A stretch of 64,000 nucleotides of DNA from Bacteroidota bacterium (GTDB lineage Bacteria; Bacteroidota; Bacteroidia; CAILMK01; JACPUW01), in the NCBI GenBank assembly GCA_016192035.1, contig JACPUW010000007.1:62001-126000 (forward strand), in the 5' to 3' direction. A program made the position numbers and the translations under genes. Positions 1-64,000 of this stretch are shown here, in pieces (positions within the stretch are counted from its first letter, which is position 1; each line of letters opens with the position of its first letter). The notes under the pieces were generated by a model that was not told the origin of the DNA, did not search any database, and worked only from the letters and a program-made list of their open reading frames with translations.

Positions 1-1037
1 TGTGAATAGGCCACTTCCAACTCCAATTTTTTGTCGCCAACCTGCCTAAAGGTGCGAATGGCCATAGAAACAACTGCCCATTCAGTGGAATTGTAGCTCA
101 TTCCATCATAGGTTATCCTGGCTTGGCAGTATTGTGGAAACTGCCAACCGTGGGGTATGATTTCAACACTGCGCTGCAAGGCCTGTGAAATGCCCAGCGC
201 CTCATTTGCCAGGCGGGAGATACGGTACAAGCAACTCTGTTCCTTGACCCTCTCCTTGAGGGCACGGGCCATGCTTTCCCTATCCAGTTGGGCGGTTTTC
301 AAATCGGTAATATCCAGTACCAGTGAATCCCAAACTATGGATCCATCCAGTTGTGGGGAGGGATTTCCCATGCCCCGCTGCCAGCGTAGGCTTCCATCGG
401 GGTGGTGGTATTTCCAGGTGCATTCCCAGTTATCGCTGTGCAGGGCCGCCTGTCTAAAGGAATCAAGTAGTAGCTGCCGGTACTCAGGATCCACCCGGTT
501 GAGGAACAGTTGGCCATTGGTCATGCATTCTTGGGCTGATATGCCCCAAACACCGGTGGCCCCTTCACTCACATAGCTTATGCCTGAGAACCCACCGGGG
601 CTGCTTTTATATCTAAAAATCAGGGCAGGAATGTTATTGGTTATGGTGGTGAGCTCCAGTTCGGTGCGCTTGTACGCGCTTATGTCGCGCATAAAACTTA
701 CACAAAGACAGGTGCCATCAGGCTGGACCAAACGATTGGCCCGTAGGGAAATGGTCATGGTATCCCCGCTCTTTTTTATGCCGGTGAGCTCGGTGGGAGC
801 GTGGCCGCTTCCCTGCATAAACCGCTGAAAACTCTCAAATAGCCCTTTCCTATGGGATTCGGGCACCAATTGGCCAAAGCTCATGCCCAATAGCTCTTGC
901 TGGGTATATCCGTGCAGGGAGCAGATTTGCCCGTTCACATACACCAGGCTGCCCTCTTCATTGCAAATGCCTATGCCTTCATCACTTCCTTCAAAAAGTG
1001 CCTGAAAAAGGGCAGGCGTCAAGTCAAGTGTGTGCAT
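1..1037 (-). CDS. PAS-domain sensor protein, probable histidine kinase (partial, runs off left edge)
   Basis: About 345 residues are visible from ATG at 1037, open to base 3, so the C-terminus lies outside the window. Two PAS folds can be read: residues about 8-120 (ending in the typical CVSFMRDISAYKRTE) and about 125-250 (ending in LVLDITDLKTAQ). They are followed by the linker ALKERVKEQSCLYRISRLA and a sensor module beginning IIPHGWQFPQYCQARI, an arrangement I know from Bacteroidota and archaeal hybrid sensors, where it normally precedes HisKA and HATPase domains. That these domains lie outside the window is inference. The gene follows a second PAS kinase on the same strand by 59 bp, so the two may be co-transcribed. 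No response regulator is adjacent. No transmembrane segment is seen in the visible part, so it probably senses a cytoplasmic signal. Confidence 0.85.
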   Translation of the reverse strand, partial: MHTLDLTPALFQALFEGSDEGIGICNEEGSLVYVNGQICSLHGYTQQELLGMSFGQLVPESHRKGLFESFQRFMQGSGHAPTELTGIKKSGDTMTISLRANRLVQPDGTCLCVSFMRDISAYKRTELELTTITNNIPALIFRYKSSPGGFSGISYVSEGATGVWGISAQECMTNGQLFLNRVDPEYRQLLLDSFRQAALHSDNWECTWKYHHPDGSLRWQRGMGNPSPQLDGSIVWDSLVLDITDLKTAQLDRESMARALKERVKEQSCLYRISRLANEALGISQALQRSVEIIPHGWQFPQYCQARITYDGMSYNSTEWAVVSMAIRTFRQVGDKKLELEVAYS

Positions 1038-1096
1038 ACGGTGGTGTTTTATGGTTCACATAACTTGTCAATGGACTTTCCGTGCTTAGTACAGGT

Positions 1097-4000
1097 TCAT
1101 ATGGGTTTGTTTAGGAAAGGGATAGAGAAAAATACCGATACACCCTGGTCCCTATTTCCCTCTATCCATATGCGCCCGCCCATGTTTTCCACGTTGCGTT
1201 TGGCTATGGGCAGCCCCATGCCGTTGCCGGGGATATTGGGATTGTTGTGTAGGCGTTTGAAGGCTAAAAATACCTGTTCCCGCATATCGGCAGGAATCCC
1301 CAATCCATTGTCCATAAATTGGATAACCCACTCATTGCTTTCTTTTTGTGCAGTAATGCTTATGGTGGGTATCCGGTCGGGGTGCCTGAATTTCAAGGAA
1401 TTTTCAAGTAATTCTACCACCACGGGCAGGAGCCCATTTCTAAAGGATGATAAGCTTGGGAGGGGGCCATGGGCCACTATGGCGCCCAATTCTTCCAGGC
1501 GGCGGTGGTGCCTGCGCTTGGCTTCGTTTATGATGTCTTGCAGTTCCAAATCTTCTGGTTCGTACTCCTGCCTGCCCACTCGTGAAAATTCAAGTAAGTC
1601 CAAGATGATCTGGCGCATTTGTTTGGCACCATTCACGGCAAAATGAATGTATTGCCTTGCCTTGTCGTCCAGCAGGTCGCCGTATCGGCGTTCTAGCTGG
1701 GTGAGGAAACTGTCCACCATGCGCAGGGGTTCTTGCAGGTCATGTGATGCCACAAAGGCAAATTGCTCCAATTCCTGGTTCGACTTGGCCAGTTCCCTGG
1801 CGCGCAATTCCAGCTTGGTGTTTAGCGCCACCAGTTCCCTTTCATGTTCTTTTTGGTAGCTTATGTCGGTCACTGCTCCTACCATGCGCACCGCTTTGCC
1901 GGTGTGGTTCCTCACCACCAATCCCCGGTCTATCACATAAGCGTAGCTGCCGTTGGCCCGTTTGTAGCGGTATTCCTGCTGCCACCTTTGTTCGTTTGGG
2001 TTGCTCAGGGTATCGCTAAGTGACTGGACAATACGGTTTAGGTCTTCAGGGTGTATGTGCTTGCGCAGTATTTTGTCGCTCATGTTGGCGCGGTCGTAGT
2101 CGTGGCCAAACCGTTCCTTAAACCCGCCGCCCCAGGTCATGCTGTCATGTACCAAGTCCCAGTCCCATACGGCATCGTTGGTGGCTTCGGCTACCATTTC
2201 AAACCGTAGGTTGGCGGTTTTGAGAAGTTCCATGGTTTCCAGCAATTTCACTTCGGCTTCCTTTTGCTGGGTTATGTCAAACCTCGCCGCCATATATCCT
2301 TCTATTTGATTGTCATGGCCAAACATGGGACTGATGGTGGTGTCCACCCAATACACACTGCCGTCTTTGCGATGGTTTTTGAGCTGGCCCCGCCATGTGT
2401 TGCCAGCCGTGATGGTAGTCCATAGGTCTTGATAAAAAGGAATGGGGTGGAATCCAGACTTATTTATACGGGTATGCTGGCCAATGAGTTCTGCACGGCT
2501 ATAGCCTGATAGGTCGCATGTTGACTTGTTTACCTCCCTTATTATCCCCTTTGTATCGGCTATTAATATGCTGGCCGACGATTCTAGGGCCAATTTATAG
2601 TTATCCAGTTCTTGGTAAGCCTTATGAATCCTTATTTCTAGTGTTTTCCTTTCATGTATGTCTTGAATGCTTCCATACACCCTGATACACCGATCAATCC
2701 AAAACTCTCCCTGGCCCAAGACCCAAACCCATTTTTCGGTGCCGTTTGGCATGATTAAAGGCGCTTCAAAATCAAAAGAGTGGCCTTGATTTAAGGCGTT
2801 GCTAACCGAATCGCGCACCATGCTTCTCATGTCCTCTCGGTAAAAGTTGATACCCTCATCTAGTGTGGGCCTATAATCGGGGGCAGCCTCGTGTATTTTG
2901 CTCGTCATGTCCGACCATTCAATGGTGTCGGTGAGCAAGTTAATTTCCCATGTGCCCACTTTGGCCATTTGGGTACCACTATGCAGCAATTCTTGCAATG
3001 CGCGCAAGTGGGTCACATCCTGGGCCATGCCTTCAATAAATTGGGATTGGCCCAATGCATTGGCAGCTACATTCCCGCGTATGTGTATCCACTTAATTCT
3101 CTTGTGTGCGGTGATGATCCTAAACTGGTGGTCTATGCCGCTGCCATGATCTACAGCCTGTTTAAATCTGGATTCAAGGCCAGGTTTGTCATTGCGCAAC
3201 ACGGTAAGAAAAAAATCAAGTACGGGTACCCGTTCTAGGGCTTGCTCCATTTCCCACATGTTGAAAATGCGGGAGGAACACTCTATTTCCTCTGTACGTA
3301 AATCATATTTCCAGTAGCCCAACTGGGCCATTTCCTGTGCGTGGTCCAGTTTTTTGCGGTTTTCGGTCAGCTCGTTCAGGAGTTTTTCCCTGGGGGTAAT
3401 ATCGGTTACCGATACCAAAACCGCCTTATGCCCTTGATAGGCCATGAGATGCCCCCTAATCTGAACCATCATTTCTTCGCCGTTTTTTTTCAGGTGTTTC
3501 CATGTGTCAAGGTCGGCTTTGCCCAGGTAGTCGGCGTAATTGTCGCTGGTGAGAAGGGGCAGCTCCCTGTTTACATAATCGGGATGCCTGATTTCTAATA
3601 TGCTCTTTTCCAGAAATTCCTCTTTGGAATATCCATATAAACGGATGGCCGTGCGGTTGCAATCCAGTACTTTTTTGGTTTCAAAATCCCAAATGAGAAT
3701 GGGAGAGGGGTTGAAATCAAATAGATACCGATACTGCGACAGGCTTTTTGCCAGTTCTTGTTCCAGTTTTTCCTGCTGTGCCATGGGTATCCTGGAAACC
3801 AATATGTGAAGGCCGCCTTCCGGGCCAAGGTCTTGAATGGACACCCTGTCGCGCATCCAGCGCATTTCTTGCCCGTCCACCAAGCGGCATTGCCACTCAA
3901 GTGATTGGCAAGACCCTGCCGAAAGTGACTCCAGTGCCTTGACATACCCTGGCCGGTCGTCGGCATGCAGCCCTGCCATTGCCAAGGTAGGGCCATGGCT

Positions 4001-4627
4001 GCCCAGTATGGTCTGTTCGGTCAGTCCCTTTGCCCAGCAAGCCTCAAAAACTACTTTTTCCGTGGCCAATTCCCATTCCAGAATGGAAATATGGTTGGCT
4101 GCACAAAGCCTGGACTGCCGGTTGCGCAGGGAGCTGAGCTGCGCAGCCTGTGCTTGGCTGTGCACGGCCAGGTAGTGAAAACCGAGAAGGGCAGCAGCCT
4201 GTCTGCCAAGAGATTGCAACGCTTCTACTTGACTTGGGTTTGGTGTGAGCGGCGTTTCACTGCGGACTTCTAGCACGCCCACCAGGCCCATTTCTGCCAA
4301 TATAATGGGTACCCCGGCAACAAATAGGGCATTACGATAGGCTAGCCGCAACATCGTGCTTATTTCAGAAGATACTGAGCCCGGGTTTGAAATCACTACG
4401 GGTTCTGGAGATACCCCATCAAAGAAAGGGACCAATGAGGCCGAAATGGAGCGCCATGCCGCTGGTTCCCCTATACCCGCAAGGATTTGCAAACCATCGC
4501 CATCCACTATCCAAACGGCGGCAGTGGGGGCTTGGCATATGCCGCAGGCCAAGCTACATAGGTCTTGGTACACGGCGTTTGACTGGAGCGAATCCAGGGA
4601 CAAACGCCGATAGGGTGATTCAATCAT
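1097..4627 (-). CDS. GAF/multi-PAS sensor histidine kinase
   Basis: A 1176-residue soluble sensor kinase. The N-terminal ~150 residues look like a GAF domain; several PAS/PAC repeats follow, recognisable by PAC-type ends such as VLVSVTDITPREKL, VYGSIQDIHERKTL, RFDITQQKEAEV and VGAVTDISYQKEHE. The HisKA phospho-acceptor helix is at about residue 956 (FVASHDLQEPLR, His about 962). The HATPase domain shows the N box (ELLENSLKFRHP), G1 (FMDNGLGIP), F box (FLAFKRLH) and G2 (GNGMGLPIAKRN). No receiver domain or output domain is fused, and no transmembrane helix is evident, so it phosphorylates an unlinked regulator. ATG start at 4627. It lies upstream of the partial PAS kinase on the same strand. 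Ligands cannot be told from sequence. Confidence 0.95.
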   Translation of the reverse strand: MIESPYRRLSLDSLQSNAVYQDLCSLACGICQAPTAAVWIVDGDGLQILAGIGEPAAWRSISASLVPFFDGVSPEPVVISNPGSVSSEISTMLRLAYRNALFVAGVPIILAEMGLVGVLEVRSETPLTPNPSQVEALQSLGRQAAALLGFHYLAVHSQAQAAQLSSLRNRQSRLCAANHISILEWELATEKVVFEACWAKGLTEQTILGSHGPTLAMAGLHADDRPGYVKALESLSAGSCQSLEWQCRLVDGQEMRWMRDRVSIQDLGPEGGLHILVSRIPMAQQEKLEQELAKSLSQYRYLFDFNPSPILIWDFETKKVLDCNRTAIRLYGYSKEEFLEKSILEIRHPDYVNRELPLLTSDNYADYLGKADLDTWKHLKKNGEEMMVQIRGHLMAYQGHKAVLVSVTDITPREKLLNELTENRKKLDHAQEMAQLGYWKYDLRTEEIECSSRIFNMWEMEQALERVPVLDFFLTVLRNDKPGLESRFKQAVDHGSGIDHQFRIITAHKRIKWIHIRGNVAANALGQSQFIEGMAQDVTHLRALQELLHSGTQMAKVGTWEINLLTDTIEWSDMTSKIHEAAPDYRPTLDEGINFYREDMRSMVRDSVSNALNQGHSFDFEAPLIMPNGTEKWVWVLGQGEFWIDRCIRVYGSIQDIHERKTLEIRIHKAYQELDNYKLALESSASILIADTKGIIREVNKSTCDLSGYSRAELIGQHTRINKSGFHPIPFYQDLWTTITAGNTWRGQLKNHRKDGSVYWVDTTISPMFGHDNQIEGYMAARFDITQQKEAEVKLLETMELLKTANLRFEMVAEATNDAVWDWDLVHDSMTWGGGFKERFGHDYDRANMSDKILRKHIHPEDLNRIVQSLSDTLSNPNEQRWQQEYRYKRANGSYAYVIDRGLVVRNHTGKAVRMVGAVTDISYQKEHERELVALNTKLELRARELAKSNQELEQFAFVASHDLQEPLRMVDSFLTQLERRYGDLLDDKARQYIHFAVNGAKQMRQIILDLLEFSRVGRQEYEPEDLELQDIINEAKRRHHRRLEELGAIVAHGPLPSLSSFRNGLLPVVVELLENSLKFRHPDRIPTISITAQKESNEWVIQFMDNGLGIPADMREQVFLAFKRLHNNPNIPGNGMGLPIAKRNVENMGGRIWIEGNRDQGVSVFFSIPFLNKPI

Positions 4628-4819
4628 GTATTGGTTCTTAACTACTTGATGCCAAAGTTGAGATTGCCCGGCAAATTAGACTTTGTTTATAGGCCAGCAG
4701 GGTTTATGGTTAGTTCAAGCCTAGTTTTAGACGAAATATCGGTGAAGCCTATAAATGGGACTTTGGGGAATGAAGTAACCTACTTTTGCCCATAAAGGAG
4801 GCAAGATGAGTAGGGGCCA

Positions 4820-4827
4820 TACCTTTG
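4820..4827 (+). promoter_or_regulatory. -7 promoter element TACCTTTG
   Basis: Exact match to the Bacteroidota -7 consensus TAnnTTTG, 22 nt before the ATG at 4850. No clear TTG at the expected -33 position. Confidence 0.5.
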
Positions 4828-4849
4828 CGGAGCTAATAGGCACATATTC

Positions 4850-5347
4850 ATGGAGCAAGATTATATCGTTCACAGTTGGCAACTTAGGCACCCCATGGAA
4901 GCGGATGATGATGTGAATGACCTGCATGTGGCCATTGACATAGACAGCATGTCAGTAGTGGCCGATTTGCTCGATGAAATCACACGTTTTGAGTTAAACC
5001 TGGCCTGTGAGCCATTTCCTGACAAAAGCCCTGTACACATAGATGAGGGCCAAGAGAGTTATATGAAGCACTATGGCAACGAGGTGTTTGATTTTGAACA
5101 GCTACACTTTCTCATTACCCATGAGGAGGATGAAATCTTGCTGTGGAACAACGGAAACACCGACGCGTACATCAAGCTCACGGAGAAGCGGCTCAAGGAG
5201 TTTAAAGCGGCCATGCAGCATACCCGTATCAATCCCCTAATGTATGGCAATGTGATAGAAGCCACCCGAATTACCGACGACAACGAGTTCAAACCATGTA
5301 AGATAGTACTCTGGGCGGCGTCAAAAGGGGCCGTGATTTACTACTAA
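4850..5347 (+). CDS. Hypothetical protein, acidic, 165 aa
   Basis: I do not recognise a family. The 165-residue product has no signal peptide or transmembrane segment, is acidic (DDDVNDLHVAIDIDS, ITHEEDEILLWNN) and ends in a hydrophobic strand (KIVLWAASKGAVIYY). The predicted pattern is alternating strands and helices of a small cytoplasmic protein. A -7 promoter element lies 22 nt before its ATG, so it is probably transcribed alone. It is convergent with the Crp/Fnr gene, 18 bp away. Function unknown. Confidence 0.75.
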   Translation: MEQDYIVHSWQLRHPMEADDDVNDLHVAIDIDSMSVVADLLDEITRFELNLACEPFPDKSPVHIDEGQESYMKHYGNEVFDFEQLHFLITHEEDEILLWNNGNTDAYIKLTEKRLKEFKAAMQHTRINPLMYGNVIEATRITDDNEFKPCKIVLWAASKGAVIYY

Positions 5348-5365
5348 ATAACTCCCGGGGCATGA

Positions 5366-6049
5366 TTAAAGCTGACCGCTGGCCTGGCGCAGGCGTTCCA
5401 GGTGCAGCAAGGTAATTTTCCTTCCATTTGCGCCAATAATGCCTTCTTCTTTGAGCTGCGTAAGTGCCCGGCTTATGTTTTCAGATGCCAGGCCTACCAT
5501 GCCGGCCATTTCCTCCCGAGATAGGCTTACCGCCAAACTCATATCAGGCTCAAGCCCAAACTTTTCATAAAGGAACAGCAGCACGCCGGCGGTTTTTTCC
5601 TTCATGTTTTTGCTTGTAAGGCTTACCAAGAAGCTGTCACTCTGCTCCAAGTTTTGACATAGGATTTTCATAAACAGCCGCGCTATGCGCAAGTTGTTGT
5701 CTATTAATTTATCAAAAGCTTCCTTGTTAATAAATCCCAGCGATGTGTCTTCCAGTGCTATGGCGGTAGCATTATAGGGGGTTTCCATGACCAGGCTCTT
5801 ATAGCCGATCACATCATTGGGCCCGTGCAGCCGGATGATTTGTTCCCGGCCATACTCATTTATCCTGTATATCTTGGCTTTGCCTTTAATTATACAGAAA
5901 AGGCCGCGTGGATGACGGCCCTCTTCAAATATGGCTTCACCCTTGGCAAAGAAGCGCCTACCGCCTTCTTCGCCCAGTTCCACATTCTTTATCATTTCAT
6001 GGAACATATAGGCCGATTCCGACCCAAACGGACCAAAATTCTCCTGCAT
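5366..6049 (-). CDS. Crp/Fnr-family transcriptional regulator
   Basis: A 227-residue regulator. Residues about 15-130 form a cyclic-nucleotide-binding type beta-barrel (FFAKGEAIFEEGRHPRGLF, then IKGKAKIYRINEYGREQII), joined by a dimerisation helix to a C-terminal winged helix-turn-helix (SREEMAGMVGLASENISRAL). The cysteine cluster that holds the Fe-S cluster in FNR is absent from the N-terminus, so oxygen sensing by that route is unlikely. I chose ATG 6049; the frame stays open to a GTG at 6115 but that would read through the divergent promoter region. The gene diverges from the DUF2062 gene, and an inverted repeat between them is a possible operator for autoregulation. Confidence 0.9.
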   Translation of the reverse strand: MQENFGPFGSESAYMFHEMIKNVELGEEGGRRFFAKGEAIFEEGRHPRGLFCIIKGKAKIYRINEYGREQIIRLHGPNDVIGYKSLVMETPYNATAIALEDTSLGFINKEAFDKLIDNNLRIARLFMKILCQNLEQSDSFLVSLTSKNMKEKTAGVLLFLYEKFGLEPDMSLAVSLSREEMAGMVGLASENISRALTQLKEEGIIGANGRKITLLHLERLRQASGQL

Positions 6050-6063
6050 CCTTTTGTTAATGT

Positions 6064-6080
6064 TACAGGTATAGCCTGTA
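6064..6080. promoter_or_regulatory. 17-bp inverted repeat between crp/fnr-like gene and DUF2062 gene
   Basis: TACAGG-TATAG-CCTGTA has perfect 6-bp arms with a 5-bp spacer. It lies 15 bp upstream of the Crp/Fnr ATG and about 20 bp upstream of the -7 element of the divergent gene, so a bound dimer could control both. It does not match the E. coli CRP (TGTGA-N6-TCACA) or FNR (TTGAT-N4-ATCAA) sites; the regulator that binds it is inferred only from position. Confidence 0.35.
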
Positions 6081-6094
6081 CGTGAACGCGAAGG

Positions 6095-6102
6095 TAACTT
6101 TG
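6095..6102 (+). promoter_or_regulatory. -7 promoter element TAACTTTG
   Basis: Exact TAnnTTTG match 22 nt before the ATG at 6125 of the DUF2062 gene. Confidence 0.5.
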
Positions 6103-6124
6103 TGCCACAAACCACTCAGCAGCC

Positions 6125-6604
6125 ATGGGAAGGGCAATGGCCAAACTCAAATCGATTATTGTCCAGGAAATGCGGCGGGGCACTTCTGTGCATAGCCTAT
6201 CTAGGGCCATTGCTTTGGGCATCCTTCTCGGCCTTTTTCCGGTACTGGGGGTTACCACCCTATTCACCTTGCTGCTGGGTAGGTGGCTGGGGCTCAACAT
6301 TCCGGCCATGATGGTGGCCAACTATGCCGTGGCCCCCGTGCAGATAGCCCTTATTTACGTACTTATCAAATCGGGTGAATTCCTCTTTGCCATAGACAGC
6401 GGGCTGGACTATGCCTATTTTAAGGAACTCACATCACATAGCTACCGGGAAACCATGGAGAGGTTGTGGCTGAGTATATTGGCATCTATAGCGGCCTGGG
6501 TGCCCTTGGCAACTATTCTTTATTACCCCTTGTATTTCATGTCGCGTGTGCTCATTGGTCGTTTTTACCGGGGCAGAAAAAATGACATCAATGTGCATGC
6601 ATAG
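6125..6604 (+). CDS. DUF2062 membrane protein
   Basis: A 159-residue inner-membrane protein of the DUF2062 family. The family signature follows a basic N-terminus: SRAIALGILLGLFPVLGVTT, then a second hydrophobic segment rich in small residues and a third near residues 120-145 (LWLSILASIAAWVPLATILY). DUF2062 proteins are often found beside or fused to glycosyltransferases or acyltransferases of envelope synthesis, but their activity is not established and no such partner is adjacent here. A second possible ATG is four codons in. Its last 17 bp overlap the 3' end of the convergent sugar-kinase gene. Confidence 0.85.
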   Translation: MGRAMAKLKSIIVQEMRRGTSVHSLSRAIALGILLGLFPVLGVTTLFTLLLGRWLGLNIPAMMVANYAVAPVQIALIYVLIKSGEFLFAIDSGLDYAYFKELTSHSYRETMERLWLSILASIAAWVPLATILYYPLYFMSRVLIGRFYRGRKNDINVHA

Positions 6605-7442
6605 GAATGCCGTGGTACTGAGCCAGCCCCTCTATGGGGCGCTGCATGATGCGGCCCACATGTAGTCGGTGGCTTTTGGCCGCTTGGCGCAGGGTATCTT
6701 CAAATACATGGGCCACTGAACCTACAAAATGCACCGGCAGGTCGCGGTAGCCCTTGTACCGCCACACATGCACGTCAATAAAGCGCGAAAACCCCATCCT
6801 AATCATATCCTGTACGTAATCATCGGCCCTAAATTGGCCTAGGAACAACATGAAGGAGGCCAGATACACATTGGCGCCCGGCATGGTATATACCCGGGCT
6901 ATCACTTCATCCTTGTCTATGCCGGGGTAGCAGGCCAAGAACGCTTTCTCTAGGTGCAGGGGCAACTGCCGGTAGAGCCAACGAGAGAGGAGCAATTTTC
7001 CGAAAAATGATCCACTCCCTTCATCCCCAAGTATATATCCCAAGGCTGGCGTTTCTTGGATTAGGGACTTTCCGTCCCACATGGCGCAGTTGGCGCCCGT
7101 GCCCAGTATGCAGGCTATTCCGGGCAGGCCTTGGCAGGTGGCATATACCGCCCCATCCAGGTCATGCGACACGGAGATGTGGGCCTCGGCAAATATTTTG
7201 GACAGGCCAATTTTAACCTTATCCTGTAAGCTGGCGGTGCTGCAACTGGCCCCATAGAAAAAGACCTGGTGCACTTCTCGGCCGATATTGGCAAACAAAT
7301 CATTGGTTAACAGGTCATTGGAAATTTCATCGGGAGTGAGAAAAAGCGGGTTATACCCTCTGGTATGGGTGTGGACGATTTGATTTCCATCGAAGAGTAA
7401 CCAATCGCATTTACTCGAACCGCCGTCGGCTATAGCTATCAT
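6588..7442 (-). CDS. BadF/BadG-type ATPase, probable N-acetylglucosamine kinase
   Basis: A 284-residue member of the ASKHA (hexokinase/actin) fold, BadF/BadG/BcrA/BcrD group. Visible motifs: the phosphate-1 loop ADGGSSKCDW at residues 5-14, the central CILGTGANCAMWDG (phosphate-2 region) and GDEGSGSFFGK. In Bacteroidota this length and motif set usually belongs to proteins annotated as N-acetylglucosamine kinase, acting in cell-wall amino-sugar recycling; the sugar substrate is inferred from family. It is transcribed alone, with a 180-bp gap upstream that holds a candidate small RNA on the opposite strand. Convergent 17-bp overlap with the DUF2062 gene. Confidence 0.85.
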   Translation of the reverse strand: MIAIADGGSSKCDWLLFDGNQIVHTHTRGYNPLFLTPDEISNDLLTNDLFANIGREVHQVFFYGASCSTASLQDKVKIGLSKIFAEAHISVSHDLDGAVYATCQGLPGIACILGTGANCAMWDGKSLIQETPALGYILGDEGSGSFFGKLLLSRWLYRQLPLHLEKAFLACYPGIDKDEVIARVYTMPGANVYLASFMLFLGQFRADDYVQDMIRMGFSRFIDVHVWRYKGYRDLPVHFVGSVAHVFEDTLRQAAKSHRLHVGRIMQRPIEGLAQYHGIPMHAH

Positions 7443-7503
7443 GTCTTACATCATTTATCGGGGCTTACCCATGGCTGGGTGTCCATAGGCACAAAGGAAA
7501 GGG

Positions 7504-7624
7504 TCAATATAAATTTTTTGGCAAAGCGGTATCACACATAAATTTTTCCCTAATATTGAATTGCCGTAGCAGGCAATAGATGTGGACAATCGGGCAAGCC
7601 CGGCCTTTGGCCGGGCTTTCTTTT
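7504..7624 (+). ncRNA. Candidate small RNA ending at a strong intrinsic terminator
   Basis: The gap between the sugar-kinase start and the aspartate-kinase stop can fold on the + strand into three stems: TCAATAT (7504-7510) with ATATTGA (7553-7559), whose interior also has AAATTT/AAATTT; ATTGCC (7560-7565) with GGCAAT (7572-7577); and the terminator at 7596-7618 with a U-rich tail. Both flanking genes lie on the - strand, so no known gene needs a + terminator here. The 5' end is unknown. I cannot assign it to a known RNA family such as 6S. Confidence 0.35.
7596..7624 (+). terminator. Intrinsic terminator
   Basis: Perfect 10-bp stem AAGCCCGGCC-TTT-GGCCGGGCTT followed by TCTTTT on the + strand. 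On the - strand the tract after the hairpin is GCCCGATT, without a T run, so orientation is +. The T tract overlaps the lysC stop codon. Confidence 0.7.
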
Positions 7625-8888
7625 AGTGGGACTTGGTGAGGTACTGTGCTACGTTGCCGGTTTTTTGTTCCAGCACTATCTCTTTGTCTTGCAGTACTTT
7701 TTGGGTATAAGCGGGGTCGGCATTGCGGGTGGTGTACAGGGTGAGCCCATCGGTATGGTCCACCAGGTACTCGCTGTCCAGGTCGGCCAAAAGTGCCGAT
7801 AGTTTGCGCGCATCGCAATCGGTCACCAGCTCAAACCGCATGGCAGAGTTGCGCATCAGATTGATTTTGAGCCTATTTTCGGCAATTGATTGGAAAATGC
7901 GGCTCAGGTTGGATTCGGCGATAAAAGAGAAGTTGGCAGAGGCAATGCGTATCAAGCATTGGCGGTCCTTCACTATGGCCACCGGGATTTCCGTTTGTGC
8001 GGCCACCCCATCGGCTATGCGGGTGCCTGGCAGGGTAGGATCTACAAAAGACCGCACATGTAGCGGAATATGCCGGTTTTGCAGGGGCTGCATGGTTTTG
8101 GGGTGCAACACACTTGCACCGTAGTAGCTCATTTCTACGGCATCGGTATAAGAGAGCTCTTGAAATTTGACCGTATTGGCAAATCGCTTGGGGTCTGCAT
8201 TGAGTATGCCCGGAACGTCTTTCCAAATGCATAGTTCGCTGGCTTGCAGTGCCCAAGCAAAAATAGCGGCGCTAAAATCACTTCCCTCGCGGCCCAGTGT
8301 AGTGGTATGTCCCTGGCGGTTTTTTCCTATAAAGCCCTGTGTTACCAGGGGGCCTTCGCCGAGCATTTGTGGTATTTTTCGCTGCACCAATGATTCGGTT
8401 AGGGCGAAATCCACTGCCGCTTCGCGGTAATTGTCGTTGGTAATGATAAAATTGCGGGCATCAAACCACTTGGCCGGAATGCCTACCGACTGTAGGTAGG
8501 TGGCTATAATCTTGGTGCTGAATATCTCGCCAAAGGCCACTACTTGGTCATACAAGAAATCGTAATTGCCTTTTTCACCCAATTCGAAAAACCATTCAAA
8601 TTGCAGGAAGAGGTCTTCAAGCTGGTGCAGGGCGGCAGGGTCGTTGCCCTTGTAAAGCTCTTGCAATATATTGAAATGAAACGACTTAAGTTTATCGATT
8701 TCAGTTCTATAGACCATATCTCCGTCTATGTAGTGGGCCAGTATGGCCTCTAAGGCATTGGTTGTTTTGCCCATGGCCGATACCACCACCAGCAACTGTT
8801 CTTGGCCTTCTGCGCCAATGATCTTGGCCACATTGCGTATGGCTTCTGCATCCTTTATGGAGGCGCCGCCAAATTTAAAAACTTTCAT
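7623..8888 (-). CDS. lysC: Aspartate kinase
   Basis: A 421-residue monofunctional aspartokinase, phosphorylating aspartate in the first step of the Lys/Thr/Met/diaminopimelate pathway. The amino-acid kinase domain starts with VFKFGGASIKDA (the KFGG nucleotide/substrate loop, residues about 5-8), includes VVVSAMGKTTNAL, and has GREGSDFSAAIFAWAL around residue 200. The C-terminal ~120 residues are ACT-like (VAIVKDRQCLIRIAS, then LVTDCDARKLSALLADLD), probably for feedback control by an end-product amino acid. It follows the GNAT gene with a 1-bp gap, so the two form an operon. Length fits the single-function class; no homoserine dehydrogenase domain is fused. Confidence 0.95.
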   Translation of the reverse strand: MKVFKFGGASIKDAEAIRNVAKIIGAEGQEQLLVVVSAMGKTTNALEAILAHYIDGDMVYRTEIDKLKSFHFNILQELYKGNDPAALHQLEDLFLQFEWFFELGEKGNYDFLYDQVVAFGEIFSTKIIATYLQSVGIPAKWFDARNFIITNDNYREAAVDFALTESLVQRKIPQMLGEGPLVTQGFIGKNRQGHTTTLGREGSDFSAAIFAWALQASELCIWKDVPGILNADPKRFANTVKFQELSYTDAVEMSYYGASVLHPKTMQPLQNRHIPLHVRSFVDPTLPGTRIADGVAAQTEIPVAIVKDRQCLIRIASANFSFIAESNLSRIFQSIAENRLKINLMRNSAMRFELVTDCDARKLSALLADLDSEYLVDHTDGLTLYTTRNADPAYTQKVLQDKEIVLEQKTGNVAQYLTKSH

Positions 8889-8889
8889 T

Positions 8890-9384
8890 TTATTGTGCTT
8901 TAATTAGTTCCATGATTTTTTCCCTTCCCAAACGGGCATTTAACCATTGGTTTTCATAGCTAGCCTCATATTGGTTGTAAAACGCTATGGCATCCTTATT
9001 CCAGTCAAGTACTTGCCACTCAAGGCGGCCTGCGTTTATGCTGCCCGCCTCAGCTACTACCTGGGCAAACAACAGCCTGCCCAGCCCTGCGCGTCTATGT
9101 GATTGGGAAACAATAATATCTTCTAAGTGCAGCGACAATCCTTTCCAAGTGGAATACACGGGGTAACAAAGTGCCAGCCCTTTCACTTCTGGGCCCACCA
9201 TGGCTACCCAAGCCTGAAAGCGGCCCTGTTCCCAATCTTGGGTAAAGGTGTGTAGGCCAAGTACCATTTCGTGTTCGGCACGCTCATAGGCGGCCAGTTC
9301 TTTAATGAGTGACAGGGCAGGGGCCAAGTGTTGGCGGGCCAATGGCAGCACCTGTATGGATGGTGGGGCGGGCGAAAACGGCAT
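8890..9384 (-). CDS. GNAT-family N-acetyltransferase, diamine-acetyltransferase-like
   Basis: A 164-residue GNAT protein. The acetyl-CoA pyrophosphate loop is SHRRAGLGRLLF, preceded by the strand LSLHLEDIIVS; the later WQVLDWNKDAIAFYNQ is the usual C-terminal motif. The combination YSTWKGLSLHLEDI-V followed by the loop is the pattern I associate with spermidine/spermine (diamine) acetyltransferase-like proteins, but the acceptor could be another amine. ATG 9384. It is the first gene of a two-gene operon with lysC, 1 bp apart. It is divergent from fbp and its upstream region carries a near-match GACTTTTG to the -7 element. Confidence 0.88.
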   Translation of the reverse strand: MPFSPAPPSIQVLPLARQHLAPALSLIKELAAYERAEHEMVLGLHTFTQDWEQGRFQAWVAMVGPEVKGLALCYPVYSTWKGLSLHLEDIIVSQSHRRAGLGRLLFAQVVAEAGSINAGRLEWQVLDWNKDAIAFYNQYEASYENQWLNARLGREKIMELIKAQ

Positions 9385-9400
9385 AAGAGGGCGCTGGGCG

Positions 9401-9408
9401 TAATTTTG
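9401..9408 (+). promoter_or_regulatory. -7 promoter element TAATTTTG
   Basis: Exact TAnnTTTG match 17 nt before the fbp ATG at 9426. Confidence 0.5.
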
Positions 9409-9425
9409 GCCGCAAAAGTCGCACT

Positions 9426-10436
9426 ATGTCACATAGGATTGTTACCCTAAACCAATTCATAGTAGAACAGCAAAAGGATTTCCCTTGCAGCGAGGGGAGG
9501 CTCACCCGTTTGCTGTCGGACATAGGCGCGGCAGCCAAGGTAATTACCCGCGAAGTGCGCAAGGCGGGGCTGGTGGACATACTGGGGGCACTGGGCAGCG
9601 TGAACGTGCAGGGCGAGGAAGTGCAAAAACTGGATGACTACGCCAACTCCACGCTCCAGGGGTTTATTAAGGCAGGCGGCGAATGTGCCGTGATAGCCAG
9701 CGAAGAAGACGATGACGTGGTGGTGCTGGAAAATACCTACCACCATATACAGCCTAAATATGTAGTGGCCATGGACCCGCTCGATGGGTCGTCAAACATA
9801 GATGTGAATGCCAGTATAGGCACCATATTTTCAATATACCGAAGGGTTAGCGCGCAGGGCAATGCCGGAAAGGAAGACGTGCTTCAAAAGGGTTCTGAAC
9901 AAGTGGCAGCTGGGTATGTGATATATGGTTCGTCCACCATGCTGGTGCTTACTACCGGCAATGGGGTGAACGGTTTTACCCTAGATCCGAGCATAGGGGA
10001 GTTTTGCCTTTCCCATCCGTCCATCTGCATGAAGCCCGAGGGCATGATCTATTCGGTAAATGAACAGAACTACCACAGTTTCAGTCAAGGAACCCAGCGT
10101 TTTATTGATTACTGCAAAGAAACCGACACGGCAACCGGCAGGCCTTACAGTGCCCGCTATATCGGTTCACTGGTAGCCGATTTTCACCGCAACTTGCTCA
10201 AGGGGGGCATTTTTATGTATCCCTCCACACAGAAGGCGCCCATAGGAAAGCTGCGATTGGTATATGAGTGTAACCCCATGGCATTTATAGCCGAACAAGC
10301 TGGAGGGCGGGCTACTAATGGCACCCTGCGCATACTGGATATCAAACCCACGGAACTACACCAGCGCGTGCCTTTTGCGGTGGGCAGTGAAAACCTAATG
10401 GACCAGCTGCAAACCCATCTCACGGCTTGGGGATAG
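9426..10436 (+). CDS. fbp: Fructose-1,6-bisphosphatase, class I
   Basis: A 336-residue class I FBPase, hydrolysing fructose 1,6-bisphosphate in gluconeogenesis. Metal and substrate motifs are in place: the acidic ASEEDDD region at about residue 96, [13 protein letters not shown] at about 117 (Mg binding), and the C-terminal FRNLLKGG-like and [20 protein letters not shown] segments. Length is that of the E. coli type enzyme. Transcribed alone from a promoter 17 nt upstream, divergent from the GNAT-lysC operon. No unusual residues were noticed. Confidence 0.97.
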
Positions 10437-10475
10437 CACATTCAACCGCGTTTATACAATATCAAAATCAATATA

Positions 10476-10946
10476 ATGAACCGATTAATCTTAACCGCCG
10501 CCATAGGCAGCATGTGGTTGGTATCATGCACCAGCCAGCCCAAGGAACAAACCCACGAAGGCCATGACCACGAAGGCCATGACCACGGTACGGTGGTGGA
10601 AACAGCCGCCGGCACCAGTGGCATTAACTTGGTAAATGGGGCCAAATGGAAGGTTGACAGCGAAATGCTGCCACATTTAGACAGCATGGAGCAAGAAATA
10701 CAATCCTTTTCGGGTTCGGGGCTGGAAGACTACCACGCCCTGGCAGCGGGGCTCAAAGGCCACCTTAACCATTTTGTTTCTGCATGTACCATGAAAGGCC
10801 AGGGCCACGAAGAACTGCACAAGTGGTTGGAACCGTTTATGGGGAAAGTGGATGAACTGGCCAAGGCTGCCAATGCTGACCAGGCCGCTACCCAGCTACA
10901 GGGCATCAAGGATACTGCGGTAGAGTTCCATGATTATTTTGAATAG
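10476..10946 (+). CDS. His-rich lipoprotein
   Basis: A 156-residue predicted lipoprotein: a short signal peptide with lipobox LVSC (Cys 18) followed by a His/Asp/Glu-rich run, HEGHDHEGHDHGT (residues about 27-39), which could bind divalent metal. The remaining ~110 residues are helical and amphipathic, with no family I recognise. The His-rich run is coded by two exact tandem copies of a 15-bp unit. It starts 39 bp after fbp but nothing ties it functionally to that gene. Likely exposed in the periplasm or on the outer membrane. Metal binding is inference from composition. Confidence 0.75.
   Translation: MNRLILTAAIGSMWLVSCTSQPKEQTHEGHDHEGHDHGTVVETAAGTSGINLVNGAKWKVDSEMLPHLDSMEQEIQSFSGSGLEDYHALAAGLKGHLNHFVSACTMKGQGHEELHKWLEPFMGKVDELAKAANADQAATQLQGIKDTAVEFHDYFE
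10554..10583 (+). repeat. Two tandem copies of a 15-bp unit coding HEGHD
   Basis: CACGAAGGCCATGAC occurs twice head to tail, identical at every base, then CACG of a third copy. Exact identity including silent positions suggests recent slippage duplication; copy number could vary between strains without a frameshift. Confidence 0.9.
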
Positions 10947-11071
10947 GTCCAGATTAGGCTGAATTTCAATTGTTTGGCCAGAAACTTTGGGCCATTTATT
11001 TCTGAGTGGACCAGGTTTGCCGCCATGATATGTCAATTTTGCAGTCCTTTCTTTATCCCCCAACTTAACAC

Positions 11072-11590
11072 ATGATCAACCGAATTATCAAATTCATTCT
11101 CATAGCTTTACTGCTGGCCTTAGCCATTTTCTCATTTGTGGATGGCAAGATTGGGAATGGCATCTTTTTCACCCTGCTTATATCATTGCCGGTACTCCTG
11201 CTTTTTCGGCACGAGTATATCATTATGTCCCTATGGTATTTGCGCAAGCAAAACTTTGAGAAAACCCGGAGCTGGCTCGAACGCATCAAGCAACCTGATT
11301 ACCTGATCAAGCGACAACAAGCCTATTACTTTTTCCTTCTAGGGTTTTGCCTAATGGCCTCGCAAAAAGAGGCCACCAAAGCGGGGCCCTTGTTTCGCAA
11401 AGCACTCAATATAGGCTTGAGAATGAAGCAGGACGAAATTGTGGCCAAGCTGTCGTTGGCGCAAATCGCCATCATGCACCGGCGAAAGCGCGAGGCAAAA
11501 AACCTGATTTACGAGATTAAGAAGATGAAAGAATCATCAACCATTAAGGAACAGATCAAACAGGTGGAAATGATGCTCATGCGCATTTAG
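11072..11590 (+). CDS. Hypothetical membrane-anchored protein with TPR-like helices
   Basis: A 172-residue protein with two close hydrophobic segments at residues about 5-23 and 28-45 (FILIALLLALAIFSFVDG, IFFTLLISLPVLLLF), then a basic helical domain with repeated helix pairs (NFEKTRSWLERI, KAGPLFRKALNIGLRMKQ, KREAKNLIYEIKKMKE) resembling degenerate TPRs. No named family is recognised. It stands alone, 125 bp after the lipoprotein and 81 bp before the receiver-domain gene. Probably an inner-membrane hairpin with a cytoplasmic scaffold domain. Confidence 0.75.
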   Translation: MINRIIKFILIALLLALAIFSFVDGKIGNGIFFTLLISLPVLLLFRHEYIIMSLWYLRKQNFEKTRSWLERIKQPDYLIKRQQAYYFFLLGFCLMASQKEATKAGPLFRKALNIGLRMKQDEIVAKLSLAQIAIMHRRKREAKNLIYEIKKMKESSTIKEQIKQVEMMLMRI

Positions 11591-11625
11591 CAGCGTGGCC
11601 ACGGGCATATGGCCACACCTTCGGT

Positions 11626-11633
11626 TATTTTTG
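11626..11633 (+). promoter_or_regulatory. -7 promoter element TATTTTTG
   Basis: Exact TAnnTTTG match 38 nt before the receiver-domain gene ATG at 11672, within the 81-bp intergenic gap. Confidence 0.45.
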
Positions 11634-11671
11634 CGCCACACCATTGAAGCAAGTTTGGGATTACCGCCATC

Positions 11672-12058
11672 ATGCAGCGTATCTTCATCATAGACGACAG
11701 CCAGATTTTCAGGTTTACGGTAAAAAAACTGTTTTCCTTGGTAAAGTTTGAGGGCGAAGTCTTGGAATTTGAGAACGGAAGGCTGGCTTTTGACTACCTA
11801 AAAGCACATGAAGATTGGCCGGAAACCTGGCCAGATTTGATCCTGCTTGACCTGAACATGCCGGTAATGAATGGATTTGAATTCCTCAATGCAATACATG
11901 GGGAAAAAACAGGACTTTCTGGGCTTAAGGTACACGTACTAAGCTCTTCAATAGACCCTGTGGACCTCAAAGATGCCGGTGTTTTCCCTCAGGTAAAGGG
12001 TTTTATTAGCAAACCACTCACCCCTGCCCTGGTGAGCAATCTGTTGCACACGCTCTAA
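11672..12058 (+). CDS. Single-domain response regulator (receiver only)
   Basis: 128 residues forming one CheY-like receiver domain and nothing else. The acidic pair is Asp8-Asp9 (FIIDDSQIF), the phospho-acceptor is Asp60 (LILLDLNMPVMNG), the switch Ser is in VLSSS at about 91, and the conserved Lys is Lys114 (ISKPLTP). No DNA-binding or enzymatic output is attached, so it acts by protein contact or as a phosphate relay. No histidine kinase is adjacent; the two PAS kinases at 0-4.6 kb are possible but unproven partners. It has its own promoter element. Confidence 0.93.
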   Translation: MQRIFIIDDSQIFRFTVKKLFSLVKFEGEVLEFENGRLAFDYLKAHEDWPETWPDLILLDLNMPVMNGFEFLNAIHGEKTGLSGLKVHVLSSSIDPVDLKDAGVFPQVKGFISKPLTPALVSNLLHTL

Positions 12059-12064
12059 TCCAAC

Positions 12065-13402
12065 TTATGGCAGTTCCTGCATAAGAAAGGCATCCAACTG
12101 GTTGGGATTTAATCGCTTCTTTACAATCTTTCCTGTATGGTCCAGCAGCAATACCGTGGGAGTTTCGCCTATGATAAAGGCTTCCCTCAGGTTGCCCGTA
12201 TTCTCTAGGTCGGCCACATTGGTCCAGTCAAGCCCTTCCTGGGCAATGTAACTTTTCCAGGCATCGGCATTTTGCTCTATGTAAATGGCAACCACGCTAA
12301 AGCCTTTGTCCTTATACTTGGTATAGACTTCATGGTACTGAGGGACTTCTACTTGGCAATGTGCACAATTGGGATCCCAAAAAAGCAAGAGTTGAAATGC
12401 CTGCCGCTTGTCCCAATATGCCAGTTCATCTCCTTCGGGGGCCTGTACGTTCAGGTTGGGCGGTACCTGCCCCAGCAATTGGTTCCTTAAAAAGTCCACC
12501 TGAGCGGTAAATCGCTGTATCTCATATTCGTCAAGCCAATAACATGCTCCCGCCGACAAGTATTCCCTAACCAAAAACACAAAGAGTACCTCAAGTTCAG
12601 GGCGTTTGCTGCGGGCGGCTTGGCGGAGCCAGGTATCCAGAATTCCCCTAAAATTGGCCGCGGCCGGTTTGGACTTTTCCAGCAATTCCCGCATGGCTTC
12701 GATTAAGGAATCAGGGTTCTGGGCCACCACTTGGGTCATGTAAAACCGCACCTTTTCTCGAAACAGGGAAGTGTACCACCAAATGGGGTCGGAAAGATCC
12801 ATGTGGGCGAAGTAGTTTTTTTTGGCCCACGAAGACGCTGCCGGGTGTAACTGAAGGTAACCCATATCAAAGGGTAGGCAGGTGGCTTTGATGATTTTAC
12901 CTGCCAGGGTCTTGTCAATTGCGGTTTTGTTAAGGCTAATAAACACCGTGCGTTTGGCCTCCAACCGCTCTAGCGCCTTCTCATACGTGGACGGCTTGGA
13001 TGGCTGGGCAAGTATGATTTTTTGGATGCGGTCTATACTGTCTTGAATGGACTTAAATGCCGAGTATAGTTTGTTTTCCAAAGACTTTTCGTACTCAATA
13101 ATACCATTTGTTACTTGGGCCTTAATATGCCGGTCTTTTACCAAGAGGGTATGCCAAGACCGGTCTGGGCACACCATAGCGTATTCGCCGGCGTGCAGTT
13201 CCAAGCCTTGCCTCAGCCTGCCCTTAGTGTCGGTGCGCAGGGTATCTATCACCGTAAGGGCATCGCCGTGGTTGGCTGCCAGGAAAATAAGGGTGTCTTT
13301 CCACTCAGCAAATTCAATATTTACCTTGAAATCAATAATTTGAGCCAATGATGTGGTGGCAACCAACCAAAAGGCCGTGGCAAAAAGGAGCACCTTTTTC
13401 AT
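12065..13402 (-). CDS. Secreted thioredoxin-like (TlpA-type) protein with N-terminal Bacteroidota domain
   Basis: A 445-residue exported protein. Signal peptide MKKVLLFATAFWLVATTSLA ends before QIIDF. Residues about 20-300 are a helical region typical of the proteins that precede TlpA/AhpC-TSA domains in Bacteroidota (DUF5106/DUF4369-like; the exact family is uncertain). The C-terminal ~130 residues are a thioredoxin fold with the redox motif WDPNCAHCQVEVP (Cys346, Cys349) and the cis-Pro region IGETPTVLLLD. It likely handles thiol-disulfide exchange in the periplasm. I used ATG 13402, since the longer start would put five residues before the signal peptide. Convergent with the receiver gene, 6 bp apart. 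Confidence 0.88.
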   Translation of the reverse strand: MKKVLLFATAFWLVATTSLAQIIDFKVNIEFAEWKDTLIFLAANHGDALTVIDTLRTDTKGRLRQGLELHAGEYAMVCPDRSWHTLLVKDRHIKAQVTNGIIEYEKSLENKLYSAFKSIQDSIDRIQKIILAQPSKPSTYEKALERLEAKRTVFISLNKTAIDKTLAGKIIKATCLPFDMGYLQLHPAASSWAKKNYFAHMDLSDPIWWYTSLFREKVRFYMTQVVAQNPDSLIEAMRELLEKSKPAAANFRGILDTWLRQAARSKRPELEVLFVFLVREYLSAGACYWLDEYEIQRFTAQVDFLRNQLLGQVPPNLNVQAPEGDELAYWDKRQAFQLLLFWDPNCAHCQVEVPQYHEVYTKYKDKGFSVVAIYIEQNADAWKSYIAQEGLDWTNVADLENTGNLREAFIIGETPTVLLLDHTGKIVKKRLNPNQLDAFLMQELP

Positions 13403-13480
13403 AGGGCAAAGAAACACCCAACTGTTTCAGAAAAGAGCACTGGGCATGCGTTGGATTGTCAAATGGAGGCTTTTGACTGG

Positions 13481-13488
13481 TACTTTTG
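13481..13488 (+). promoter_or_regulatory. -7 promoter element TACTTTTG
   Basis: Exact TAnnTTTG match 21 nt before ATG 13510; a TTG at 13456-13458 lies 22 nt further upstream as a possible -33 element. Confidence 0.5.
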
Positions 13489-13509
13489 GCCTATATATAA
13501 GGATTGCGT

Positions 13510-15357
13510 ATGCGGTGTATAGGTTTTTTCGTTGCCATTTTTGGCTTTATTAACCCATCCTTGCGGGCACAGGATGAAGTGGTCAATATTGGGAGCCAAA
13601 TTGCTACATGTGTGCCCACCGTGGTGCATATGGGGAAAGTGGATTCTACCATCGTGCTGCAAGTGAAGCCATTGTTGCACAAGGTGCCGGGGACTTTTGA
13701 TAAAAACAAGCAAACGGTAGATAACATAGCCAAGTACCGGGTGAATGGTAACCATGATCATACCGCCGTTTCTGGTAGAAAACCTTTGATAGACATGGGT
13801 TTTGCGGCCAATTTTACCAGTGGCACCCCGGCCGATAACAGTATGGCCATATCAGACAAGGGCATTTTGGTTTCGGTGGTAAATAGCAATGTGCGTTTTT
13901 ATACCGACGAAGGAGTATTGCTGGGCCTGAAGACCTTGGCAGCCATAGCCAGGGAGGCGGGCAATTTTTCCGCCAGCGCCTACGACCCCCATGTAGTGTT
14001 TGATAATGAAGCCCAGCGGTTTATCATGATTTTTTTAAGTGGTTATGGCAGCAGCAACACCTCATTGGTCATAGGGTTTAGCCAGGGGGATGACCCTACC
14101 GGCGATTGGAATTTTTACCGGTTACCGGGCAACGTGCATGGCAACAACACGTGGTCAGACTATCCCTTTATAGGCGTAAACACACATGACGTGTTTGTGC
14201 CCGTGCTACTCTGGCGCAACGGCGAAAGTGGGTGGGACAATGAAGCGGAAGAAATTATTTGGCAGATAGACAAGCAAAAAGGGTATGACGGTAAAGAACT
14301 CCAGTATAAGTACTACGATAAAATAGGCTCTGGCAACCGGTTGATTTGGAATACCCGCCCGGTGTGGGGAAGTACCGGGCCCTATGGCCCCAATATGTAT
14401 TTTTTGGCCAACAGGGCTATTGATATTCAAAACGATACCTTTTTTCTTTTTGAAATCACCAACTCCCTTTCTTCTGGCCAGGCCAGCCTAAAGCTCACCG
14501 AGGTGGTGGCCAACGAGCCATATGGCATACCCCCCTCAGCCCTACAGCCGCGCCCGGGCGATTCCCTGCGCACCAATTACGCCGACATACATGCGGCCAT
14601 GCTGCATGAGGGCCGGATACACTTCGTGGCCAATTCGCGGTCATGGGCCACCAACAGGGCCGGTATCTATGTGGGTACACTGAGCGGTGTGCATGAATAT
14701 GATTTTGAAATAGATGGATTTATATATTCCGTTGACAGTTTAGACCTGAACTACCCCAGCATGGCATACGCTGGCGCTGGGGGTATAGACCGCTGGTTTG
14801 CGGTAAGTTGCCTCCATAGCGACCGCCACACAAATCCAGGGTTTGGGGCTTTCTATACATGGGGGCCAGGACAGGTGTCAGGTTATGAAGTGATCAAAGC
14901 GGGCTTGGGCCCCATCAATGTGCTGGACCAAAGGAACCAAGAGCGCTGGGGCGACTACACAGGAGCCCAGCGCCAGTATGGAGAGCCAGGGGTTACCTGG
15001 TGTGCAGGTTCTTTTGCCAACGCAAATGGGGGCATGGACACTTGGGTTGCCCGTTTGGTAAATGACAATCCCTATTTTGGCATACCCCAAGGGATGGAAT
15101 CCGGGAACCGCATAAGCCTATGGCCAAATCCATCCATGACATGTGCAGCTGTACAGTTGCGCATAACCCAACCTGGTGAGTATGAGATATTGGTGCAGAC
15201 CCTACAGGGACAGGTAGTGGAAACCTGGCCAGCCCAGTTTTTTCAAGCCGGTAGCTATCAATTTGCCTTGCGCACCGAGTACCTCAGGCCAGGGCAGTAC
15301 ACAGTGGCCCTTAGGTCTGGTTTAGGGGTTGTATCCCAATGTTTTATCAAGCAATAG
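13510..15357 (+). CDS. Secreted protein with T9SS type A C-terminal sorting domain
   Basis: A 615-residue exported protein. Signal peptide CIGFFVAIFGFINPSLRAQ is followed by a region of about 500 residues with many aromatic/Gly strands (NMYFLANRAIDIQ, GIYVGTLSGVHEYDFEID, IDRWFAVSCLHSDRH) that resembles a beta-propeller; I cannot name the family. The last ~85 residues are a type A sorting domain: RISLWPNPS, then YEILVQTLQGQVVETW and YTVALRSGLGVVSQCFIKQ. This directs export through T9SS with removal or anchoring at the cell surface. ATG 13510 is preferred over an upstream TTG because it is an ATG and sits 21 nt after a promoter element. Confidence 0.9.
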   Translation: MRCIGFFVAIFGFINPSLRAQDEVVNIGSQIATCVPTVVHMGKVDSTIVLQVKPLLHKVPGTFDKNKQTVDNIAKYRVNGNHDHTAVSGRKPLIDMGFAANFTSGTPADNSMAISDKGILVSVVNSNVRFYTDEGVLLGLKTLAAIAREAGNFSASAYDPHVVFDNEAQRFIMIFLSGYGSSNTSLVIGFSQGDDPTGDWNFYRLPGNVHGNNTWSDYPFIGVNTHDVFVPVLLWRNGESGWDNEAEEIIWQIDKQKGYDGKELQYKYYDKIGSGNRLIWNTRPVWGSTGPYGPNMYFLANRAIDIQNDTFFLFEITNSLSSGQASLKLTEVVANEPYGIPPSALQPRPGDSLRTNYADIHAAMLHEGRIHFVANSRSWATNRAGIYVGTLSGVHEYDFEIDGFIYSVDSLDLNYPSMAYAGAGGIDRWFAVSCLHSDRHTNPGFGAFYTWGPGQVSGYEVIKAGLGPINVLDQRNQERWGDYTGAQRQYGEPGVTWCAGSFANANGGMDTWVARLVNDNPYFGIPQGMESGNRISLWPNPSMTCAAVQLRITQPGEYEILVQTLQGQVVETWPAQFFQAGSYQFALRTEYLRPGQYTVALRSGLGVVSQCFIKQ

Positions 15358-15365
15358 GGCCTGGG

Positions 15366-15989
15366 TCATTTGGCTATCCATTGTTGGTAGATGTTTTCCA
15401 GGACCTCCGCGTCCAGTTCCGGACGTAGGTACATGCCCGCCACCGCGCGTTGTCGGTAGGCCTCATACAGTGCCACCGCCACGGCTACTGAAATGTTTAG
15501 GCTCTGGGTCATGCCCATTTGCGGTATATAGAAATTGCCGTCGGCCCATTCAAGTGCTTGGCTGGTAAGCCCGTTGTGCTCGTTGCCAAATACCAGGGCC
15601 ATGGGGAGGCAGAGGTCCATTTGGTACAGGTTTATGCTTTCGGCCCCCAACTTGGTAGTCCATATGGCTTTGCCCTCTTTGCGCAAATGGCCATAACAGG
15701 CTTCCAGACTATCATGGCGCTCTACGCTTACCCATTTTTTGGTGCCCGCCGAACTTTTTCGGCCCAATCGGCTGGCCCACTTTGGGGTATTGTCGCCCAC
15801 CACATGTACGGTGCCTATGCCCACCGAATCGCAACTGCGCAACACCGCCATGATGTTGTGTGGGTCATGCACGTTTTCCAGCACCACGGTTAGGCTTGTC
15901 TGCCTTTGGTTAAGTGCCTGCCTAATGCGTGTTTGTCGCTGCGCGGTGCGGGGTCGTGGGGGAGATGTTTCCGATTTTTTAGGGTCCAA
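15366..15989 (-). CDS. trmH: tRNA (guanosine-2'-O-)-methyltransferase, SpoU/TrmH family
   Basis: A 207-residue SPOUT-fold enzyme with all three SpoU motifs: motif 1 LENVHDPHNIMAVLRSCDS, motif 2 LVFGNEHNGLT, and motif 3 IPQMGMTQSLNISVAVAVA, which forms the trefoil knot binding S-adenosylmethionine. Length and motif spacing fit TrmH, which methylates Gm18 in the D-loop of tRNA. The N-terminus is basic. No ATG exists before motif 1; the frame opens only ~24 bases further upstream, so TTG at 15989 is the probable start. Convergent with the T9SS gene, 8 bp apart. Confidence 0.92.
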   Translation of the reverse strand: MDPKKSETSPPRPRTAQRQTRIRQALNQRQTSLTVVLENVHDPHNIMAVLRSCDSVGIGTVHVVGDNTPKWASRLGRKSSAGTKKWVSVERHDSLEACYGHLRKEGKAIWTTKLGAESINLYQMDLCLPMALVFGNEHNGLTSQALEWADGNFYIPQMGMTQSLNISVAVAVALYEAYRQRAVAGMYLRPELDAEVLENIYQQWIAK

Positions 15990-16068
15990 TACGGAAGGGA
16001 TTTGTGCTAACCATCAAGCCGAATGGCTTACGCCCAAGCTATGGCGCTAGGCGGGGCAGGGAAAGGCC

Positions 16069-16290
16069 CTATAGTTCATCTTCATCAAAATAGTATTCGT
16101 CCTGCGTGGGAAAGTCAGGCCATATTTCTTCAATGGTTTCAAATGCTTCGCCGTCATCCTCAAGTTCTTGAAGGTTTTCTATAAGTTCAAGAGGCGCGCC
16201 CGATCTTATGGCGTAGTCTATCAATTCGTCTTTGGTAGCAGGCCACGGGGCATCTACTAGGTAATTGGCAAGTTCAAGGGTCCAGTACAT
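16069..16290 (-). CDS. DUF2795 domain protein, 73 aa
   Basis: The ORF could begin at 16407, but the conserved family starts at MYWTLELANYLVDAPWPAT, so ATG 16290 is the right start and gives 73 residues. This small acidic protein (KDELIDYAIRSGAP, IEEIWPDFPTQDEYYFDED) is very conserved across Bacteroidota and carries a DUF2795 core. Function unknown; the conserved length and absence of signal peptide suggest a cytoplasmic accessory factor. It diverges from mfd. Confidence 0.9.
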   Translation of the reverse strand: MYWTLELANYLVDAPWPATKDELIDYAIRSGAPLELIENLQELEDDGEAFETIEEIWPDFPTQDEYYFDEDEL

Positions 16291-16452
16291 GTCCTGAAAT
16301 TTGGCGCGAATATAAAAGCCAACACCTATGGTTTGTCCAGTATTCATAAACGTTTTTATGGGGTTGATAACCAAAAGTTTAAAATCGTGTACGGCTATAC
16401 TGTTCATTGTGGTGGGCCTTTTTTCACTCCTGCCTACCCCCAGTTAGGGGGG

Positions 16453-16460
16453 TATTTTTG
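16453..16460 (+). promoter_or_regulatory. -7 promoter element TATTTTTG
   Basis: Exact TAnnTTTG match 20 nt before the TTG at 16481; supports that unusual start for mfd. Confidence 0.55.
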
Positions 16461-16480
16461 CCTTTTCAAGTCCCACTTTT

Positions 16481-19400
16481 TTGAAACCACAGGAGCTCCT
16501 TGCCAAGTTTACGGCTTCATTACCCACTGTACATCTTAGCAGTTCGCTGTCAAAAACAGCGTCACACGTGCATGTAAAAGGCCTCGCCGGTTCATCCACT
16601 GCATTTGTCATGGCCGCCATGGCCCACAAACTGCCTGGCCACCACCACCTGGTGGTAGCCCACAGCCATGATGAAGCCCTATTGCTGTCCAATGACCTGG
16701 AAACCTTGATGCCCGAAGGGAGGGTGATGGTCTTTCCCTCGCCGTACTACCGCCACCAGTTTGTGGAGGCATTTGATTCCAATCAGATACAGCAGCGTAC
16801 GGAGGTACTTGAAAGATTTTCAAAGAACCTGTCAAGCCCTCACATGATACTCACCTACCCTGAGGCACTTCTTGAAAAGGTGGTTTCAAAAGCCCAAGTA
16901 GCTGCCAATACATTTATGGTGAAGGTAGGAGATGGCCTTGACCTGGATTTTATTACCGACTTTTTGATAGAGTACCAGTTTGAGCGCGTAGATTTTGTGT
17001 ATGAGCCAGGCACCTTTTCGTTAAGGGGAGGGATAGTGGATGTGTTTTCCTTTGCGGCCGAAATGCCCTTTAGGATAGAGCTATTTGGGGATAAAGTAGA
17101 GTCCATCAAACAGTTTGATCCGGAAACACAATTGTCGGAGCGACGCCTCCAGTCGGTGCACCTCATGCCCAACTTTGAACATGAAGCAGTGGCAAGTGCC
17201 GGAAGGGTGGGCATAATGGACTATTTGCCTGATGATATGGTGGTGTGGAGCCAGGGCATAAGGGACCAGGTGCGTGCGCTGGATACGTTTGAGGAACGGG
17301 TGAAACAAGTGTCTGCTACCGCGCCCTCTTCTATGCTACAGGCTATACGCCAAATGATTGCACAGCAAGATTTGCTTGAAGCGTGGAAGGCCCGGCGGGT
17401 GGTTGACCTGGGGGCCGAACCCTACTTTGGCGATTGTGAAAGGATACAGTTCCATTTTCAGCCCCAGCCGGTATTCAACAAGCGGTTTGACTTGCTTGCC
17501 GACAAACTGGAAGAAAATGACCAAGCTGGATTGAAAACCTATATTTTTTCCGATTCAAAAACCCAATTGGAGCGCATATATGCCATACTTGATGACATAG
17601 GCCGGCACCCTGTTTTCGAGGCCATATACCACGGGCTACATCAAGGGTTTGTGGATAAGGATTTGAAACTGGCCTGCTATACCGAGCATGAAATTTTTAA
17701 CCGCTACAAAAAGCCCAAAGGCCGCAAAAGCTACAACCAAGAAAAAGCCATTACCCTAAAGGAATTGTACCAACTGCAGCCCGGCGATTATGTGGTGCAT
17801 ATAGACCACGGCATAGGGCAATTTTCGGGTCTTGAAAAAATGGAGATCAACGGAAAGGAGCAAGAGGCCATCCGGCTATTGTACAAAGGGGGTGATTTGC
17901 TATACATAAACATACACTCACTGCATAAAATAGCCAGGTTTACCGGGCAAGAAGGCCAGGTGCCCACCATGCACCGCTTGGGTGGGCAGGCCTGGAACAA
18001 GCTCAAGGAGAAGACCAAGGGTAAGGTAAAGGATATAGCGCGTGACCTGATAAAACTCTATGCCGCCAGAAAATCCCAGCCAGGATTTGCCTTTAGCCCT
18101 GATGGTTACCTGCAATATGAATTGGAAGCCTCATTTATTTATGAAGACACGCCTGACCAGGCCAAGGCCACTGCCGACGTGAAGGCCGATATGGAGCAGC
18201 CCCACCCCATGGACCGCCTGGTGTGCGGCGACGTGGGGTTTGGCAAGACCGAGGTGGCCATAAGGGCTGCATTTAAGGCGGCGGTTGACGGCAAGCAAGC
18301 GGCTGTACTGGTGCCTACCACCGTACTGGCCCTGCAGCATTTCAAAACCTTTACGGACAGGCTTTCCGACCTTCCTGTCACTGTGGATTATATCAACCGG
18401 TTCAAGTCAGATGGCCAGGTAAAGGTGACCTTGGAAAAAGTGGCCGAAGGAAAGGTGGACATACTGGTGGGCACCCATAGGCTCTTGTCATCCGATGTGG
18501 TGTTTAAAGACTTGGGACTCCTAATAGTGGACGAGGAACAAAAGTTTGGGGTATCGGCCAAAGAAAAGATCAAAGCACTAAAAGTGAACGTGGACACACT
18601 CACCCTTACGGCCACCCCCATACCCCGAACATTGCAGTTTAGCCTTATGGGGGCCAGGGACTTGAGCACCATTAACACGCCCCCACCCAATAGGCAGCCC
18701 ATAGATACCCTCCTTCACGTTTGGGACGAAGGCATACTGTCAGAGGCCGTGAACAGGGAATTGGCCCGGAATGGGCAGGTTTTCTTCGTACACAACCGAA
18801 TTGCCGATATTTTTCACTTTGCCGGTATCATTGAGCGCTTGTGCCCGCATGCACGGGTGGCGGTGGCCCATGGACAGATGGAAGGGCACAAGCTGGAAGA
18901 AATCATGGTGGCTTTTGTAGATGGGTTTTATGATGTGCTGGTTTCTACCAGTATCATAGAATCGGGGCTTGATATCTCCAACGCCAACACCATCATAGTA
19001 AACGCGGCACACAATTTTGGGCTGAGTGACCTATACCAAATGAGGGGCAGGGTAGGCAGGTCAAACAAAAAAGCGTTTTGCTACCTGTTTACGCCCCCCA
19101 AGCACCTGCTCACCGAAACTGCCCGTAAGCGGCTTTCGGCCATAGAGCAGCATTCAGACCTGGGCAGCGGGTTTCAAATTGCCATGCGCGACATGGACAT
19201 ACGCGGCGCTGGAAATATCCTGGGCGCCGAGCAAAGTGGGTTTATTGCGGAAATAGGGGTGGAGATGTACCACAAAATCCTAAATGAAGCCCTGGCAGAA
19301 CTTAAGGAGTCAGAGTTTAAAGACCTGTTCGGCAGCGAAGCCCAGACCACGGCACTTGCAGTTGATTGCCAGATTGATACCGACATGACTTTGCTCATTC

Positions 19401-19825
19401 CTGATTGGTATGTGACCAATATCAACGAACGGATGAACCTGTACCGGCAACTCAACGATATAGACCGGCAGGCCAAACTCGATGTGTTTGCTGCAGGACT
19501 GGAAGACAGGTTTGGCCCACTGCCCGAACCTACGGCCAACCTGTTGCTCACCATGCAGTTAAAATGGCAAGCCCAGGGTATGCGCATCCAAAAGATATTG
19601 TTAAAATCTGGAAAGATGTTTCTCAATTTGCCGCCGCAAGACAACACCGCCTTTTACCATTCGGAAACCTTTGGCAGATTTTTGGCCTACCTGCAGGACC
19701 ATCCCAAAAAAGTGCGCCTTAAACAAAAAGACAGCGGTGCCCAATTGGTCATTGATGGCGTTACCAATGTGCGAAAAGCATTGCAGTGCTTAAGCGAAAT
19801 TGATGTTTATGAGAAAGTTGTGTAG
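16481..19825 (+). CDS. mfd: Transcription-repair coupling factor
   Basis: A 1114-residue Mfd, the DNA translocase that removes stalled RNA polymerase and recruits UvrA. Order: UvrB-like N-terminal region; RNA-polymerase-interacting domain from about residue 430 (LQPGDYVVHIDHGIGQFSGL); RecG-type helicase with Walker A GDVGFGKTE at about 583, DEEQKFGV (DExQ box) at about 682, LTATPIPRTL, and motif VI QMRGRVGRS; C-terminal TRCF domain. The first in-frame codon after an upstream stop that can serve is TTG 16481, giving KPQELLAKF, a reasonable Mfd N-terminus, 20 nt after a promoter element. uvrA is in the same window at 34.5 kb but unlinked. The last ~20 bp overlap the next gene. Confidence 0.96.
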   Translation: MKPQELLAKFTASLPTVHLSSSLSKTASHVHVKGLAGSSTAFVMAAMAHKLPGHHHLVVAHSHDEALLLSNDLETLMPEGRVMVFPSPYYRHQFVEAFDSNQIQQRTEVLERFSKNLSSPHMILTYPEALLEKVVSKAQVAANTFMVKVGDGLDLDFITDFLIEYQFERVDFVYEPGTFSLRGGIVDVFSFAAEMPFRIELFGDKVESIKQFDPETQLSERRLQSVHLMPNFEHEAVASAGRVGIMDYLPDDMVVWSQGIRDQVRALDTFEERVKQVSATAPSSMLQAIRQMIAQQDLLEAWKARRVVDLGAEPYFGDCERIQFHFQPQPVFNKRFDLLADKLEENDQAGLKTYIFSDSKTQLERIYAILDDIGRHPVFEAIYHGLHQGFVDKDLKLACYTEHEIFNRYKKPKGRKSYNQEKAITLKELYQLQPGDYVVHIDHGIGQFSGLEKMEINGKEQEAIRLLYKGGDLLYINIHSLHKIARFTGQEGQVPTMHRLGGQAWNKLKEKTKGKVKDIARDLIKLYAARKSQPGFAFSPDGYLQYELEASFIYEDTPDQAKATADVKADMEQPHPMDRLVCGDVGFGKTEVAIRAAFKAAVDGKQAAVLVPTTVLALQHFKTFTDRLSDLPVTVDYINRFKSDGQVKVTLEKVAEGKVDILVGTHRLLSSDVVFKDLGLLIVDEEQKFGVSAKEKIKALKVNVDTLTLTATPIPRTLQFSLMGARDLSTINTPPPNRQPIDTLLHVWDEGILSEAVNRELARNGQVFFVHNRIADIFHFAGIIERLCPHARVAVAHGQMEGHKLEEIMVAFVDGFYDVLVSTSIIESGLDISNANTIIVNAAHNFGLSDLYQMRGRVGRSNKKAFCYLFTPPKHLLTETARKRLSAIEQHSDLGSGFQIAMRDMDIRGAGNILGAEQSGFIAEIGVEMYHKILNEALAELKESEFKDLFGSEAQTTALAVDCQIDTDMTLLIPDWYVTNINERMNLYRQLNDIDRQAKLDVFAAGLEDRFGPLPEPTANLLLTMQLKWQAQGMRIQKILLKSGKMFLNLPPQDNTAFYHSETFGRFLAYLQDHPKKVRLKQKDSGAQLVIDGVTNVRKALQCLSEIDVYEKVV

Positions 19826-21104
19826 TCCTTGCGCGGCAGTTTTTTTTGTTTTGGCCAGTACATGGGCATATGGCCAGTACCAACTGGAGGTAAGCATGGC
19901 CGATAGCCTTATATACAAACCGTATTTTTTTGTGGATGTGCCCGATACGGTAAGCCAGCACACCGTTACTGCCAAAGGAAATGCCTGGCGTGGCTATAGC
20001 CTGGAAGTGACAGGCGGGAACTTGGACAGTGCAGGAAGGGTGTGGATTGACTGGCCCCAAGCCTATCTTCAAGGAGGATTTGTTGGGCTTAGCTTATTGG
20101 GCCCAAACAATGAGATATTGGATGAAAAACAGGTGAAAATACCTAAACCAGAACGCATACGAATCAACTACCTACAACCGCCTGGCGGAGTAGGCGAGCG
20201 TTTTCCGCTAGAATTGGTATGTCAATTTGCTGATGGACAGGTTGGACGGACACCCCAGCTGCCTTGGTCTCTGTTTACCCTTACCTGCCGTGGGGATACC
20301 TTGGATACATCCTACTTCTTTATTCCCATGTATGCCGATAGCCCTGAGGTGCTCTGGCTTGAGGCTACTATGATGGGTGACACTTCCCTGTACCATGCCT
20401 TGGCAGTACCTTGCAACTATCAAGATACCATACACATAGATTTGAAAGGTGCCGCGGGCCTGCACGGAAAGCACGGAAACAATGGCAAGCCTGGCCAAGA
20501 ATGGGATAGACACGGCAAAAATGGACACGATGGAGGCGATGGTGCCGATGGCTTGGATGTGAACCTGGTGCTTATGCCTTTGGTATCAGGTAATGATACC
20601 GTATTTAAGGCGGTATGCATGGCATCTGAATTTGTCCATACCGTTTTTCTACGTCCGGGTCAGGGCCTGCTGCGGGTAACGGTGAGTGGGGGGCCAGGTG
20701 GCAATGGGGGCAATGGCGGTGCCGGGGCTCCCGGCAACCCCGATGCGCACCAGCAGGCCGGTGCTGCTGGGGGTGATGGCGGAATGGGCGGATACGGCGG
20801 CAATGGCGGATACGGGGGTAAGGTCAAGATAATTACAAATACTGTGGGAAAAGACTACCTGACAATGATAGAAATAGATAGGGCCGGAGCTAAAGGGGGT
20901 AGCGGAGGATTGGGAGGTGCTCCAGGCATTCACCACGTGCGCAAGAATGCCGGTTTTCTGGAGAAGTGGCTCAAGGGCAAGGCCGTCCGGACCGGCAAAC
21001 CCGGATCTGATGGATATGATGGGCTTGATGGCCCCACCCCGGAATTATGGCTGGTGGACGATGCAGAACTCCTGCGCATCCTCTTGGATTTGGAGCAAGG
21101 GTAA
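19809..21104 (+). CDS. Secreted glycine-rich protein with Gly-X-Y (collagen-like) blocks
   Basis: About 431 residues. Signal peptide RKLCSPCAAVFFVLASTWAYG is followed by a beta-rich domain of about 180 residues without a family I know. Then come alternating Gly-rich blocks and strand segments: GLHGKHGNNGKPGQ and HDGGDGADG at about 215-245; a 50-residue strand region; GGPGGNGGNGGAGAPG to GGMGGYGGNGGYGG at about 297-340; strands; GAKGGSGGLGGAPG; and GKPGSDGYDGLDG near the C-terminus. No T9SS sorting domain is present. It starts inside the mfd 3' end (ATG 19803 or 19809; mfd stops at 19825), so it is translationally linked to mfd. Gly-rich spacing suggests polyglycine-II or collagen-like packing; this is inference. 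Confidence 0.75.
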   Translation: MRKLCSPCAAVFFVLASTWAYGQYQLEVSMADSLIYKPYFFVDVPDTVSQHTVTAKGNAWRGYSLEVTGGNLDSAGRVWIDWPQAYLQGGFVGLSLLGPNNEILDEKQVKIPKPERIRINYLQPPGGVGERFPLELVCQFADGQVGRTPQLPWSLFTLTCRGDTLDTSYFFIPMYADSPEVLWLEATMMGDTSLYHALAVPCNYQDTIHIDLKGAAGLHGKHGNNGKPGQEWDRHGKNGHDGGDGADGLDVNLVLMPLVSGNDTVFKAVCMASEFVHTVFLRPGQGLLRVTVSGGPGGNGGNGGAGAPGNPDAHQQAGAAGGDGGMGGYGGNGGYGGKVKIITNTVGKDYLTMIEIDRAGAKGGSGGLGGAPGIHHVRKNAGFLEKWLKGKAVRTGKPGSDGYDGLDGPTPELWLVDDAELLRILLDLEQG

Positions 21105-21222
21105 GCCTAGATTGGAGGCTGGCCTACTTGGGCTTGGGTTATTTGAACCATCCATAGGTTTTGTGCATCTAGCGGGGGAACTGTTACCCAAACATTAATT
21201 TACCGCCCTTTACGCCCAGTCC

Positions 21223-24200
21223 ATGACGCGAATATTACCTTCCCTTCTGTTAATCTTGCTATTAGCTGCCCCACAAGCCAAGGCCGACCACTTTATTGGC
21301 TCTGATTTTACCTGGGAATGCCTGAGCGACGATACGTTCAAGATCATACTCACTTTTTACCAGGACTGCAACGGATGCCACCTGGGCGAGCGCCCCACGG
21401 GATGCACGTGGGAACTATGCGGCTTGCCCGGCCTATCACTGCGGTCTAACTGTGGCACCAAATCGGCCACCTTTACCCAGGTATCTCACAAGGATATAAC
21501 CCCTGTGTGTAGGTCGCAGTGCAGCCGCTGCACCGACTGTGCATGCTCCTTTCAGTTTGGCATACGCAAGCACATACTGGAAACCGTGGTCTATCTGGGC
21601 GACTTTAGGAAAAACGGCTGTTGTGAGGTCACCATAAGCTATTATTCCTGTTGCCGGAGCACCTCCATTACCACGGGTGCGGCCAACAATTCCTTTTATG
21701 TGGACGCCATCATGAACGTGTGCCAAAGCCCCTGCGACAATAGCCCCGTGTTTACCAATGCACCTATTGCCATCCTTTGCTTAGGCCGTGATTTTATTTA
21801 CAACCAAGGGGTTACCGATTTTGATGTGGATTCCACTACCGGCGGCCTCCTAGACAGCATGGTGTATTCATTTGCCGACCCCATGCGGGGAGCAGGGCAG
21901 TCAACCCCTTGGTCAGGTGGTTTTTCTGCCGAGAAACCGCTCACCTTTTTGGGCTTTCCCAAGACCAGCTTGCCCTTTCCCAGGGGCTTTCACCTCGACA
22001 CCTTTACCGGCGATATGATGTTTAGGCCCATGAAGGTGGAAATCACGGTATTCGCCATTAAAATTGAGCAATACCGCAATGGCAAGAAAATTAGTGAAAC
22101 CCGCAGGGACGTTCAGATCATAGTGATCAAATGCCCCGACAACGACCCGCCCGTCATTTCAGGCATCAATTGCAGTTCGCCCAAGCCCAACGCTTTCAAG
22201 GCCCAGGCCTGTGCAGGCCAAACCCTCTGCTTTACCATATGCACCAGCGACAAGGACAAGGACGATACCGTGACCATAAGCTGGAATGCGGGTATTCCCG
22301 GGGCCATTTTTACGGTGGTCAACAAAGGCGATAGAAGGGAAACGGGGCGTTTTTGTTGGACCCCCACCGAAGCACACGTGAGCAAGTTTCCTTATACGTT
22401 CGTAGCCACTGCCAAAGACAATGCCTGTCCTGTAAACGGTTTTACGGCGCGTTCTTTCCAAGTCATAGTAAAGGAATCGCCCAAGCTGACTTATGATACA
22501 CTGGCCTATGACTGTGGCAATGCGCGGTTTACCGTGGAGCGGCGTGGCAAGATAAAAATCACGCAGTACCTATGGGTTTTCAATGGAAATACCAAGGTCA
22601 GGCCCGGATCGGACAAGGACACGGTTTATACCCGGTTTAAATACCCTGGCCCCAAACCATTTGCCGTCACGGCTTTTGGTAGCAATGGCTGCAATACCAT
22701 ATCCGAAGACACCATTACCATACCCAAGTATATCAATACCACCACTACCGACTACCCACCGGTATGCGCCGGCAGCCAGGTCACCGTTTCGGCAGTGGTG
22801 GCCGATTCGGTGGGGCCCGTGGATTTTAAGTGGGCGCATACCAGCTCTACCAAGCGCACCACTACCATCACCGTGGGCACGCGCGACACCTTTGTGGTGG
22901 CCCTGGTGGACGATGGTAGCTGCACCAATTCCGATACTACTTTTATACAAGTAAACCGGCCACCGGTAGTGGACTTGGGCATAGACCAACGCATCTGCCC
23001 GGGTACCACCTATCAATTTGGCGTGGGCAGGACCATTGATACCACCGATGCCGATACCGTGGTCCGAATAGAATGGTACCAGGGCGGTTTAACCAACTTT
23101 TTGCTGGAGGCCGATTCCATTACCCTAAAAGACAGTGCAACCTATTATATCAAGGCAATAGATTCCCTGGGATGCTATTCGGTTGATTCCGTGCGCCTTT
23201 TTGTCAATCCGCTACGCGAATGGCAACCCAAGGACCAGGCCATATGCATAGGCGACAGCGCCATTCTTGAAATGGGCGACCAGACCTTGACCAGCAGGTA
23301 TTGGTGGTATGGCTCGCCTGGTGATACGGCCAACCCCATAGCTACCGGCCCTCTGTTTGGCGATTTGCCAACCACATCAAAATGGTATGGGGTAAAATGG
23401 TCGGAAATAATTGGTGGCCTGCGCTGTACGGAGTATGACAGCGTGTCGGTAAAAGTGAACCCATTGCCGGAACTCAAACTTAACCTTCCGGTAGAGCTAT
23501 GTGAAAACCATGGTGCTTTTTCGCTCAGCTTGGTGGGCACACCCTATGGAGGGGTGTGGTTTGATACTGCCAAAACCAGGGACTACATACGGGGTAATGT
23601 ATTCTATACCACTGAAGCAAAGGCAGATGGTAAGAACAATGCCCGACATTTGGTGGGATACACCTACACCGATTTGGTAACCGGCTGTTTAGACACCACC
23701 TATGGGGTGGTAGTGGTAAAACCCCTGCCTGAGTTGGCGCTGAGCGAAGATACCTTGTTTGTTTGCAATACGGAGATAGATAGGGAGTTGGGGCAGTATG
23801 TGATGAAAGTGGCCGGCAAAGGGTCTTGGCAAGGGCCAGGGGTGGTGCTGGATGGAGGCAAATACAGATTTGTGGTAGCTGAAGTAGGGCCCCAGCAGCA
23901 GGCCTACACCCTAACCTATGGCTACACCGACAACAATGGGGCACAGCCCTGGTGCAGCAATCAGTTACAATTGGTGGTCAACGTGATAGAAGTGCCTGAG
24001 GTAGCCATTGAGCGGTTTGATTCGGTGTGTGTAGATGCCCCACTGGTGGCATTGGACAAGGCGAGCCCGACGGGCAAAACCGGTGCATGGTATTACCAGG
24101 GTACCGACGGAAGCCGCTGGGATATGATGGATGATGACTTTGATCCCAGTACCTATGGCGCTGGAAAACACAGGTTAGCATACGTTTACAGAGTGCCGGG

Positions 24201-25629
24201 CAGTGTATGTGCCGACACGGGCTACGCAGTGATAGGGGTTAATCCATTGCCTCAACCCATAATGAGCACCGCATGGGAGCAAGTATTGGGCGAGAATAGG
24301 ATTTGCTTATCGGCTGATGCCAAAACACTGAAAGGCAGTGTGCAAGATGTCAATAGCAATTTTGTGAAAATGGTTTTTGCGGGGCGTGGGGTTAGCGGAA
24401 GCGGCAATGGCCCCTATATGTTTACCCCCAAAGATGCCGGACTGGGTACGCATACCCTTACCTATGATGTGGAAAACATCTATGGCTGCAAGGCCAGGGT
24501 AAGCCAAAACGTGGGTGTAGATGATGTAAAGGAGGTAAGTTACTCAAATTCCGTAGTTTGCTTGGGCGATACGGTGAATCTCATGCCTAGCCACAAAAAT
24601 GCCACCGACCTGGAGTGGAGTACCGATGGCCAGGGCCAATTTGTGGATAAGGGCCTCAGCGGGGCGCGGTATGTGCCCTTGGGAACCGACTTATCGCAAG
24701 CTTTTCATATATGGGTAAAGACGGTTAACCCCAACAATATTTGCCCTGATGTGGAACATAAGGCCGAGCTGGAGGTGTACCCGCTGCCCGTGCTGGGATT
24801 TGTCCAGAGCGATACCCTGGGATGTGCCCCCTTAAGGGTTGATTTTGAGAATAAAACCACCATTGAACGAGGAGAAATAGCTTGGGTGGATTTTCTTTTT
24901 GGCAATGGCCAACGAAGCAGGGTGAAAGGGTATGGCAGCACCACGGCCACTACCTATGGGGTGGTGGGCAGCAACGACCGCTACCGGGGCTGGATGGTGG
25001 CCGGCAGCGATGTGGGTTGCCGCGATAGCGCAAAGTTTGGGGTCACCACCCTGCTCTTGCCAAAACCTGCCTATACACCGCAGCCGGGTCAGACAACCAT
25101 CATAGACCCTGCCATTTACTTTGAAAATAAATCGGAGTATGTGGTGGATGAAAACACCGGCTATGCCTGGTATTTTGACGACCACATGGCCAGTGATGGA
25201 GGCAATTCCACAGACAAGGATGTGCTGTACAGCTACACCGACACCGGGCACTACCAAGTGAAACTATATGCAGCCAATTATCATGTTCACAGCGGATTGG
25301 ATGTGGTTTGTATAGATTCCATTACCCATACGGTAGTGGTGCTGCCCGAGGTGGTCATCTATGTGCCCAATGTGTTTACCCCCAATGCCGATGGGCCAGA
25401 GGCGAACAATGTGTTTAAACCCGTGATAAGCAACGCGCTTGAGTACAATATAAAAGTATATGACCGCTGGGGTGAGCGCATGTGGGAAAGCGAAGACCTG
25501 GCCGCCTGGTGGGATGGCACCTACAAAGGCCAAGATTGCGAACTGGGAGTCTATCTATATGTGATCAAGGTGAAAAATGAAGCCGGAACCGAATACGAGT
25601 TCTCTGGTACAGTAACGCTGTTGCGCTAA
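21223..25629 (+). CDS. Giant surface protein with PKD/Ig-like repeats and T9SS type B sorting domain
   Basis: 1468 residues. Signal peptide ILPSLLLILLLAAPQAKA, then an N-terminal module with 15 cysteines between residues 33 and 144 (including CRSQCSRCTDCACSF and YYSCCRS), a cadherin-like stretch (to about 420), a series of PKD/Ig-like repeats with SVCVDAP, VCLGDTV and PLP junctions, and a PKD-like module near 1350 (GYAWYFDDH, YTDTGHYQVKLYA). The last ~95 residues are the gliding motility-associated type B sorting domain (YVPNVFTPNADG, IKVYDRWGERMWES, WDGTYKGQDCELGVYLYVI). It is therefore a T9SS-exported, surface-attached adhesin-like protein. It shares its N-terminal module with the 38.8-kb protein. 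Confidence 0.92.
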   Translation: MTRILPSLLLILLLAAPQAKADHFIGSDFTWECLSDDTFKIILTFYQDCNGCHLGERPTGCTWELCGLPGLSLRSNCGTKSATFTQVSHKDITPVCRSQCSRCTDCACSFQFGIRKHILETVVYLGDFRKNGCCEVTISYYSCCRSTSITTGAANNSFYVDAIMNVCQSPCDNSPVFTNAPIAILCLGRDFIYNQGVTDFDVDSTTGGLLDSMVYSFADPMRGAGQSTPWSGGFSAEKPLTFLGFPKTSLPFPRGFHLDTFTGDMMFRPMKVEITVFAIKIEQYRNGKKISETRRDVQIIVIKCPDNDPPVISGINCSSPKPNAFKAQACAGQTLCFTICTSDKDKDDTVTISWNAGIPGAIFTVVNKGDRRETGRFCWTPTEAHVSKFPYTFVATAKDNACPVNGFTARSFQVIVKESPKLTYDTLAYDCGNARFTVERRGKIKITQYLWVFNGNTKVRPGSDKDTVYTRFKYPGPKPFAVTAFGSNGCNTISEDTITIPKYINTTTTDYPPVCAGSQVTVSAVVADSVGPVDFKWAHTSSTKRTTTITVGTRDTFVVALVDDGSCTNSDTTFIQVNRPPVVDLGIDQRICPGTTYQFGVGRTIDTTDADTVVRIEWYQGGLTNFLLEADSITLKDSATYYIKAIDSLGCYSVDSVRLFVNPLREWQPKDQAICIGDSAILEMGDQTLTSRYWWYGSPGDTANPIATGPLFGDLPTTSKWYGVKWSEIIGGLRCTEYDSVSVKVNPLPELKLNLPVELCENHGAFSLSLVGTPYGGVWFDTAKTRDYIRGNVFYTTEAKADGKNNARHLVGYTYTDLVTGCLDTTYGVVVVKPLPELALSEDTLFVCNTEIDRELGQYVMKVAGKGSWQGPGVVLDGGKYRFVVAEVGPQQQAYTLTYGYTDNNGAQPWCSNQLQLVVNVIEVPEVAIERFDSVCVDAPLVALDKASPTGKTGAWYYQGTDGSRWDMMDDDFDPSTYGAGKHRLAYVYRVPGSVCADTGYAVIGVNPLPQPIMSTAWEQVLGENRICLSADAKTLKGSVQDVNSNFVKMVFAGRGVSGSGNGPYMFTPKDAGLGTHTLTYDVENIYGCKARVSQNVGVDDVKEVSYSNSVVCLGDTVNLMPSHKNATDLEWSTDGQGQFVDKGLSGARYVPLGTDLSQAFHIWVKTVNPNNICPDVEHKAELEVYPLPVLGFVQSDTLGCAPLRVDFENKTTIERGEIAWVDFLFGNGQRSRVKGYGSTTATTYGVVGSNDRYRGWMVAGSDVGCRDSAKFGVTTLLLPKPAYTPQPGQTTIIDPAIYFENKSEYVVDENTGYAWYFDDHMASDGGNSTDKDVLYSYTDTGHYQVKLYAANYHVHSGLDVVCIDSITHTVVVLPEVVIYVPNVFTPNADGPEANNVFKPVISNALEYNIKVYDRWGERMWESEDLAAWWDGTYKGQDCELGVYLYVIKVKNEAGTEYEFSGTVTLLR

Positions 25630-25679
25630 GCTGGCAATGGATGTTCTTTGCCTACGCTCTGTGGTAAATGCCATTTATC

Positions 25680-25700
25680 AGGGCTGTGGAAAGCCCTTTA
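25680..25700 (+). terminator. Possible weak terminator
   Basis: AGGGCT-GTGGAA-AGCCCT hairpin (6-bp stem) followed by only TTTA, 50 bp after the type B T9SS gene. Confidence 0.3.
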
Positions 25701-25783
25701 TGCACTGAAGGTATTGTAACAATTTGGATTACAGATTGGGTACATCATTGTAGCCTTACCATTCTCGGTTTGGGTGGGTGGGC

Positions 25784-25791
25784 TAGTTTTG
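25784..25791 (+). promoter_or_regulatory. -7 promoter element TAGTTTTG
   Basis: Exact TAnnTTTG match 10 nt before ATG 25802 (22 nt before the alternative ATG 25814, the usual distance in this window). Confidence 0.45.
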
Positions 25792-25801
25792 CCCAATTAA
25801 A

Positions 25802-26671
25802 ATGTATTCCTATATGAACTATGTCACGCCCTGTCTTTTGGTTTTGTTGGCATTTACCTTCAACCGGCTTGGGGCCCAGTGTGCGGAGTCTAGCAGTGTG
25901 TATGCCTTTGCCTTCAATGGCAACGACTACGAAGTGGTGAAGGCGCTGAAGAACTGGGCTGATGCGGCGGCATGTGCAGTGGAACGGGGCGGATATTTAG
26001 CTGAAATCAATACCCTTGAGGAGCAAGATGCCATTTGGGATACCTTAATCCAGGGTGCCAAGATTCCGGTTGACTATACCGTGGTGATGACGGGCGGGGG
26101 CATAGCCTATGTGTGGATAGGCGCAAGTGATATTACGGAAGAAGGCAATTGGCTGTGGGACGGCAACGGCGATGGCGCGGGAGATTTATTCTGGACTGGA
26201 CAGGGAGCGGCGGGGAACAATGATGGTGAGGCCAAGGATGATGCCTTCTTCCACTGGGGTGGTTCTACGGCTGGCCAGGCCAAGGAACCCGATGACTTTG
26301 CCATGTCACAGGATTGCGCCGGCATGGGTTTGGTGGGCTGGCCTAAAGGATCTACGCTCTACGGCGTTGCGGGTGAATGGAATGACTTGGGCTGTGGCAC
26401 CGAACTCTATTTTGTGGTAGAGAAAACTTCTACCCACATAGCCCCGCCACAGGGAACCGGTATGGGGCAGCCGTACCCCAATCCATCAATGGGCATGTTC
26501 CATCTGGCAGAAAAGGCAAGCAATATTGCTGTATATGACCTCCTTGGCAAGGTGCTATTGACCGACCGTAATACCAATCAGATAGACCTTACCGCCTATG
26601 TAGGCAGTATGTTCATTGTGGTCTATGAGATTGGGGGCACGGCCCATCGTGCCCGCTTGGTAAAGGGGTAG
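25802..26671 (+). CDS. Secreted C-type lectin domain protein with T9SS type A sorting domain
   Basis: 289 residues: signal peptide (about 1-25, ending RLGAQ), a C-type lectin fold at about 30-210, and a type A sorting domain at the C-terminus. Lectin landmarks are NWADAAACAVERGGYLAEIN, VWIGASDITEEGNWLWDGNG, the EPDDF segment near the Ca-binding loop, and WNDLGCGTELYFVVE. The disulfide-type cysteines are partly kept. Sorting domain: GQPYPNPSMGMFHL, IAVYDLLGKVLLTD, MFIVVYEIGG. The second ATG (25814) may be the true start because it fits the promoter spacing. The product is probably a surface carbohydrate-binding protein; ligand unknown. It follows the large T9SS adhesin but has its own promoter. 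Confidence 0.88.
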   Translation: MYSYMNYVTPCLLVLLAFTFNRLGAQCAESSSVYAFAFNGNDYEVVKALKNWADAAACAVERGGYLAEINTLEEQDAIWDTLIQGAKIPVDYTVVMTGGGIAYVWIGASDITEEGNWLWDGNGDGAGDLFWTGQGAAGNNDGEAKDDAFFHWGGSTAGQAKEPDDFAMSQDCAGMGLVGWPKGSTLYGVAGEWNDLGCGTELYFVVEKTSTHIAPPQGTGMGQPYPNPSMGMFHLAEKASNIAVYDLLGKVLLTDRNTNQIDLTAYVGSMFIVVYEIGGTAHRARLVKG

Positions 26672-26678
26672 TGTCCAG

Positions 26679-27470
26679 TCACCCTCCCCTCTGGCGCAGC
26701 GCTTCAAAAACCAGTATGGCTGCCGCTACCGACACGTTCATGCTATCTATGCGTCCGCGCATGGGTATTTGCACCCTGGCATGGCTGTGATCCAGCCACA
26801 AACGGCCCAGACCTTCCTTTTCTGAGCCCATAACTATGGCCGAAGGCCCTGTAAATTCGGCTTCGGTATAGCTTATAGCCCCGTCAAGTGCGGCGGCATA
26901 GGGTCTTATGCCGTGTTTCTCGCACCATTGTAGGGTTTGTTCACTTGATGCCACCGCCAGGGGTATGGTAAACAAGGTGCCCAGGCTACTGCGCACCACA
27001 TTGGGGTTGAACACATCCGTGGCAGGTTCGCACACTATCACGCCGTGAATCCGGGCTGCATCGGCAGTCCTGAGCATGGCACCTATGTTGCCGGGCTTTT
27101 CCACCTTTTCCAGTATAAGGTAAAGAGGTGGCCCATCGCCTTCAGGCAAGCGTTCAAGGCTGGGTTCCCAAGTGGGCACCAGGGCCAGCACCCCGCCACT
27201 GTCTTCCCTATAGGCCATTTTGGCAAATGCACCAGGCGAAACGGTCAAGACTGCGAAACCTTCTAAGTCAATGGGATACAATGGATCGGCCTGGTATAAA
27301 TCAGGACATATGAACAGTTCCCTGCACCCCAATCCCGCCCCTAGCGCCAACGATACCTCCCTCACGCCCTCTACCACAAACAAGCCCTGTTTGCGCCGCT
27401 CTCGCGGTTTTTCTAGCAGGCATACTTGTCGTATCCTGTCATTTTGGGGGCTTTGTATGTCGTAGTGCAT
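26679..27470 (-). CDS. SpoU-family RNA 2'-O-methyltransferase (RlmB-like)
   Basis: 263 residues from ATG 27470. N-terminal substrate-binding domain (IQSPQNDRIRQVCLLEKPRER, GLFVVEGVREVSLAL) of the SpoU_sub_bind type, then the SPOUT domain with LILEKVEKPGNIGAMLRTAD (motif 1), AIVMGSEKEGLG (motif 2) and VQIPMRGRIDSMNVSVAAAI (motif 3). It 2'-O-methylates a ribose in rRNA or tRNA; RlmB-type rRNA targets are likely but not certain. A longer frame reaches 27539 but would run into the divergent gene at 27526. Convergent with the lectin gene, 7 bp apart. Confidence 0.92.
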   Translation of the reverse strand: MHYDIQSPQNDRIRQVCLLEKPRERRKQGLFVVEGVREVSLALGAGLGCRELFICPDLYQADPLYPIDLEGFAVLTVSPGAFAKMAYREDSGGVLALVPTWEPSLERLPEGDGPPLYLILEKVEKPGNIGAMLRTADAARIHGVIVCEPATDVFNPNVVRSSLGTLFTIPLAVASSEQTLQWCEKHGIRPYAAALDGAISYTEAEFTGPSAIVMGSEKEGLGRLWLDHSHARVQIPMRGRIDSMNVSVAAAILVFEALRQRGG

Positions 27471-27483
27471 TGTGGCTTGGTAA

Positions 27484-27506
27484 GGGCGGGCAAAGATTGC
27501 TCGCCC
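27484..27506. promoter_or_regulatory. Inverted repeat between two divergent RNA methyltransferase genes
   Basis: GGGCGGGCA and TGCTCGCCC form a 9-bp stem (one G-T) around a 5-nt loop, in the 55-bp gap between divergent genes starting at 27470 and 27526. Both sides carry near-matches to the -7 element (AATCTTTG on -, AACCTTTG on +). No T tract, so a terminator is unlikely; an operator is possible. Confidence 0.3.
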
Positions 27507-27525
27507 GGCACAAACCTTTGCCGCC

Positions 27526-28422
27526 ATGAACCTACACACCCCCGCACACTGGGCCGACTATGAGCTCATAGACAGTGGCAATGGCGAGAAACTGGAGCGT
27601 TTTGGCAAGTATGTGCTCATACGTCCTGAACCACAGGCGCTTTGGCAGCCTTCTTTGGCCACGGGTGAATGGGAATCTGCTGCCCATGCCCGTTTTGTGC
27701 GCGATTCGGCCAAGTCACGGCAGCGCACCGGGGCCAATGACGGATGGAAATCCACGGCAAAAATGCCGCCCTCATGGACCATTGGCTATCAGAGCCATAC
27801 GCTCCATTTGCAATTCAAACTGGCTTTTACCACATTTGGGCATGTGGGCATATTTCCAGAGCAGGCCAATAACTGGGAGTATATGGCCAAGAATATTAAG
27901 AATTGGAAGTCTGGCAGCAAAGTCCTTAACCTATTTGCCTATACGGGAGGGGCAAGCCTGGTCGCCCGTGCCATGGGCTGTGAGGTGGCCCATGTGGATG
28001 CCGTGCGCAACATGATAACCTGGGCAGGCGAGAACCAACAACTGAGCAGGCTGGATGGCATACGGTGGGTAGTAGAAGACGCGCTCAAATTTGCCACCCG
28101 CGAAGCACAGCGCGGGCGCAAGTATCAGGGCATACTGCTTGACCCGCCCGCCTACGGAAGGGGGCCCGATGGCGAAAAATGGGTGCTCGAAGAAGGCCTT
28201 CCTTTGCTTTTGTTGCAGTGCGCCAAATTGTTGGAAAGCACCCAATCGCTTGTTATCCTAAACCTATACAGCATGGGGCTGTCGCCACGGGTGGCTGCCA
28301 ACTTGCTCACATCCCATTTTGGGGAGCGTGATGTGGAGTATGGTGAACTGGCTGTGGATTCGCGCAGCGGGCTTGCCCTTCCGCTAGGTTCCTTTGCCCG
28401 CTTTTGCCGCCAGGCAAAATAG
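27526..28422 (+). CDS. Class I SAM-dependent RNA methyltransferase (RlmI-like)
   Basis: 298 residues. The Rossmann methyltransferase core has motif I LNLFAYTGGASLVARAMG at about residue 135, an acidic residue after AHVDAV, and the catalytic-region DPPAYGRGPDG at about 205. The N-terminal part (FGKYVLIRPEPQALW, GYQSHTLHLQFKL, GHVGIFPEQANNW) matches the Methyltrans_SAM (PF10672-like) group related to RlmI/RlmK, which methylate 23S rRNA. The N-terminal PUA domain of RlmI is absent. It is divergent from another RNA methyltransferase gene, 55 bp away. The exact RNA position cannot be assigned. Confidence 0.88.
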   Translation: MNLHTPAHWADYELIDSGNGEKLERFGKYVLIRPEPQALWQPSLATGEWESAAHARFVRDSAKSRQRTGANDGWKSTAKMPPSWTIGYQSHTLHLQFKLAFTTFGHVGIFPEQANNWEYMAKNIKNWKSGSKVLNLFAYTGGASLVARAMGCEVAHVDAVRNMITWAGENQQLSRLDGIRWVVEDALKFATREAQRGRKYQGILLDPPAYGRGPDGEKWVLEEGLPLLLLQCAKLLESTQSLVILNLYSMGLSPRVAANLLTSHFGERDVEYGELAVDSRSGLALPLGSFARFCRQAK

Positions 28423-28468
28423 GCCGGCTTAGTACCTGGTCAAATCCCTTTACATATTTTTACAGCTT

Positions 28469-29587
28469 ATGTCGGCCTGGTTTACCATCCTCTTGGTTTT
28501 TGGTCTGCCACTTTTGGTGCTCCAGTTGGGCAAAACAATAAAGGTCATCCACTTCATAGGCCCGGTGGTGTTGTCATACTTGGTGGGCCTAGCCCTGGGC
28601 AACCTCACAGGTCCTTGGCCTACAGTATTGTTGCAGAACGATATAGCATCACTTGTGGTGCCACTGGCCATTCCCTTGCTCATGTTTCATAGCCAGCCAC
28701 GTAGCTGGCTGCGGGTGGCCGGGCGTTCACTGCTGTCTTTTGGCCTTTGTGCGGTGGCCGTGGTACTGGCTATATGCTTGGCCTATGTTGCCCTGGGCTA
28801 CCAATTGCCTGAAGGTAAGGTGATGGGAGCCATGCTTTCAGGGGTTTATACTGGCGGTACGCCAAACCTCATTTCCATAGGGGCGGTGCTGGATGCCAAG
28901 CCAGAAACCATCACCACCCTCATAGTGATGGATACGGTGCTATGCGGGGCCTATCTGTTGTTTCTCATCACTATAGCCCATAAGGTATTGGGCCTGGTCT
29001 TGCCAAATCCCACCCTACAAGCCACTGAGACATCTGAACAAACTGTGGATGTGAGGTCGCTGCCCAAGGATATGTCGTTCGGCCTGTTATTGGCCATTTT
29101 GTGTGTATTGATTGGGTTATTGGTATCGTTTGTTTTCACAGGTGCTTGGTTTTCTGAGGCCTATGTCCTTTCTGGACTTACCCTATGCGCTTTGTTGTTG
29201 GGCATGCACCGCCGGGTGGCTTCCCTAAGGGGCACTGAGGTGTTGGGCGACTATTTGATACTGGTTTTTTGTGTATCTGCTGGTATTATCAGTGATTTTT
29301 CAGCCATATTGCAGCAAGACACCAATGTATTTTGGTTTTGCCTTATGGTGGTAGTAGGCACCATTGTTATCCACCTCCTTTTGTGTAGGGCCTTTTCTAT
29401 TGATGTACATACGTTTATGATCACCTCTACTGCGGCGCTTTTTGGCCCTGCTTTTATTGGCCTGGTAGCCTACCGTTTGGGCAACCGGCAACTGCTTGCC
29501 AGTGGACTGACCACAGGGGCTATTGGATACGCTATTGCCTTCTTTGTGGGTATGTTGGTGCACGGTATCCTTGAGGTCATTAGGTAG
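28469..29587 (+). CDS. DUF819 family membrane protein
   Basis: 372 residues and about ten hydrophobic helices. The DUF819 (YjcL-like) signature is visible: FIGPVVLSYLVGLALGNL at residues about 27-46, LLMFHSQPRSWLRVAGRSL at about 70-88, and VYTGGTPNLISIGAVLDAK at about 132-150, with a second GPAFIGL near the C-terminus that hints at internal duplication like that in transporters. Substrate is unknown; the fold is thought to be transporter-like. It lies 46 bp after the methyltransferase gene and 46 bp before the CPBP protease gene, same strand, so the three may be co-transcribed. Confidence 0.88.
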   Translation: MSAWFTILLVFGLPLLVLQLGKTIKVIHFIGPVVLSYLVGLALGNLTGPWPTVLLQNDIASLVVPLAIPLLMFHSQPRSWLRVAGRSLLSFGLCAVAVVLAICLAYVALGYQLPEGKVMGAMLSGVYTGGTPNLISIGAVLDAKPETITTLIVMDTVLCGAYLLFLITIAHKVLGLVLPNPTLQATETSEQTVDVRSLPKDMSFGLLLAILCVLIGLLVSFVFTGAWFSEAYVLSGLTLCALLLGMHRRVASLRGTEVLGDYLILVFCVSAGIISDFSAILQQDTNVFWFCLMVVVGTIVIHLLLCRAFSIDVHTFMITSTAALFGPAFIGLVAYRLGNRQLLASGLTTGAIGYAIAFFVGMLVHGILEVIR

Positions 29588-29633
29588 CTTGGACATAAAC
29601 ACCTGTTAGGCCGTGAACTAATATTGCATCCCA

Positions 29634-30461
29634 ATGCGCAGTACATACGCCTTGCGTGCCGTGTTCATAGTGGGCATTTTCCTCATGGCTACTGAGGTAA
29701 GGCCATTCTTTACCAATTGGTTGTCCACGTATCAAATGCCGGGATGGACGTATTACATGCTTGGGTATGGCTTTTTGCTTGGTTTGCCATTGTTGGCCTC
29801 GTTGCTGCTCTTTGGTGCAAAAGGCAGCATGCCTGCACTGGGATTGTGGGCCAGCCCTGTCCGTGGTTTTGCACTGGCCTGCGTCATGGTACTCCCCATG
29901 TTCTTGGGTGCTGCTATTACCTCCCCGCTCAGCCCCGGTATATCTTGGTTTGATGCCATAAGGAAAACATTCTTGGCAGGTTTTGTAGAAGAATTCCTGT
30001 TTCGGGGATTCCTTTTTGGCCTGCTCTTTAGGTACTGCGGGTGGGGTTTTTTGCCCGCAGGGCTCTTGGGGGCATTGTTTTTTGGGCTTGGCCATTTGTA
30101 TCAAGGCAATACCCCGCTTGAAACTATTGGTATATTTATGGTTACCGCGCTAGGGGGCCTGTGGTTTGGTTGGCTTTATATTATGCACCGAGGCAACCTT
30201 TGGCTGCCCATTTTCCTCCACGGCCTTATGAACCTATCTTGGTACTTGTTTTCTGTGAGCCACAATGCATTGGGCGGTATCGGGCCCAACCTTTTCAGGG
30301 GACTTACCATTGCCTTGTCCATCTGGATAAGCATACGTTTAATGGGCAAAGGGGTAAAATTTTGGCCGATAGGCAAAAACAACCTATTAATAAACAAGGG
30401 AAATAGCCAAATCACCGATCTGCCTATTGCTGAAAAGGGTTTCGGAAACGATATTTCCTGA
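29634..30461 (+). CDS. CPBP-family intramembrane metalloprotease
   Basis: 275 residues with about seven membrane helices. The Abi/CAAX-protease motifs are complete: EEFLFRG (Glu119-Glu120, Arg124), FGLGHL (His154) and FLHGLMN (His196, Asn200). These residues form the intramembrane metal/active site. In bacteria, family members serve in bacteriocin self-immunity, signal peptide or protein processing; nothing here tells which. The stop codon overlaps the ATG of the FkbM gene (TGATG), so the two are translationally coupled. Confidence 0.92.
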   Translation: MRSTYALRAVFIVGIFLMATEVRPFFTNWLSTYQMPGWTYYMLGYGFLLGLPLLASLLLFGAKGSMPALGLWASPVRGFALACVMVLPMFLGAAITSPLSPGISWFDAIRKTFLAGFVEEFLFRGFLFGLLFRYCGWGFLPAGLLGALFFGLGHLYQGNTPLETIGIFMVTALGGLWFGWLYIMHRGNLWLPIFLHGLMNLSWYLFSVSHNALGGIGPNLFRGLTIALSIWISIRLMGKGVKFWPIGKNNLLINKGNSQITDLPIAEKGFGNDIS

Positions 30462-31237
30462 TGGAAGAAATAAAATCAATGTGGCTAAAATGCTGGGTGG
30501 CCCTATGCGCCAAATGGCCAGGACTGGTGGGGGCATACTACAGATTCATGTACTTGCCATCTGGTAAGCGGCTGTCGGGCAAGGTGTTTGATTACGGCAA
30601 AAGGTGTTCGGGCGGATTGTACTTTGTGCAGGTAGGGGCCAATGATGGCATTCGCAATGACCCGGTTTTTAAGGCGATGATGGCACAGCGGTGGCGGGGA
30701 TTGCGGCTGGAACCACAGCCCTTTGTTTTTGGCCAATTGGCTAGGCTCCACCAGAGTACCCCGGGCATTCGGGCAGTACAAGCAGCCCTGGGCCCCCGAG
30801 TGGGGACCGTATGTATGTACGGGTTGGCATTTTCAAACCAACGCTGGGCCCACGGTCTCTGCACCATGGACCGGAAAATACTGGAGCAGGGACTCAGCGA
30901 TGGCAGTATAGCTAAAGCAGCGCATAGACATGGCGTGGAATTACCGCCAAATCAAGAAGACTGGGTAAAGGAAATAGTGGTGAACCAAATGGATGTTGCG
31001 TCACTAATGCAAATGACAGGAAGACAATATGTTGACCTGCTGGTGATTGACACCGAAGGATATGATTTGGAGATCATTTACTTGTTTTCACGGGCAGGCC
31101 TGTGGCCAGGGGCCATCCTTTACGAGCATGTAAACCTTACGGCAAAACAGGTGCGCGAATGTGCCAACTTGCTTGAGGGCAGTGGATACCAATTGCATAT
31201 GTTTGGGGCAAATACCTTTGCCGAAAGGGTGGGGTAG
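30461..31237 (+). CDS. FkbM-family methyltransferase
   Basis: 258 residues. The FkbM domain begins at about residue 48 with YFVQVGANDGIRNDPVF (SAM-binding motif I, GANDG), then GLRLEPQPFVFGQL, and includes VDLLVIDTEGYDLEIIY at about 190 (DTEG motif). Such enzymes O-methylate sugars or other small acceptors, often in exopolysaccharide or glycolipid loci; the acceptor is unknown. Start ATG overlaps the CPBP stop, so it is expressed with that protease. No other polysaccharide genes adjoin. Confidence 0.9.
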   Translation: MEEIKSMWLKCWVALCAKWPGLVGAYYRFMYLPSGKRLSGKVFDYGKRCSGGLYFVQVGANDGIRNDPVFKAMMAQRWRGLRLEPQPFVFGQLARLHQSTPGIRAVQAALGPRVGTVCMYGLAFSNQRWAHGLCTMDRKILEQGLSDGSIAKAAHRHGVELPPNQEDWVKEIVVNQMDVASLMQMTGRQYVDLLVIDTEGYDLEIIYLFSRAGLWPGAILYEHVNLTAKQVRECANLLEGSGYQLHMFGANTFAERVG

Positions 31238-31323
31238 AGGGGCGGGACCGGATTTTTATACCGCGCAATAAACCTATGTGCCCACTGCCTGTCAAAGGCT
31301 GGCAAGTAATTAAATACTACATT

Positions 31324-32523
31324 ATGAATAGAATGCTACCCCTGGCAGCCCTATTGGTCATGTTTGGGTCATGTGATAAGGAACCCGCCCCCAAGGTAGA
31401 GGAACCCCTAATAACCCAGTATTTGGATTGCCCCAAGGATGGTTGCCAAGAGTTGTTGGTGGACAATGACCCATATCAGGTAAACCCGGATTTCTATGGC
31501 TACGCCGATCCATCCATCCGCAAAGACCCCAACGGCAATGCCTTATGGTTGGCATACAGCTTTCCGCACTACAAAATGAGCGGCAACACCCCGGTGCCCA
31601 GTGTGGCCATACACTTGGCCAAATCAAACGACCAAGGCAATAGCTGGCACTTTGTAAAAAAGCTGTTTGAACCGCTTGCCATATCAAACCCAGCCGATAC
31701 CGGGCAGAAAGGGTTTTTAGACCATGAGGTAGTAAACCTGTTGCCCTTGCAGCATAAGGGTCAATCTTTTTGGCTGGCTGCCAGGCTACAGTATTTCATT
31801 CCCGAAGAGGGGGGATTTAAGGCCCGGCCCAATAATTCGTTTTTTATCTCCATAGTTGAGGCGGCAGACCCCACTATGCTCACCGATGGGGAGATAGGGA
31901 CTATAGGCGGAAGCATGACGCATGAACGCTGGGAGGTGGACCAAATCCTAATACCCACCGAACAGTTGGGCACTTCCTTTTTTTGGAATGAGCCGGCCCT
32001 CTATTATGATGATAATGAAGGTATATTGTACCTGGCTATGGTGGCATTTGTGTATCACGCTGGGCTGCCGCAAATGGAAAAAAACAACACCCACGTGTAT
32101 AGCACCCGCCCGGAAGGCGAACCTGGGCAGTGGGAATGGTCATATAGGGGTATATTGGCCAACCATGAAGTAGCCAAAGAGTTGGGCGCTGAACGCGTAT
32201 CGCAGATAGACCTGGCCCTGGCCACCGATGGCACCCTGCTCTTGGTGCTATCGCCTGACGATTGGAACGTGCAGGAAGCTGATTTTAACCACAAAGGATG
32301 CCAAGTGCTGGAGGTAGAATCGTTATGGATGCCCACCCTGGCCAGAAGCCTGGATGGTAAGTTGAGGGTAAGGACAGTGGTAACCGCAAGCGATGCCAAT
32401 GTATTGGGCTCAGGGGCCAGTGCCTATGATCCAGGCTCGGCCACCGGGCTCTTATTTACCAAAAGGGAGAAAACATCCAATAGCCTTACGGCTAGCATAT
32501 GGATAACCAAGCTAAAGCCTTGA
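31324..32523 (+). CDS. Lipoprotein with predicted beta-propeller (GH43/sialidase-like fold)
   Basis: 399 residues from ATG 31324; the frame extends upstream but only this ATG gives a normal signal peptide: MNRMLPLAALLVMFGSC with lipid-anchored Cys17. The mature part has repeated strand motifs typical of five-bladed propellers of the GH43/GH32 type: YADPSIRKDPNGNALWLAYS, VAIHLAKSNDQGNSWHFVKK, FFWNEPALYYDDNEGILYLAM and IDLALATDGTLLLVLSPDD. Asp and Glu residues at plausible catalytic positions exist but I cannot confirm a catalytic set. Probably an outer-membrane or periplasmic glycan-related protein; the family is uncertain. Confidence 0.78.
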   Translation: MNRMLPLAALLVMFGSCDKEPAPKVEEPLITQYLDCPKDGCQELLVDNDPYQVNPDFYGYADPSIRKDPNGNALWLAYSFPHYKMSGNTPVPSVAIHLAKSNDQGNSWHFVKKLFEPLAISNPADTGQKGFLDHEVVNLLPLQHKGQSFWLAARLQYFIPEEGGFKARPNNSFFISIVEAADPTMLTDGEIGTIGGSMTHERWEVDQILIPTEQLGTSFFWNEPALYYDDNEGILYLAMVAFVYHAGLPQMEKNNTHVYSTRPEGEPGQWEWSYRGILANHEVAKELGAERVSQIDLALATDGTLLLVLSPDDWNVQEADFNHKGCQVLEVESLWMPTLARSLDGKLRVRTVVTASDANVLGSGASAYDPGSATGLLFTKREKTSNSLTASIWITKLKP

Positions 32524-32676
32524 AAGGTGATGGGGGCAAACCACCACTTGTGCCCACATACCACCCATGCCAGTGTGATTAGCCCTTTTATACGCTTTTG
32601 ACCTTGTTCAACACCCTGTTTTTGAACCTGGGTTAGGTAATTTCCGAAAAATGGGGCCATGTATTTTGGCCGTGGG

Positions 32677-33246
32677 CTACCTCATTTTATATCCTATAGG
32701 TTTTCTCTCGCTGAGTTTTGGCCTTACCAATTCTTCTATTATTTGATATATGTGGCGTATATGCTCATTGTGCTCGTTTTGGTTATGGTTTAACTCATCT
32801 ATTTTCATTGCCAAATCTTCATAGTTGGCCGCCCATTGTCGCATTTTAACAAATACCCGCATTATAGAGATGTTTACATGTATGGCAACAGGGCTGTTGA
32901 GCACTGAAGAAAGCATGGCTACCCCTTGTTCGGTAAACACATAGGGCAAGTACTTTCTGTGCTTGCCGCGGCCTTCTTCTAAGGTCACAGATTGTGACCT
33001 TAAAGAATCTTCTTGGTTAATGGTGGCCGTTTTCGCCTGCAATATGCCCCATTCTTCATTGGTTAGTTGATACATGAAGTCATCAGGGAACCGGTCAATA
33101 TTTCTTTTGACCGCCTGGTTCAGAACCTTGGTTCCCACCCCATACATTTCAGCCAAATCACTGTCCATCATTACTTTTTGATCTCGAATTACATAAATGG
33201 ACTTGGCAATGCGTTCTTGAAAGATTAATTCCGTATTGCTGCTCAT
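32677..33246 (-). CDS. ORF6N domain-containing protein
   Basis: 189 residues. The N-terminal ORF6N domain (KSIYVIRDQKVMMDSDLAEM, then VKRNIDRFPDDFMYQLTNEE) is followed by the RKYLPYVFTEQGVAMLSSVL segment and a C-terminal coiled helix (AMKIDELNHNQNEHNEHIRH). ORF6N proteins are related to phage anti-repressor/KilA-N DNA-binding domains and are common as isolated genes in Bacteroidota; they may be phage-derived regulators or defence-linked. It stands alone, with 150 bp to the lipoprotein gene and a gene-poor 458-bp stretch upstream. Confidence 0.9.
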   Translation of the reverse strand: MSSNTELIFQERIAKSIYVIRDQKVMMDSDLAEMYGVGTKVLNQAVKRNIDRFPDDFMYQLTNEEWGILQAKTATINQEDSLRSQSVTLEEGRGKHRKYLPYVFTEQGVAMLSSVLNSPVAIHVNISIMRVFVKMRQWAANYEDLAMKIDELNHNQNEHNEHIRHIYQIIEELVRPKLSERKPIGYKMR

Positions 33247-33704
33247 AAGCGCCGGTTTTTTCGATTGTTAATTTTTTTTATTGCGAATGTCGTTTGAATT
33301 TTCAACAAAGCCGAGACGTGATGGCTTTTTTTAGGGGGGCAGGCACTGTCCGTGCACTTATGGTAACTGGGTTGCCCAGGGAAACGGGTAATGACTGAAG
33401 TGATGCAAAAGGCCTCCCTGACATGTTTAATTGGCCATGACAAACCAAATATGGCATGCACGCCCAGTGCCGCAAATATGCCTTTTACATAAGTGTATGG
33501 CGCTATCATTTAACGTTTTGGGCTAATGGTCAAGTGCAGTGGATAGGGTACGCTGGAAGCGGGTGGGCAAGTGTTCATCTTCTCAAAGGGAATCTGATAT
33601 GAGTGGCGGCCGTTTTAGCCCGGCCATACCGGATGATGCAACTAATTATGTGTACCTACATGATTTTTTTTTGGACATTTGCCCTATTACCAAAAACCGC
33701 ATGT
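33247..33704. other. Gene-poor stretch, 458 bp
   Basis: No convincing gene. An 88-codon frame on the - strand (33243-33509) and a 67-codon frame on + (33539-33742) show no known domain, signal peptide or credible codon pattern. A small hairpin CTGGG-TTG-CCCAG is near 33368. I see no terminator or clear promoter. Confidence 0.5.
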
Positions 33705-34256
33705 ATGGACCCAGCATTGCATACCATGATGGAAAACCTTAGGAAAAACACCGGCAAATCACTAGATGAATGGGCACAGTTGGTAAGGGAACAGGCACTG
33801 GATAAGCACGGCCAAATGATGGCTTACCTTAAAGGAACACACGGGCTTACCCACGGGTTTGCCAACCTGGTGGCCCACGCTGCCAGGAGTACGCCTTCGG
33901 TTAATCAAAGTGATGAGAACCTGTTAATTGACAATCAATATAAAGGTAAAGAGCATATGAGGCCTTTGTATGATTTGCTACTAGGCCAAATTACCCGGTT
34001 TGGTGCCGATATAACAATAGCGCCCAAAAACACCTATGTAAGCCTTCGCCGAAAGAAGCAGTTTGCCACCCTGGGGCCCGCCACAAAAACCAGATTTGAC
34101 ATAGGGCTCAATATCAGGGGACTAGAGGCCATAGGCCCCTTGCATACCGAGAAACCAGGCGCCATGTGTTCACACAAAATATCTATTGGTACTCAAGATG
34201 ATGTGACTACAGAAATAATGGAATGGATCAAAATGGCCTATGAACAAGCTGGTTAA
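33705..34256 (+). CDS. DUF4287/DUF5655 domain protein
   Basis: 183 residues from ATG 33705 (33726 is also possible; upstream sequence in frame encodes a non-homologous hydrophobic run). The N-terminal ~70 residues match DUF4287 (NTGKSLDEWAQLVREQ, MMAYLKGTHGLTHGFANLVA). The C-terminal ~100 match DUF5655 (LYDLLLGQITRFGADITIAP, KNTYVSLRRKKQFATLGPAT, MCSHKISIGTQDDV). Both are predicted small-molecule or transport-associated domains without known activity; DUF5655 resembles proteins that bind or report on small ligands. No partner gene is adjacent. Confidence 0.88.
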   Translation: MDPALHTMMENLRKNTGKSLDEWAQLVREQALDKHGQMMAYLKGTHGLTHGFANLVAHAARSTPSVNQSDENLLIDNQYKGKEHMRPLYDLLLGQITRFGADITIAPKNTYVSLRRKKQFATLGPATKTRFDIGLNIRGLEAIGPLHTEKPGAMCSHKISIGTQDDVTTEIMEWIKMAYEQAG

Positions 34257-34344
34257 TCAGTTGGCCCGGATGGGTTTTGCATGTGGATGCGGGCAGCCTA
34301 GTCTTTAGTTGGATGTGGGCTCCCAAAATCGCCTATCCGGCCAT

Positions 34345-34352
34345 TAATTTCG
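34345..34352 (+). promoter_or_regulatory. Possible -7 element TAATTTCG before tRNA genes
   Basis: Seven of eight positions match TAnnTTTG (C for T at the seventh position), 15 nt before the first tRNA base. Confidence 0.3.
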
Positions 34353-34367
34353 CGCCCACGTTGCCTA

Positions 34368-34441
34368 CGGGGTGTAGCGCAGCCCGGTAGCGCGCGTCGT
34401 TCGGGACGACGAGGCCGCTGGTTCGAATCCAGTCACCCCGA
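34368..34441 (+). tRNA. tRNA-Pro (CGG)
   Basis: Full cloverleaf. Acceptor stem CGGGGTG pairs with CACCCCG; anticodon stem CGTCG/CGACG encloses loop TTCGGGA with anticodon CGG; T-arm CTGGTTCGAATCCAG. Discriminator base A. The CCA end is not encoded. It reads Pro CCG codons. It is followed 7 bp later by tRNA-Thr, and both are likely from one transcript. Confidence 0.95.
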
Positions 34442-34448
34442 CAAGTAA

Positions 34449-34524
34449 GCCACCCTAGCTCAGTTGGTAGAGCGGCGCATTCGTAATGCGTAGGTCGAGG
34501 GTTCGAGTCCCTTGGGTGGCTCCA
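34449..34524 (+). tRNA. tRNA-Thr (CGT)
   Basis: Acceptor stem GCCACCC pairs with GGGTGGC; D-arm GCTCAGTTGGTAGAGC; anticodon stem GCGCA/TGCGT with loop TTCGTAA, anticodon CGT, reading Thr ACG; T-arm AGGGTTCGAGTCCCT. CCA is encoded (34522-34524), unlike the neighbouring tRNA-Pro. Convergent with uvrA, 15 bp away. Confidence 0.95.
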
Positions 34525-34539
34525 CTTCCCCCACTACAC

Positions 34540-37404
34540 TTATTTAATTCCCAATTCCTGCCGAAGGAACCTGCCCGTGTGGCTGTTGGGGTGCTTGGCC
34601 ACTGTTTCGGGGCTGCCTGCACATACCACCTGCCCACCGGCTTCGCCGCCCTCGGGCCCCAGGTCTATCAGGTGGTCGGCCATTTTTATCACGTCCAGGT
34701 TGTGCTCTATCACAAGAACGCTATTACCCCTGTCCACCAGCCGGTTAATCACTTCCATGAGCATGCGGATATCTTCAAAATGCAGTCCGGTGGTTGGCTC
34801 GTCAAATATGTAAAAGGTCTTGCCCGTGTCCCGCTTGCCAAGCTCGGTAGCCAGTTTGATGCGTTGGGCCTCACCTCCCGAAAGGGTAGTGGAACTCTGG
34901 CCCAGCTTGATATACCCCAGGCCCACGCTGTGCAAGGCCTCCAGCTTGCGCTTTAGCTTGGGCACTGCCTCAAAAAACTCTACCGCCCGTTCTATGGGCA
35001 TTTCCAGTACATCGTTTATGCTGTGGCCTTTATAGCGCACCTCCAGTGTTTGGCGGTTGTACCGTCGGCCCAGGCATTCGGGGCAGTTCACGTACACGTC
35101 GGGCAAGAAATTCATTTCTATGAGCTGCATACCGCCACCGCCACAGGTGTCGCAGCGCCCTCCTTTCACATTGAATGAAAAGCGGCCAGGTTTATAGCCT
35201 CTTATATTGGATTCAGGCAATTGTGAAAAAAGGGAGCGTATCTCCGTGAACAAACCGGTATAGGTAGCCGGATTGCTCCTGGGTGTACGCCCTATGGGTT
35301 GTTGGTCTATTTCTATCACCTTGTCCAAGTGGTGTAGGCCCTCTATGGCCTTGTGGGGCAATACCGGACTGCTGGTATGGTAGAAAAAATTCTTTAACAA
35401 TGGGTACAGCGTGCCGTTTATTAGGCTGGACTTGCCGCTGCCTGACACCCCGGTGATGCACACCAACTGGCCCAGTGGCAGGGCCACGTCTATGTCTTTT
35501 AGGTTATTACCCTGTGCGCCGCGCAGCACCAACTCTAATCCGTTGCCTTTTCTTCGCTTGGCGGGTACCTCCAGTTTGGTTTTGCCGCTCAAGTATGCTG
35601 CGGTAAGGCTGCCCTGAGCCATAAAATCGCCGGGTATTCCTGCGGCTACCACATTGCCCCCGTTCACGCCGGCGCCAGGCCCCAGGTCCACCAAGTAGTC
35701 GGCTGCCAGCATCATGTCCTTGTCATGTTCTACCACCAATACCGTATTGCCTACATCGCGAAGAGACCGCAAGGAGCTTATCAAACGCTCGTTGTCGCGC
35801 TGGTGCAGGCCTATGCTGGGCTCGTCAAGTATATACAGCACATTGGTGAGCTGGGTGCCTATCTGGGTAGCCAGGCGGATGCGCTGTGCCTCGCCGCCCG
35901 ACAGGGAATATGCTGGTCTATAGAGAGATAAGTAGTGGAGCCCTACGCCCAATAAAAAATCTATCCGGTTTCGCAGTTCTTTGATGATTTCGGTGGCTAC
36001 CAACCGGTGGCTGTCGGGAACCCAATTGGTTACCTGGTCCACCCATTGGCTCAGGTGGTCTAGCTGCATATGGCCCACCTGGGCTATGTCCTTGTTAAGC
36101 ACCTTGTAGTGCAGGGATTCATTTTTCAAACGCTTGCCTTGGCAATCAGGGCATTGGCCCCTGTGGGCCAGGGGTTCTATTTCTTCAATCAGCCTGCGAG
36201 GCCAGTTGGCATCCATCACCCGGGCAAAGTAGGCCAAAAGCCCAGGGTTGAAGCGCAAGAATTCGGAGATATCATCATTTTCTTCCCCGCCGTTGGTGCC
36301 GTAAAGCAGTTCATTGATTACTTCTTGAGGCACCGTGCCCACCGGTGTTGTGCCGCGCACTTTGTGTCGGTGAAGCACATTTTCCATAACCACTTGCATG
36401 GTGGGTTCCAGCCATTCTTCAAAACGGCCTATGAGTGCCGAGTATATGCTTTGTTCCTTGTTGCCCAGTAGGTTGTCTATGTCAAATTGCAGGGTTTGGC
36501 CCAGGCCCTTGCAAGTGGGGCAGTAGCCATAGGGTGAGTTGTAGCTAAATGTATTGGGCTGTGGTTCGTCATAGGCCAGTCCGCTGTCTTCACACATCAA
36601 ATGCTTGCTAAACATGCGCACCTGGTCTGGTTTGCCATGGAGGACCATGAGCATGCCGCCGCCTTCTTTAAGTGCTGTCTTTACTGACTCTACCAAGCGC
36701 TCTTGGCCCAACATGCCAAGCGTTGGGCGATCCACAACCAGCTCTATGTCATGTACCTTATACCGGGTTACCGCCATTTCGGGAACCAAATCTTTGACCT
36801 TGCCGTCCACCCGCACCTTGGTAAAGCCCATTTTGCGGTAGCGATCAAATAGTTCGCGGTAGTGCCCCTTGCGCCCTTTTACCAGCGGTGCCAGTAGCAC
36901 AATGTCTTGACCCTGATAAGTCTCTTTGATTTTCTGCACTATTTCATCCTGGCTCCAACGCACCATGGGCTTTCCGGTAATGTAGGAATATGGTTGGCCT
37001 ACCCTGGCATAGAGCAGCCGCAGAAAATCATAGATCTCCGTGATGGTGCCCACAGTGGACCTGGGGTTTTTGCTCACGGTTTTTTGCTCAATGGAAATCA
37101 CCGGACTTAGCCCTTCTATCTTTTCCACGTCGGGGCGGCGCATATTGCCCATAAACTGTCGGGCGTAGGCACTAAAACTCTCCATGTAGCGGCGCTGGCC
37201 CTCGGCATACAAGGTGTCAAAGGCAAGTGAAGACTTGCCAGAGCCGCTCAAACCCGTAATGACTATCAAGGCTTGGCGGGGAAGGGTTAAGTGTATGTTT
37301 TTCAGGTTATGTTCACACGCACCATAGATGGCTATGACGTCTTCTTCCAGCAAGGTGGTTGGCGTGTCCACCTGATTGGGTGATTCAACTAGGGAGTGGG
37401 CCAT
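34540..37404 (-). CDS. uvrA: Excinuclease ABC subunit A
   Basis: 954 residues, the length of canonical UvrA, the damage-recognition ATPase of nucleotide excision repair. Two ABC modules: Walker A GLSGSGKSSLAFDT near residue 50 and GVSGSGKSSLINGT near residue 655; signatures LSGGEAQRIRLATQIG and LSGGEAQRIKLATELG; Walker B LYILDEPSIGLHQ and FYIFDEPTTGLHF. Zinc-finger cysteines are present (YCPTCKGLG and CPDCQGKR in the first half; CDTCGGGG and NCPECLGRR in the second). ATG 37404. The partner mfd is 18 kb away. It is transcribed alone and converges on the tRNA pair. Confidence 0.97.
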   Translation of the reverse strand: MAHSLVESPNQVDTPTTLLEEDVIAIYGACEHNLKNIHLTLPRQALIVITGLSGSGKSSLAFDTLYAEGQRRYMESFSAYARQFMGNMRRPDVEKIEGLSPVISIEQKTVSKNPRSTVGTITEIYDFLRLLYARVGQPYSYITGKPMVRWSQDEIVQKIKETYQGQDIVLLAPLVKGRKGHYRELFDRYRKMGFTKVRVDGKVKDLVPEMAVTRYKVHDIELVVDRPTLGMLGQERLVESVKTALKEGGGMLMVLHGKPDQVRMFSKHLMCEDSGLAYDEPQPNTFSYNSPYGYCPTCKGLGQTLQFDIDNLLGNKEQSIYSALIGRFEEWLEPTMQVVMENVLHRHKVRGTTPVGTVPQEVINELLYGTNGGEENDDISEFLRFNPGLLAYFARVMDANWPRRLIEEIEPLAHRGQCPDCQGKRLKNESLHYKVLNKDIAQVGHMQLDHLSQWVDQVTNWVPDSHRLVATEIIKELRNRIDFLLGVGLHYLSLYRPAYSLSGGEAQRIRLATQIGTQLTNVLYILDEPSIGLHQRDNERLISSLRSLRDVGNTVLVVEHDKDMMLAADYLVDLGPGAGVNGGNVVAAGIPGDFMAQGSLTAAYLSGKTKLEVPAKRRKGNGLELVLRGAQGNNLKDIDVALPLGQLVCITGVSGSGKSSLINGTLYPLLKNFFYHTSSPVLPHKAIEGLHHLDKVIEIDQQPIGRTPRSNPATYTGLFTEIRSLFSQLPESNIRGYKPGRFSFNVKGGRCDTCGGGGMQLIEMNFLPDVYVNCPECLGRRYNRQTLEVRYKGHSINDVLEMPIERAVEFFEAVPKLKRKLEALHSVGLGYIKLGQSSTTLSGGEAQRIKLATELGKRDTGKTFYIFDEPTTGLHFEDIRMLMEVINRLVDRGNSVLVIEHNLDVIKMADHLIDLGPEGGEAGGQVVCAGSPETVAKHPNSHTGRFLRQELGIK

Positions 37405-37547
37405 TTAAGGTATGGTCGGTAAGGATTAGCGCGCAAATGTCCGCTATTTTTTGTGGTCTAGTGGCCGTTCAATGCCCAGCTTTCCTATCCTTACCTCATG
37501 CTGCCCTTTGGGTAGATTGTGTGTGTTTGTTATTAACATACAGCATG

Positions 37548-38156
37548 TTACAATATATCAAAAATTGCATCAAGGTCTATGCTGTGGGTTTTCCATACGG
37601 CATAACCGTATAGCGCATAGCGCAAAAATCTAAATAAGGTAAATAGGATAAAACTCTTTAACCGATAGCCCGACAAACCTACCAATAGGCAAATGGCCGC
37701 AAATGGCACGGGGGTAAGGGCGGCAACAATGAGCAAAAAACCTCCATATCTATTGAGCTGCCCCATTTGTCTAACCAATCTAGTGGTGATGATGCGGGCC
37801 AGCCGGGGCTGTTTGGCCAATTTGCCCCCTAACCAAAAGTTGAACAACCCTGCCATATAGGACATGCCGGCCAACATGGCCACAAACCACACATACACGT
37901 GGTCAGATACTTTGAGATGCTCCAAGCCCCACACCATGAACAGCTCTGGGGTAATAATTCCAAATAGCAATTCAGAGAGCGCGTAGATGGAAAGCACCAG
38001 CATGGGGCTGTCCATTACGGGTTTTAACCAATTTATATATTCGGTGCCCCAGTATTTGGCCGCCAAAAAAACCAAAAGGAACAGGCCCAGGAGGGCAAAG
38101 CCCCTTAAGAGGTTTTTAATCAAAAAACTGGATTTGCTTTCCTGAGTTTCTCTCAT
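37548..38156 (-). CDS. DedA/VTT-like membrane protein
   Basis: 202 residues with about five hydrophobic helices. The conserved C-terminal part, GGFLLIVAALTPVPFAAICL followed by LVGLSGYRLKSFILFTLFR, resembles the VTT/SNARE-associated (DedA, YqaA) domain, members of which move phospholipids or undecaprenyl phosphate across membranes. The middle segment ITPELFMVWGLEHL is the re-entrant-loop-like region. The assignment is moderate, since DedA motifs are partial. It follows the biotin-carrier gene on the same strand by 10 bp and is probably in one operon with it. Confidence 0.7.
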   Translation of the reverse strand: MRETQESKSSFLIKNLLRGFALLGLFLLVFLAAKYWGTEYINWLKPVMDSPMLVLSIYALSELLFGIITPELFMVWGLEHLKVSDHVYVWFVAMLAGMSYMAGLFNFWLGGKLAKQPRLARIITTRLVRQMGQLNRYGGFLLIVAALTPVPFAAICLLVGLSGYRLKSFILFTLFRFLRYALYGYAVWKTHSIDLDAIFDIL

Positions 38157-38166
38157 ACACAGGTGT

Positions 38167-38661
38167 TTATTCCAGCACCAGCAGCACCGTTCCTTTTTCT
38201 ACGGCTTGGCGGGTCTTTACTCGCACCTCTTTTACTGTTCCAGGGCCAGGGGCCTTCAGCACGTTTTCCATTTTCATGGCTTCCAGCACCAGCAGGGCTG
38301 TGCCTTTTTCCACCTTGATGCCGGGTTCCACCATTATTTCAAGTACCAAGCCGGGCATGGGGGCTTTAATATCTAGTTGGCCACTACCCATGGCCTTGTC
38401 CATGCCCAGTTGCTCAAGCAGCATATCGTAGCGGTCTTTTAGGGCCACATCATAGCGCCCGCCCTTCACTTTTAGGGTGAAATGCTTGGGGCCATCGGTA
38501 CCTATTACTTCGGCATATCCCACCGAATGGGGGCTGCGTACCTGCAAACGGCCCATACTGTCCCTTCTAAATTCCAGGTCTTGGGCCTCCCCATCCACCC
38601 AAATTTTGCCTTCCTCCGTGCGCACCTCCAATTCGGTTCCGTTTACCTGTATTTTATACAT
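38167..38661 (-). CDS. Biotin carboxyl carrier (biotin/lipoyl attachment) protein
   Basis: 164 residues from ATG 38661, the start supported by a -7 element 22 nt upstream; a longer in-frame start at 38778 is not needed. The C-terminal biotinyl domain holds the attachment motif EAMKMENV with Lys130, preceded by KAPMPGLVLEIMVEPGIKVE. The N-terminal half (YKIQVNGTELEVRTEEGK) is like that of the carrier subunits of acyl-CoA or 2-oxoacid carboxylases in Bacteroidota. Which carboxylase it serves is unknown; no carboxylase or carboxyltransferase subunit is next to it. Confidence 0.9.
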   Translation of the reverse strand: MYKIQVNGTELEVRTEEGKIWVDGEAQDLEFRRDSMGRLQVRSPHSVGYAEVIGTDGPKHFTLKVKGGRYDVALKDRYDMLLEQLGMDKAMGSGQLDIKAPMPGLVLEIMVEPGIKVEKGTALLVLEAMKMENVLKAPGPGTVKEVRVKTRQAVEKGTVLLVLE

Positions 38662-38683
38662 CAAATACCTGCTTTGAGCTGAG

Positions 38684-38691
38684 CAAATGTA
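38684..38691 (-). promoter_or_regulatory. -7 promoter element TACATTTG (- strand)
   Basis: Exact TAnnTTTG match on the - strand, 22 nt before the carrier-protein ATG at 38661. Confidence 0.5.
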
Positions 38692-38767
38692 ATGACCGCG
38701 GCCATTGGTGGATTTTGCGCCGGCGCTCAGGCAGCGCAGGCCTATCTTAGCCCCCAGTTTTATACCG

Positions 38768-41155
38768 TTGTCGTTCACAGGCCTTTATTCGCTCCCTGCC
38801 ACACCGGCCCCATGCAGGGCAATCTTATGGTTGCTTTGCAGCGCGCTGTTTTCCACGGGGCTACAAGCCACCCACCTGGTAGGGGGCAACGTGATATTCA
38901 AACACGTGGGCGGTGACCGGTACCTCTTGGGGCTGGAAGTGATGGTGGACTGCTACAATGGGTCGCCCGCAGCATGGTATGACATTCCGCTCTTTATGGG
39001 CATGTATGCCCGGAGCACCAATTCCCTGGTGGATTCTTTTTCACTTACCCGACAGCCTGGTTTTGACAAGGAATTGCCCATATCAAAGCCCGAATGTGCA
39101 GGTGAGGTAGCGCACTGCCTGTACCTGGTGCGCTACAGCGATACGTTTAGTTTCAGCGCTGTCCAGTTTCCCGATACCTTTGGGTACTATTTTAGTTGGG
39201 AGCGATGCTGCCGCAACAATGTGATAGTGAACATAGTGAAGCCGGAGGAGGCCGGTATCGCATTCATGGCACAAGTGCCACCTTTTAGCACCCAGAATTC
39301 CCTGCCTGTGTTTAGCAAGCTGCCGCTCAACCTGCTATGCATAGGCAATGTGTTTAAGTTTAATTTTAACATTACCGACGCTGATGGGGATAGATTGGTG
39401 ATATCGCTCACGGAGCCCTTGCAGGGAAATACCAATCCGGCCCTTACCAATGCCAACAGTACCCCCCAGTTTCCATTGTTGTTGCCGGGGCCTTACCAAC
39501 CTGTCACTTGGTCATCGGGCTATAGTGCCAGCAATGTGATGGATGCCAATCCGGTGCTGCAAATTGACTCAGCCAGTGGCGAACTGGTGGTGGGACCCCG
39601 GCGCGTGGGCGATTATGTCTTTGCCGTGAAGGTAGAAGAATACCGCAATGGAAAGAAAATAGGTGAATTGATCCGCGAAATGCAGTACAAGGTAACCAAA
39701 TGTTCGGGCAGCAATGCCCATGAATATGACCGCTCCATTGACCAGAAAGTGTTTACCGCGTATCCAGGTCAAACCATTAATATTAAATTGGAATTCAATG
39801 ACTTGGAAAAGGACTCCCTGTTTGCTGAGGCTACTTCCAGCCTATTTGATGCCCTGCAGGTGCCTGCCCCATTGGCGGTGTTTGATGCCAAGCCGGGTAA
39901 AGGCCGTATAAAGGCCACCTTTACTTGGACGCCTGATTGCCACCACGCCGGGTCTGGCCTGGTACCGGTGACTATTGACGTGCGCGACAATGGCTGCCCT
40001 TTTCCCACCATAACGCGTGTGGTGTTCTATGTGGAGGTGCTGGCCCTTCCATTGCCCGTACCTCCAAGCGGGGTATGCCTGGAAGTGGTGGGGATGGATA
40101 GTTTTTCATTAAAATGGCAACAAGAAGATCCCCAGAGATTTGTAAAGTTTTTTGTGATAGAGCGCAAGGATGCCGCCAGCCAATGGTGGCAGGCAGTAGA
40201 TACCCTGGCTGGCAAGGGTGCAATGGCTTGGACGGGCCTTGATACCCAGGCAGTAAAGGCCAACGTATGCTACCGGGTGCGGGCAGGTAACCGCTGTGGG
40301 GGCCAGGGCGGTGCCAGTGACAGTTTCTGTACCGGCCTGCACTTGGGCACTGTGCCTGACAGGCCTGTGTGGTACAACCTAACCGTGAACGATAGAGGGG
40401 CGGTTGCCCTCACCTGGCATGCGAGCCAGCACTACGGTTTTCACCACTACCATCTTCATAGGGCTACCAATACCGGGAGCTATATCAGCATTGCCTTGAT
40501 AAACAATCCAATGGATACTTTTTTTGTGGACAGCCTGCTCAACACGTCCGCCAATTATTATAGATACTACCTGGCCGAGGAAAACAACTGCGGGTTGGAA
40601 AGCCCGGCTTCGGACATGGCTAACACCATACTGCTTAGCGGGCAGGCGTTGGCCTATTTCAACCAGATGGAGTGGAACCCATTTGACCTATGGCAACCAG
40701 AAAACTATGTGATTGAAGGGCTTTCGCAGCGACAGGGCATGCGCTATGCGGTAGAGATCGGTATCGCCGATACGGTGGCCGAGCATGGGTTGGAAACGGG
40801 AAGTGATGGTTTATGGAGTTACCGGGTAGCTGCCGTGAAAGGAGAGGGCAGCGATAAAGTGTCATACTCCAATACCCTGGTGCTCGAGCAGCAACCCGTG
40901 GTGTGGATACCCAATGCTTTTAGTCCTGACAATAATGGGCTTAACGAAATTTGGAAGCCTTGGACGGATTTTGTGGATGACTACCTGGTGAGGGTATTCA
41001 ACCGCTGGGGGCAGGAGGTATTTATGGCCACCGATCCAGAAATGGCTTGGGAATTACCCAAAGGGGTAGAAGGAAGCTATTTCTATACCCTTCACTACCG
41101 AAGCCTCACGGGTAAGATTTATTCTGCTAGCGGCAGCATATACTTGCTTAGGTGA
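38768..41155 (+). CDS. Surface protein with T9SS type B (gliding-associated) sorting domain
   Basis: About 795 residues. No in-frame ATG precedes the signal peptide (RAILWLLCSALFSTGLQATH); TTG 38768 gives a normal-length leader, but TTG 38705, GTG 38708 or TTG 38831 are possible. The first ~320 residues match the N-terminal module of the 21.2-kb protein: THLVGGNVIF, RCCRNNVIV, and EEYRNGKKIGELIREMQYKV. A cadherin-like part follows, then fibronectin III-like repeats (PVPPSGVCLEVVGMDSFSLK, PDRPVWYNLTVNDRGAVALT), and the type B sorting domain (WIPNAFSPDNNGLNEIWKP, LVRVFNRWGQEVFMA, GSYFYTLHY). Convergent overlap of 8 bp with the next gene. Confidence 0.88.
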   Translation: MSFTGLYSLPATPAPCRAILWLLCSALFSTGLQATHLVGGNVIFKHVGGDRYLLGLEVMVDCYNGSPAAWYDIPLFMGMYARSTNSLVDSFSLTRQPGFDKELPISKPECAGEVAHCLYLVRYSDTFSFSAVQFPDTFGYYFSWERCCRNNVIVNIVKPEEAGIAFMAQVPPFSTQNSLPVFSKLPLNLLCIGNVFKFNFNITDADGDRLVISLTEPLQGNTNPALTNANSTPQFPLLLPGPYQPVTWSSGYSASNVMDANPVLQIDSASGELVVGPRRVGDYVFAVKVEEYRNGKKIGELIREMQYKVTKCSGSNAHEYDRSIDQKVFTAYPGQTINIKLEFNDLEKDSLFAEATSSLFDALQVPAPLAVFDAKPGKGRIKATFTWTPDCHHAGSGLVPVTIDVRDNGCPFPTITRVVFYVEVLALPLPVPPSGVCLEVVGMDSFSLKWQQEDPQRFVKFFVIERKDAASQWWQAVDTLAGKGAMAWTGLDTQAVKANVCYRVRAGNRCGGQGGASDSFCTGLHLGTVPDRPVWYNLTVNDRGAVALTWHASQHYGFHHYHLHRATNTGSYISIALINNPMDTFFVDSLLNTSANYYRYYLAEENNCGLESPASDMANTILLSGQALAYFNQMEWNPFDLWQPENYVIEGLSQRQGMRYAVEIGIADTVAEHGLETGSDGLWSYRVAAVKGEGSDKVSYSNTLVLEQQPVVWIPNAFSPDNNGLNEIWKPWTDFVDDYLVRVFNRWGQEVFMATDPEMAWELPKGVEGSYFYTLHYRSLTGKIYSASGSIYLLR

Positions 41156-41744
41156 GCAGGGCAAAAACCCCCGTGGTGGTGGCAATGCCTACCAAATAGC
41201 CCAGGTACAGCTCCTTGTTGTTGTGAGCCCCCAGGTATAGCCTGGAAAAACCCACCAACCCGGCCAGGAGTACCGCCACTATGGTGGGATAGAAGAAAAG
41301 GGTTCCCTGTTGAATCAACAGCCAAAACAGTGCGCCTATGACCCCACCCCAGCCGGTGGCATGTAGGCTTATGGCCAGGCGCCTGCCGGCAAGTTGCACT
41401 ATGGCCAAACTAAACACTATGGATATGAGTAGGTTGACCAGAGATTCAGGGATATACTTATGGGGAAACAGGGTGTACACCAGAGCGTACACCAATATCA
41501 CGGTGGTAACGGCCAGTCGCCGGCTTGGCAGGTTGTGGCCGGTGAGCTGCTGCTTAAACAACCGCAGCAACACCAAGGGAACGAGTGCTGTTAGCACAAA
41601 CATGAGTCCGCTCAGGAGCAGTTTTCCGGTGGGGCTTAGTGTGAATGAAGGAAAAGGGTAGGCATACAGATAGACCACGAACAAGTAGGGAAACAAAAAA
41701 AGGGGGTGGAGGGCATAAGATACGAGAAGGGAAAAATATCTCAT
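41148..41744 (-). CDS. Polytopic membrane protein, PAP2-like C-terminus
   Basis: 198 residues, nearly all hydrophobic with about six helices. The C-terminus, GFSRLYLGAHNNKELYLGYL, resembles the last PAP2 (phosphatidic acid phosphatase) motif SR-H--(D/E), but the first two motifs (KX6RP, PSGH) are absent, so it is likely a catalytically inactive relative. Such short forms are common in Bacteroidota. It overlaps the T9SS gene by 8 bp tail to tail and is preceded by rpoN on the same strand with 4 bp between them, so it is co-transcribed with rpoN. Confidence 0.75.
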   Translation of the reverse strand: MRYFSLLVSYALHPLFLFPYLFVVYLYAYPFPSFTLSPTGKLLLSGLMFVLTALVPLVLLRLFKQQLTGHNLPSRRLAVTTVILVYALVYTLFPHKYIPESLVNLLISIVFSLAIVQLAGRRLAISLHATGWGGVIGALFWLLIQQGTLFFYPTIVAVLLAGLVGFSRLYLGAHNNKELYLGYLVGIATTTGVFALLT

Positions 41745-41748
41745 TCGT

Positions 41749-43209
41749 TCACAGCACTTTGCGTAGTCTAGCCACGGGTATGTTCAATTGTTCCCTGTAC
41801 TTGGCTATGGTGCGCCGCGCTATGTTGTATCCCAGGTCTTTCATCATATCGGTGAGTTCGTCATCGGTAAGGGGCTTGTCCTTATCTTCTTGTAAAACAA
41901 ATTCTTTGAGTTTTTCCTTTACCTCTATGTTTGACACTTCAGAGCCGTCGTCTGTGGTTATGCCCTCTGAGAAAAATTCCTTTAGGCTATAAATGCCGTG
42001 GTCTGTTTGCACGTACTTGCTGCTGGCCACGCGTGAAATGGTAGATATATCCATGTGTATGCGGTCAGCCACATCCTTGAGTATCATGGGCTGCAGCTTG
42101 CTCATATCGCCGGTCCTAAAGAAGGGGGCCTGTAGCTTTACTATGGTCTGCATGACCTGCATCAGGGTATTTTGCCGCTGTTTTATGGCATCAATAAACC
42201 ATTTGGCACTGTCCAATTTTTGTTTGATGAATTGCACCTGGGCCTTTTGCTCATTGGTCACCTTTTTGGCGGCTTGAAAACCAGCCAGTGTTTCGCGGTA
42301 TGAGCGGCTGATTTTGAGTTCGGGGGCGTTTTTACTGTTGAGCGACACCACCAAATCACCCTCCATTTCCGTAACCACAAAATCGGGATTTACGTATTGT
42401 GTCTTGGCTTCGGCCTGTGATTCACCTGGTTTTGGATTCAGGCGGGTGATAAGGTCTATGGCACTGCGCAATTCGTCGGCCTCTACCTTGAGCGAGCGCA
42501 TCAACTTATCGTAGTGCTTGTTGCCCAGCTGGGTAATATACTTTGAAATGATTTTGATGGCCAATTCCTTGTAAGGGTGGGGGGGCATGCGCCGCAACTG
42601 TATGAGCAGGCACTCTTCTAGGCTGCGGGCGGCTATACCTGGCGGATCAAATACCTGTATCCTTTTCAGTATGGCCTCCAGTTCCGTTTCATCGGTGGTA
42701 ATGCCGCTAAGGAACATCAGGTCGTAGGCTATGCTCTTCAATGGTCGGCGGATATAGCCGTCGTCTTCTATCATGCCTATCAGGTGCCGGGCTATGGCCG
42801 TATCGCGTTCGTTAAAACTGGCCGAAACGTTGAGCTGGGCCTCCAGTAGGCTAAACAGCGTTTGAGCTCCGGCATAGGGTATATCATCGCGTTCGTTGTC
42901 AGGGTCATAGCTATTGTAGTAGCTGTCGTTCCCATCGTCGTCGGTCAGGTATTGGTTTATGTCCATGTCTTCATCCCAGTCCCGCGTTTCGTCTTCCTTA
43001 TCTGCTTCATCGGCAGGCGTTTCGGCAGGGGCATCAAATTCATCGCCAGGGGGGTCTTCAGGCTCGGCTTCAAGGGCAGGATTTTCGGCCAGTTCTTCTT
43101 CCAGCCGGGCTTCTAACTCGGTGAGGTTGAGTTGAAGCAACTGGATGAACTGGATTTGCTGCGGCGATAATTTCTGCAGCAACTTTTGATTCATGCCTTG
43201 CTTTAGCAT
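41749..43209 (-). CDS. rpoN: RNA polymerase sigma-54 factor
   Basis: 486 residues. Region I begins LKQGMNQKLLQKLSPQQIQF, then the Gln/Leu-rich QFIQLLQLNLTELEARLEEE; an acidic region II (DEFDAPAETPADEADKEDE); a core-binding domain; an HTH region around 400; and the C-terminal RpoN box ARRTIAKYREQLNI starting at about 464, which contacts the -24 element. It directs transcription from GG/GC promoters with AAA+ activators; none of these activators is encoded in the window. It is followed by the PAP2-like membrane gene. Confidence 0.96.
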   Translation of the reverse strand: MLKQGMNQKLLQKLSPQQIQFIQLLQLNLTELEARLEEELAENPALEAEPEDPPGDEFDAPAETPADEADKEDETRDWDEDMDINQYLTDDDGNDSYYNSYDPDNERDDIPYAGAQTLFSLLEAQLNVSASFNERDTAIARHLIGMIEDDGYIRRPLKSIAYDLMFLSGITTDETELEAILKRIQVFDPPGIAARSLEECLLIQLRRMPPHPYKELAIKIISKYITQLGNKHYDKLMRSLKVEADELRSAIDLITRLNPKPGESQAEAKTQYVNPDFVVTEMEGDLVVSLNSKNAPELKISRSYRETLAGFQAAKKVTNEQKAQVQFIKQKLDSAKWFIDAIKQRQNTLMQVMQTIVKLQAPFFRTGDMSKLQPMILKDVADRIHMDISTISRVASSKYVQTDHGIYSLKEFFSEGITTDDGSEVSNIEVKEKLKEFVLQEDKDKPLTDDELTDMMKDLGYNIARRTIAKYREQLNIPVARLRKVL

Positions 43210-43268
43210 ATTTGCAACCGCTTAAATAGAGTGAGAATCACACCGCGAATATTCATAAAAAAAGCCTT

Positions 43269-44834
43269 TTGAAAACCGAAATTCCAGACAAGGTAGCCAC
43301 GGCGGCCCTAGGTCAGGCTGTAAGCCTGTCGCACCTCCGCCAACACATTGGTCAGCAGGTATGTATTCAGGGATGGGTGCAGAACCGTCGCGATAGCAAA
43401 GGTTTGTCCTTTATCGTGTTGCGCGATGGATCGGGATTTTGCCAGTGCGTGTTGAGCGAGGGCGAGCTGGGCGAAAACGCATTTGCACAGGCGCAAGCCC
43501 TGGGTTTGGAGTCATCGGTGCAGTTTGCCGGTAGGGTGGTAGAAGACCCCAGGCAGCTGGGTGGCCTGGAGGTGCAGGTGTCATCCCTCCATATTTGGCA
43601 TATAGCTGAGGATTACCCTATTGCCAAGAAGGCACATGGCGTGGATTTTCTCATGGACAACCGCCATTTGTGGCTCAGGAGCAAGCGGCAGTGGGCTATC
43701 ATGAGGGTGCGGAACCAAGTGATTTATGCCATTCACCGTTTTTTTCAGGGCCGGGGCTTTATGCAGATGGACGCGCCCATTTTTACCGGCAATGCCTGTG
43801 AGGGTACCACTGATTTATTTGAAACTGAGTTTTTTGACCAGAAAGCCTATCTGAGCCAGAGCGGTCAACTCTATGGTGAGGCCATGGCCATGGCCATGGG
43901 CAAGATCTACACTTTTGGCCCCACTTTTAGGGCTGAGAAATCAAAGACGCGCCGACACCTCAACGAATTCTGGATGATAGAGCCTGAAATGGCTTTCTAT
44001 TCCCTGGAAATGACCCTTGATTTGATTGAAGATTTCCTGCAATCTGTTATTGGCCAAGTGCTTGAACACTGCGCCCTAGAGCTGGAAGTGTTGGAGCGCG
44101 ATACCGATATGCTTCGCAAGTCATTGCAGCCTTTTGTGCGGTTTACCTATGACGAGGCGGTGGCCGTGCTGAAAGGCCAAAAGGAAGTGGATGGCAAGAA
44201 AGCCACCGACCTGCTGGAAGAAGATTTGTCCAAAGCCCGCGATGGATTGCGCGAAACCAATGAGAAACTGGCAGATATGGAAGCGCAGGCAAAGAAGGGT
44301 GGCCTAAAGAAGGGCGCACTGGCGCGGCTGGAAAAGGAAATCCAAGACCTAAAGACGCGGCAGCGCGACCTGGAGGAGTCCATTCGCAACATACCGGTTT
44401 GGCTGGAGAGCGCCAGGAATTTTGAGTACGGCAGTGATTTTGGCGGATCGGACGAGACGGTCATTACCCGCATGTTTAGCGTGCCGGTAATGGTATATCA
44501 TTGGCCAAAAGTCATTAAGGCTTTCTATATGAAGGAAGTGGAAGGCGCGCCCCATTTGGTAAAAGGGGTGGATGTGCTGGCCCCCGAGGGCTACGGCGAG
44601 GTGGTGGGGGGCGGTGAGCGCGAAACCGATATTGACAAGCTGAAAGACAGTATAATACACCACCAACTGCCTATGAACGAGTTTGAGTGGTACCTAGACC
44701 TGCGCCGGTATGGCAGTGTGCCCCATGCCGGATTTGGCCTGGGCTTGGAACGCTGCGTAACCTGGCTATGCGGCATACACCACCTGCGCGAGGCCATACC
44801 CTTTCCCCGGCTTATGGGCCGCCTTTTTCCCTAG
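43269..44834 (+). CDS. asnS: Asparaginyl-tRNA synthetase
   Basis: 521 residues. An OB-fold anticodon-binding domain (VCIQGWVQNRRDSKGLSFIV) is followed by the class II catalytic core: motif 2 TFRAEKSKTRRHLNEFWMIE, motif 3 GFGLGLERCVTWLC. Between them, residues about 305-370 form a charged coiled-coil insertion (EDLSKARDGLRETNEKLADM and KKGALARLEKEIQDLKTRQR) that I know from AsnRS of this phylum. No ATG is available; TTG 43269 is the only credible start (next Met is after the OB fold). It diverges from rpoN with a 59-bp gap. Confidence 0.96.
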   Translation: MKTEIPDKVATAALGQAVSLSHLRQHIGQQVCIQGWVQNRRDSKGLSFIVLRDGSGFCQCVLSEGELGENAFAQAQALGLESSVQFAGRVVEDPRQLGGLEVQVSSLHIWHIAEDYPIAKKAHGVDFLMDNRHLWLRSKRQWAIMRVRNQVIYAIHRFFQGRGFMQMDAPIFTGNACEGTTDLFETEFFDQKAYLSQSGQLYGEAMAMAMGKIYTFGPTFRAEKSKTRRHLNEFWMIEPEMAFYSLEMTLDLIEDFLQSVIGQVLEHCALELEVLERDTDMLRKSLQPFVRFTYDEAVAVLKGQKEVDGKKATDLLEEDLSKARDGLRETNEKLADMEAQAKKGGLKKGALARLEKEIQDLKTRQRDLEESIRNIPVWLESARNFEYGSDFGGSDETVITRMFSVPVMVYHWPKVIKAFYMKEVEGAPHLVKGVDVLAPEGYGEVVGGGERETDIDKLKDSIIHHQLPMNEFEWYLDLRRYGSVPHAGFGLGLERCVTWLCGIHHLREAIPFPRLMGRLFP

Positions 44835-44837
44835 CAC

Positions 44838-45938
44838 ATGGAAGGGCGCCGCGTAGCTTTTGTAGTACAGGGCGAGGGAAGGGGCCACTTGTCGCAGGCC
44901 CTGGCCATGCGCGAGATGCTGGAGTGTCAGGGCGTTATGGTGAGCATGGTATTGGTAGGGCGGAGCAGCCAGCGTGGGTTGCCATCATACTTTGTACAGG
45001 CCTTTCACGCCAGCACCTTGCTGGAATTTCAGAGCCCCAATTTTGTGAAAGACAGTAAAGACCAAGGCATTCGCCTGGGGGCTTCATTGTGGAATGGATT
45101 GGTAAACCTGCCCACGTATTTGCGCGAGGCCCACAAGCTGCGCAAGCGCTTGGCCAGGGCCCAGGTACACGCAGTGATCAACTTTTACGAACCCCTGCTT
45201 GGGCTGTCCCTTGGGCTCTTTCCATGGCGAATTCCTACGGTGAGCGTGGCCCATCAATACATGTCGCTGTTGCCGGGTTTTGACATGCCCCCCAAGCCGG
45301 TGGTGGATAAAATAGGGCTCAAGCTCCTCACCAAGATGAGCCAATGGGGGAGCAGGGAGCTGTGGGCCTTGTCATTATACCCGGTTGAAACCCACGGGGG
45401 CAAGGTGGTGGTAACACCACCTTTGTTGCGCAATGCGGTGCGGCAAATGGTTCCGAGCCATGGGGAGCATTACTTGGTGTACCTGCTCAACAGCGGATAC
45501 GCACAGGAGGTAGAGGCCTGGCACCTAGGCCACCCCGAAACAGTAATACACTGCTACTGGGACCGCACGGACCTGCCCGATGGGTATGCACCCAGGCCTA
45601 ATTTGTACTTTCACCACCTGGACCAAGAGGGTTTTTTGCGGCATATGGCTTCATGTAAGGCATTGGTTACCACCGCAGGTTTTGAGTCGGTGAGCGAGGC
45701 GGTCTATCTGGGCAAACCGGTGGCCATGGTTCCGGTGAAAGGGCACTACGAGCAGAAGCTCAATTCGTTTGACGCCCTAAAAGCCCAGGCGGGCGTTCGC
45801 TGTGACACATTTGATATTGAGGTGCTCATGGCCTTATTGGCCGGGTATGCACCGGGTGCCGAATCGGCGTCGTCAAGGGCCTGGGTAGGCAGGTCAGGGG
45901 AGGTGTTTGGTGGTTTGGTGCAAAAGCTCTGTGGATAA
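44838..45938 (+). CDS. GT-B glycosyltransferase (MurG/GT28-like)
   Basis: 366 residues. The N-terminal GxGRGH loop (VVQGEGRGHLSQALAMREML, residues about 8-27) and the C-terminal nucleotide-sugar segment TTAGFESVSEAVYLGKPVAM followed by HYEQKLNSFDALKA are those of GT-B enzymes related to MurG and to the conserved family of glycosyltransferase-like proteins annotated in Bacteroidota. Donor and acceptor are unknown. It starts 3 bp after the asnS stop, so it is co-transcribed, and it ends at a strong terminator. Confidence 0.88.
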   Translation: MEGRRVAFVVQGEGRGHLSQALAMREMLECQGVMVSMVLVGRSSQRGLPSYFVQAFHASTLLEFQSPNFVKDSKDQGIRLGASLWNGLVNLPTYLREAHKLRKRLARAQVHAVINFYEPLLGLSLGLFPWRIPTVSVAHQYMSLLPGFDMPPKPVVDKIGLKLLTKMSQWGSRELWALSLYPVETHGGKVVVTPPLLRNAVRQMVPSHGEHYLVYLLNSGYAQEVEAWHLGHPETVIHCYWDRTDLPDGYAPRPNLYFHHLDQEGFLRHMASCKALVTTAGFESVSEAVYLGKPVAMVPVKGHYEQKLNSFDALKAQAGVRCDTFDIEVLMALLAGYAPGAESASSRAWVGRSGEVFGGLVQKLCG

Positions 45939-45984
45939 CCCTTCTCTTTTTTGGCCCCAGGCTTGATAGCCACGGGCGGTGGAA

Positions 45985-46032
45985 GCCGGCCATGGCATAG
46001 GGGGGATGCTATGCCACGGCTGGGTGTTTTTT
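45985..46032 (+). terminator. Strong intrinsic terminator
   Basis: GCCGGCCATGGCATAG and CTATGCCACGGCTGG form a stem of about 14 bp (one mismatch, one G-T) followed by GTGTTTTTTGG. It closes the asnS-glycosyltransferase operon and marks the edge before the AT-rich accessory region. Confidence 0.75.
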
Positions 46033-46150
46033 GGCGGTGGATGCCGCTAAGGGTATGGCGAGTGCGCAAGCCCTGGCGGGATTAGCCCTTAGTTTGAAGG
46101 CGGCATTTGTTTAGAATCCTTTTTTCAAGTGTCGTATTAAGTGCCAAAGA

Positions 46151-46831
46151 ATGTCCTATGTTCGTGTTGTCATACTAATTTGTTCAATGTTAAACCCCTC
46201 GCCTTTACTACATGTAACTGATTTGTTGGAATCTATTGTGGCCTTGCCCAACGATATGTTTTACATCACGGGCATACCAACTTATATTTTCCTTTTCAAC
46301 AACCGAAAAGCTACAAAACGAAAAGGCAAAGTGCAGTTGATTAATGCCACGACAGAAGCTTTTTCTAGTAAAATGCGTAAGTCATTGGGTAAAAAGCGGG
46401 TGGAATATTTACCCGAACACATTGCCAAAATTGAAGCATTGTACTTCAACTTAGAAGAAAACGAATACAGCAAAATATTTGACAATGAAGATTTTGGGTA
46501 TGCCAAAATAACCGTAAACCGACCTTTGAGAGACGAGAAAGGCAAAATCGTAACCGACAGCAAAGGCAAACCAAAGCCCGACCCAAAACTAAAGGACACC
46601 GAAAACATTCCGTTGAAAGAAGATATACAAGACTTTTTTGAAAGAGAAGTGTTGCCTTTTGCTCCTGATGCTTGGTGGGATAAGAAAGACACCAAAATTG
46701 GGTATGAGATACACTTTGCCAAATACTTTTATAAACACCAACCACCACGGTCATTAACTGAAATTGCCAAGGACATTTTAGCAATAGAACATGAAATAGA
46801 CGGCTTACTAAAAGAGATAATTGAAGCTTAA
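46151..46831 (+). pseudogene. hsdM: 5'-truncated type I restriction-modification methyltransferase subunit
   Basis: 226 codons remain. From about codon 25 the translation is the C-terminal third of HsdM: ESIVALPNDMFYITGIPTYI, FLFNNRKATKRKGKVQLINA, SKIFDNEDFGYAKITVNRPL. The N-terminal domain and the catalytic core with NPPF are missing, so it cannot methylate DNA. The junction lies near 46200-46215. The first ~20 residues (SYVRVVILICSMLNPSPLLH) are not HsdM-like. Its base composition is AT-rich and unlike the upstream glycosyltransferase. The stop overlaps the next ATG (TAATG), so the operon order of the old RM locus is kept. Confidence 0.85.
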
Positions 46832-47844
46832 TGGAACTGAATAAAAATATCATCCATCAGATACAAAATATAATCGCATCCTCTCAAGAGCGGGCAATAC
46901 GCTCTATAGATACAGAACGGGTATTGATGTATTGGCAAATAGGGAAAGTGATATTCGAAGAAGAGCAACAAGGTAAAGACCGGGCAGACTATGGTAAATT
47001 TCTAATCAAATCCATTTGCGATGAATTTCAGCCCCAATTTGGAAGCGGGTTTACAATAAGGCAGTTAGAAATGAACAGGCAGTTTTATCGAACGTTTCCA
47101 AATACGAACGCACTGCGTTCGCAATTGAGTTGGACACATTACCGAACGCTTATAAGCATTGATAATCAAGACAAAAGGGGGTTTTACATAACAGAGACAA
47201 CCAAAAACAATTGGACAGCAAGGCAAATGGAACGGCAAATCAACAGTCAATTGTTTGAGCGATTGTTGATGAGCAATGATGTGCAAGCTGTTTTAGCTGT
47301 AGCTCGGGCGGAAAAATTGCCCACCGTAGCCAAAGAGATCATTAAAGACCCGATGGTATTAGAGTTTTTAGGGTTAAAACGAGAAGCCACCTATTACGAA
47401 AAAGACCTGGAAACGGCCATCATCACGCATTTGCAAGAATTTTTATTGGAAATGGGCAATGGGTTTAGTTTTGTAGCCAGGCAAAAACGCATCCACCTGG
47501 ATGGTGATGAGTTCTTTATAGACTTGGTTTTTTACAACCGCTTCTTACAATGTTTTGTCTTGATTGAAATCAAAACCGACAAGCTCACCCATCAGGATAT
47601 TGGACAATTGCAGATGTATGCGAACTACTACGACCGCTTTGAAAAGCAGGAATTTGAAAACCCAAGCATAGGCATATTGCTTTGTGCAGACAAGAATGAT
47701 GCGGTAGTAAAAATCACACTCTCCGAGAACAACAAAACCATCATTGCCAGCAAATACCAATTGTACCTGCCCACCGAGCAACAATTGATTGATGAAGTGA
47801 TGAAAGAAATTGAAAAGTTAGACCAAAAAAGTAGTGAAGCATGA
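46831..47844 (+). CDS. DUF1016/YhcG-type PD-(D/E)XK nuclease
   Basis: 337 residues, full length. N-terminal DUF1016 helical domain (VLMYWQIGKVIFEEEQQGKD, YGKFLIKSICDEFQPQFGSG, FTIRQLEMNRQFYRTF, QLSWTHYRTLISI) and a C-terminal PD-(D/E)XK domain with DEFFIDLVFYNRFLQCFVLI, then EIKTDKLTHQDIGQLQMY, where Asp, Glu and Lys supply the catalytic set. Family members are often embedded in type I RM loci. It has all motifs and is probably active. It overlaps the hsdM stop by 1 bp and the hsdS start by 4 bp (ATGA). Confidence 0.92.
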   Translation: MELNKNIIHQIQNIIASSQERAIRSIDTERVLMYWQIGKVIFEEEQQGKDRADYGKFLIKSICDEFQPQFGSGFTIRQLEMNRQFYRTFPNTNALRSQLSWTHYRTLISIDNQDKRGFYITETTKNNWTARQMERQINSQLFERLLMSNDVQAVLAVARAEKLPTVAKEIIKDPMVLEFLGLKREATYYEKDLETAIITHLQEFLLEMGNGFSFVARQKRIHLDGDEFFIDLVFYNRFLQCFVLIEIKTDKLTHQDIGQLQMYANYYDRFEKQEFENPSIGILLCADKNDAVVKITLSENNKTIIASKYQLYLPTEQQLIDEVMKEIEKLDQKSSEA

Positions 47845-48521
47845 TAGCAACAGCACTATTATATAAGGAAACTGGATTTAATTGGATGCCTGTCATTCCT
47901 GAGAATTGGGAATTAAGAAGATTAAAAAATGTTAGTAAAACAATCTCAAAAGGTACAACTCCTTCAACCATTGGTTCTGAAACAGCCGAAGAAGGAACAA
48001 TCATATTTTTGAGAGCTGAAAACTTATATGAAAATAAAATCACTTTAACTCCAACGTTTTATATTGACCAAGAGACAGACCAAGTTCTCTTTCGTTCAAG
48101 ACTGGAAACTAATGATGTGCTCTTAGTTATCGCTGGAGCTACTTTAGGACGAACAGGAATAGTTACTGAAGAAATTTTACCAGCAAATACCAATCAGGCA
48201 GTTTGCTTTATTAGACCTGATAATATTTACCCTGAATTTTTGCGATTATGGATGCAAACCAATTTTATTACAGCTGAAATTTGGCTTAATGCAACACAAG
48301 CAGCACTACCATATTTAGCAATTGGCAAGATCGCTACGTTCTATATTCTTTATCCACCAATTGCAGAACAAAAGCAAATCGTTTCACACATAAAAACTGA
48401 AACCACCAACAAAGGCACAGCCATAGCCAAAGCCGAACGGGAAATCGAACTTATTCGGGAATACAAAGAGGCCATGATAGCTGAGGTGGTGATGGGGAGA
48501 AGGAATATTGTAAAAGAATGA
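47841..48521 (+). CDS. hsdS: Type I restriction-modification specificity subunit, one target-recognition domain
   Basis: 226 residues, about half the normal HsdS length. It begins as a usual N-terminal TRD (TGFNWMPVIPENWELRRLKN), continues with NDVLLVIAGATLGRTGIVTE, and goes straight to the conserved spacer helix normally at the C-terminus (PPIAEQKQIVSHIKTETTNK, then EIELIREYKEAMIAEVVMGR). One TRD and one spacer helix are present, so it is either an internal deletion or a natural half-subunit that dimerises. No stop or frameshift is inside. Start and stop overlap neighbours by 4 bp each. Confidence 0.85.
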   Translation: MIATALLYKETGFNWMPVIPENWELRRLKNVSKTISKGTTPSTIGSETAEEGTIIFLRAENLYENKITLTPTFYIDQETDQVLFRSRLETNDVLLVIAGATLGRTGIVTEEILPANTNQAVCFIRPDNIYPEFLRLWMQTNFITAEIWLNATQAALPYLAIGKIATFYILYPPIAEQKQIVSHIKTETTNKGTAIAKAEREIELIREYKEAMIAEVVMGRRNIVKE

Positions 48522-48787
48522 AAGAAGTAGTCATATATCAAACCCAAAGCGGGTCATTGGAATTAAAAGGCGATTACGCTAATCAGACCATTTGGGCAAC
48601 TAGTTCCAAAATGGAACTGGTTCAAATGGAAGCAGGAAGGCAGGTGAAACGAAAAGTTGATTATTACAATTTAGAAATGATAATATCTGTAGGATACAGA
48701 ATCAATACCGTTAAAGGAACAAAGTTTCGCCAATGGGATACCAAGTGCTTAAAATATTATTTACCTACCATTTACTTATCCGCTTAA
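48518..48787 (+). pseudogene. Degenerate RhuM-family gene with internal deletion
   Basis: 89 codons. It reads as RhuM with a gap: the start VVIYQTQSGSLELKGDYANQ and TIWATSSKM correspond to the RhuM N-terminus, but about 20 residues of helix-turn-helix that follow in the next gene (AEIFDTTPQNITIHLKNVYG) are missing; it resumes at ELVQMEAGRQVKRKVDYYNL, then MIISVGYRINTVKGTKFRQW, and stops at 48787 where the paralogue continues. It is 2 bp from the intact RhuM-Fic gene, and looks like an eroded paralogue. Probably not functional. Confidence 0.8.
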
Positions 48788-48789
48788 CT

Positions 48790-49767
48790 ATGGAAAATCA
48801 GATAGAAATATATACGTCATCGAAAGGTATAGAAATAGCTGTTTTGCTTGAAAATGAAACCCTGTGGGCTACTCAAAAGCAAATGGCTGAAATATTCGAC
48901 ACGACACCACAAAATATTACCATTCATTTAAAAAATGTGTATGGTGATGCAGAAATTGACGAAGATTCAACTTGTAAGGAATTCTTACAAGTTCAAACAG
49001 AAGGTAAACGCAAGGTTCAGCGTAAACAACTTTGTTACAACCTTGACGCAATACTCTCGGTTGGCTACAGGGTAAACTCAAAGCGTGGCACACAATTTCG
49101 CCAATGGGCTACCCAGCGCTTAAAAGATTATCTGGTTCAGGGGTATGCTATTAACCAAAAACGCTTAGACGAATTGGGTAATATGGTCCAATTGATTGAA
49201 CAATCTGGCAAAACCGAAACACTGCAATTGCAAGAAGCCAAAGGCTTGTTGGAAATTTTGGGTAACTATACCAAAAGCTTTCTATTGCTTAATCAATACG
49301 ACAGCCACAACTTGCAAGCAGGAAGGCTGAATGAGAACATCACCTATGAAATTGAATACGATGAAGCCAAAAATGCTATTGCAGAATTGAAGAGACAACT
49401 AATGGCACAAAAAGAAGCAACAGAACTATTTGGCAATGAAAAAGACGAAAGTTTCAAAAGTTCGCTCAGAAGCATTGTTCAAACATTTGATGGGCAATAT
49501 CTCTATCCAAGCATTGAAGAACAAGCGGCACACTTGCTTTACTTCGTCATTAAAAATCATTCTTTCACTGATGGAAACAAACGCATTGGAGCATTTCTGT
49601 TTGTATGGTTTTTAGAAAAAAACAAACACCGCTTCAAATCTTCGGGCGAGTTGAAAATCAATGATAATGGACTAATAGCGATTGCATTGCTTGTAGCTCA
49701 AAGCAAACCCGAAGAGAAGGAGATAATTATCCAGTTAATTGTAGCATTAATAGCCGATAACAAATGA
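48790..49767 (+). CDS. RhuM-Fic/Doc fusion protein
   Basis: 326 residues from ATG 48790 (the frame opens upstream, but homology starts here). Residues about 1-115 are RhuM (virulence-associated, HTH-like): ETLWATQKQMAEIFDTTPQN, KRKVQRKQLCYNLDAILSVG, GTQFRQWATQRLKDYLVQGY. The C-terminal half is a Fic/Doc domain with HSFTDGNKRIGAFLFVWFL, matching HxFx(D/G)GNxR; the Doc-like DGNK form suggests kinase-type or AMP-transfer activity on a protein target. It could be a toxin or abortive-infection effector, and no antitoxin (Phd-like) is seen. Stop overlaps the hsdR fragment by 4 bp. Confidence 0.92.
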   Translation: MENQIEIYTSSKGIEIAVLLENETLWATQKQMAEIFDTTPQNITIHLKNVYGDAEIDEDSTCKEFLQVQTEGKRKVQRKQLCYNLDAILSVGYRVNSKRGTQFRQWATQRLKDYLVQGYAINQKRLDELGNMVQLIEQSGKTETLQLQEAKGLLEILGNYTKSFLLLNQYDSHNLQAGRLNENITYEIEYDEAKNAIAELKRQLMAQKEATELFGNEKDESFKSSLRSIVQTFDGQYLYPSIEEQAAHLLYFVIKNHSFTDGNKRIGAFLFVWFLEKNKHRFKSSGELKINDNGLIAIALLVAQSKPEEKEIIIQLIVALIADNK

Positions 49768-49880
49768 AAACAGACACCACAGAAAAAGGATTAGAAGCCT
49801 ATATCACACAGCACTTATGTTTGGTGAATGCTTTTGAAGAAAGACATCACAGCCATTACAACCGTGTAGATAATGGGTAA
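49764..49880 (+). pseudogene. hsdR: hsdR remnant (first 38 codons)
   Basis: ATG 49764 overlaps the RhuM-Fic stop (ATGA). The start TEKGLEAYITQHLCLVNAFE, then ERHHSHYNR, is the typical N-terminus of a type I restriction subunit. After about codon 34 the sequence no longer matches and hits TAA at 49878. The helicase and nuclease domains are gone. The transposase remnant begins at 49917. Confidence 0.75.
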
Positions 49881-49916
49881 CGTAAAATTTCTGGGGATTT
49901 AGTATGAATAAACATA

Positions 49917-50531
49917 ATGCAGGACAGGTTTTTTGAAGTGGTATTGCCCTCGGATTTGCTCAAGTATTTTGACATCACCGGTTGGTCATGGGATGAGCGC
50001 GTTGACAAGGTGAGCTTGGGCACACTTGTGGTTGATCTGGCCGAGAAAAACGAGCTAAGGTTGGAAGGCTGCCCAGCGGGCGGACCAAGGATTACCTGCC
50101 GGCCAAGCGCGTACACGACTTTCTCCTCAGGGGCCACGCGGTATTCCTGAGCATAAGCCGTCGGCGGTGGCGGCACAAGGAGCACCCGAACGATATCAAA
50201 TCCAATGATTACTCGTTCATGGCCGAGGGTTCGAAATTTACCGTGGAACTCTCGGATTTTTTAAAATATATTGGTCTAAAACAGGGCTGATACGATAAGC
50301 AACATCGCGTCCTATTACGGGGTAATCCTCAACAAACTGCGCAGGCACTAAAAAAAACGGACCAGTGGGTTCAAGGACTGGGAGCAAAAGGGGCACTGTG
50401 AGGCTACATGGTCTTTCCAGAAAACATTGGGCCGTTCCTGTGCATTGACGAGGTATCCATCTCCAATGGCGCGATGTACGCCTTTGTCACCTACTAGAAC
50501 GGGCGCGGCAATAGTGGCAGCCTGGTGGCAA
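49917..50531 (+). mobile_element. Degenerate ISAon1-like transposase remnant
   Basis: The frame starting at 49917 reads QDRFFEVVLPSDLLKYFDIT and is the N-terminal ISAon1-type ORF, shifted near 50090 to the frame KDYLPAKRVHDFLLRGHAVF, then FLSISRRRWRHKEHP. A stop at about 50288 ends this ORF. Remains of the second ORF follow: DTISNIASYYGV, SGFKDWEQKGHCE, then after a frame change VFPENIGPFLCIDEVSISNG and NGRGNSGSLVAI, with stops at about 50349 and 50495. The sequence ends at the acr3 stop codon. No inverted repeats found. Non-functional. This fills the gap 49881-50531. Confidence 0.8.
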
Positions 50532-51557
50532 TTAGTACCTCCACCTTTTGGCCAGAGAAACAAGGCTAAGCATAATGGGTACTTCTATGAGTACCCCTAC
50601 CACGGTAACCAATGCTGCGCCCGACTCCAGTCCAAACAAGACAATGGCCACCGCAACCGCCAACTCAAAAAAATTGCTCGCACCAATCATAGATGCCGGC
50701 GCACAAGTGGTATAGGGCAGCTTGAGCACTCGGCCACCCAGCCACGACAAGAAGAAAATGACATAGGTTTGAATGGTCAAAGGAATGGCTATGAGTAGGA
50801 TAAGTATGGGCTGTTCCAAAATCCGCTCACCTTGGAAAGCAAAAAGCAATACCAAAGTGCCAAGCAAAGCCACCATGGACAGAGGCTTGAGCCTGGGCAG
50901 GAAAATGGCGGTAAACCAAGATTCCCCTTTTTGGGCAATGAGCCAGCGGTTGCTAAAATACCCTGCCAACAAGGGGATGGCTACAAAGGCCACTACCGAT
51001 GTAAAAAGCACCTCGTACGGGATCGTTATATGGCTAATGTCCAATAACAATTTCACTATTGGGATAAAGGCTATCAACAGGATGATGTCGTTGGCCGCTA
51101 CCTGTATAAGGGTGTAGGTGGGGTTTCCGCCTGATAGATATGACCACACAAATACCATGGCCGTGCAAGGGGCGGCACCTAGTAAAATGGCTCCCGCTAT
51201 GTATTCTTTGGCCTCACTGGGCTGTATAAATGCCCCATATAATTTGGAGAAAAACAACCAGGCAAAAAAGGCCATGGCAAAGGGTTTAACCGCCCAGTTT
51301 ACCACCACGGTCAGTCCAAGCCCCCGAAGGCTCGTGCCCGCCTTTCTAAGGCTACCAAAATCTATTTGCACCATCATGGGATAGACCATAAGCCATACCA
51401 ATAGCATTACTGGAATGTTCACATGTGCTATTTCCCAGTTGGCCAGTGGCTTGATTGATGTGCCAAATACCGCCCCCAAGCCTACCCCAAGTACTATGGA
51501 GAGTGCCACCCATAAGCTAAGGTAGCGCTCAAATGGGCCTAAATTGCTGTTAGCCAT
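50532..51557 (-). CDS. acr3: ACR3-family arsenite efflux transporter
   Basis: 341 residues and about ten membrane helices. The invariant Cys131 lies in GAILLGAAPCTAMVFVWSYL, the key residue for As(III) transport in ACR3. The C-terminus has LAVAVAIVLFGLESGAALVT. It expels arsenite from the cytoplasm. It is the second gene of the arsM-acr3 operon (17-bp gap). The last few codons abut the IS remnant, with the IS homology reaching the stop codon, so the 3' end of acr3 lies right at an old insertion or deletion junction; the reading frame looks complete. Confidence 0.95.
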   Translation of the reverse strand: MANSNLGPFERYLSLWVALSIVLGVGLGAVFGTSIKPLANWEIAHVNIPVMLLVWLMVYPMMVQIDFGSLRKAGTSLRGLGLTVVVNWAVKPFAMAFFAWLFFSKLYGAFIQPSEAKEYIAGAILLGAAPCTAMVFVWSYLSGGNPTYTLIQVAANDIILLIAFIPIVKLLLDISHITIPYEVLFTSVVAFVAIPLLAGYFSNRWLIAQKGESWFTAIFLPRLKPLSMVALLGTLVLLFAFQGERILEQPILILLIAIPLTIQTYVIFFLSWLGGRVLKLPYTTCAPASMIGASNFFELAVAVAIVLFGLESGAALVTVVGVLIEVPIMLSLVSLAKRWRY

Positions 51558-51574
51558 ATCGCCAAAATATTTGG

Positions 51575-52429
51575 TTATTCACAGCAACCGCTATTGGGCG
51601 AGCAGGTACCTGCGGGCTTACTGCCCCTAACCGTGATGCTCTCTATAGGGCTACCCGTCTTATGGTATGTCACTATCTCATCTGGGCTAAGGTATTGTGC
51701 CAGAATATCGTTTGGTACTACTATGGGCTTGGCCTTCTGCACGGAAACCTGATCAAAACCAGCTTGGATTATGGTGTCCAAATAATCCTGTCGGTGCATG
51801 GCACCACTTACGCAACCCGCGTACATTTCGGCAGCCGACTGTATGGCCGGCGGCAGTTCATTGGTTAAGACAATATCCGAAACACTAAAATGCCCGCCTG
51901 GCTTGAGTATCCTAAACATTTCGGCAAAGGCCTTGGCCTTGTCAGGTACTAGGTTCAGTACGCAGTTGCTTACTACCACATCGGCCATATTGGCGGTCAT
52001 GGGTATCCGTTCTATGTCGCCCAGGCGGAACTCCACGTTCTGGAAACCCAATTTCTGGGCGTTGGCACGGGCTTTTTCTATCATCTCAGGGGTGAAATCA
52101 ATGCCAATCACCCTACCGTCAGGGCCCGCCTCATGTCGCGCCACAAAGCAGTCGTTGCCCGCGCCCGAACCCAGGTCCACCACGGTATGGCCGGGCTGTA
52201 TGCCCGCAAATTGGGTGGGAAGCCCACAGCCCAGGCCTAAATCAGCATCAGATTGATATCCTGATAATTGGCCGTAGTCATCGCTCATGATGTTATATAC
52301 CTCTGTACTGCATGGGCCTGAACCGCAACACGCAGATTGGTTGGTTTCCTTATCGCTTTTGGCTATTTCGGCATATTTGCGCCTTACCATGTCCTTGGTT
52401 TCTTGCGCCGGTGTGTGGGTACTGCTCAT
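51575..52429 (-). CDS. arsM: Arsenite S-adenosylmethyltransferase
   Basis: 284 residues. The Rossmann motif I is VVDLGSGAGNDCFVARHEAG. The three catalytic cysteines of ArsM are recognisable: Cys68 (LGLGCGLP), Cys156 (VSNCVLNLVPDK) and Cys206 (MYAGCVSGAM). An extra N-terminal cluster CCGSGPC (34-40) and the C-terminal SGCCE pair may bind metalloid. It methylates As(III) to volatile or less reactive products. First gene of the arsM-acr3 operon; upstream is a palindromic ArsR-like site. No arsR or arsC is in the window. Confidence 0.95.
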   Translation of the reverse strand: MSSTHTPAQETKDMVRRKYAEIAKSDKETNQSACCGSGPCSTEVYNIMSDDYGQLSGYQSDADLGLGCGLPTQFAGIQPGHTVVDLGSGAGNDCFVARHEAGPDGRVIGIDFTPEMIEKARANAQKLGFQNVEFRLGDIERIPMTANMADVVVSNCVLNLVPDKAKAFAEMFRILKPGGHFSVSDIVLTNELPPAIQSAAEMYAGCVSGAMHRQDYLDTIIQAGFDQVSVQKAKPIVVPNDILAQYLSPDEIVTYHKTGSPIESITVRGSKPAGTCSPNSGCCE

Positions 52430-52460
52430 GTGGTGTGCTCTTTTGTGTCAGATCTATTTC

Positions 52461-52476
52461 ATCGCAATATTACGAT
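52461..52476. promoter_or_regulatory. ArsR-like palindrome upstream of arsM
   Basis: ATCGCAATATTACGAT is a 16-bp palindrome with one mismatched pair (C/T at position 5 of each arm). It lies 32-47 bp before the arsM ATG and overlaps the likely -7 sequence (TAATATTG on the - strand, 7 of 8 match). Size, AT core and place fit an ArsR-family operator; binding by ArsR is inference. Confidence 0.55.
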
Positions 52477-52513
52477 TGAATTGAAAAACGCGAGAGGGGA
52501 GGTGTTTTCTTGA

Positions 52514-53884
52514 TCAAGGGGCTTGCTTTTCAAATAAGTGGAAAGAAACCGTTGGGACATCCACTTTACTGTATCCATCTACCACATTCCGGGCACTAAC
52601 CAAGAAGGGTGAATCAGGGGATGTGGAGAAATCCGCAAGTTGGTATCTCGTGGCATAGGCAAAAATGCTCCAGTGTCCTGCGAGATCTTTGTCAATACCA
52701 ATTCGTACGCTCTTAGTGTGTTGTGAAATGACTTGAAGGTCGGTAATCAGGTGCTTATCCCTAGTATAGTTGCCATAATTCCAAATTCCTAAACCAATGC
52801 CTATCAATATCATAACCCATCCAAGGGGGGCTAAGATAAAGTGCAGTTTGTTATCCAAAGTGCTTTTTGGGAGTTGAAGCGAAGGGCTAAGTGCATGAAC
52901 CACTAGGAGGATATAAAAGGGGAAACTTGGTACCGTATAATACACATGTTGTTTCTTGAAAAGCGCAAATGGAAGAGAAAAAAGTAAAGCTGTTAAGAGC
53001 AATACAGCGGTAGTTCGGGTAAAAGTCAATTTTTTCCTAAACAACACCCCTAAAAGAAGTCCAATCCCTAGGGGAACAATAAGTTCACCCAATAGTTTAA
53101 GCACAATGGTAAAATGCCCCAACCAAAAAGAACCTGAAGGGACATAGTTTATGGTGCCTAACACTTGTGCCGCGAAGAAATCAGCAATGCATTGGTTTGA
53201 TGGATTATACAGTATCAGTCCTGCTATACCCAGCCCGAAATAAGAACAGGCTATTGCGGCATCTGACAAACCCTTTCTTATGCCATATGATGGACTAAAG
53301 GCCAAAGGCAAGGCCAAGATTCCCAAGGCAACAGGCCCTTTTGTTAAAAAGGTTGCAAACGCCAAAGCACCAATGACCGGAAGATGCCATAAGCGGTTAA
53401 TGCCCAATGACATATTGTATAGGAGAAGAAAGGTTGTAAGCACCAATGGTAAGAGAAGGGATTCAATCATGTTATTGGCAAATACCCAATTGAACCGAGG
53501 GGTGATTAAAAGAAGTAGTGTGCCAAACCAAGCTGCGCGGTGGCCTATTATTATGGAAATTAGTAAATTAAATAGATACAAAGTGAGTAACAATAACAAC
53601 AAGCAAAAAACCCGTTCAACAAAGTGGCTTGTCCCAAATACGCGAAACGCATAGGATTCCAACCACATGAAGAGAGGGAGTTGCCCCTTAAAGACCCCAG
53701 CATTCAGTCCATCATACCAAAGGGACCAAGTTGAACCTATTCCTTTTGATAAGTTTTGGCTTATGGCACCATAAATAAGGCCGTCCAGAAACATTCCTTT
53801 ACAAAACAGTTGAGGTAGGTGAATAAGGGATGCTACCCCAAGTAAAAATTCAATAGGAAGATGGGAACCTGTTTTTGTGGCCAT
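52514..53884 (-). CDS. GT39-like membrane glycosyltransferase
   Basis: 456 residues from ATG 53884 (the frame extends to a TTG two codons earlier). About ten or more hydrophobic helices. The N-terminal luminal loop has FLDGLIYGAISQNLSKGIGS (an acidic residue in the first loop, as in ArnT/PMT family enzymes), then FKGQLPLFMWLESYAFRVFG; ITPRFNWVFANNMIESLLLP follows later. These enzymes transfer sugars from polyprenyl-phosphate donors to envelope targets. It is the last gene of a three-gene set on the - strand, 6 bp after the GH16 gene. Base composition is AT-richer than the flanks. Confidence 0.82.
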   Translation of the reverse strand: MATKTGSHLPIEFLLGVASLIHLPQLFCKGMFLDGLIYGAISQNLSKGIGSTWSLWYDGLNAGVFKGQLPLFMWLESYAFRVFGTSHFVERVFCLLLLLLTLYLFNLLISIIIGHRAAWFGTLLLLITPRFNWVFANNMIESLLLPLVLTTFLLLYNMSLGINRLWHLPVIGALAFATFLTKGPVALGILALPLAFSPSYGIRKGLSDAAIACSYFGLGIAGLILYNPSNQCIADFFAAQVLGTINYVPSGSFWLGHFTIVLKLLGELIVPLGIGLLLGVLFRKKLTFTRTTAVLLLTALLFSLPFALFKKQHVYYTVPSFPFYILLVVHALSPSLQLPKSTLDNKLHFILAPLGWVMILIGIGLGIWNYGNYTRDKHLITDLQVISQHTKSVRIGIDKDLAGHWSIFAYATRYQLADFSTSPDSPFLVSARNVVDGYSKVDVPTVSFHLFEKQAP

Positions 53885-53890
53885 GGGCAA

Positions 53891-54670
53891 TTAGCGTTCT
53901 ACTCTTTGATAAACCCTCACGTAATCTATTTCAAAATAGGCTGGCAATACCGTATGTTCATCGGCATAGCCCGCAAAATCGCCGCCCAGGGCATGGGAAA
54001 TGAGCAAATACATGGGTTCTTGTGGTATATTGTTGGTGGATGTAAACAACAGGTTTCCGTTCAGGTACCACTTTATGCCTGCAGGATCCCATTCCATGGC
54101 AAAGACATTAAAAGTGGATGACAAGTCATGCGTGGTATGAAACCTTGTTTCCATTCCATGTTCGCCATTCTTATCAAGAAAGTGGTTGGAAGTTCTTAAG
54201 TTATTTGGGTCACGTCCTAGTACTTCAAAAATGTCGATTTCAGGTGGCCATCCTGTATGGGCCATCATCCAAAATGCCGAATTAAATCCATGGCCAAAAG
54301 CGGTTTTTGCCCGCATTTCAAAGTAGCCATATTGTTGGGAAAATGAATTTCTGGAGTATAAATGCCCTGATACATAGTGAAATTGCTGTGTGGTCATGGA
54401 CCAATCGGGCAAAAAAACCTTCGCCATGGTATCCCGTCTTTCACATCGTATTCGCAATATCCCATTATCTACTTCAAAGACATCGTCCACCATATAGCAT
54501 TGGTTGTCCTCCGAAGCATGTTGGCCCCAACTAAAATTTGGAGACCATGTGGTAAAGTCCACACTCTTACCATTGAATTCTTCGCTAAAAGTGAGCTCCC
54601 ATTCATCATTGTGGTGCTTGCATGAGGAACAAGCCAAAAGAAAAACCCATGCATAAAAATGTTTATGCAT
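53891..54670 (-). CDS. GH16 family glycosidase lipoprotein (beta-glucanase-like)
   Basis: 259 residues. Signal peptide with lipobox FLLAC (Cys14). The GH16 jelly-roll shows WELTFSEEFNGKSVDFTTWS at the N-terminus, GYFEMRAKTAFGHGFNSAFW, and the catalytic motif EIDIFE with Glu144 (nucleophile), Asp146 and Glu149 (acid/base). YVRVYQ ends the fold. It probably hydrolyses beta-1,3 or beta-1,3-1,4 glucans at the cell surface; substrate is not certain. It overlaps the 3' end of the upstream OMP gene by 8 bp and is followed by a GT39 gene, so the three are one operon. Confidence 0.93.
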   Translation of the reverse strand: MHKHFYAWVFLLACSSCKHHNDEWELTFSEEFNGKSVDFTTWSPNFSWGQHASEDNQCYMVDDVFEVDNGILRIRCERRDTMAKVFLPDWSMTTQQFHYVSGHLYSRNSFSQQYGYFEMRAKTAFGHGFNSAFWMMAHTGWPPEIDIFEVLGRDPNNLRTSNHFLDKNGEHGMETRFHTTHDLSSTFNVFAMEWDPAGIKWYLNGNLLFTSTNNIPQEPMYLLISHALGGDFAGYADEHTVLPAYFEIDYVRVYQRVER

Positions 54671-55292
54671 TGTTTTTGAATAATATATATCGAAATGTAA
54701 ACAGCAACATGCCTTTTGCCCTACTCCTTGTTAGCAACGGACCACTGGTATATTGGGTTTTATGGCCATTCACTAAGTCTCCCCATACACTAACCGTATA
54801 AGAATAGAACTCAACGCCCAAAAGTGTTTCGGTATCCAAGCAAAACCTGTTAAACTGCATTGTAAAGCCCATGGATGGCAATATGTTAAGAAATCGATAT
54901 GCTCCCCTATAATTATGGGTTATCGTAGTGCTATTTGGCAAGTGCTCTAGTACTGTCCATGATTCTCGCTTACTTGTTAATAGCGCTGAAATACCAAAAT
55001 ATGAACGAGTATGCTTGCCGGAAAGGGCATAGTATCTAAAGCCTGCCATGGCTCCAGTGCTTGCTTGGCCATTAATGGTGGGTATGGGGGTAACAAATGC
55101 TGTATGTAGCTGGTAATTATTTCTTTCGGCAAAAATCCCAAAGCCAGTGGTAGGGTTAATTCCAAAGGCACCGGTCAAATCCACTTTGGCATAAGAAGTA
55201 ACCCCGAAATGCATTATTGGGCTTTGACCTGAGGCGTAAACATAAGATAAACAAATACATATAATTGACAGGGAAAACTTGGTGTTCACCAT
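54663..55292 (-). CDS. Outer-membrane-like beta-strand protein, unknown function
   Basis: 209 residues. Signal peptide FSLSIICICLSYVYASGQ, then alternating aromatic strands (YQLHTAFVTPIP, GAMAGFRYYALSG, YFGISALLTSK) and a C-terminal strand GMLLFTFRYILFKNNA ending without the classical terminal Phe. The pattern fits a small outer-membrane beta-barrel or periplasmic beta-protein. No named family recognised. It is the first gene of the OMP-GH16-GT39 operon, overlapping GH16 by 8 bp. A -7 element lies 14 nt before the ATG. Confidence 0.65.
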   Translation of the reverse strand: MVNTKFSLSIICICLSYVYASGQSPIMHFGVTSYAKVDLTGAFGINPTTGFGIFAERNNYQLHTAFVTPIPTINGQASTGAMAGFRYYALSGKHTRSYFGISALLTSKRESWTVLEHLPNSTTITHNYRGAYRFLNILPSMGFTMQFNRFCLDTETLLGVEFYSYTVSVWGDLVNGHKTQYTSGPLLTRSRAKGMLLFTFRYILFKNNA

Positions 55293-55306
55293 TTGGCTTT
55301 GGTTGT

Positions 55307-55314
55307 CAAAAGTA
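55307..55314 (-). promoter_or_regulatory. -7 promoter element TACTTTTG (- strand)
   Basis: Exact TAnnTTTG match on the - strand, 14 nt before ATG 55292, promoter of the OMP-GH16-GT39 set. Confidence 0.5.
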
Positions 55315-55372
55315 AATAGTGTCCATCGAACCTTAGAAAAGCATATTTGTTAATCAAAGCCATTTTACTACC

Positions 55373-56383
55373 ATGAGCACAGGCATAAAGTATATCAAGC
55401 CGTTGGGCTTTCCTTGGGTTACCCAAGACCCCTTTCTTTTTTGCGTACACCACCTGGACCACTACCCTGAGGGCAACGCCGAAATGGGGCCAAAAACACC
55501 CCTGCATGGCCGCCATTTGGGCAACGACTTTACCCTAAAGGATGGCTTTAGGATGTACCACGGTAAAAAGGTGCCGGGTTTTCCGGCCCACCCGCACAGG
55601 GGGTTTGAAACCATCACCATTGTGGAACAAGGTTTTGTGGACCATAGCGATTCGCTCGGGGCTACCGCTAGGTTTGCAAAAGGCGATGTGCAGTGGATGA
55701 CTGCCGGTAGCGGCATCCAGCACAGTGAAATGTTCCCTCTTGTTCACCAGGATAAACCCAATACTTTGGAAATTTTCCAGATTTGGCTCAACCTGCCGGC
55801 ACGGTCCAAATTGGTGAAACCCCATTTTAAAATGCTTTGGTCTGACACCCTTGCCGTTATAGCCGATGGCAGGCCTGGGCCCGAGGTACGCATTGTGGCC
55901 ATAGCCGGAAGCCACTATGGATATGGTGGCCAAGTGCATTCTCGCACCAGTTGGGCAGCCGACCCCATAAACCATGTAGCGGTGTTTAGGGTGGACATGC
56001 AGCCCGGGGCGGCCTTTTCACTGCCCCCGGCCCCGGTGGGGGTAAACCGCAGCGTGTATGTCTATGACCAAGACCTGGAAATAAATGGTGCCCTCATAGC
56101 CAGTGAGCATGTGGCCGAAATGGAAGCGGGGGTGGTAACCCGCATGAAATGTGGTAGTAAGGGGGCTAAGCTGCTGGTGCTGCAAGGTAGGCCCATTGGT
56201 GAACCAGTGGTGCAGTACGGGCCTTTTGTCATGAACTCCGAAAGGGAAATTGAAGAGGCTTACCGCGATTTTGAAAAGACCCAGTGGGGCGGCTGGCCAT
56301 GGCCAAGCCCCGATCCGGTACACGACCGAAACCGTGGGCGGTTTGCCGTCTATCCCGATGGACGGGTGGATACGCCCGATTAA
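55373..56383 (+). CDS. Pirin-family protein
   Basis: 336 residues, a bicupin. The N-terminal cupin has FPAHPHRGFETITIVEQGF and later TAGSGIQHSEMFP, supplying the metal-binding His and Glu residues of pirin. The C-terminal cupin is AVFRVDMQPGAAFSLPPAPV with less conserved ligands. Some pirins are quercetin dioxygenases and others regulate metabolic enzymes (for example pyruvate dehydrogenase E1 in Serratia); here the role is unknown. The gene lies alone, divergent from the OMP operon. An intact start ATG is at 55373. Confidence 0.93.
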   Translation: MSTGIKYIKPLGFPWVTQDPFLFCVHHLDHYPEGNAEMGPKTPLHGRHLGNDFTLKDGFRMYHGKKVPGFPAHPHRGFETITIVEQGFVDHSDSLGATARFAKGDVQWMTAGSGIQHSEMFPLVHQDKPNTLEIFQIWLNLPARSKLVKPHFKMLWSDTLAVIADGRPGPEVRIVAIAGSHYGYGGQVHSRTSWAADPINHVAVFRVDMQPGAAFSLPPAPVGVNRSVYVYDQDLEINGALIASEHVAEMEAGVVTRMKCGSKGAKLLVLQGRPIGEPVVQYGPFVMNSEREIEEAYRDFEKTQWGGWPWPSPDPVHDRNRGRFAVYPDGRVDTPD

Positions 56384-56528
56384 GGGCCTGCCCCGGTGAG
56401 TTGTTGACAGGACGCTTGTGCCATGCAGGCTTTTAGCCATGTTTGGCTTGCCTTTTGGCAACGGCCCAGTGGGGGCTAGACCTGCCATAGGGCGGGATAA
56501 TTACTTCAAATACAGGTGGAAGGGCCCA

Positions 56529-56813
56529 CTATACAAATTCTATGGAGTGTACCCGGTGTATGGGTATATGGCGGTCGCCCTTGAGCAGGATGTTGCGCTC
56601 CGTGACCCCCCATATGGTGGTGTTCACCAATTTCATCCCGTGGTCGTCCTCAAATACGATCTTCACTTTAAACTTATCCAAATTGCCCAGGGTAAGCGCT
56701 TTTTCCAACATTTCATGCCGCTTGGCCTTTTGCGTTTTTTCGGCCAGCACCTCCTCACGTGGAAACTTTAGGTTTTCCACTTGTTCCTTTTGTACCTGCT
56801 CTATGGTTTCCAT
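56529..56813 (-). CDS. Conserved small hypothetical protein, 94 aa
   Basis: 94 residues with an N-terminal coiled helix (IEQVQKEQVENLKFPREEVL, KTQKAKRHEMLEKALTLGNL) and a C-terminal beta hairpin (KFKVKIVFEDDHGMKLVNTT, IWGVTERNILLKGDRHIPIH). I recall near-identical small proteins in many Bacteroidota genomes, none with a known role. It is the last gene after menC, 81 bp downstream on the same strand. Ribosome- or RNA-binding is one possibility but cannot be supported. Confidence 0.75.
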   Translation of the reverse strand: METIEQVQKEQVENLKFPREEVLAEKTQKAKRHEMLEKALTLGNLDKFKVKIVFEDDHGMKLVNTTIWGVTERNILLKGDRHIPIHRVHSIEFV

Positions 56814-56894
56814 TTCTATTTCGGTTTATGGTGTAGCTGCTTGGAAGCCTAACAAACATACAGCAATTACTGCGGTATAGCGCCTGAAATCCTG

Positions 56895-57962
56895 TTAAAT
56901 GTCAAGTACCGACAAATCCCAGTCGCGGTCGTGGTCGTACTTTAGGAATCCCTGTTCCAGTACCAGCGGCGATTTGATATTGTTTTTGTACAGTTTTCCC
57001 GTGCCCAAGCCCTGCGGCCTGGTCAGGTCCATGTCGCTCACCCACTGGGCTATGGCGTTAAGCCCTATGTTGCTCTCCAGGGCTGAGGTCACCCAGTATC
57101 CTATGTGGTATTTGTCAGCAAGTTCCATCCATTCCTCACTTAATCCAAAGCCCCCCAGCAACGACGGTTTGATAATGATGTACTGCGGGCGGATGGTGGA
57201 GAGCATGAGTTCCTTCTGTTCTGGGTCTTGTATGCCTATAAGTTCCTCGTCCAGCGCAATGTCTATCGGCGATTCGGCCACCAGTTTGGCCATGGCATCC
57301 CACTGGCCGGTAGCTATGGGCTGTTCTATGGAGTGTATGCCGTATTCGGCAAGTTCATGCAGCCGCAAAAGGGCTTCATCAGCACGGTAAGCCCCATTGG
57401 CATCCAGGCGGATTTCTATTTCTGCCGGGCTGTGCTTGGAACGGATGTACTTGATAAGCGCCAGTTCTTCCACAAAATCCAACGAACCTATTTTCAGCTT
57501 CACTACCTTGTAGTCTTGGGCCAGTAAATCATCTATTTGCTCGGTCATTTCGGCCACGCTGCCCATCCATACCAATCCGTTTATGGCTATGTCACGCTCG
57601 CCGTGAAAAAACTCATTCTCTTCAAAATAGCACCGCTTTCCACCGTTTTCCAAGTCCATGATGGCCATTTCTAGCCCAAACTCTATGCTTGGATAGGCAT
57701 CAAAATCAAAATCCACATCGGCACTGCCGGCCTCATTGATCTTGGTGCAGAGCAGCGCTAGTTGCGACTCAAAATCCGCTGCATTGTCTATGCTGAGCCC
57801 TTCTATAAAAGAACACTCGCCCACTCCCATCAAATCGGGCTCGCGGTCACTGCGCAGCAGCAGGTAATAGGTGTTCTTGTGGGTTAGGGTGGCGCGGGAG
57901 GTGTTGGCGGGTTGTTTAAATACGAGGTTGTGTTTCACAAACTCTGCAGTAAAACTTTCCAT
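56895..57962 (-). CDS. menC: o-Succinylbenzoate synthase
   Basis: 355 residues of the enolase superfamily, muconate-lactonizing subgroup. The base Lys is in VVKLKIGSLDF; the metal ligands are in RLDANGAYRADEALLRLHEL, SIEQPIATGQW and IALDEELIGI, and the second Lys in YIIIKPSLLGGFGLSEEW. It dehydrates SHCHC to o-succinylbenzoate in menaquinone synthesis. It is directly downstream of menA (24 bp), which supports the menC call over other superfamily members. ATG 57962. Confidence 0.93.
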   Translation of the reverse strand: MESFTAEFVKHNLVFKQPANTSRATLTHKNTYYLLLRSDREPDLMGVGECSFIEGLSIDNAADFESQLALLCTKINEAGSADVDFDFDAYPSIEFGLEMAIMDLENGGKRCYFEENEFFHGERDIAINGLVWMGSVAEMTEQIDDLLAQDYKVVKLKIGSLDFVEELALIKYIRSKHSPAEIEIRLDANGAYRADEALLRLHELAEYGIHSIEQPIATGQWDAMAKLVAESPIDIALDEELIGIQDPEQKELMLSTIRPQYIIIKPSLLGGFGLSEEWMELADKYHIGYWVTSALESNIGLNAIAQWVSDMDLTRPQGLGTGKLYKNNIKSPLVLEQGFLKYDHDRDWDLSVLDI

Positions 57963-57986
57963 GACAGGGTGTTGCGGTGTGTGGTT

Positions 57987-58898
57987 CTAAATGTGTGATA
58001 GGTGTAGTGCAGTTCCAATACTTAGTGCGCATGCGGCACTGACAAGGGAAAGTTCCTTTAGCTGGAGGTTGAATGCCGCCGGTTCAGAAGTCCTTATCAC
58101 TTTTATACAGTGCCTTACAAGCAAAGTTAGCGGAGTCAAAAATAGGTATTGGGCCAAACTATCAAAATTAATTAATCCATAGGCCAAGAAAATACCGCCC
58201 CCGGCCAATACCAATATGCTGTGGTACACCTTGCTCAGCCCAGGGCCCAGCCGTACGGCAAGGGTCATTTTTCCACATGCGCGGTCGTTGTCCACGTCGC
58301 GCATATTGTTGAGATTGAGTACTCCCGTGGCCAGGCTTCCAAACCCCAGGCCCAAGGCCAGGGCAGGCCAATCCACTCTACCGGTTTGCAGCAAATAGGC
58401 ACCGGTTACCGCCAGCGGGCCAAAAAAGAACATTACCGACAAATCGCCCAGGCCCTGGTAGCCGTAGGGCTTTTTAGAGGCCGTGTAGCCATAGGCGGCG
58501 GCTATACTGGCCAGGCCTAGGCCGAGCATGGCGGCCAATACCCACACTGACAATGCCTCACGCGCTGACCACAATAGCCATAAACCGGTCAAAAATGCCA
58601 GCCCCCCCAGGAGCCAAAGGGCGTATTTTACCTGAGCCGGTTGTAGGCGGCCGCTTTGCAGCGCACGGGGCGGCCCCAGGCGGTATTGGTTGTCGGCGCC
58701 ATGGCTATAGTCGCCCAGGTCGTTGGCAAGGTTGGAAAATACCTGAAGCAAAAAGGCGGTAGCAATGGATAGTGCCGCAGTGCCCAGGTGTATATCCTGC
58801 CGGTGGGCGGCTATCAGGTTGCCAAGTGCCAGTCCACTAAGCGCCAGCGGCAGGGTGCGCGGGCGGGCTGCCCAGATCCAATCGCCCATGACGGCCAT
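57987..58898 (-). CDS. menA: 1,4-dihydroxy-2-naphthoate prenyltransferase
   Basis: 303 residues with about eight membrane helices of the UbiA superfamily. The first Asp-rich motif is NLANDLGDYSHGADN (NDxxD type), and the second is NNMRDVDNDRACGKMTLAV. It prenylates DHNA to demethylmenaquinone. The gene precedes menC (24-bp gap) and follows pdhB (46 bp). The N-terminus WIWAARPRTLPLALSGLALG is typical of MenA. M1 and M4 are both possible starts. Confidence 0.94.
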   Translation of the reverse strand: MAVMGDWIWAARPRTLPLALSGLALGNLIAAHRQDIHLGTAALSIATAFLLQVFSNLANDLGDYSHGADNQYRLGPPRALQSGRLQPAQVKYALWLLGGLAFLTGLWLLWSAREALSVWVLAAMLGLGLASIAAAYGYTASKKPYGYQGLGDLSVMFFFGPLAVTGAYLLQTGRVDWPALALGLGFGSLATGVLNLNNMRDVDNDRACGKMTLAVRLGPGLSKVYHSILVLAGGGIFLAYGLINFDSLAQYLFLTPLTLLVRHCIKVIRTSEPAAFNLQLKELSLVSAACALSIGTALHLSHI

Positions 58899-58944
58899 GG
58901 GCTAAGGCAATGATATGGCTAACAACACGATCAAAATATTGGGA

Positions 58945-59931
58945 TTACAGCCTATAAAGGGCCGCTTTGGCCGCTTGCACCACCCGGGCGGGATTGGGCA
59001 GGTAGGCTTCAATCAGGTTGGCGGCATACGGCATGGGCACATCGGCACCATTCACCCGCTTCACTGGGGCATCAAGGTAGTCAAAACCGTGTTTCTGCAC
59101 CTGAAATGCTATCTCTGAAGCTATGGAGCCATATGGCCATGACTCGTCAACCACCACCAGGCGGTTGGTTTTTTTTACCGATTCCACAATGGTTGGGTAG
59201 TCCAATGGGCGTATAGTTCTCAGGTCTATTACTTCGGCATCTATGTGCTCCTTGGCCAGTTCATCGGCGGCGGCATGGGCCACTTTCATCATTTTGTTGA
59301 ATGAAACAATGGTCACATCCTTGCCCTGTCGGGCCATATGGGCTTTTCCTATCGGCAATAGTATTTCACCTTCAGGTACTTCACCTTTGTCGCCGTACAT
59401 CTGTTCCGATTCCATGAAAACCACCGGGTCATCATCCCGTATGGCTGCCTTGAGCAGGGCTTTGGCATCATAGGGGTTGGATGGTGAAATGACCTTGAGC
59501 CCAGGCACGTTGGCATACCAGTTTTCAAAAGTCTGGGAGTGCTGCGCCGCCAATTGGCCTGCCGAACCACTGGGGCCACGGAACACAATGGGACAGCCCA
59601 CCTGCCCGCCCGACATGGAAAGCATTTTGGCAGCGGCATTCACCACTTGGTCTATGGCCAATAAGGCAAAATTCCAGGTCATAAACTCTACTATGGGCCT
59701 TAGGCCGTTCATGGCCGAACCCACCGCCACCCCGGCAAAGCCCAATTCGGCTATGGGGGTGTCTATTACCCGCTTAGGGCCGTATTTGTCAAGCAAGCCC
59801 TTTGATGCCTTGTAGGCCCCGTTGTACTCGGCTACCTCCTCGCCCATGAGATAGACCCGCTCATCGCGCGCCATTTCCTCATCCATTGCCTCTTTTATGG
59901 CATCGCGGTAGGCTATTACTCTTTCGCTCAT
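58945..59931 (-). CDS. pdhB: Pyruvate dehydrogenase E1 component, beta subunit
   Basis: 328 residues of the transketolase-like alpha/beta E1 enzyme. Motifs: VYLMGEEVAEYNGAYKASKG, RVIDTPIAELGFAGVAVGSA and IVFRGPSGSAGQLAAQHSQT, with the acidic residue that activates thiamin diphosphate in GEEVAEY. The C-terminal transketolase domain has VIDLRTIRPLDYPTIVES. It pairs with an E1 alpha subunit encoded elsewhere. It is first in a - strand set with menA, menC and a small gene; a -7 element is 25 nt upstream. Confidence 0.96.
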   Translation of the reverse strand: MSERVIAYRDAIKEAMDEEMARDERVYLMGEEVAEYNGAYKASKGLLDKYGPKRVIDTPIAELGFAGVAVGSAMNGLRPIVEFMTWNFALLAIDQVVNAAAKMLSMSGGQVGCPIVFRGPSGSAGQLAAQHSQTFENWYANVPGLKVISPSNPYDAKALLKAAIRDDDPVVFMESEQMYGDKGEVPEGEILLPIGKAHMARQGKDVTIVSFNKMMKVAHAAADELAKEHIDAEVIDLRTIRPLDYPTIVESVKKTNRLVVVDESWPYGSIASEIAFQVQKHGFDYLDAPVKRVNGADVPMPYAANLIEAYLPNPARVVQAAKAALYRL

Positions 59932-59956
59932 TAGATAGGTGTGGGTTTACAGGGCG

Positions 59957-59964
59957 CAAAAGTA
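59957..59964 (-). promoter_or_regulatory. -7 promoter element TACTTTTG (- strand)
   Basis: Exact TAnnTTTG match on the - strand, 25 nt before the pdhB ATG at 59931. Confidence 0.5.
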
Positions 59965-60138
59965 TTGTTTTTTGGGTGTGGCTTTGGCCAGTCCGCCTCA
60001 GTGGAGTTTGGCTGGAATGTGGGTAATGGTATGTGCCAATATCGGCGTTTTGTGCACCGCTAAGGATATTTGCCCAAACCCCGGCCCGGCGCAAGCCTGT
60101 GGTAGGGACTTGAGTTTAACCGCCATTTTTTTATTCCC

Positions 60139-61071
60139 ATGAAACTAAAAGAACCTGTATCCATACGCGCCATAGCCCAACTGATAGGGGCTGAACTGAT
60201 AGGGCCTGACAATGGTATGTTACTAGGCATAAATGAAATACATAAGGTAGAGCCCGGCGATCTGACTTTTGTGGATGTGGCCAAGTATTACGAAAAAGCA
60301 CTAACAAGCCAGGCGAGTTTTATCATAATAAACCAGCGCATGGTGCCTCCGGAAGGCAAGGTGCTTTTGCTGCACGAAAAGCCGTTTGAAGCATACAATG
60401 GATTGATAGCCAGATACTATAGGGTGCATCATTCATTTGAACCAGACCGCGCCGTGGCCAGCTCTGCACAGGTACACCCCAGCGCCGTGCTCCACCAGGG
60501 GGTGGTAGTGGGATGTGATGTGACCATTGGTGCGCATACGGTGGTGTTTCCCAATGTGGTGATCTATGACAATGTACACATAGGTAGCCATGTGATCATA
60601 CATGCGGGAACTGTGATTGGTGGTCAGGCTTTTTACTATTCACGGCAGCAGGGCTACTATAAAAAATGGCACTCATGTGGCTCGGTAATCATTGAAAACC
60701 ACGTGGAAATAGGGTCGTCATGCACCATAGACAAGGGGGTGAGCGGCATAACCCGGATAGGGGAGGGAACCAAACTGGACAACCAGGTGCATGTGGGGCA
60801 TGGGGTGGTGATAGGCAAGCACTGCCTATTTGCCGCGCAGTGCGCCATAGGGGGCAAAACCACCATAGAAGATGGGGTGGTGGCCTGGGGACAAGTGGGC
60901 ATAGTGAAGAACGTGACCATAGGCAAGGGGGCCGTGCTGGGGGCCCAGTGCGGGGTAAGCAAATCGTTGGAGGGCGGAAAGGCGTACTACGGCAGCCCTG
61001 CCCGTGAGCTCAGGGTGGCGCAACGTGAACTGGCAGCCCTGAGAAAACTGCCTTCATGGGTACATGAATAG
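60139..61071 (+). CDS. UDP-3-O-acylglucosamine N-acyltransferase-like protein (LpxD family)
   Basis: 310 residues. The N-terminal uridine-binding-like domain (SIRAIAQLIGAELIGPDNGM, VEPGDLTFVDVAKYYEKAL) is followed by a left-handed beta-helix of hexapeptide repeats (VHPSAVLHQGVVVGCDVTIG, VIIENHVEIGSSC), with the probable catalytic His221 in DNQVHVGHGVVIG. It would N-acylate UDP-3-O-acylglucosamine in lipid A synthesis. Bacteroidota usually carry an LpxD in the lpx cluster plus a shorter relative; this 310-residue gene lies away from lpxC/lpxA, so it is more likely the paralogue. Transcribed alone. Confidence 0.85.
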   Translation: MKLKEPVSIRAIAQLIGAELIGPDNGMLLGINEIHKVEPGDLTFVDVAKYYEKALTSQASFIIINQRMVPPEGKVLLLHEKPFEAYNGLIARYYRVHHSFEPDRAVASSAQVHPSAVLHQGVVVGCDVTIGAHTVVFPNVVIYDNVHIGSHVIIHAGTVIGGQAFYYSRQQGYYKKWHSCGSVIIENHVEIGSSCTIDKGVSGITRIGEGTKLDNQVHVGHGVVIGKHCLFAAQCAIGGKTTIEDGVVAWGQVGIVKNVTIGKGAVLGAQCGVSKSLEGGKAYYGSPARELRVAQRELAALRKLPSWVHE

Positions 61072-61189
61072 GGGGTTGGCATCAATTGACAAAGGTTTTT
61101 TTATCAAGGGAATGCGTGGCAGCTGTGCTTGTCTTGGCCACTATGAAACATTGGTCATGACGTTTTTTTTTTGAAGTTGGACAAAATAA

Positions 61190-61207
61190 TTTTAGACTAG
61201 TCTAAAA
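61190..61207. promoter_or_regulatory. Perfect 18-bp palindrome, probable metal-responsive operator of zupT
   Basis: TTTTAGACTAGTCTAAAA is an uninterrupted perfect palindrome. It ends 17 bp before the zupT -7 element, so it covers the expected -33 region, where a bound dimer would block RNA polymerase. Shape and sequence recall DtxR/MntR-class sites, but I cannot confirm the regulator; Fur- and Zur-type sites look different. Confidence 0.6.
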
Positions 61208-61224
61208 GCATTCCAGCCACCACG

Positions 61225-61232
61225 TATTTTTG
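61225..61232 (+). promoter_or_regulatory. -7 promoter element TATTTTTG
   Basis: Exact TAnnTTTG match 23 nt before the zupT ATG at 61256. Confidence 0.55.
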
Positions 61233-61255
61233 CGCCACTAAACAGAATAGCGCAC

Positions 61256-62083
61256 ATGGACGAGCGGTTTTGGTGGGCTTTTGGGCTTACCCTTATAGCG
61301 GGGCTTTCTACAGGCATTGGCAGCGTGATAGCCCTGTTTGCCAAACATACCAACAAGGCATGGCTATCGGTTTCCATGGGTTTTTCGGCAGGGGTCATGA
61401 TCTATGTGAGCTTTATTGACATATTTCCCAAGGCGCAAGCGCACCTGGTGGGCCAACTGGGCGAACGGGGCGGCACCTGGGCCACCGTGGCCGCCTTTTT
61501 TGGGGGCATGTTGCTTATAGGACTTATAGACAAGCTTATACCCCAGCATGAAAACCCCCACGAATTTGCCGACGTGGACACCACCGAGGAGCAAGACCAC
61601 GAACAGAAAGTAGGTGGCAAAAGCCGCATGGCATCCTTATACAAAACCGGCATCATCACTGCCCTGGCCATTGGTATCCACAACTTTCCCGAAGGCTTGG
61701 CCACGTTTATGGCGGCCTATCAAAACCTTACCTTGGGGGTGTCAATTGCCCTGGCCATAGCCATGCACAACATTCCTGAGGGCATTGCCGTGTCCATACC
61801 GGTGTACTTCGCCACCCATAGCAAGCGAAAGGCATTTATGTACTCCTTTTTTTCGGGCATATCTGAGCCCATAGGTGCCATACTGGGATTCTTCTTGTTG
61901 AAACACATTTTTAACGACCTGAGCTTCGGCATCATCTTCGCCCTGGTGGGGGGCATCATGGTGTTTATATCCCTTGACCAGCTGCTGCCCGCCGCCCATA
62001 AATACGGCAAGCACCACCATACCATCTACGGCATGTTGGCAGGCATGGGCATGTTGGCCCTGAGCTTGTTGTTATTGATGTAA
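61256..62083 (+). CDS. zupT: ZIP-family divalent metal transporter (ZupT-like)
   Basis: 275 residues with eight predicted helices. Helix IV has IHNFPEGLATF (His142 to Gly147) and helix V has MHNIPEGIAVS (His171 to Gly176), the metal-binding signatures of ZIP/ZupT. Between helices III and IV a loop rich in His and acidic residues (PQHENPHEFADVDTTEEQDH) is typical of family metal loops. It imports Zn2+, possibly Mn2+, Fe2+ or other divalent ions. Transcribed alone, from a promoter overlapped by an 18-bp palindrome. Confidence 0.94.
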   Translation: MDERFWWAFGLTLIAGLSTGIGSVIALFAKHTNKAWLSVSMGFSAGVMIYVSFIDIFPKAQAHLVGQLGERGGTWATVAAFFGGMLLIGLIDKLIPQHENPHEFADVDTTEEQDHEQKVGGKSRMASLYKTGIITALAIGIHNFPEGLATFMAAYQNLTLGVSIALAIAMHNIPEGIAVSIPVYFATHSKRKAFMYSFFSGISEPIGAILGFFLLKHIFNDLSFGIIFALVGGIMVFISLDQLLPAAHKYGKHHHTIYGMLAGMGMLALSLLLLM

Positions 62084-62254
62084 TGGCATGGTTACCCAGC
62101 AATGGATATAACCGGTAGAAAGGCAGTGGATTAATGAAACATCTCAGGGTAGCTCTCTTACATGGCCGCGCATAGGCCAGTGTGGTGGTTTAAGTGAATT
62201 GAGCTCCTACAACAGCCCAGGACACCATTGCAGATTATCGCCCATCTTTGAACC

Positions 62255-63547
62255 ATGGCGCTCAACTACCTCTTTGTTGGCTTCTTCTTGTTGTCGTTTG
62301 CCCTATGCTGCGTCAGGGCCGCCGTGGGTATTGTTTGGCCTGAAGCTGCCTTTGGCAACCCCGAAATCTTTAACCTGGCCATCAAAGACACCTTTGACAA
62401 GGCCGAAGCCGGGTTTACCATTGCGCTGGGCTATGCCGGCGTGTTCACGCTCTGGCTCGGTATCATGAAAGTGGGAGAGAAAGGGGGAGTCATCCACTCG
62501 CTGGGCAAATTGGTAGCCCCGCTCTTTACCCGCCTATTTCCTGGTGTTCCTCCAGGTCATCCGGCCTATGGCGCCATGATGATGAACATATCGGCCAATA
62601 TGCTTGGACTTGACAACGCGGCCACCCCCATGGGCATACGCGCCATGGAGCAGCTTCAAACACTCAACAATGAACCCGAAAGGGCTACCCATGCGCAAAT
62701 CATGTTCTTGGTGCTCAATACATCAGGGCTCACCATCATCCCTTTGTCCATCATGGTGCTCATTGCTGAACTGGGTCAGGGCACCGTAAATCCTACCGAG
62801 TACTTTATCCCCATACTTATTACCACCTTTTGCAGCAGTATGGCCGGGCTCATTGCGGTGTCAATTGTGCAGAAACTCAGGCTGTACGCCCAGCCAGTGG
62901 TGTGGGCCTATTTATTGACGGTTTCTTTGGCCATGTCTGGCCTTGCCGTGGGCTATACCCACCTGGGCAGCCAGGACCAGTCGGTTTTCACCTCCATTTT
63001 TGCCGGTGGCACCATCCTGGGATTTATCTCATGGTTTGTGTGGGCCGGCCATAGAAAAGGCATCAACGTGTATTCCACCTTTATAGAAGGCGCCCGCGAG
63101 GGTTTTGAGGTGGCCATAAAGATTGTGCCCTACTTGGTGGGCATTTTGGTGGCCATTGGCCTTTTTCGGGTCAGCGGCGGACTTGACCTGGCAACCAATG
63201 CCATAGGCTGGCTTCTTCAGGCCATGGGTGCCGACCCACAGATTGCCGAAGCCCTGCCCACCGCACTCACCAAACCATTTAGTGGCAGCGGTGCCCGGGG
63301 CATGATGGTAGAAACCATCCAGCACCAACAGGCGCTCCATGGCCTCACCGAAGGCATGAAAACCATTCCATCGCGCATGGTAGCGCTTATGCAGGGCAGT
63401 ACAGAAACCACCTTCTATGTCCTGGCCGTATATTTCGGCGCGGTGGGCATCAAACACACGCGCTACGCCGTCACTTGCGGGCTGCTGGCCGATGTGGTAG
63501 GGTTTATTGCCGCCGTATTGCTCACCTATGTGTTCTTTGGCAGCTAG
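62255..63547 (+). CDS. SpmA-SpmB fusion, nucleoside-recognition (Gate) domain membrane protein
   Basis: 430 residues, about ten helices. The N-terminal half resembles SpmA (AAFGNPEIFNLAIKDTFDKA, TLWLGIMKVGEKGGVIHSLG, MMMNISANMLGLDNAATPMG) and the C-terminal half SpmB (NVYSTFIEGAREGFEVAIKI, TKPFSGSGARGMMVETIQHQ, GSTETTFYVLAVYFGAVGIK). In Bacillus these are separate spore-maturation genes; in non-sporing Bacteroidota fused forms are common and function is unknown, perhaps transport. The 171-bp upstream gap holds no other feature. It is followed 27 bp later by the lipoprotein gene. Confidence 0.9.
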   Translation: MALNYLFVGFFLLSFALCCVRAAVGIVWPEAAFGNPEIFNLAIKDTFDKAEAGFTIALGYAGVFTLWLGIMKVGEKGGVIHSLGKLVAPLFTRLFPGVPPGHPAYGAMMMNISANMLGLDNAATPMGIRAMEQLQTLNNEPERATHAQIMFLVLNTSGLTIIPLSIMVLIAELGQGTVNPTEYFIPILITTFCSSMAGLIAVSIVQKLRLYAQPVVWAYLLTVSLAMSGLAVGYTHLGSQDQSVFTSIFAGGTILGFISWFVWAGHRKGINVYSTFIEGAREGFEVAIKIVPYLVGILVAIGLFRVSGGLDLATNAIGWLLQAMGADPQIAEALPTALTKPFSGSGARGMMVETIQHQQALHGLTEGMKTIPSRMVALMQGSTETTFYVLAVYFGAVGIKHTRYAVTCGLLADVVGFIAAVLLTYVFFGS

Positions 63548-63574
63548 GCCGCCATTTTATATAATTTAATTGAT

Positions 63575-64000
63575 ATGAAAATGACCTTTCGATTCCTTTC
63601 CACACCGGGGGTCAAACTGGCCTTGGTGGGTATGTTGGCACTGGGTGGATGCCGCATGGGCCAAATGCCCATCACCGCCCAAAACGCCGACATGCTCTAC
63701 CAAAAACAGCACTACCACACCGCCGCAGGCATGTATGCCAAGCTCATGAAAAAGCAAAAAGACCCTAAAGTGCTGCAGATGTACACCCTAAGGCTGGCCG
63801 AAAGCTACCGCCAAATGAATGACTATGCACCTGCGGCGCAGTGGTATGCCCAGGTGGTGAACCTATACCCCAATGTGCCCGCTTACCGACTTACCTACGC
63901 CGACCTGCTCATGAGCATCGGCCAATACCAAACGGCAGTAGAAGTCATCAAGGCGTATCAAAAAGAAGTACCCGGCAACAAAAAGGCCGCCGAAAAAATC
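63575..64000 (+). CDS. TPR lipoprotein, 5' part (runs off right edge)
   Basis: 142 codons visible from ATG 63575. Signal peptide with lipobox LALGGC (Cys26), then TPR-type repeats: NADMLYQKQHYHTAAGMYAK, YTLRLAESYRQMNDYAPAAQ and YADLLMSIGQYQTAVEVIKA. The position of the lipid-anchored Cys followed by TPRs is like the start of PorE-type T9SS proteins (TPR, propeller, OmpA domain), but only the first TPRs are seen, so that is a guess. It begins 27 bp after the SpmA-SpmB gene. Confidence 0.8.
   Translation, partial: MKMTFRFLSTPGVKLALVGMLALGGCRMGQMPITAQNADMLYQKQHYHTAAGMYAKLMKKQKDPKVLQMYTLRLAESYRQMNDYAPAAQWYAQVVNLYPNVPAYRLTYADLLMSIGQYQTAVEVIKAYQKEVPGNKKAAEKI

What the first reader, a model, noticed from the sequence alone, without database searches (positions are those of the whole stretch)
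7504..7624. Candidate small RNA opposite two - strand genes
A textbook + strand terminator (10-bp GC stem with U tail) lies where no + gene ends. Upstream on the same strand are two more stems within 100 bp. The transcript would end at the lysC stop codon, possibly giving antisense overlap with the lysC 3' end.
Basis: seen in the sequence. Interest (0 to 1): 0.5.

Follow-up and report, generated by a model that had tools for sequence, protein, structure and literature searches.

The report
Orphan antisense-facing terminator beside lysC
A strong transcription stop signal sits right behind the lysC gene but faces the opposite way, probably ending a short or stray antisense transcript; it is a modest and largely ordinary feature of a Bacteroidota genome.

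Summary
The main observation holds. A 10-bp, 8-GC stem (7596-7618) with tail TCTTTTA reads as an intrinsic terminator on + only. It lies between two - strand genes, 4 nt past the lysC stop, and is beyond chance: 0 of 2000 shuffles of the gap. The "two more stems" are weak: one (7560-7577) is there but ordinary, the other not significant. A dedicated small RNA is not established: no Rfam family above threshold, no counterpart of the gap in the relatives searched (mainly the terminator recurs), a candidate + promoter no better than background, and no expression data here. In about 1 Mb of this genome wrong-way terminators are rare: 3 credible cases against 33 sense-oriented tails. All three hug a stop codon (4-7 nt), whereas the 15 sense-tailed hairpins behind protein genes in co-directional gaps lie 14-44 nt away. 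Best reading: a genuine + terminator that stops antisense transcription at the edge of lysC. The transcript may be short (about 70 nt) and begin in the gap, or may be read-through from DUF2062 (+, 6125-6604), which has no + terminator candidate before 7596. Overlap with the lysC gene would be about 0-5 nt, so antisense control inside lysC is unlikely.

The parts
7596..7625 (+). intrinsic terminator: 10-bp stem 7596-7618, T-rich tail 7619-7624 that overlaps the lysC stop codon
   Evidence: the same kind of hairpin stands behind genes in other genomes
7560..7577 (+). upstream 6-bp stem-loop; would be the 5' stem of a short + transcript; ordinary in strength
7517..7546 (+). candidate + promoter TTTG-N18-TAAATTTT (one mismatch to TAnnTTTG); not better than background
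7492..7526 (-). candidate promoter of the kinase, TTTG-N22-TTCCTTTG (one mismatch), back to back with the + candidate; the stretch CTTTGTGCCTATG is shared with the kinase leader of G001
6588..7442 (-). amino-sugar-kinase-like gene
7623..8888 (-). lysC, aspartate kinase
6125..6604 (+). DUF2062 gene, overlaps the kinase 3' end by 17 nt; possible source of a read-through transcript

Best explanation
The hairpin is a working intrinsic terminator on the + strand that stops antisense transcription at the 3' edge of lysC. The most likely supply is a short + transcript (about 70 nt, roughly 7553-7624) begun in the lysC-kinase gap, back to back with the kinase promoter, with no conserved role of its own. 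Shown: the hairpin with its tail, its orientation, its rarity and its position. Inferred: that RNA polymerase reaches it on +, where that transcript starts, and that it has no trans-acting role.
For: Stem and tail beyond chance and T-run on + only. Near-identical hairpins in this and other genomes stand behind a gene on the same strand as the T-run in 8 of 10 loci read. In about 1 Mb, 33 sense tails against 4 wrong-way-only hairpins, of which 3 are credible. The 4-nt distance to the lysC stop is closer than any of the 15 sense-tailed hairpins behind protein genes in co-directional gaps (14-44 nt), and a terminating ribosome would cover it (recalled knowledge), so a sense terminator for lysC is unlikely. 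A TTTG-N18-TAAATTTT candidate lies about 70 nt upstream of the end. Antisense start sites are common in Bacteroides (24% of TSSs, PMC7366714, passage).
Against: The + promoter candidate misses the conserved G and 31% of coding windows score as well. The upstream stem is ordinary. No conservation could be shown. Over all gap types 4 of 33 sense distances are also below 14 nt (-2, 7, 10, 11; the 7 and 11 are behind tRNA genes), so closeness alone does not exclude a sense role. At C7:32894, one of the two sister cases, the next gene starts 12 nt away, which leaves no room for a start in the gap.
Confidence: 0.4

Rival explanations
1. Read-through: the terminator ends the mRNA of DUF2062 (+, 6125-6604), which runs on antisense through the whole kinase gene and stops before lysC.
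For: DUF2062 overlaps the kinase 3' end by 17 nt and no + terminator candidate is listed between 4700 and 7596. In Flavobacterium psychrophilum antisense RNAs come mostly from imperfect termination and from non-canonical starts (PMC9723704, passage).
Against: Of 108 directions at 54 tight convergent pairs in about 1 Mb, only this one has a wrong-way terminator in the next gap, so it is not the usual solution. At C29:236127 no gene on the strand of the T-run lies within 6 kb upstream.
Confidence: 0.25
2. Sense element: the hairpin belongs to the lysC mRNA as a 3' end stabiliser or a decayed terminator, and the T-run on + is just the complement of an A-rich stretch after the stop codon.
For: It lies 4 nt behind the lysC stop; 28 of the intergenic hairpins in the survey have no tail on either side; at L019 a related hairpin 26 nt behind a gene also lacks a strong tail.
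Against: A-tracts at that place are rare (15 of 337 genes), yet 3 of the 5 hairpins 0-12 nt behind protein genes have one (a comparison made after seeing the cases). Sense-tailed hairpins in such gaps lie 14-44 nt away.
Confidence: 0.16
3. Dedicated small regulatory RNA of about 70-120 nt that acts in trans.
For: Terminator plus upstream stem-loop, 7553-7624 folds at z -3.07 (mostly the terminator). In B. thetaiotaomicron 27 of 49 high-confidence intergenic sRNAs are strain-specific, so lack of conservation is no refutation (PMC7366714, passage).
Against: No Rfam match, no relative found apart from the terminator, weak promoter, ordinary stem.
Confidence: 0.12
4. Relic: lysC once faced a convergent + gene with a shared terminator; a rearrangement replaced that gene by the kinase and the terminator stayed.
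For: Neighbours behind lysC differ between relatives: an opposite-strand ORF in G002, a same-strand one in G001; the kinase sits elsewhere in both.
Against: No + reading frame longer than 20 aa is left in the gap; 4 nt is unlike the usual spacing.
Confidence: 0.07

Closest known systems
Rho-independent (intrinsic) terminators of Bacteroidota genes
   Same: GC stem, 3-nt loop, T-run; near-identical hairpins stand behind genes in other genomes
   Different: No + gene ends next to it; it faces the 3' end of lysC
High-confidence intergenic sRNAs of Bacteroides thetaiotaomicron (PMC7366714, passages)
   Same: Short intergenic stretch with terminator and a possible start
   Different: No transcript, no mapped start, promoter candidate weak
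Antisense RNAs from imperfect termination in Flavobacterium psychrophilum (PMC9723704, passages)
   Same: A + gene without its own terminator lies upstream, overlapping a - gene
   Different: Here only the place where such a transcript would stop is seen, not the transcript
Bidirectional promoters of prokaryotes (PMC12825309, PMC10268837; starts of abstracts in the search listing)
   Same: Back-to-back promoter candidates in the gap
   Different: The two -7 candidates are about 40 bp apart, not one pseudo-symmetrical site, and neither is a full match

Membership tests
Intrinsic terminator | Stable GC-rich stem followed by a T-run | tested here: met
Intrinsic terminator | Terminates transcription in the cell | not testable with these tools
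   no RNA data
Intergenic small RNA | Discrete short transcript with its own start | not testable with these tools
   no RNA data; promoter candidate inconclusive
Intergenic small RNA | Known RNA family or covarying structure in relatives | tested here: inconclusive
   No Rfam family above threshold; no homologous gap found, so covariation could not be counted
Antisense RNA to the lysC gene | Substantial overlap with the coding sequence | tested here: not met
   Stem ends 7618, lysC ends 7623; predicted overlap 0-5 nt (inference)
Sense terminator of lysC | T-run behind the stem on the gene strand | tested here: not met
   TTGCCCGAT, 3 T of 9
Terminator of a + strand read-through mRNA | Upstream + gene with no other terminator between | tested here: met
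   DUF2062 ends 6604; no + candidate up to 7596; actual read-through not testable

The most novel reading that the evidence does not exclude
This genome carries a small class of 'guard' terminators placed 4-7 nt behind stop codons and facing backwards, with the T-run overlapping or abutting the stop codon, that keep antisense transcription out of the gene without touching its own sense transcription.
Probability: 0.15. Interest if true: 0.5.

Novelty: new member of a known kind. Interest (0 to 1): 0.2.

Why it matters
Backward-facing terminators at gene ends would point to selection against antisense transcription, whose cost in bacteria is debated (recalled). One case without RNA data does not settle that; three cases in about 1 Mb make it checkable with 3'-end sequencing. 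If the terminator only ends a stray transcript, it is ordinary.

Tried and rejected
Rfam: at gathering thresholds only two tRNAs in the window; at a permissive threshold 12 weak matches in 7300-7800, all far below their family cut-offs and mostly on the terminator. Homologous gap: in G001 and G002, the nearest relatives held, the kinase is not behind lysC and no such hairpin follows lysC by eye. DNA search of 40 and of 395 genomes (the second drawn from the class, own genome included; one search scored at most 2 candidates per genome): apart from the own locus, 2 further places and 8 were outside the own genome; 1 and 6 of these cover the terminator. L003, L059 and L061 match elsewhere in short stretches and were not followed up.

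Promoter: exact TAnnTTTG is enriched upstream of genes (1.38 per kb against 0.29 in shuffles), but the one-mismatch form hardly is (7.87 against 6.71 per kb), and the gap has only one-mismatch sites. An EM model started from the known consensus drifted towards TTTGCC-like words and separated upstream from coding DNA poorly (median best scores 11.0 against 8.6-8.9); inconclusive. Strand asymmetry of the upstream stem looked supportive but 7.5% of windows do as well.

Wrong-way candidates that fell away: C25:1307 is the terminator of a tRNA-Val gene; C25:78435 has a T-run inside a TATTTTTG -7-like box. L058 could not be read because the locus is cut at a contig edge and my coordinates did not fit; dropped. 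Thresholds: keep stems of at least 7 pairs and 5 GC pairs without bulges; one search starts from 4 GC pairs, so its picks differ slightly (14 sense-tailed hairpins at 13-60 nt there, 15 at 14-44 nt). Gene calls in the survey come from a longest-ORF rule (at least 85 aa) plus ARAGORN tRNAs, so some neighbours may be wrong.

Full report
Observation. It is the only stem of that strength in the 64-kb window; 30 shuffled windows gave a mean of 0.23 such stems and none with a tail, and 2000 shuffles of the gap gave none. The flanking genes are both on -: a gene like amino-sugar kinases of known structure, 6588-7442 (no Pfam match), and an aspartate kinase, 7623-8888. On - the stem lacks a T-run (TTGCCCGAT). 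Of the 'two more stems', one is present at 7560-7577 but of a strength and strand difference seen in 7.5% of 2742 intergenic windows; the gap without the terminator does not fold better than shuffles (z -0.92).

How unusual is it? I surveyed 994,586 bases of the own genome with a longest-ORF gene model plus tRNAs. With stems of at least 7 pairs and 5 G-C pairs and at least 6 T in 9, one search counts 33 sense-oriented tails, 4 hairpins with a wrong-way tail only, 4 wrong-way sides of hairpins that have tails on both sides, 1 edge case and 28 hairpins without a tail. One of the 4 is a promoter-like T-run (C25:78435). The other three, this one, C29:236127 and C7:32894, stand 4, 7 and 7 nt behind the stop codon of a gene in a co-directional gap, with an A-tract on the gene side. 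Of the 5 hairpins that stand at most 12 nt behind a protein gene in such gaps, 3 have the A-tract, against 15 of 337 genes in general and 8 of 221 before co-directional neighbours; this comparison was made after seeing the cases. The 15 sense-tailed hairpins behind protein genes in co-directional gaps lie 14-44 nt away; the only two closer ones (7 and 11 nt) follow tRNA genes. Over all gap types 4 of 33 sense distances are below 14 nt, so spacing is a tendency, not a rule. In 800 kb of four other genomes (203 co-directional gaps against 235 here) no hairpin with a wrong-way tail only was seen at 5 or more G-C pairs, and one at 4 G-C pairs in G009; 3 of 235 against 0 of 203 is not a clear difference.

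Conservation. The second copy in the own genome (C31:126162) and 7 of the 10 places in other genomes found cover the terminator only. Of ten loci with such hairpins that I tried to read (some from the pattern search), eight have a gene on the strand of the T-run ending 14-31 nt before the match, L019 has its near gene on the other strand, and L058 could not be read. So the sequence is a standard terminator of the class. In the nearest relatives held the kinase is not next to lysC, so the gap has no counterpart and the compensation test cannot be done. Rfam gives nothing above threshold in the gap.

Source of a + transcript. (1) A start in the gap: TTTG-N18-TAAATTTT at 7517-7546 resembles the consensus TTTG / TAnnTTTG quoted in PMC7366714 (passages) but misses the final G, and 31% of coding windows score as well. 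It would give a transcript of about 7553-7624. (2) Read-through from DUF2062 (+, 6125-6604): no + terminator candidate is listed between 4700 and 7596, but of 108 directions at 54 tight convergent pairs (of 119 convergent pairs) only this one has a wrong-way terminator in the next gap. In F. psychrophilum antisense RNAs come mostly from imperfect termination and non-canonical initiation (PMC9723704, passages). The two sister cases do not decide: at C7:32894 the next gene starts 12 nt away, at C29:236127 the nearest 6 kb hold no gene on the strand of the T-run.

Judgement. A real + terminator is likely. A dedicated small RNA is possible but unsupported. The predicted 3' end overlaps lysC by 0-5 nt, so control by pairing inside the gene is unlikely; pairing with a lysC 3' UTR, if lysC runs on, is not excluded. 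The most economical reading is a stop that ends a short or stray antisense transcript at the lysC border. Papers were seen as search listings and passages only. The ribosome-footprint argument is recalled knowledge.

Noticed in passing
G000:C29:236127-236151 and G000:C7:32894-32922 (outside the window): Two more strong hairpins 7 nt behind a stop codon with the T-run facing back into the gene.
   Followed up: partly
6125-7442: DUF2062 (+) and the kinase (-) overlap by 17 nt at their 3' ends with no terminator candidate between on +; in about 1 Mb, 54 of 119 convergent pairs are closer than 25 nt.
   Followed up: partly
6588-7442: The kinase follows an aldehyde-dehydrogenase-like gene in G002 and, by eye from its last codons, in G001; the own genome has only relatives of that gene at 23-31% identity, so the kinase moved or the partner was lost.
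   Followed up: partly
G000:C25:1307-1329: Strong terminator in a divergent gap belongs to a tRNA-Val gene.
   Followed up: yes
6588-7442 and L015, L016: G001 and G002 contigs have the lengths of WGNN01000099.1 (isolate RI_201) and JAGQWA010000397.1 (Bacteroidetes bacterium HKST-UBA117), which suggests the relatives' identity.
   Followed up: no
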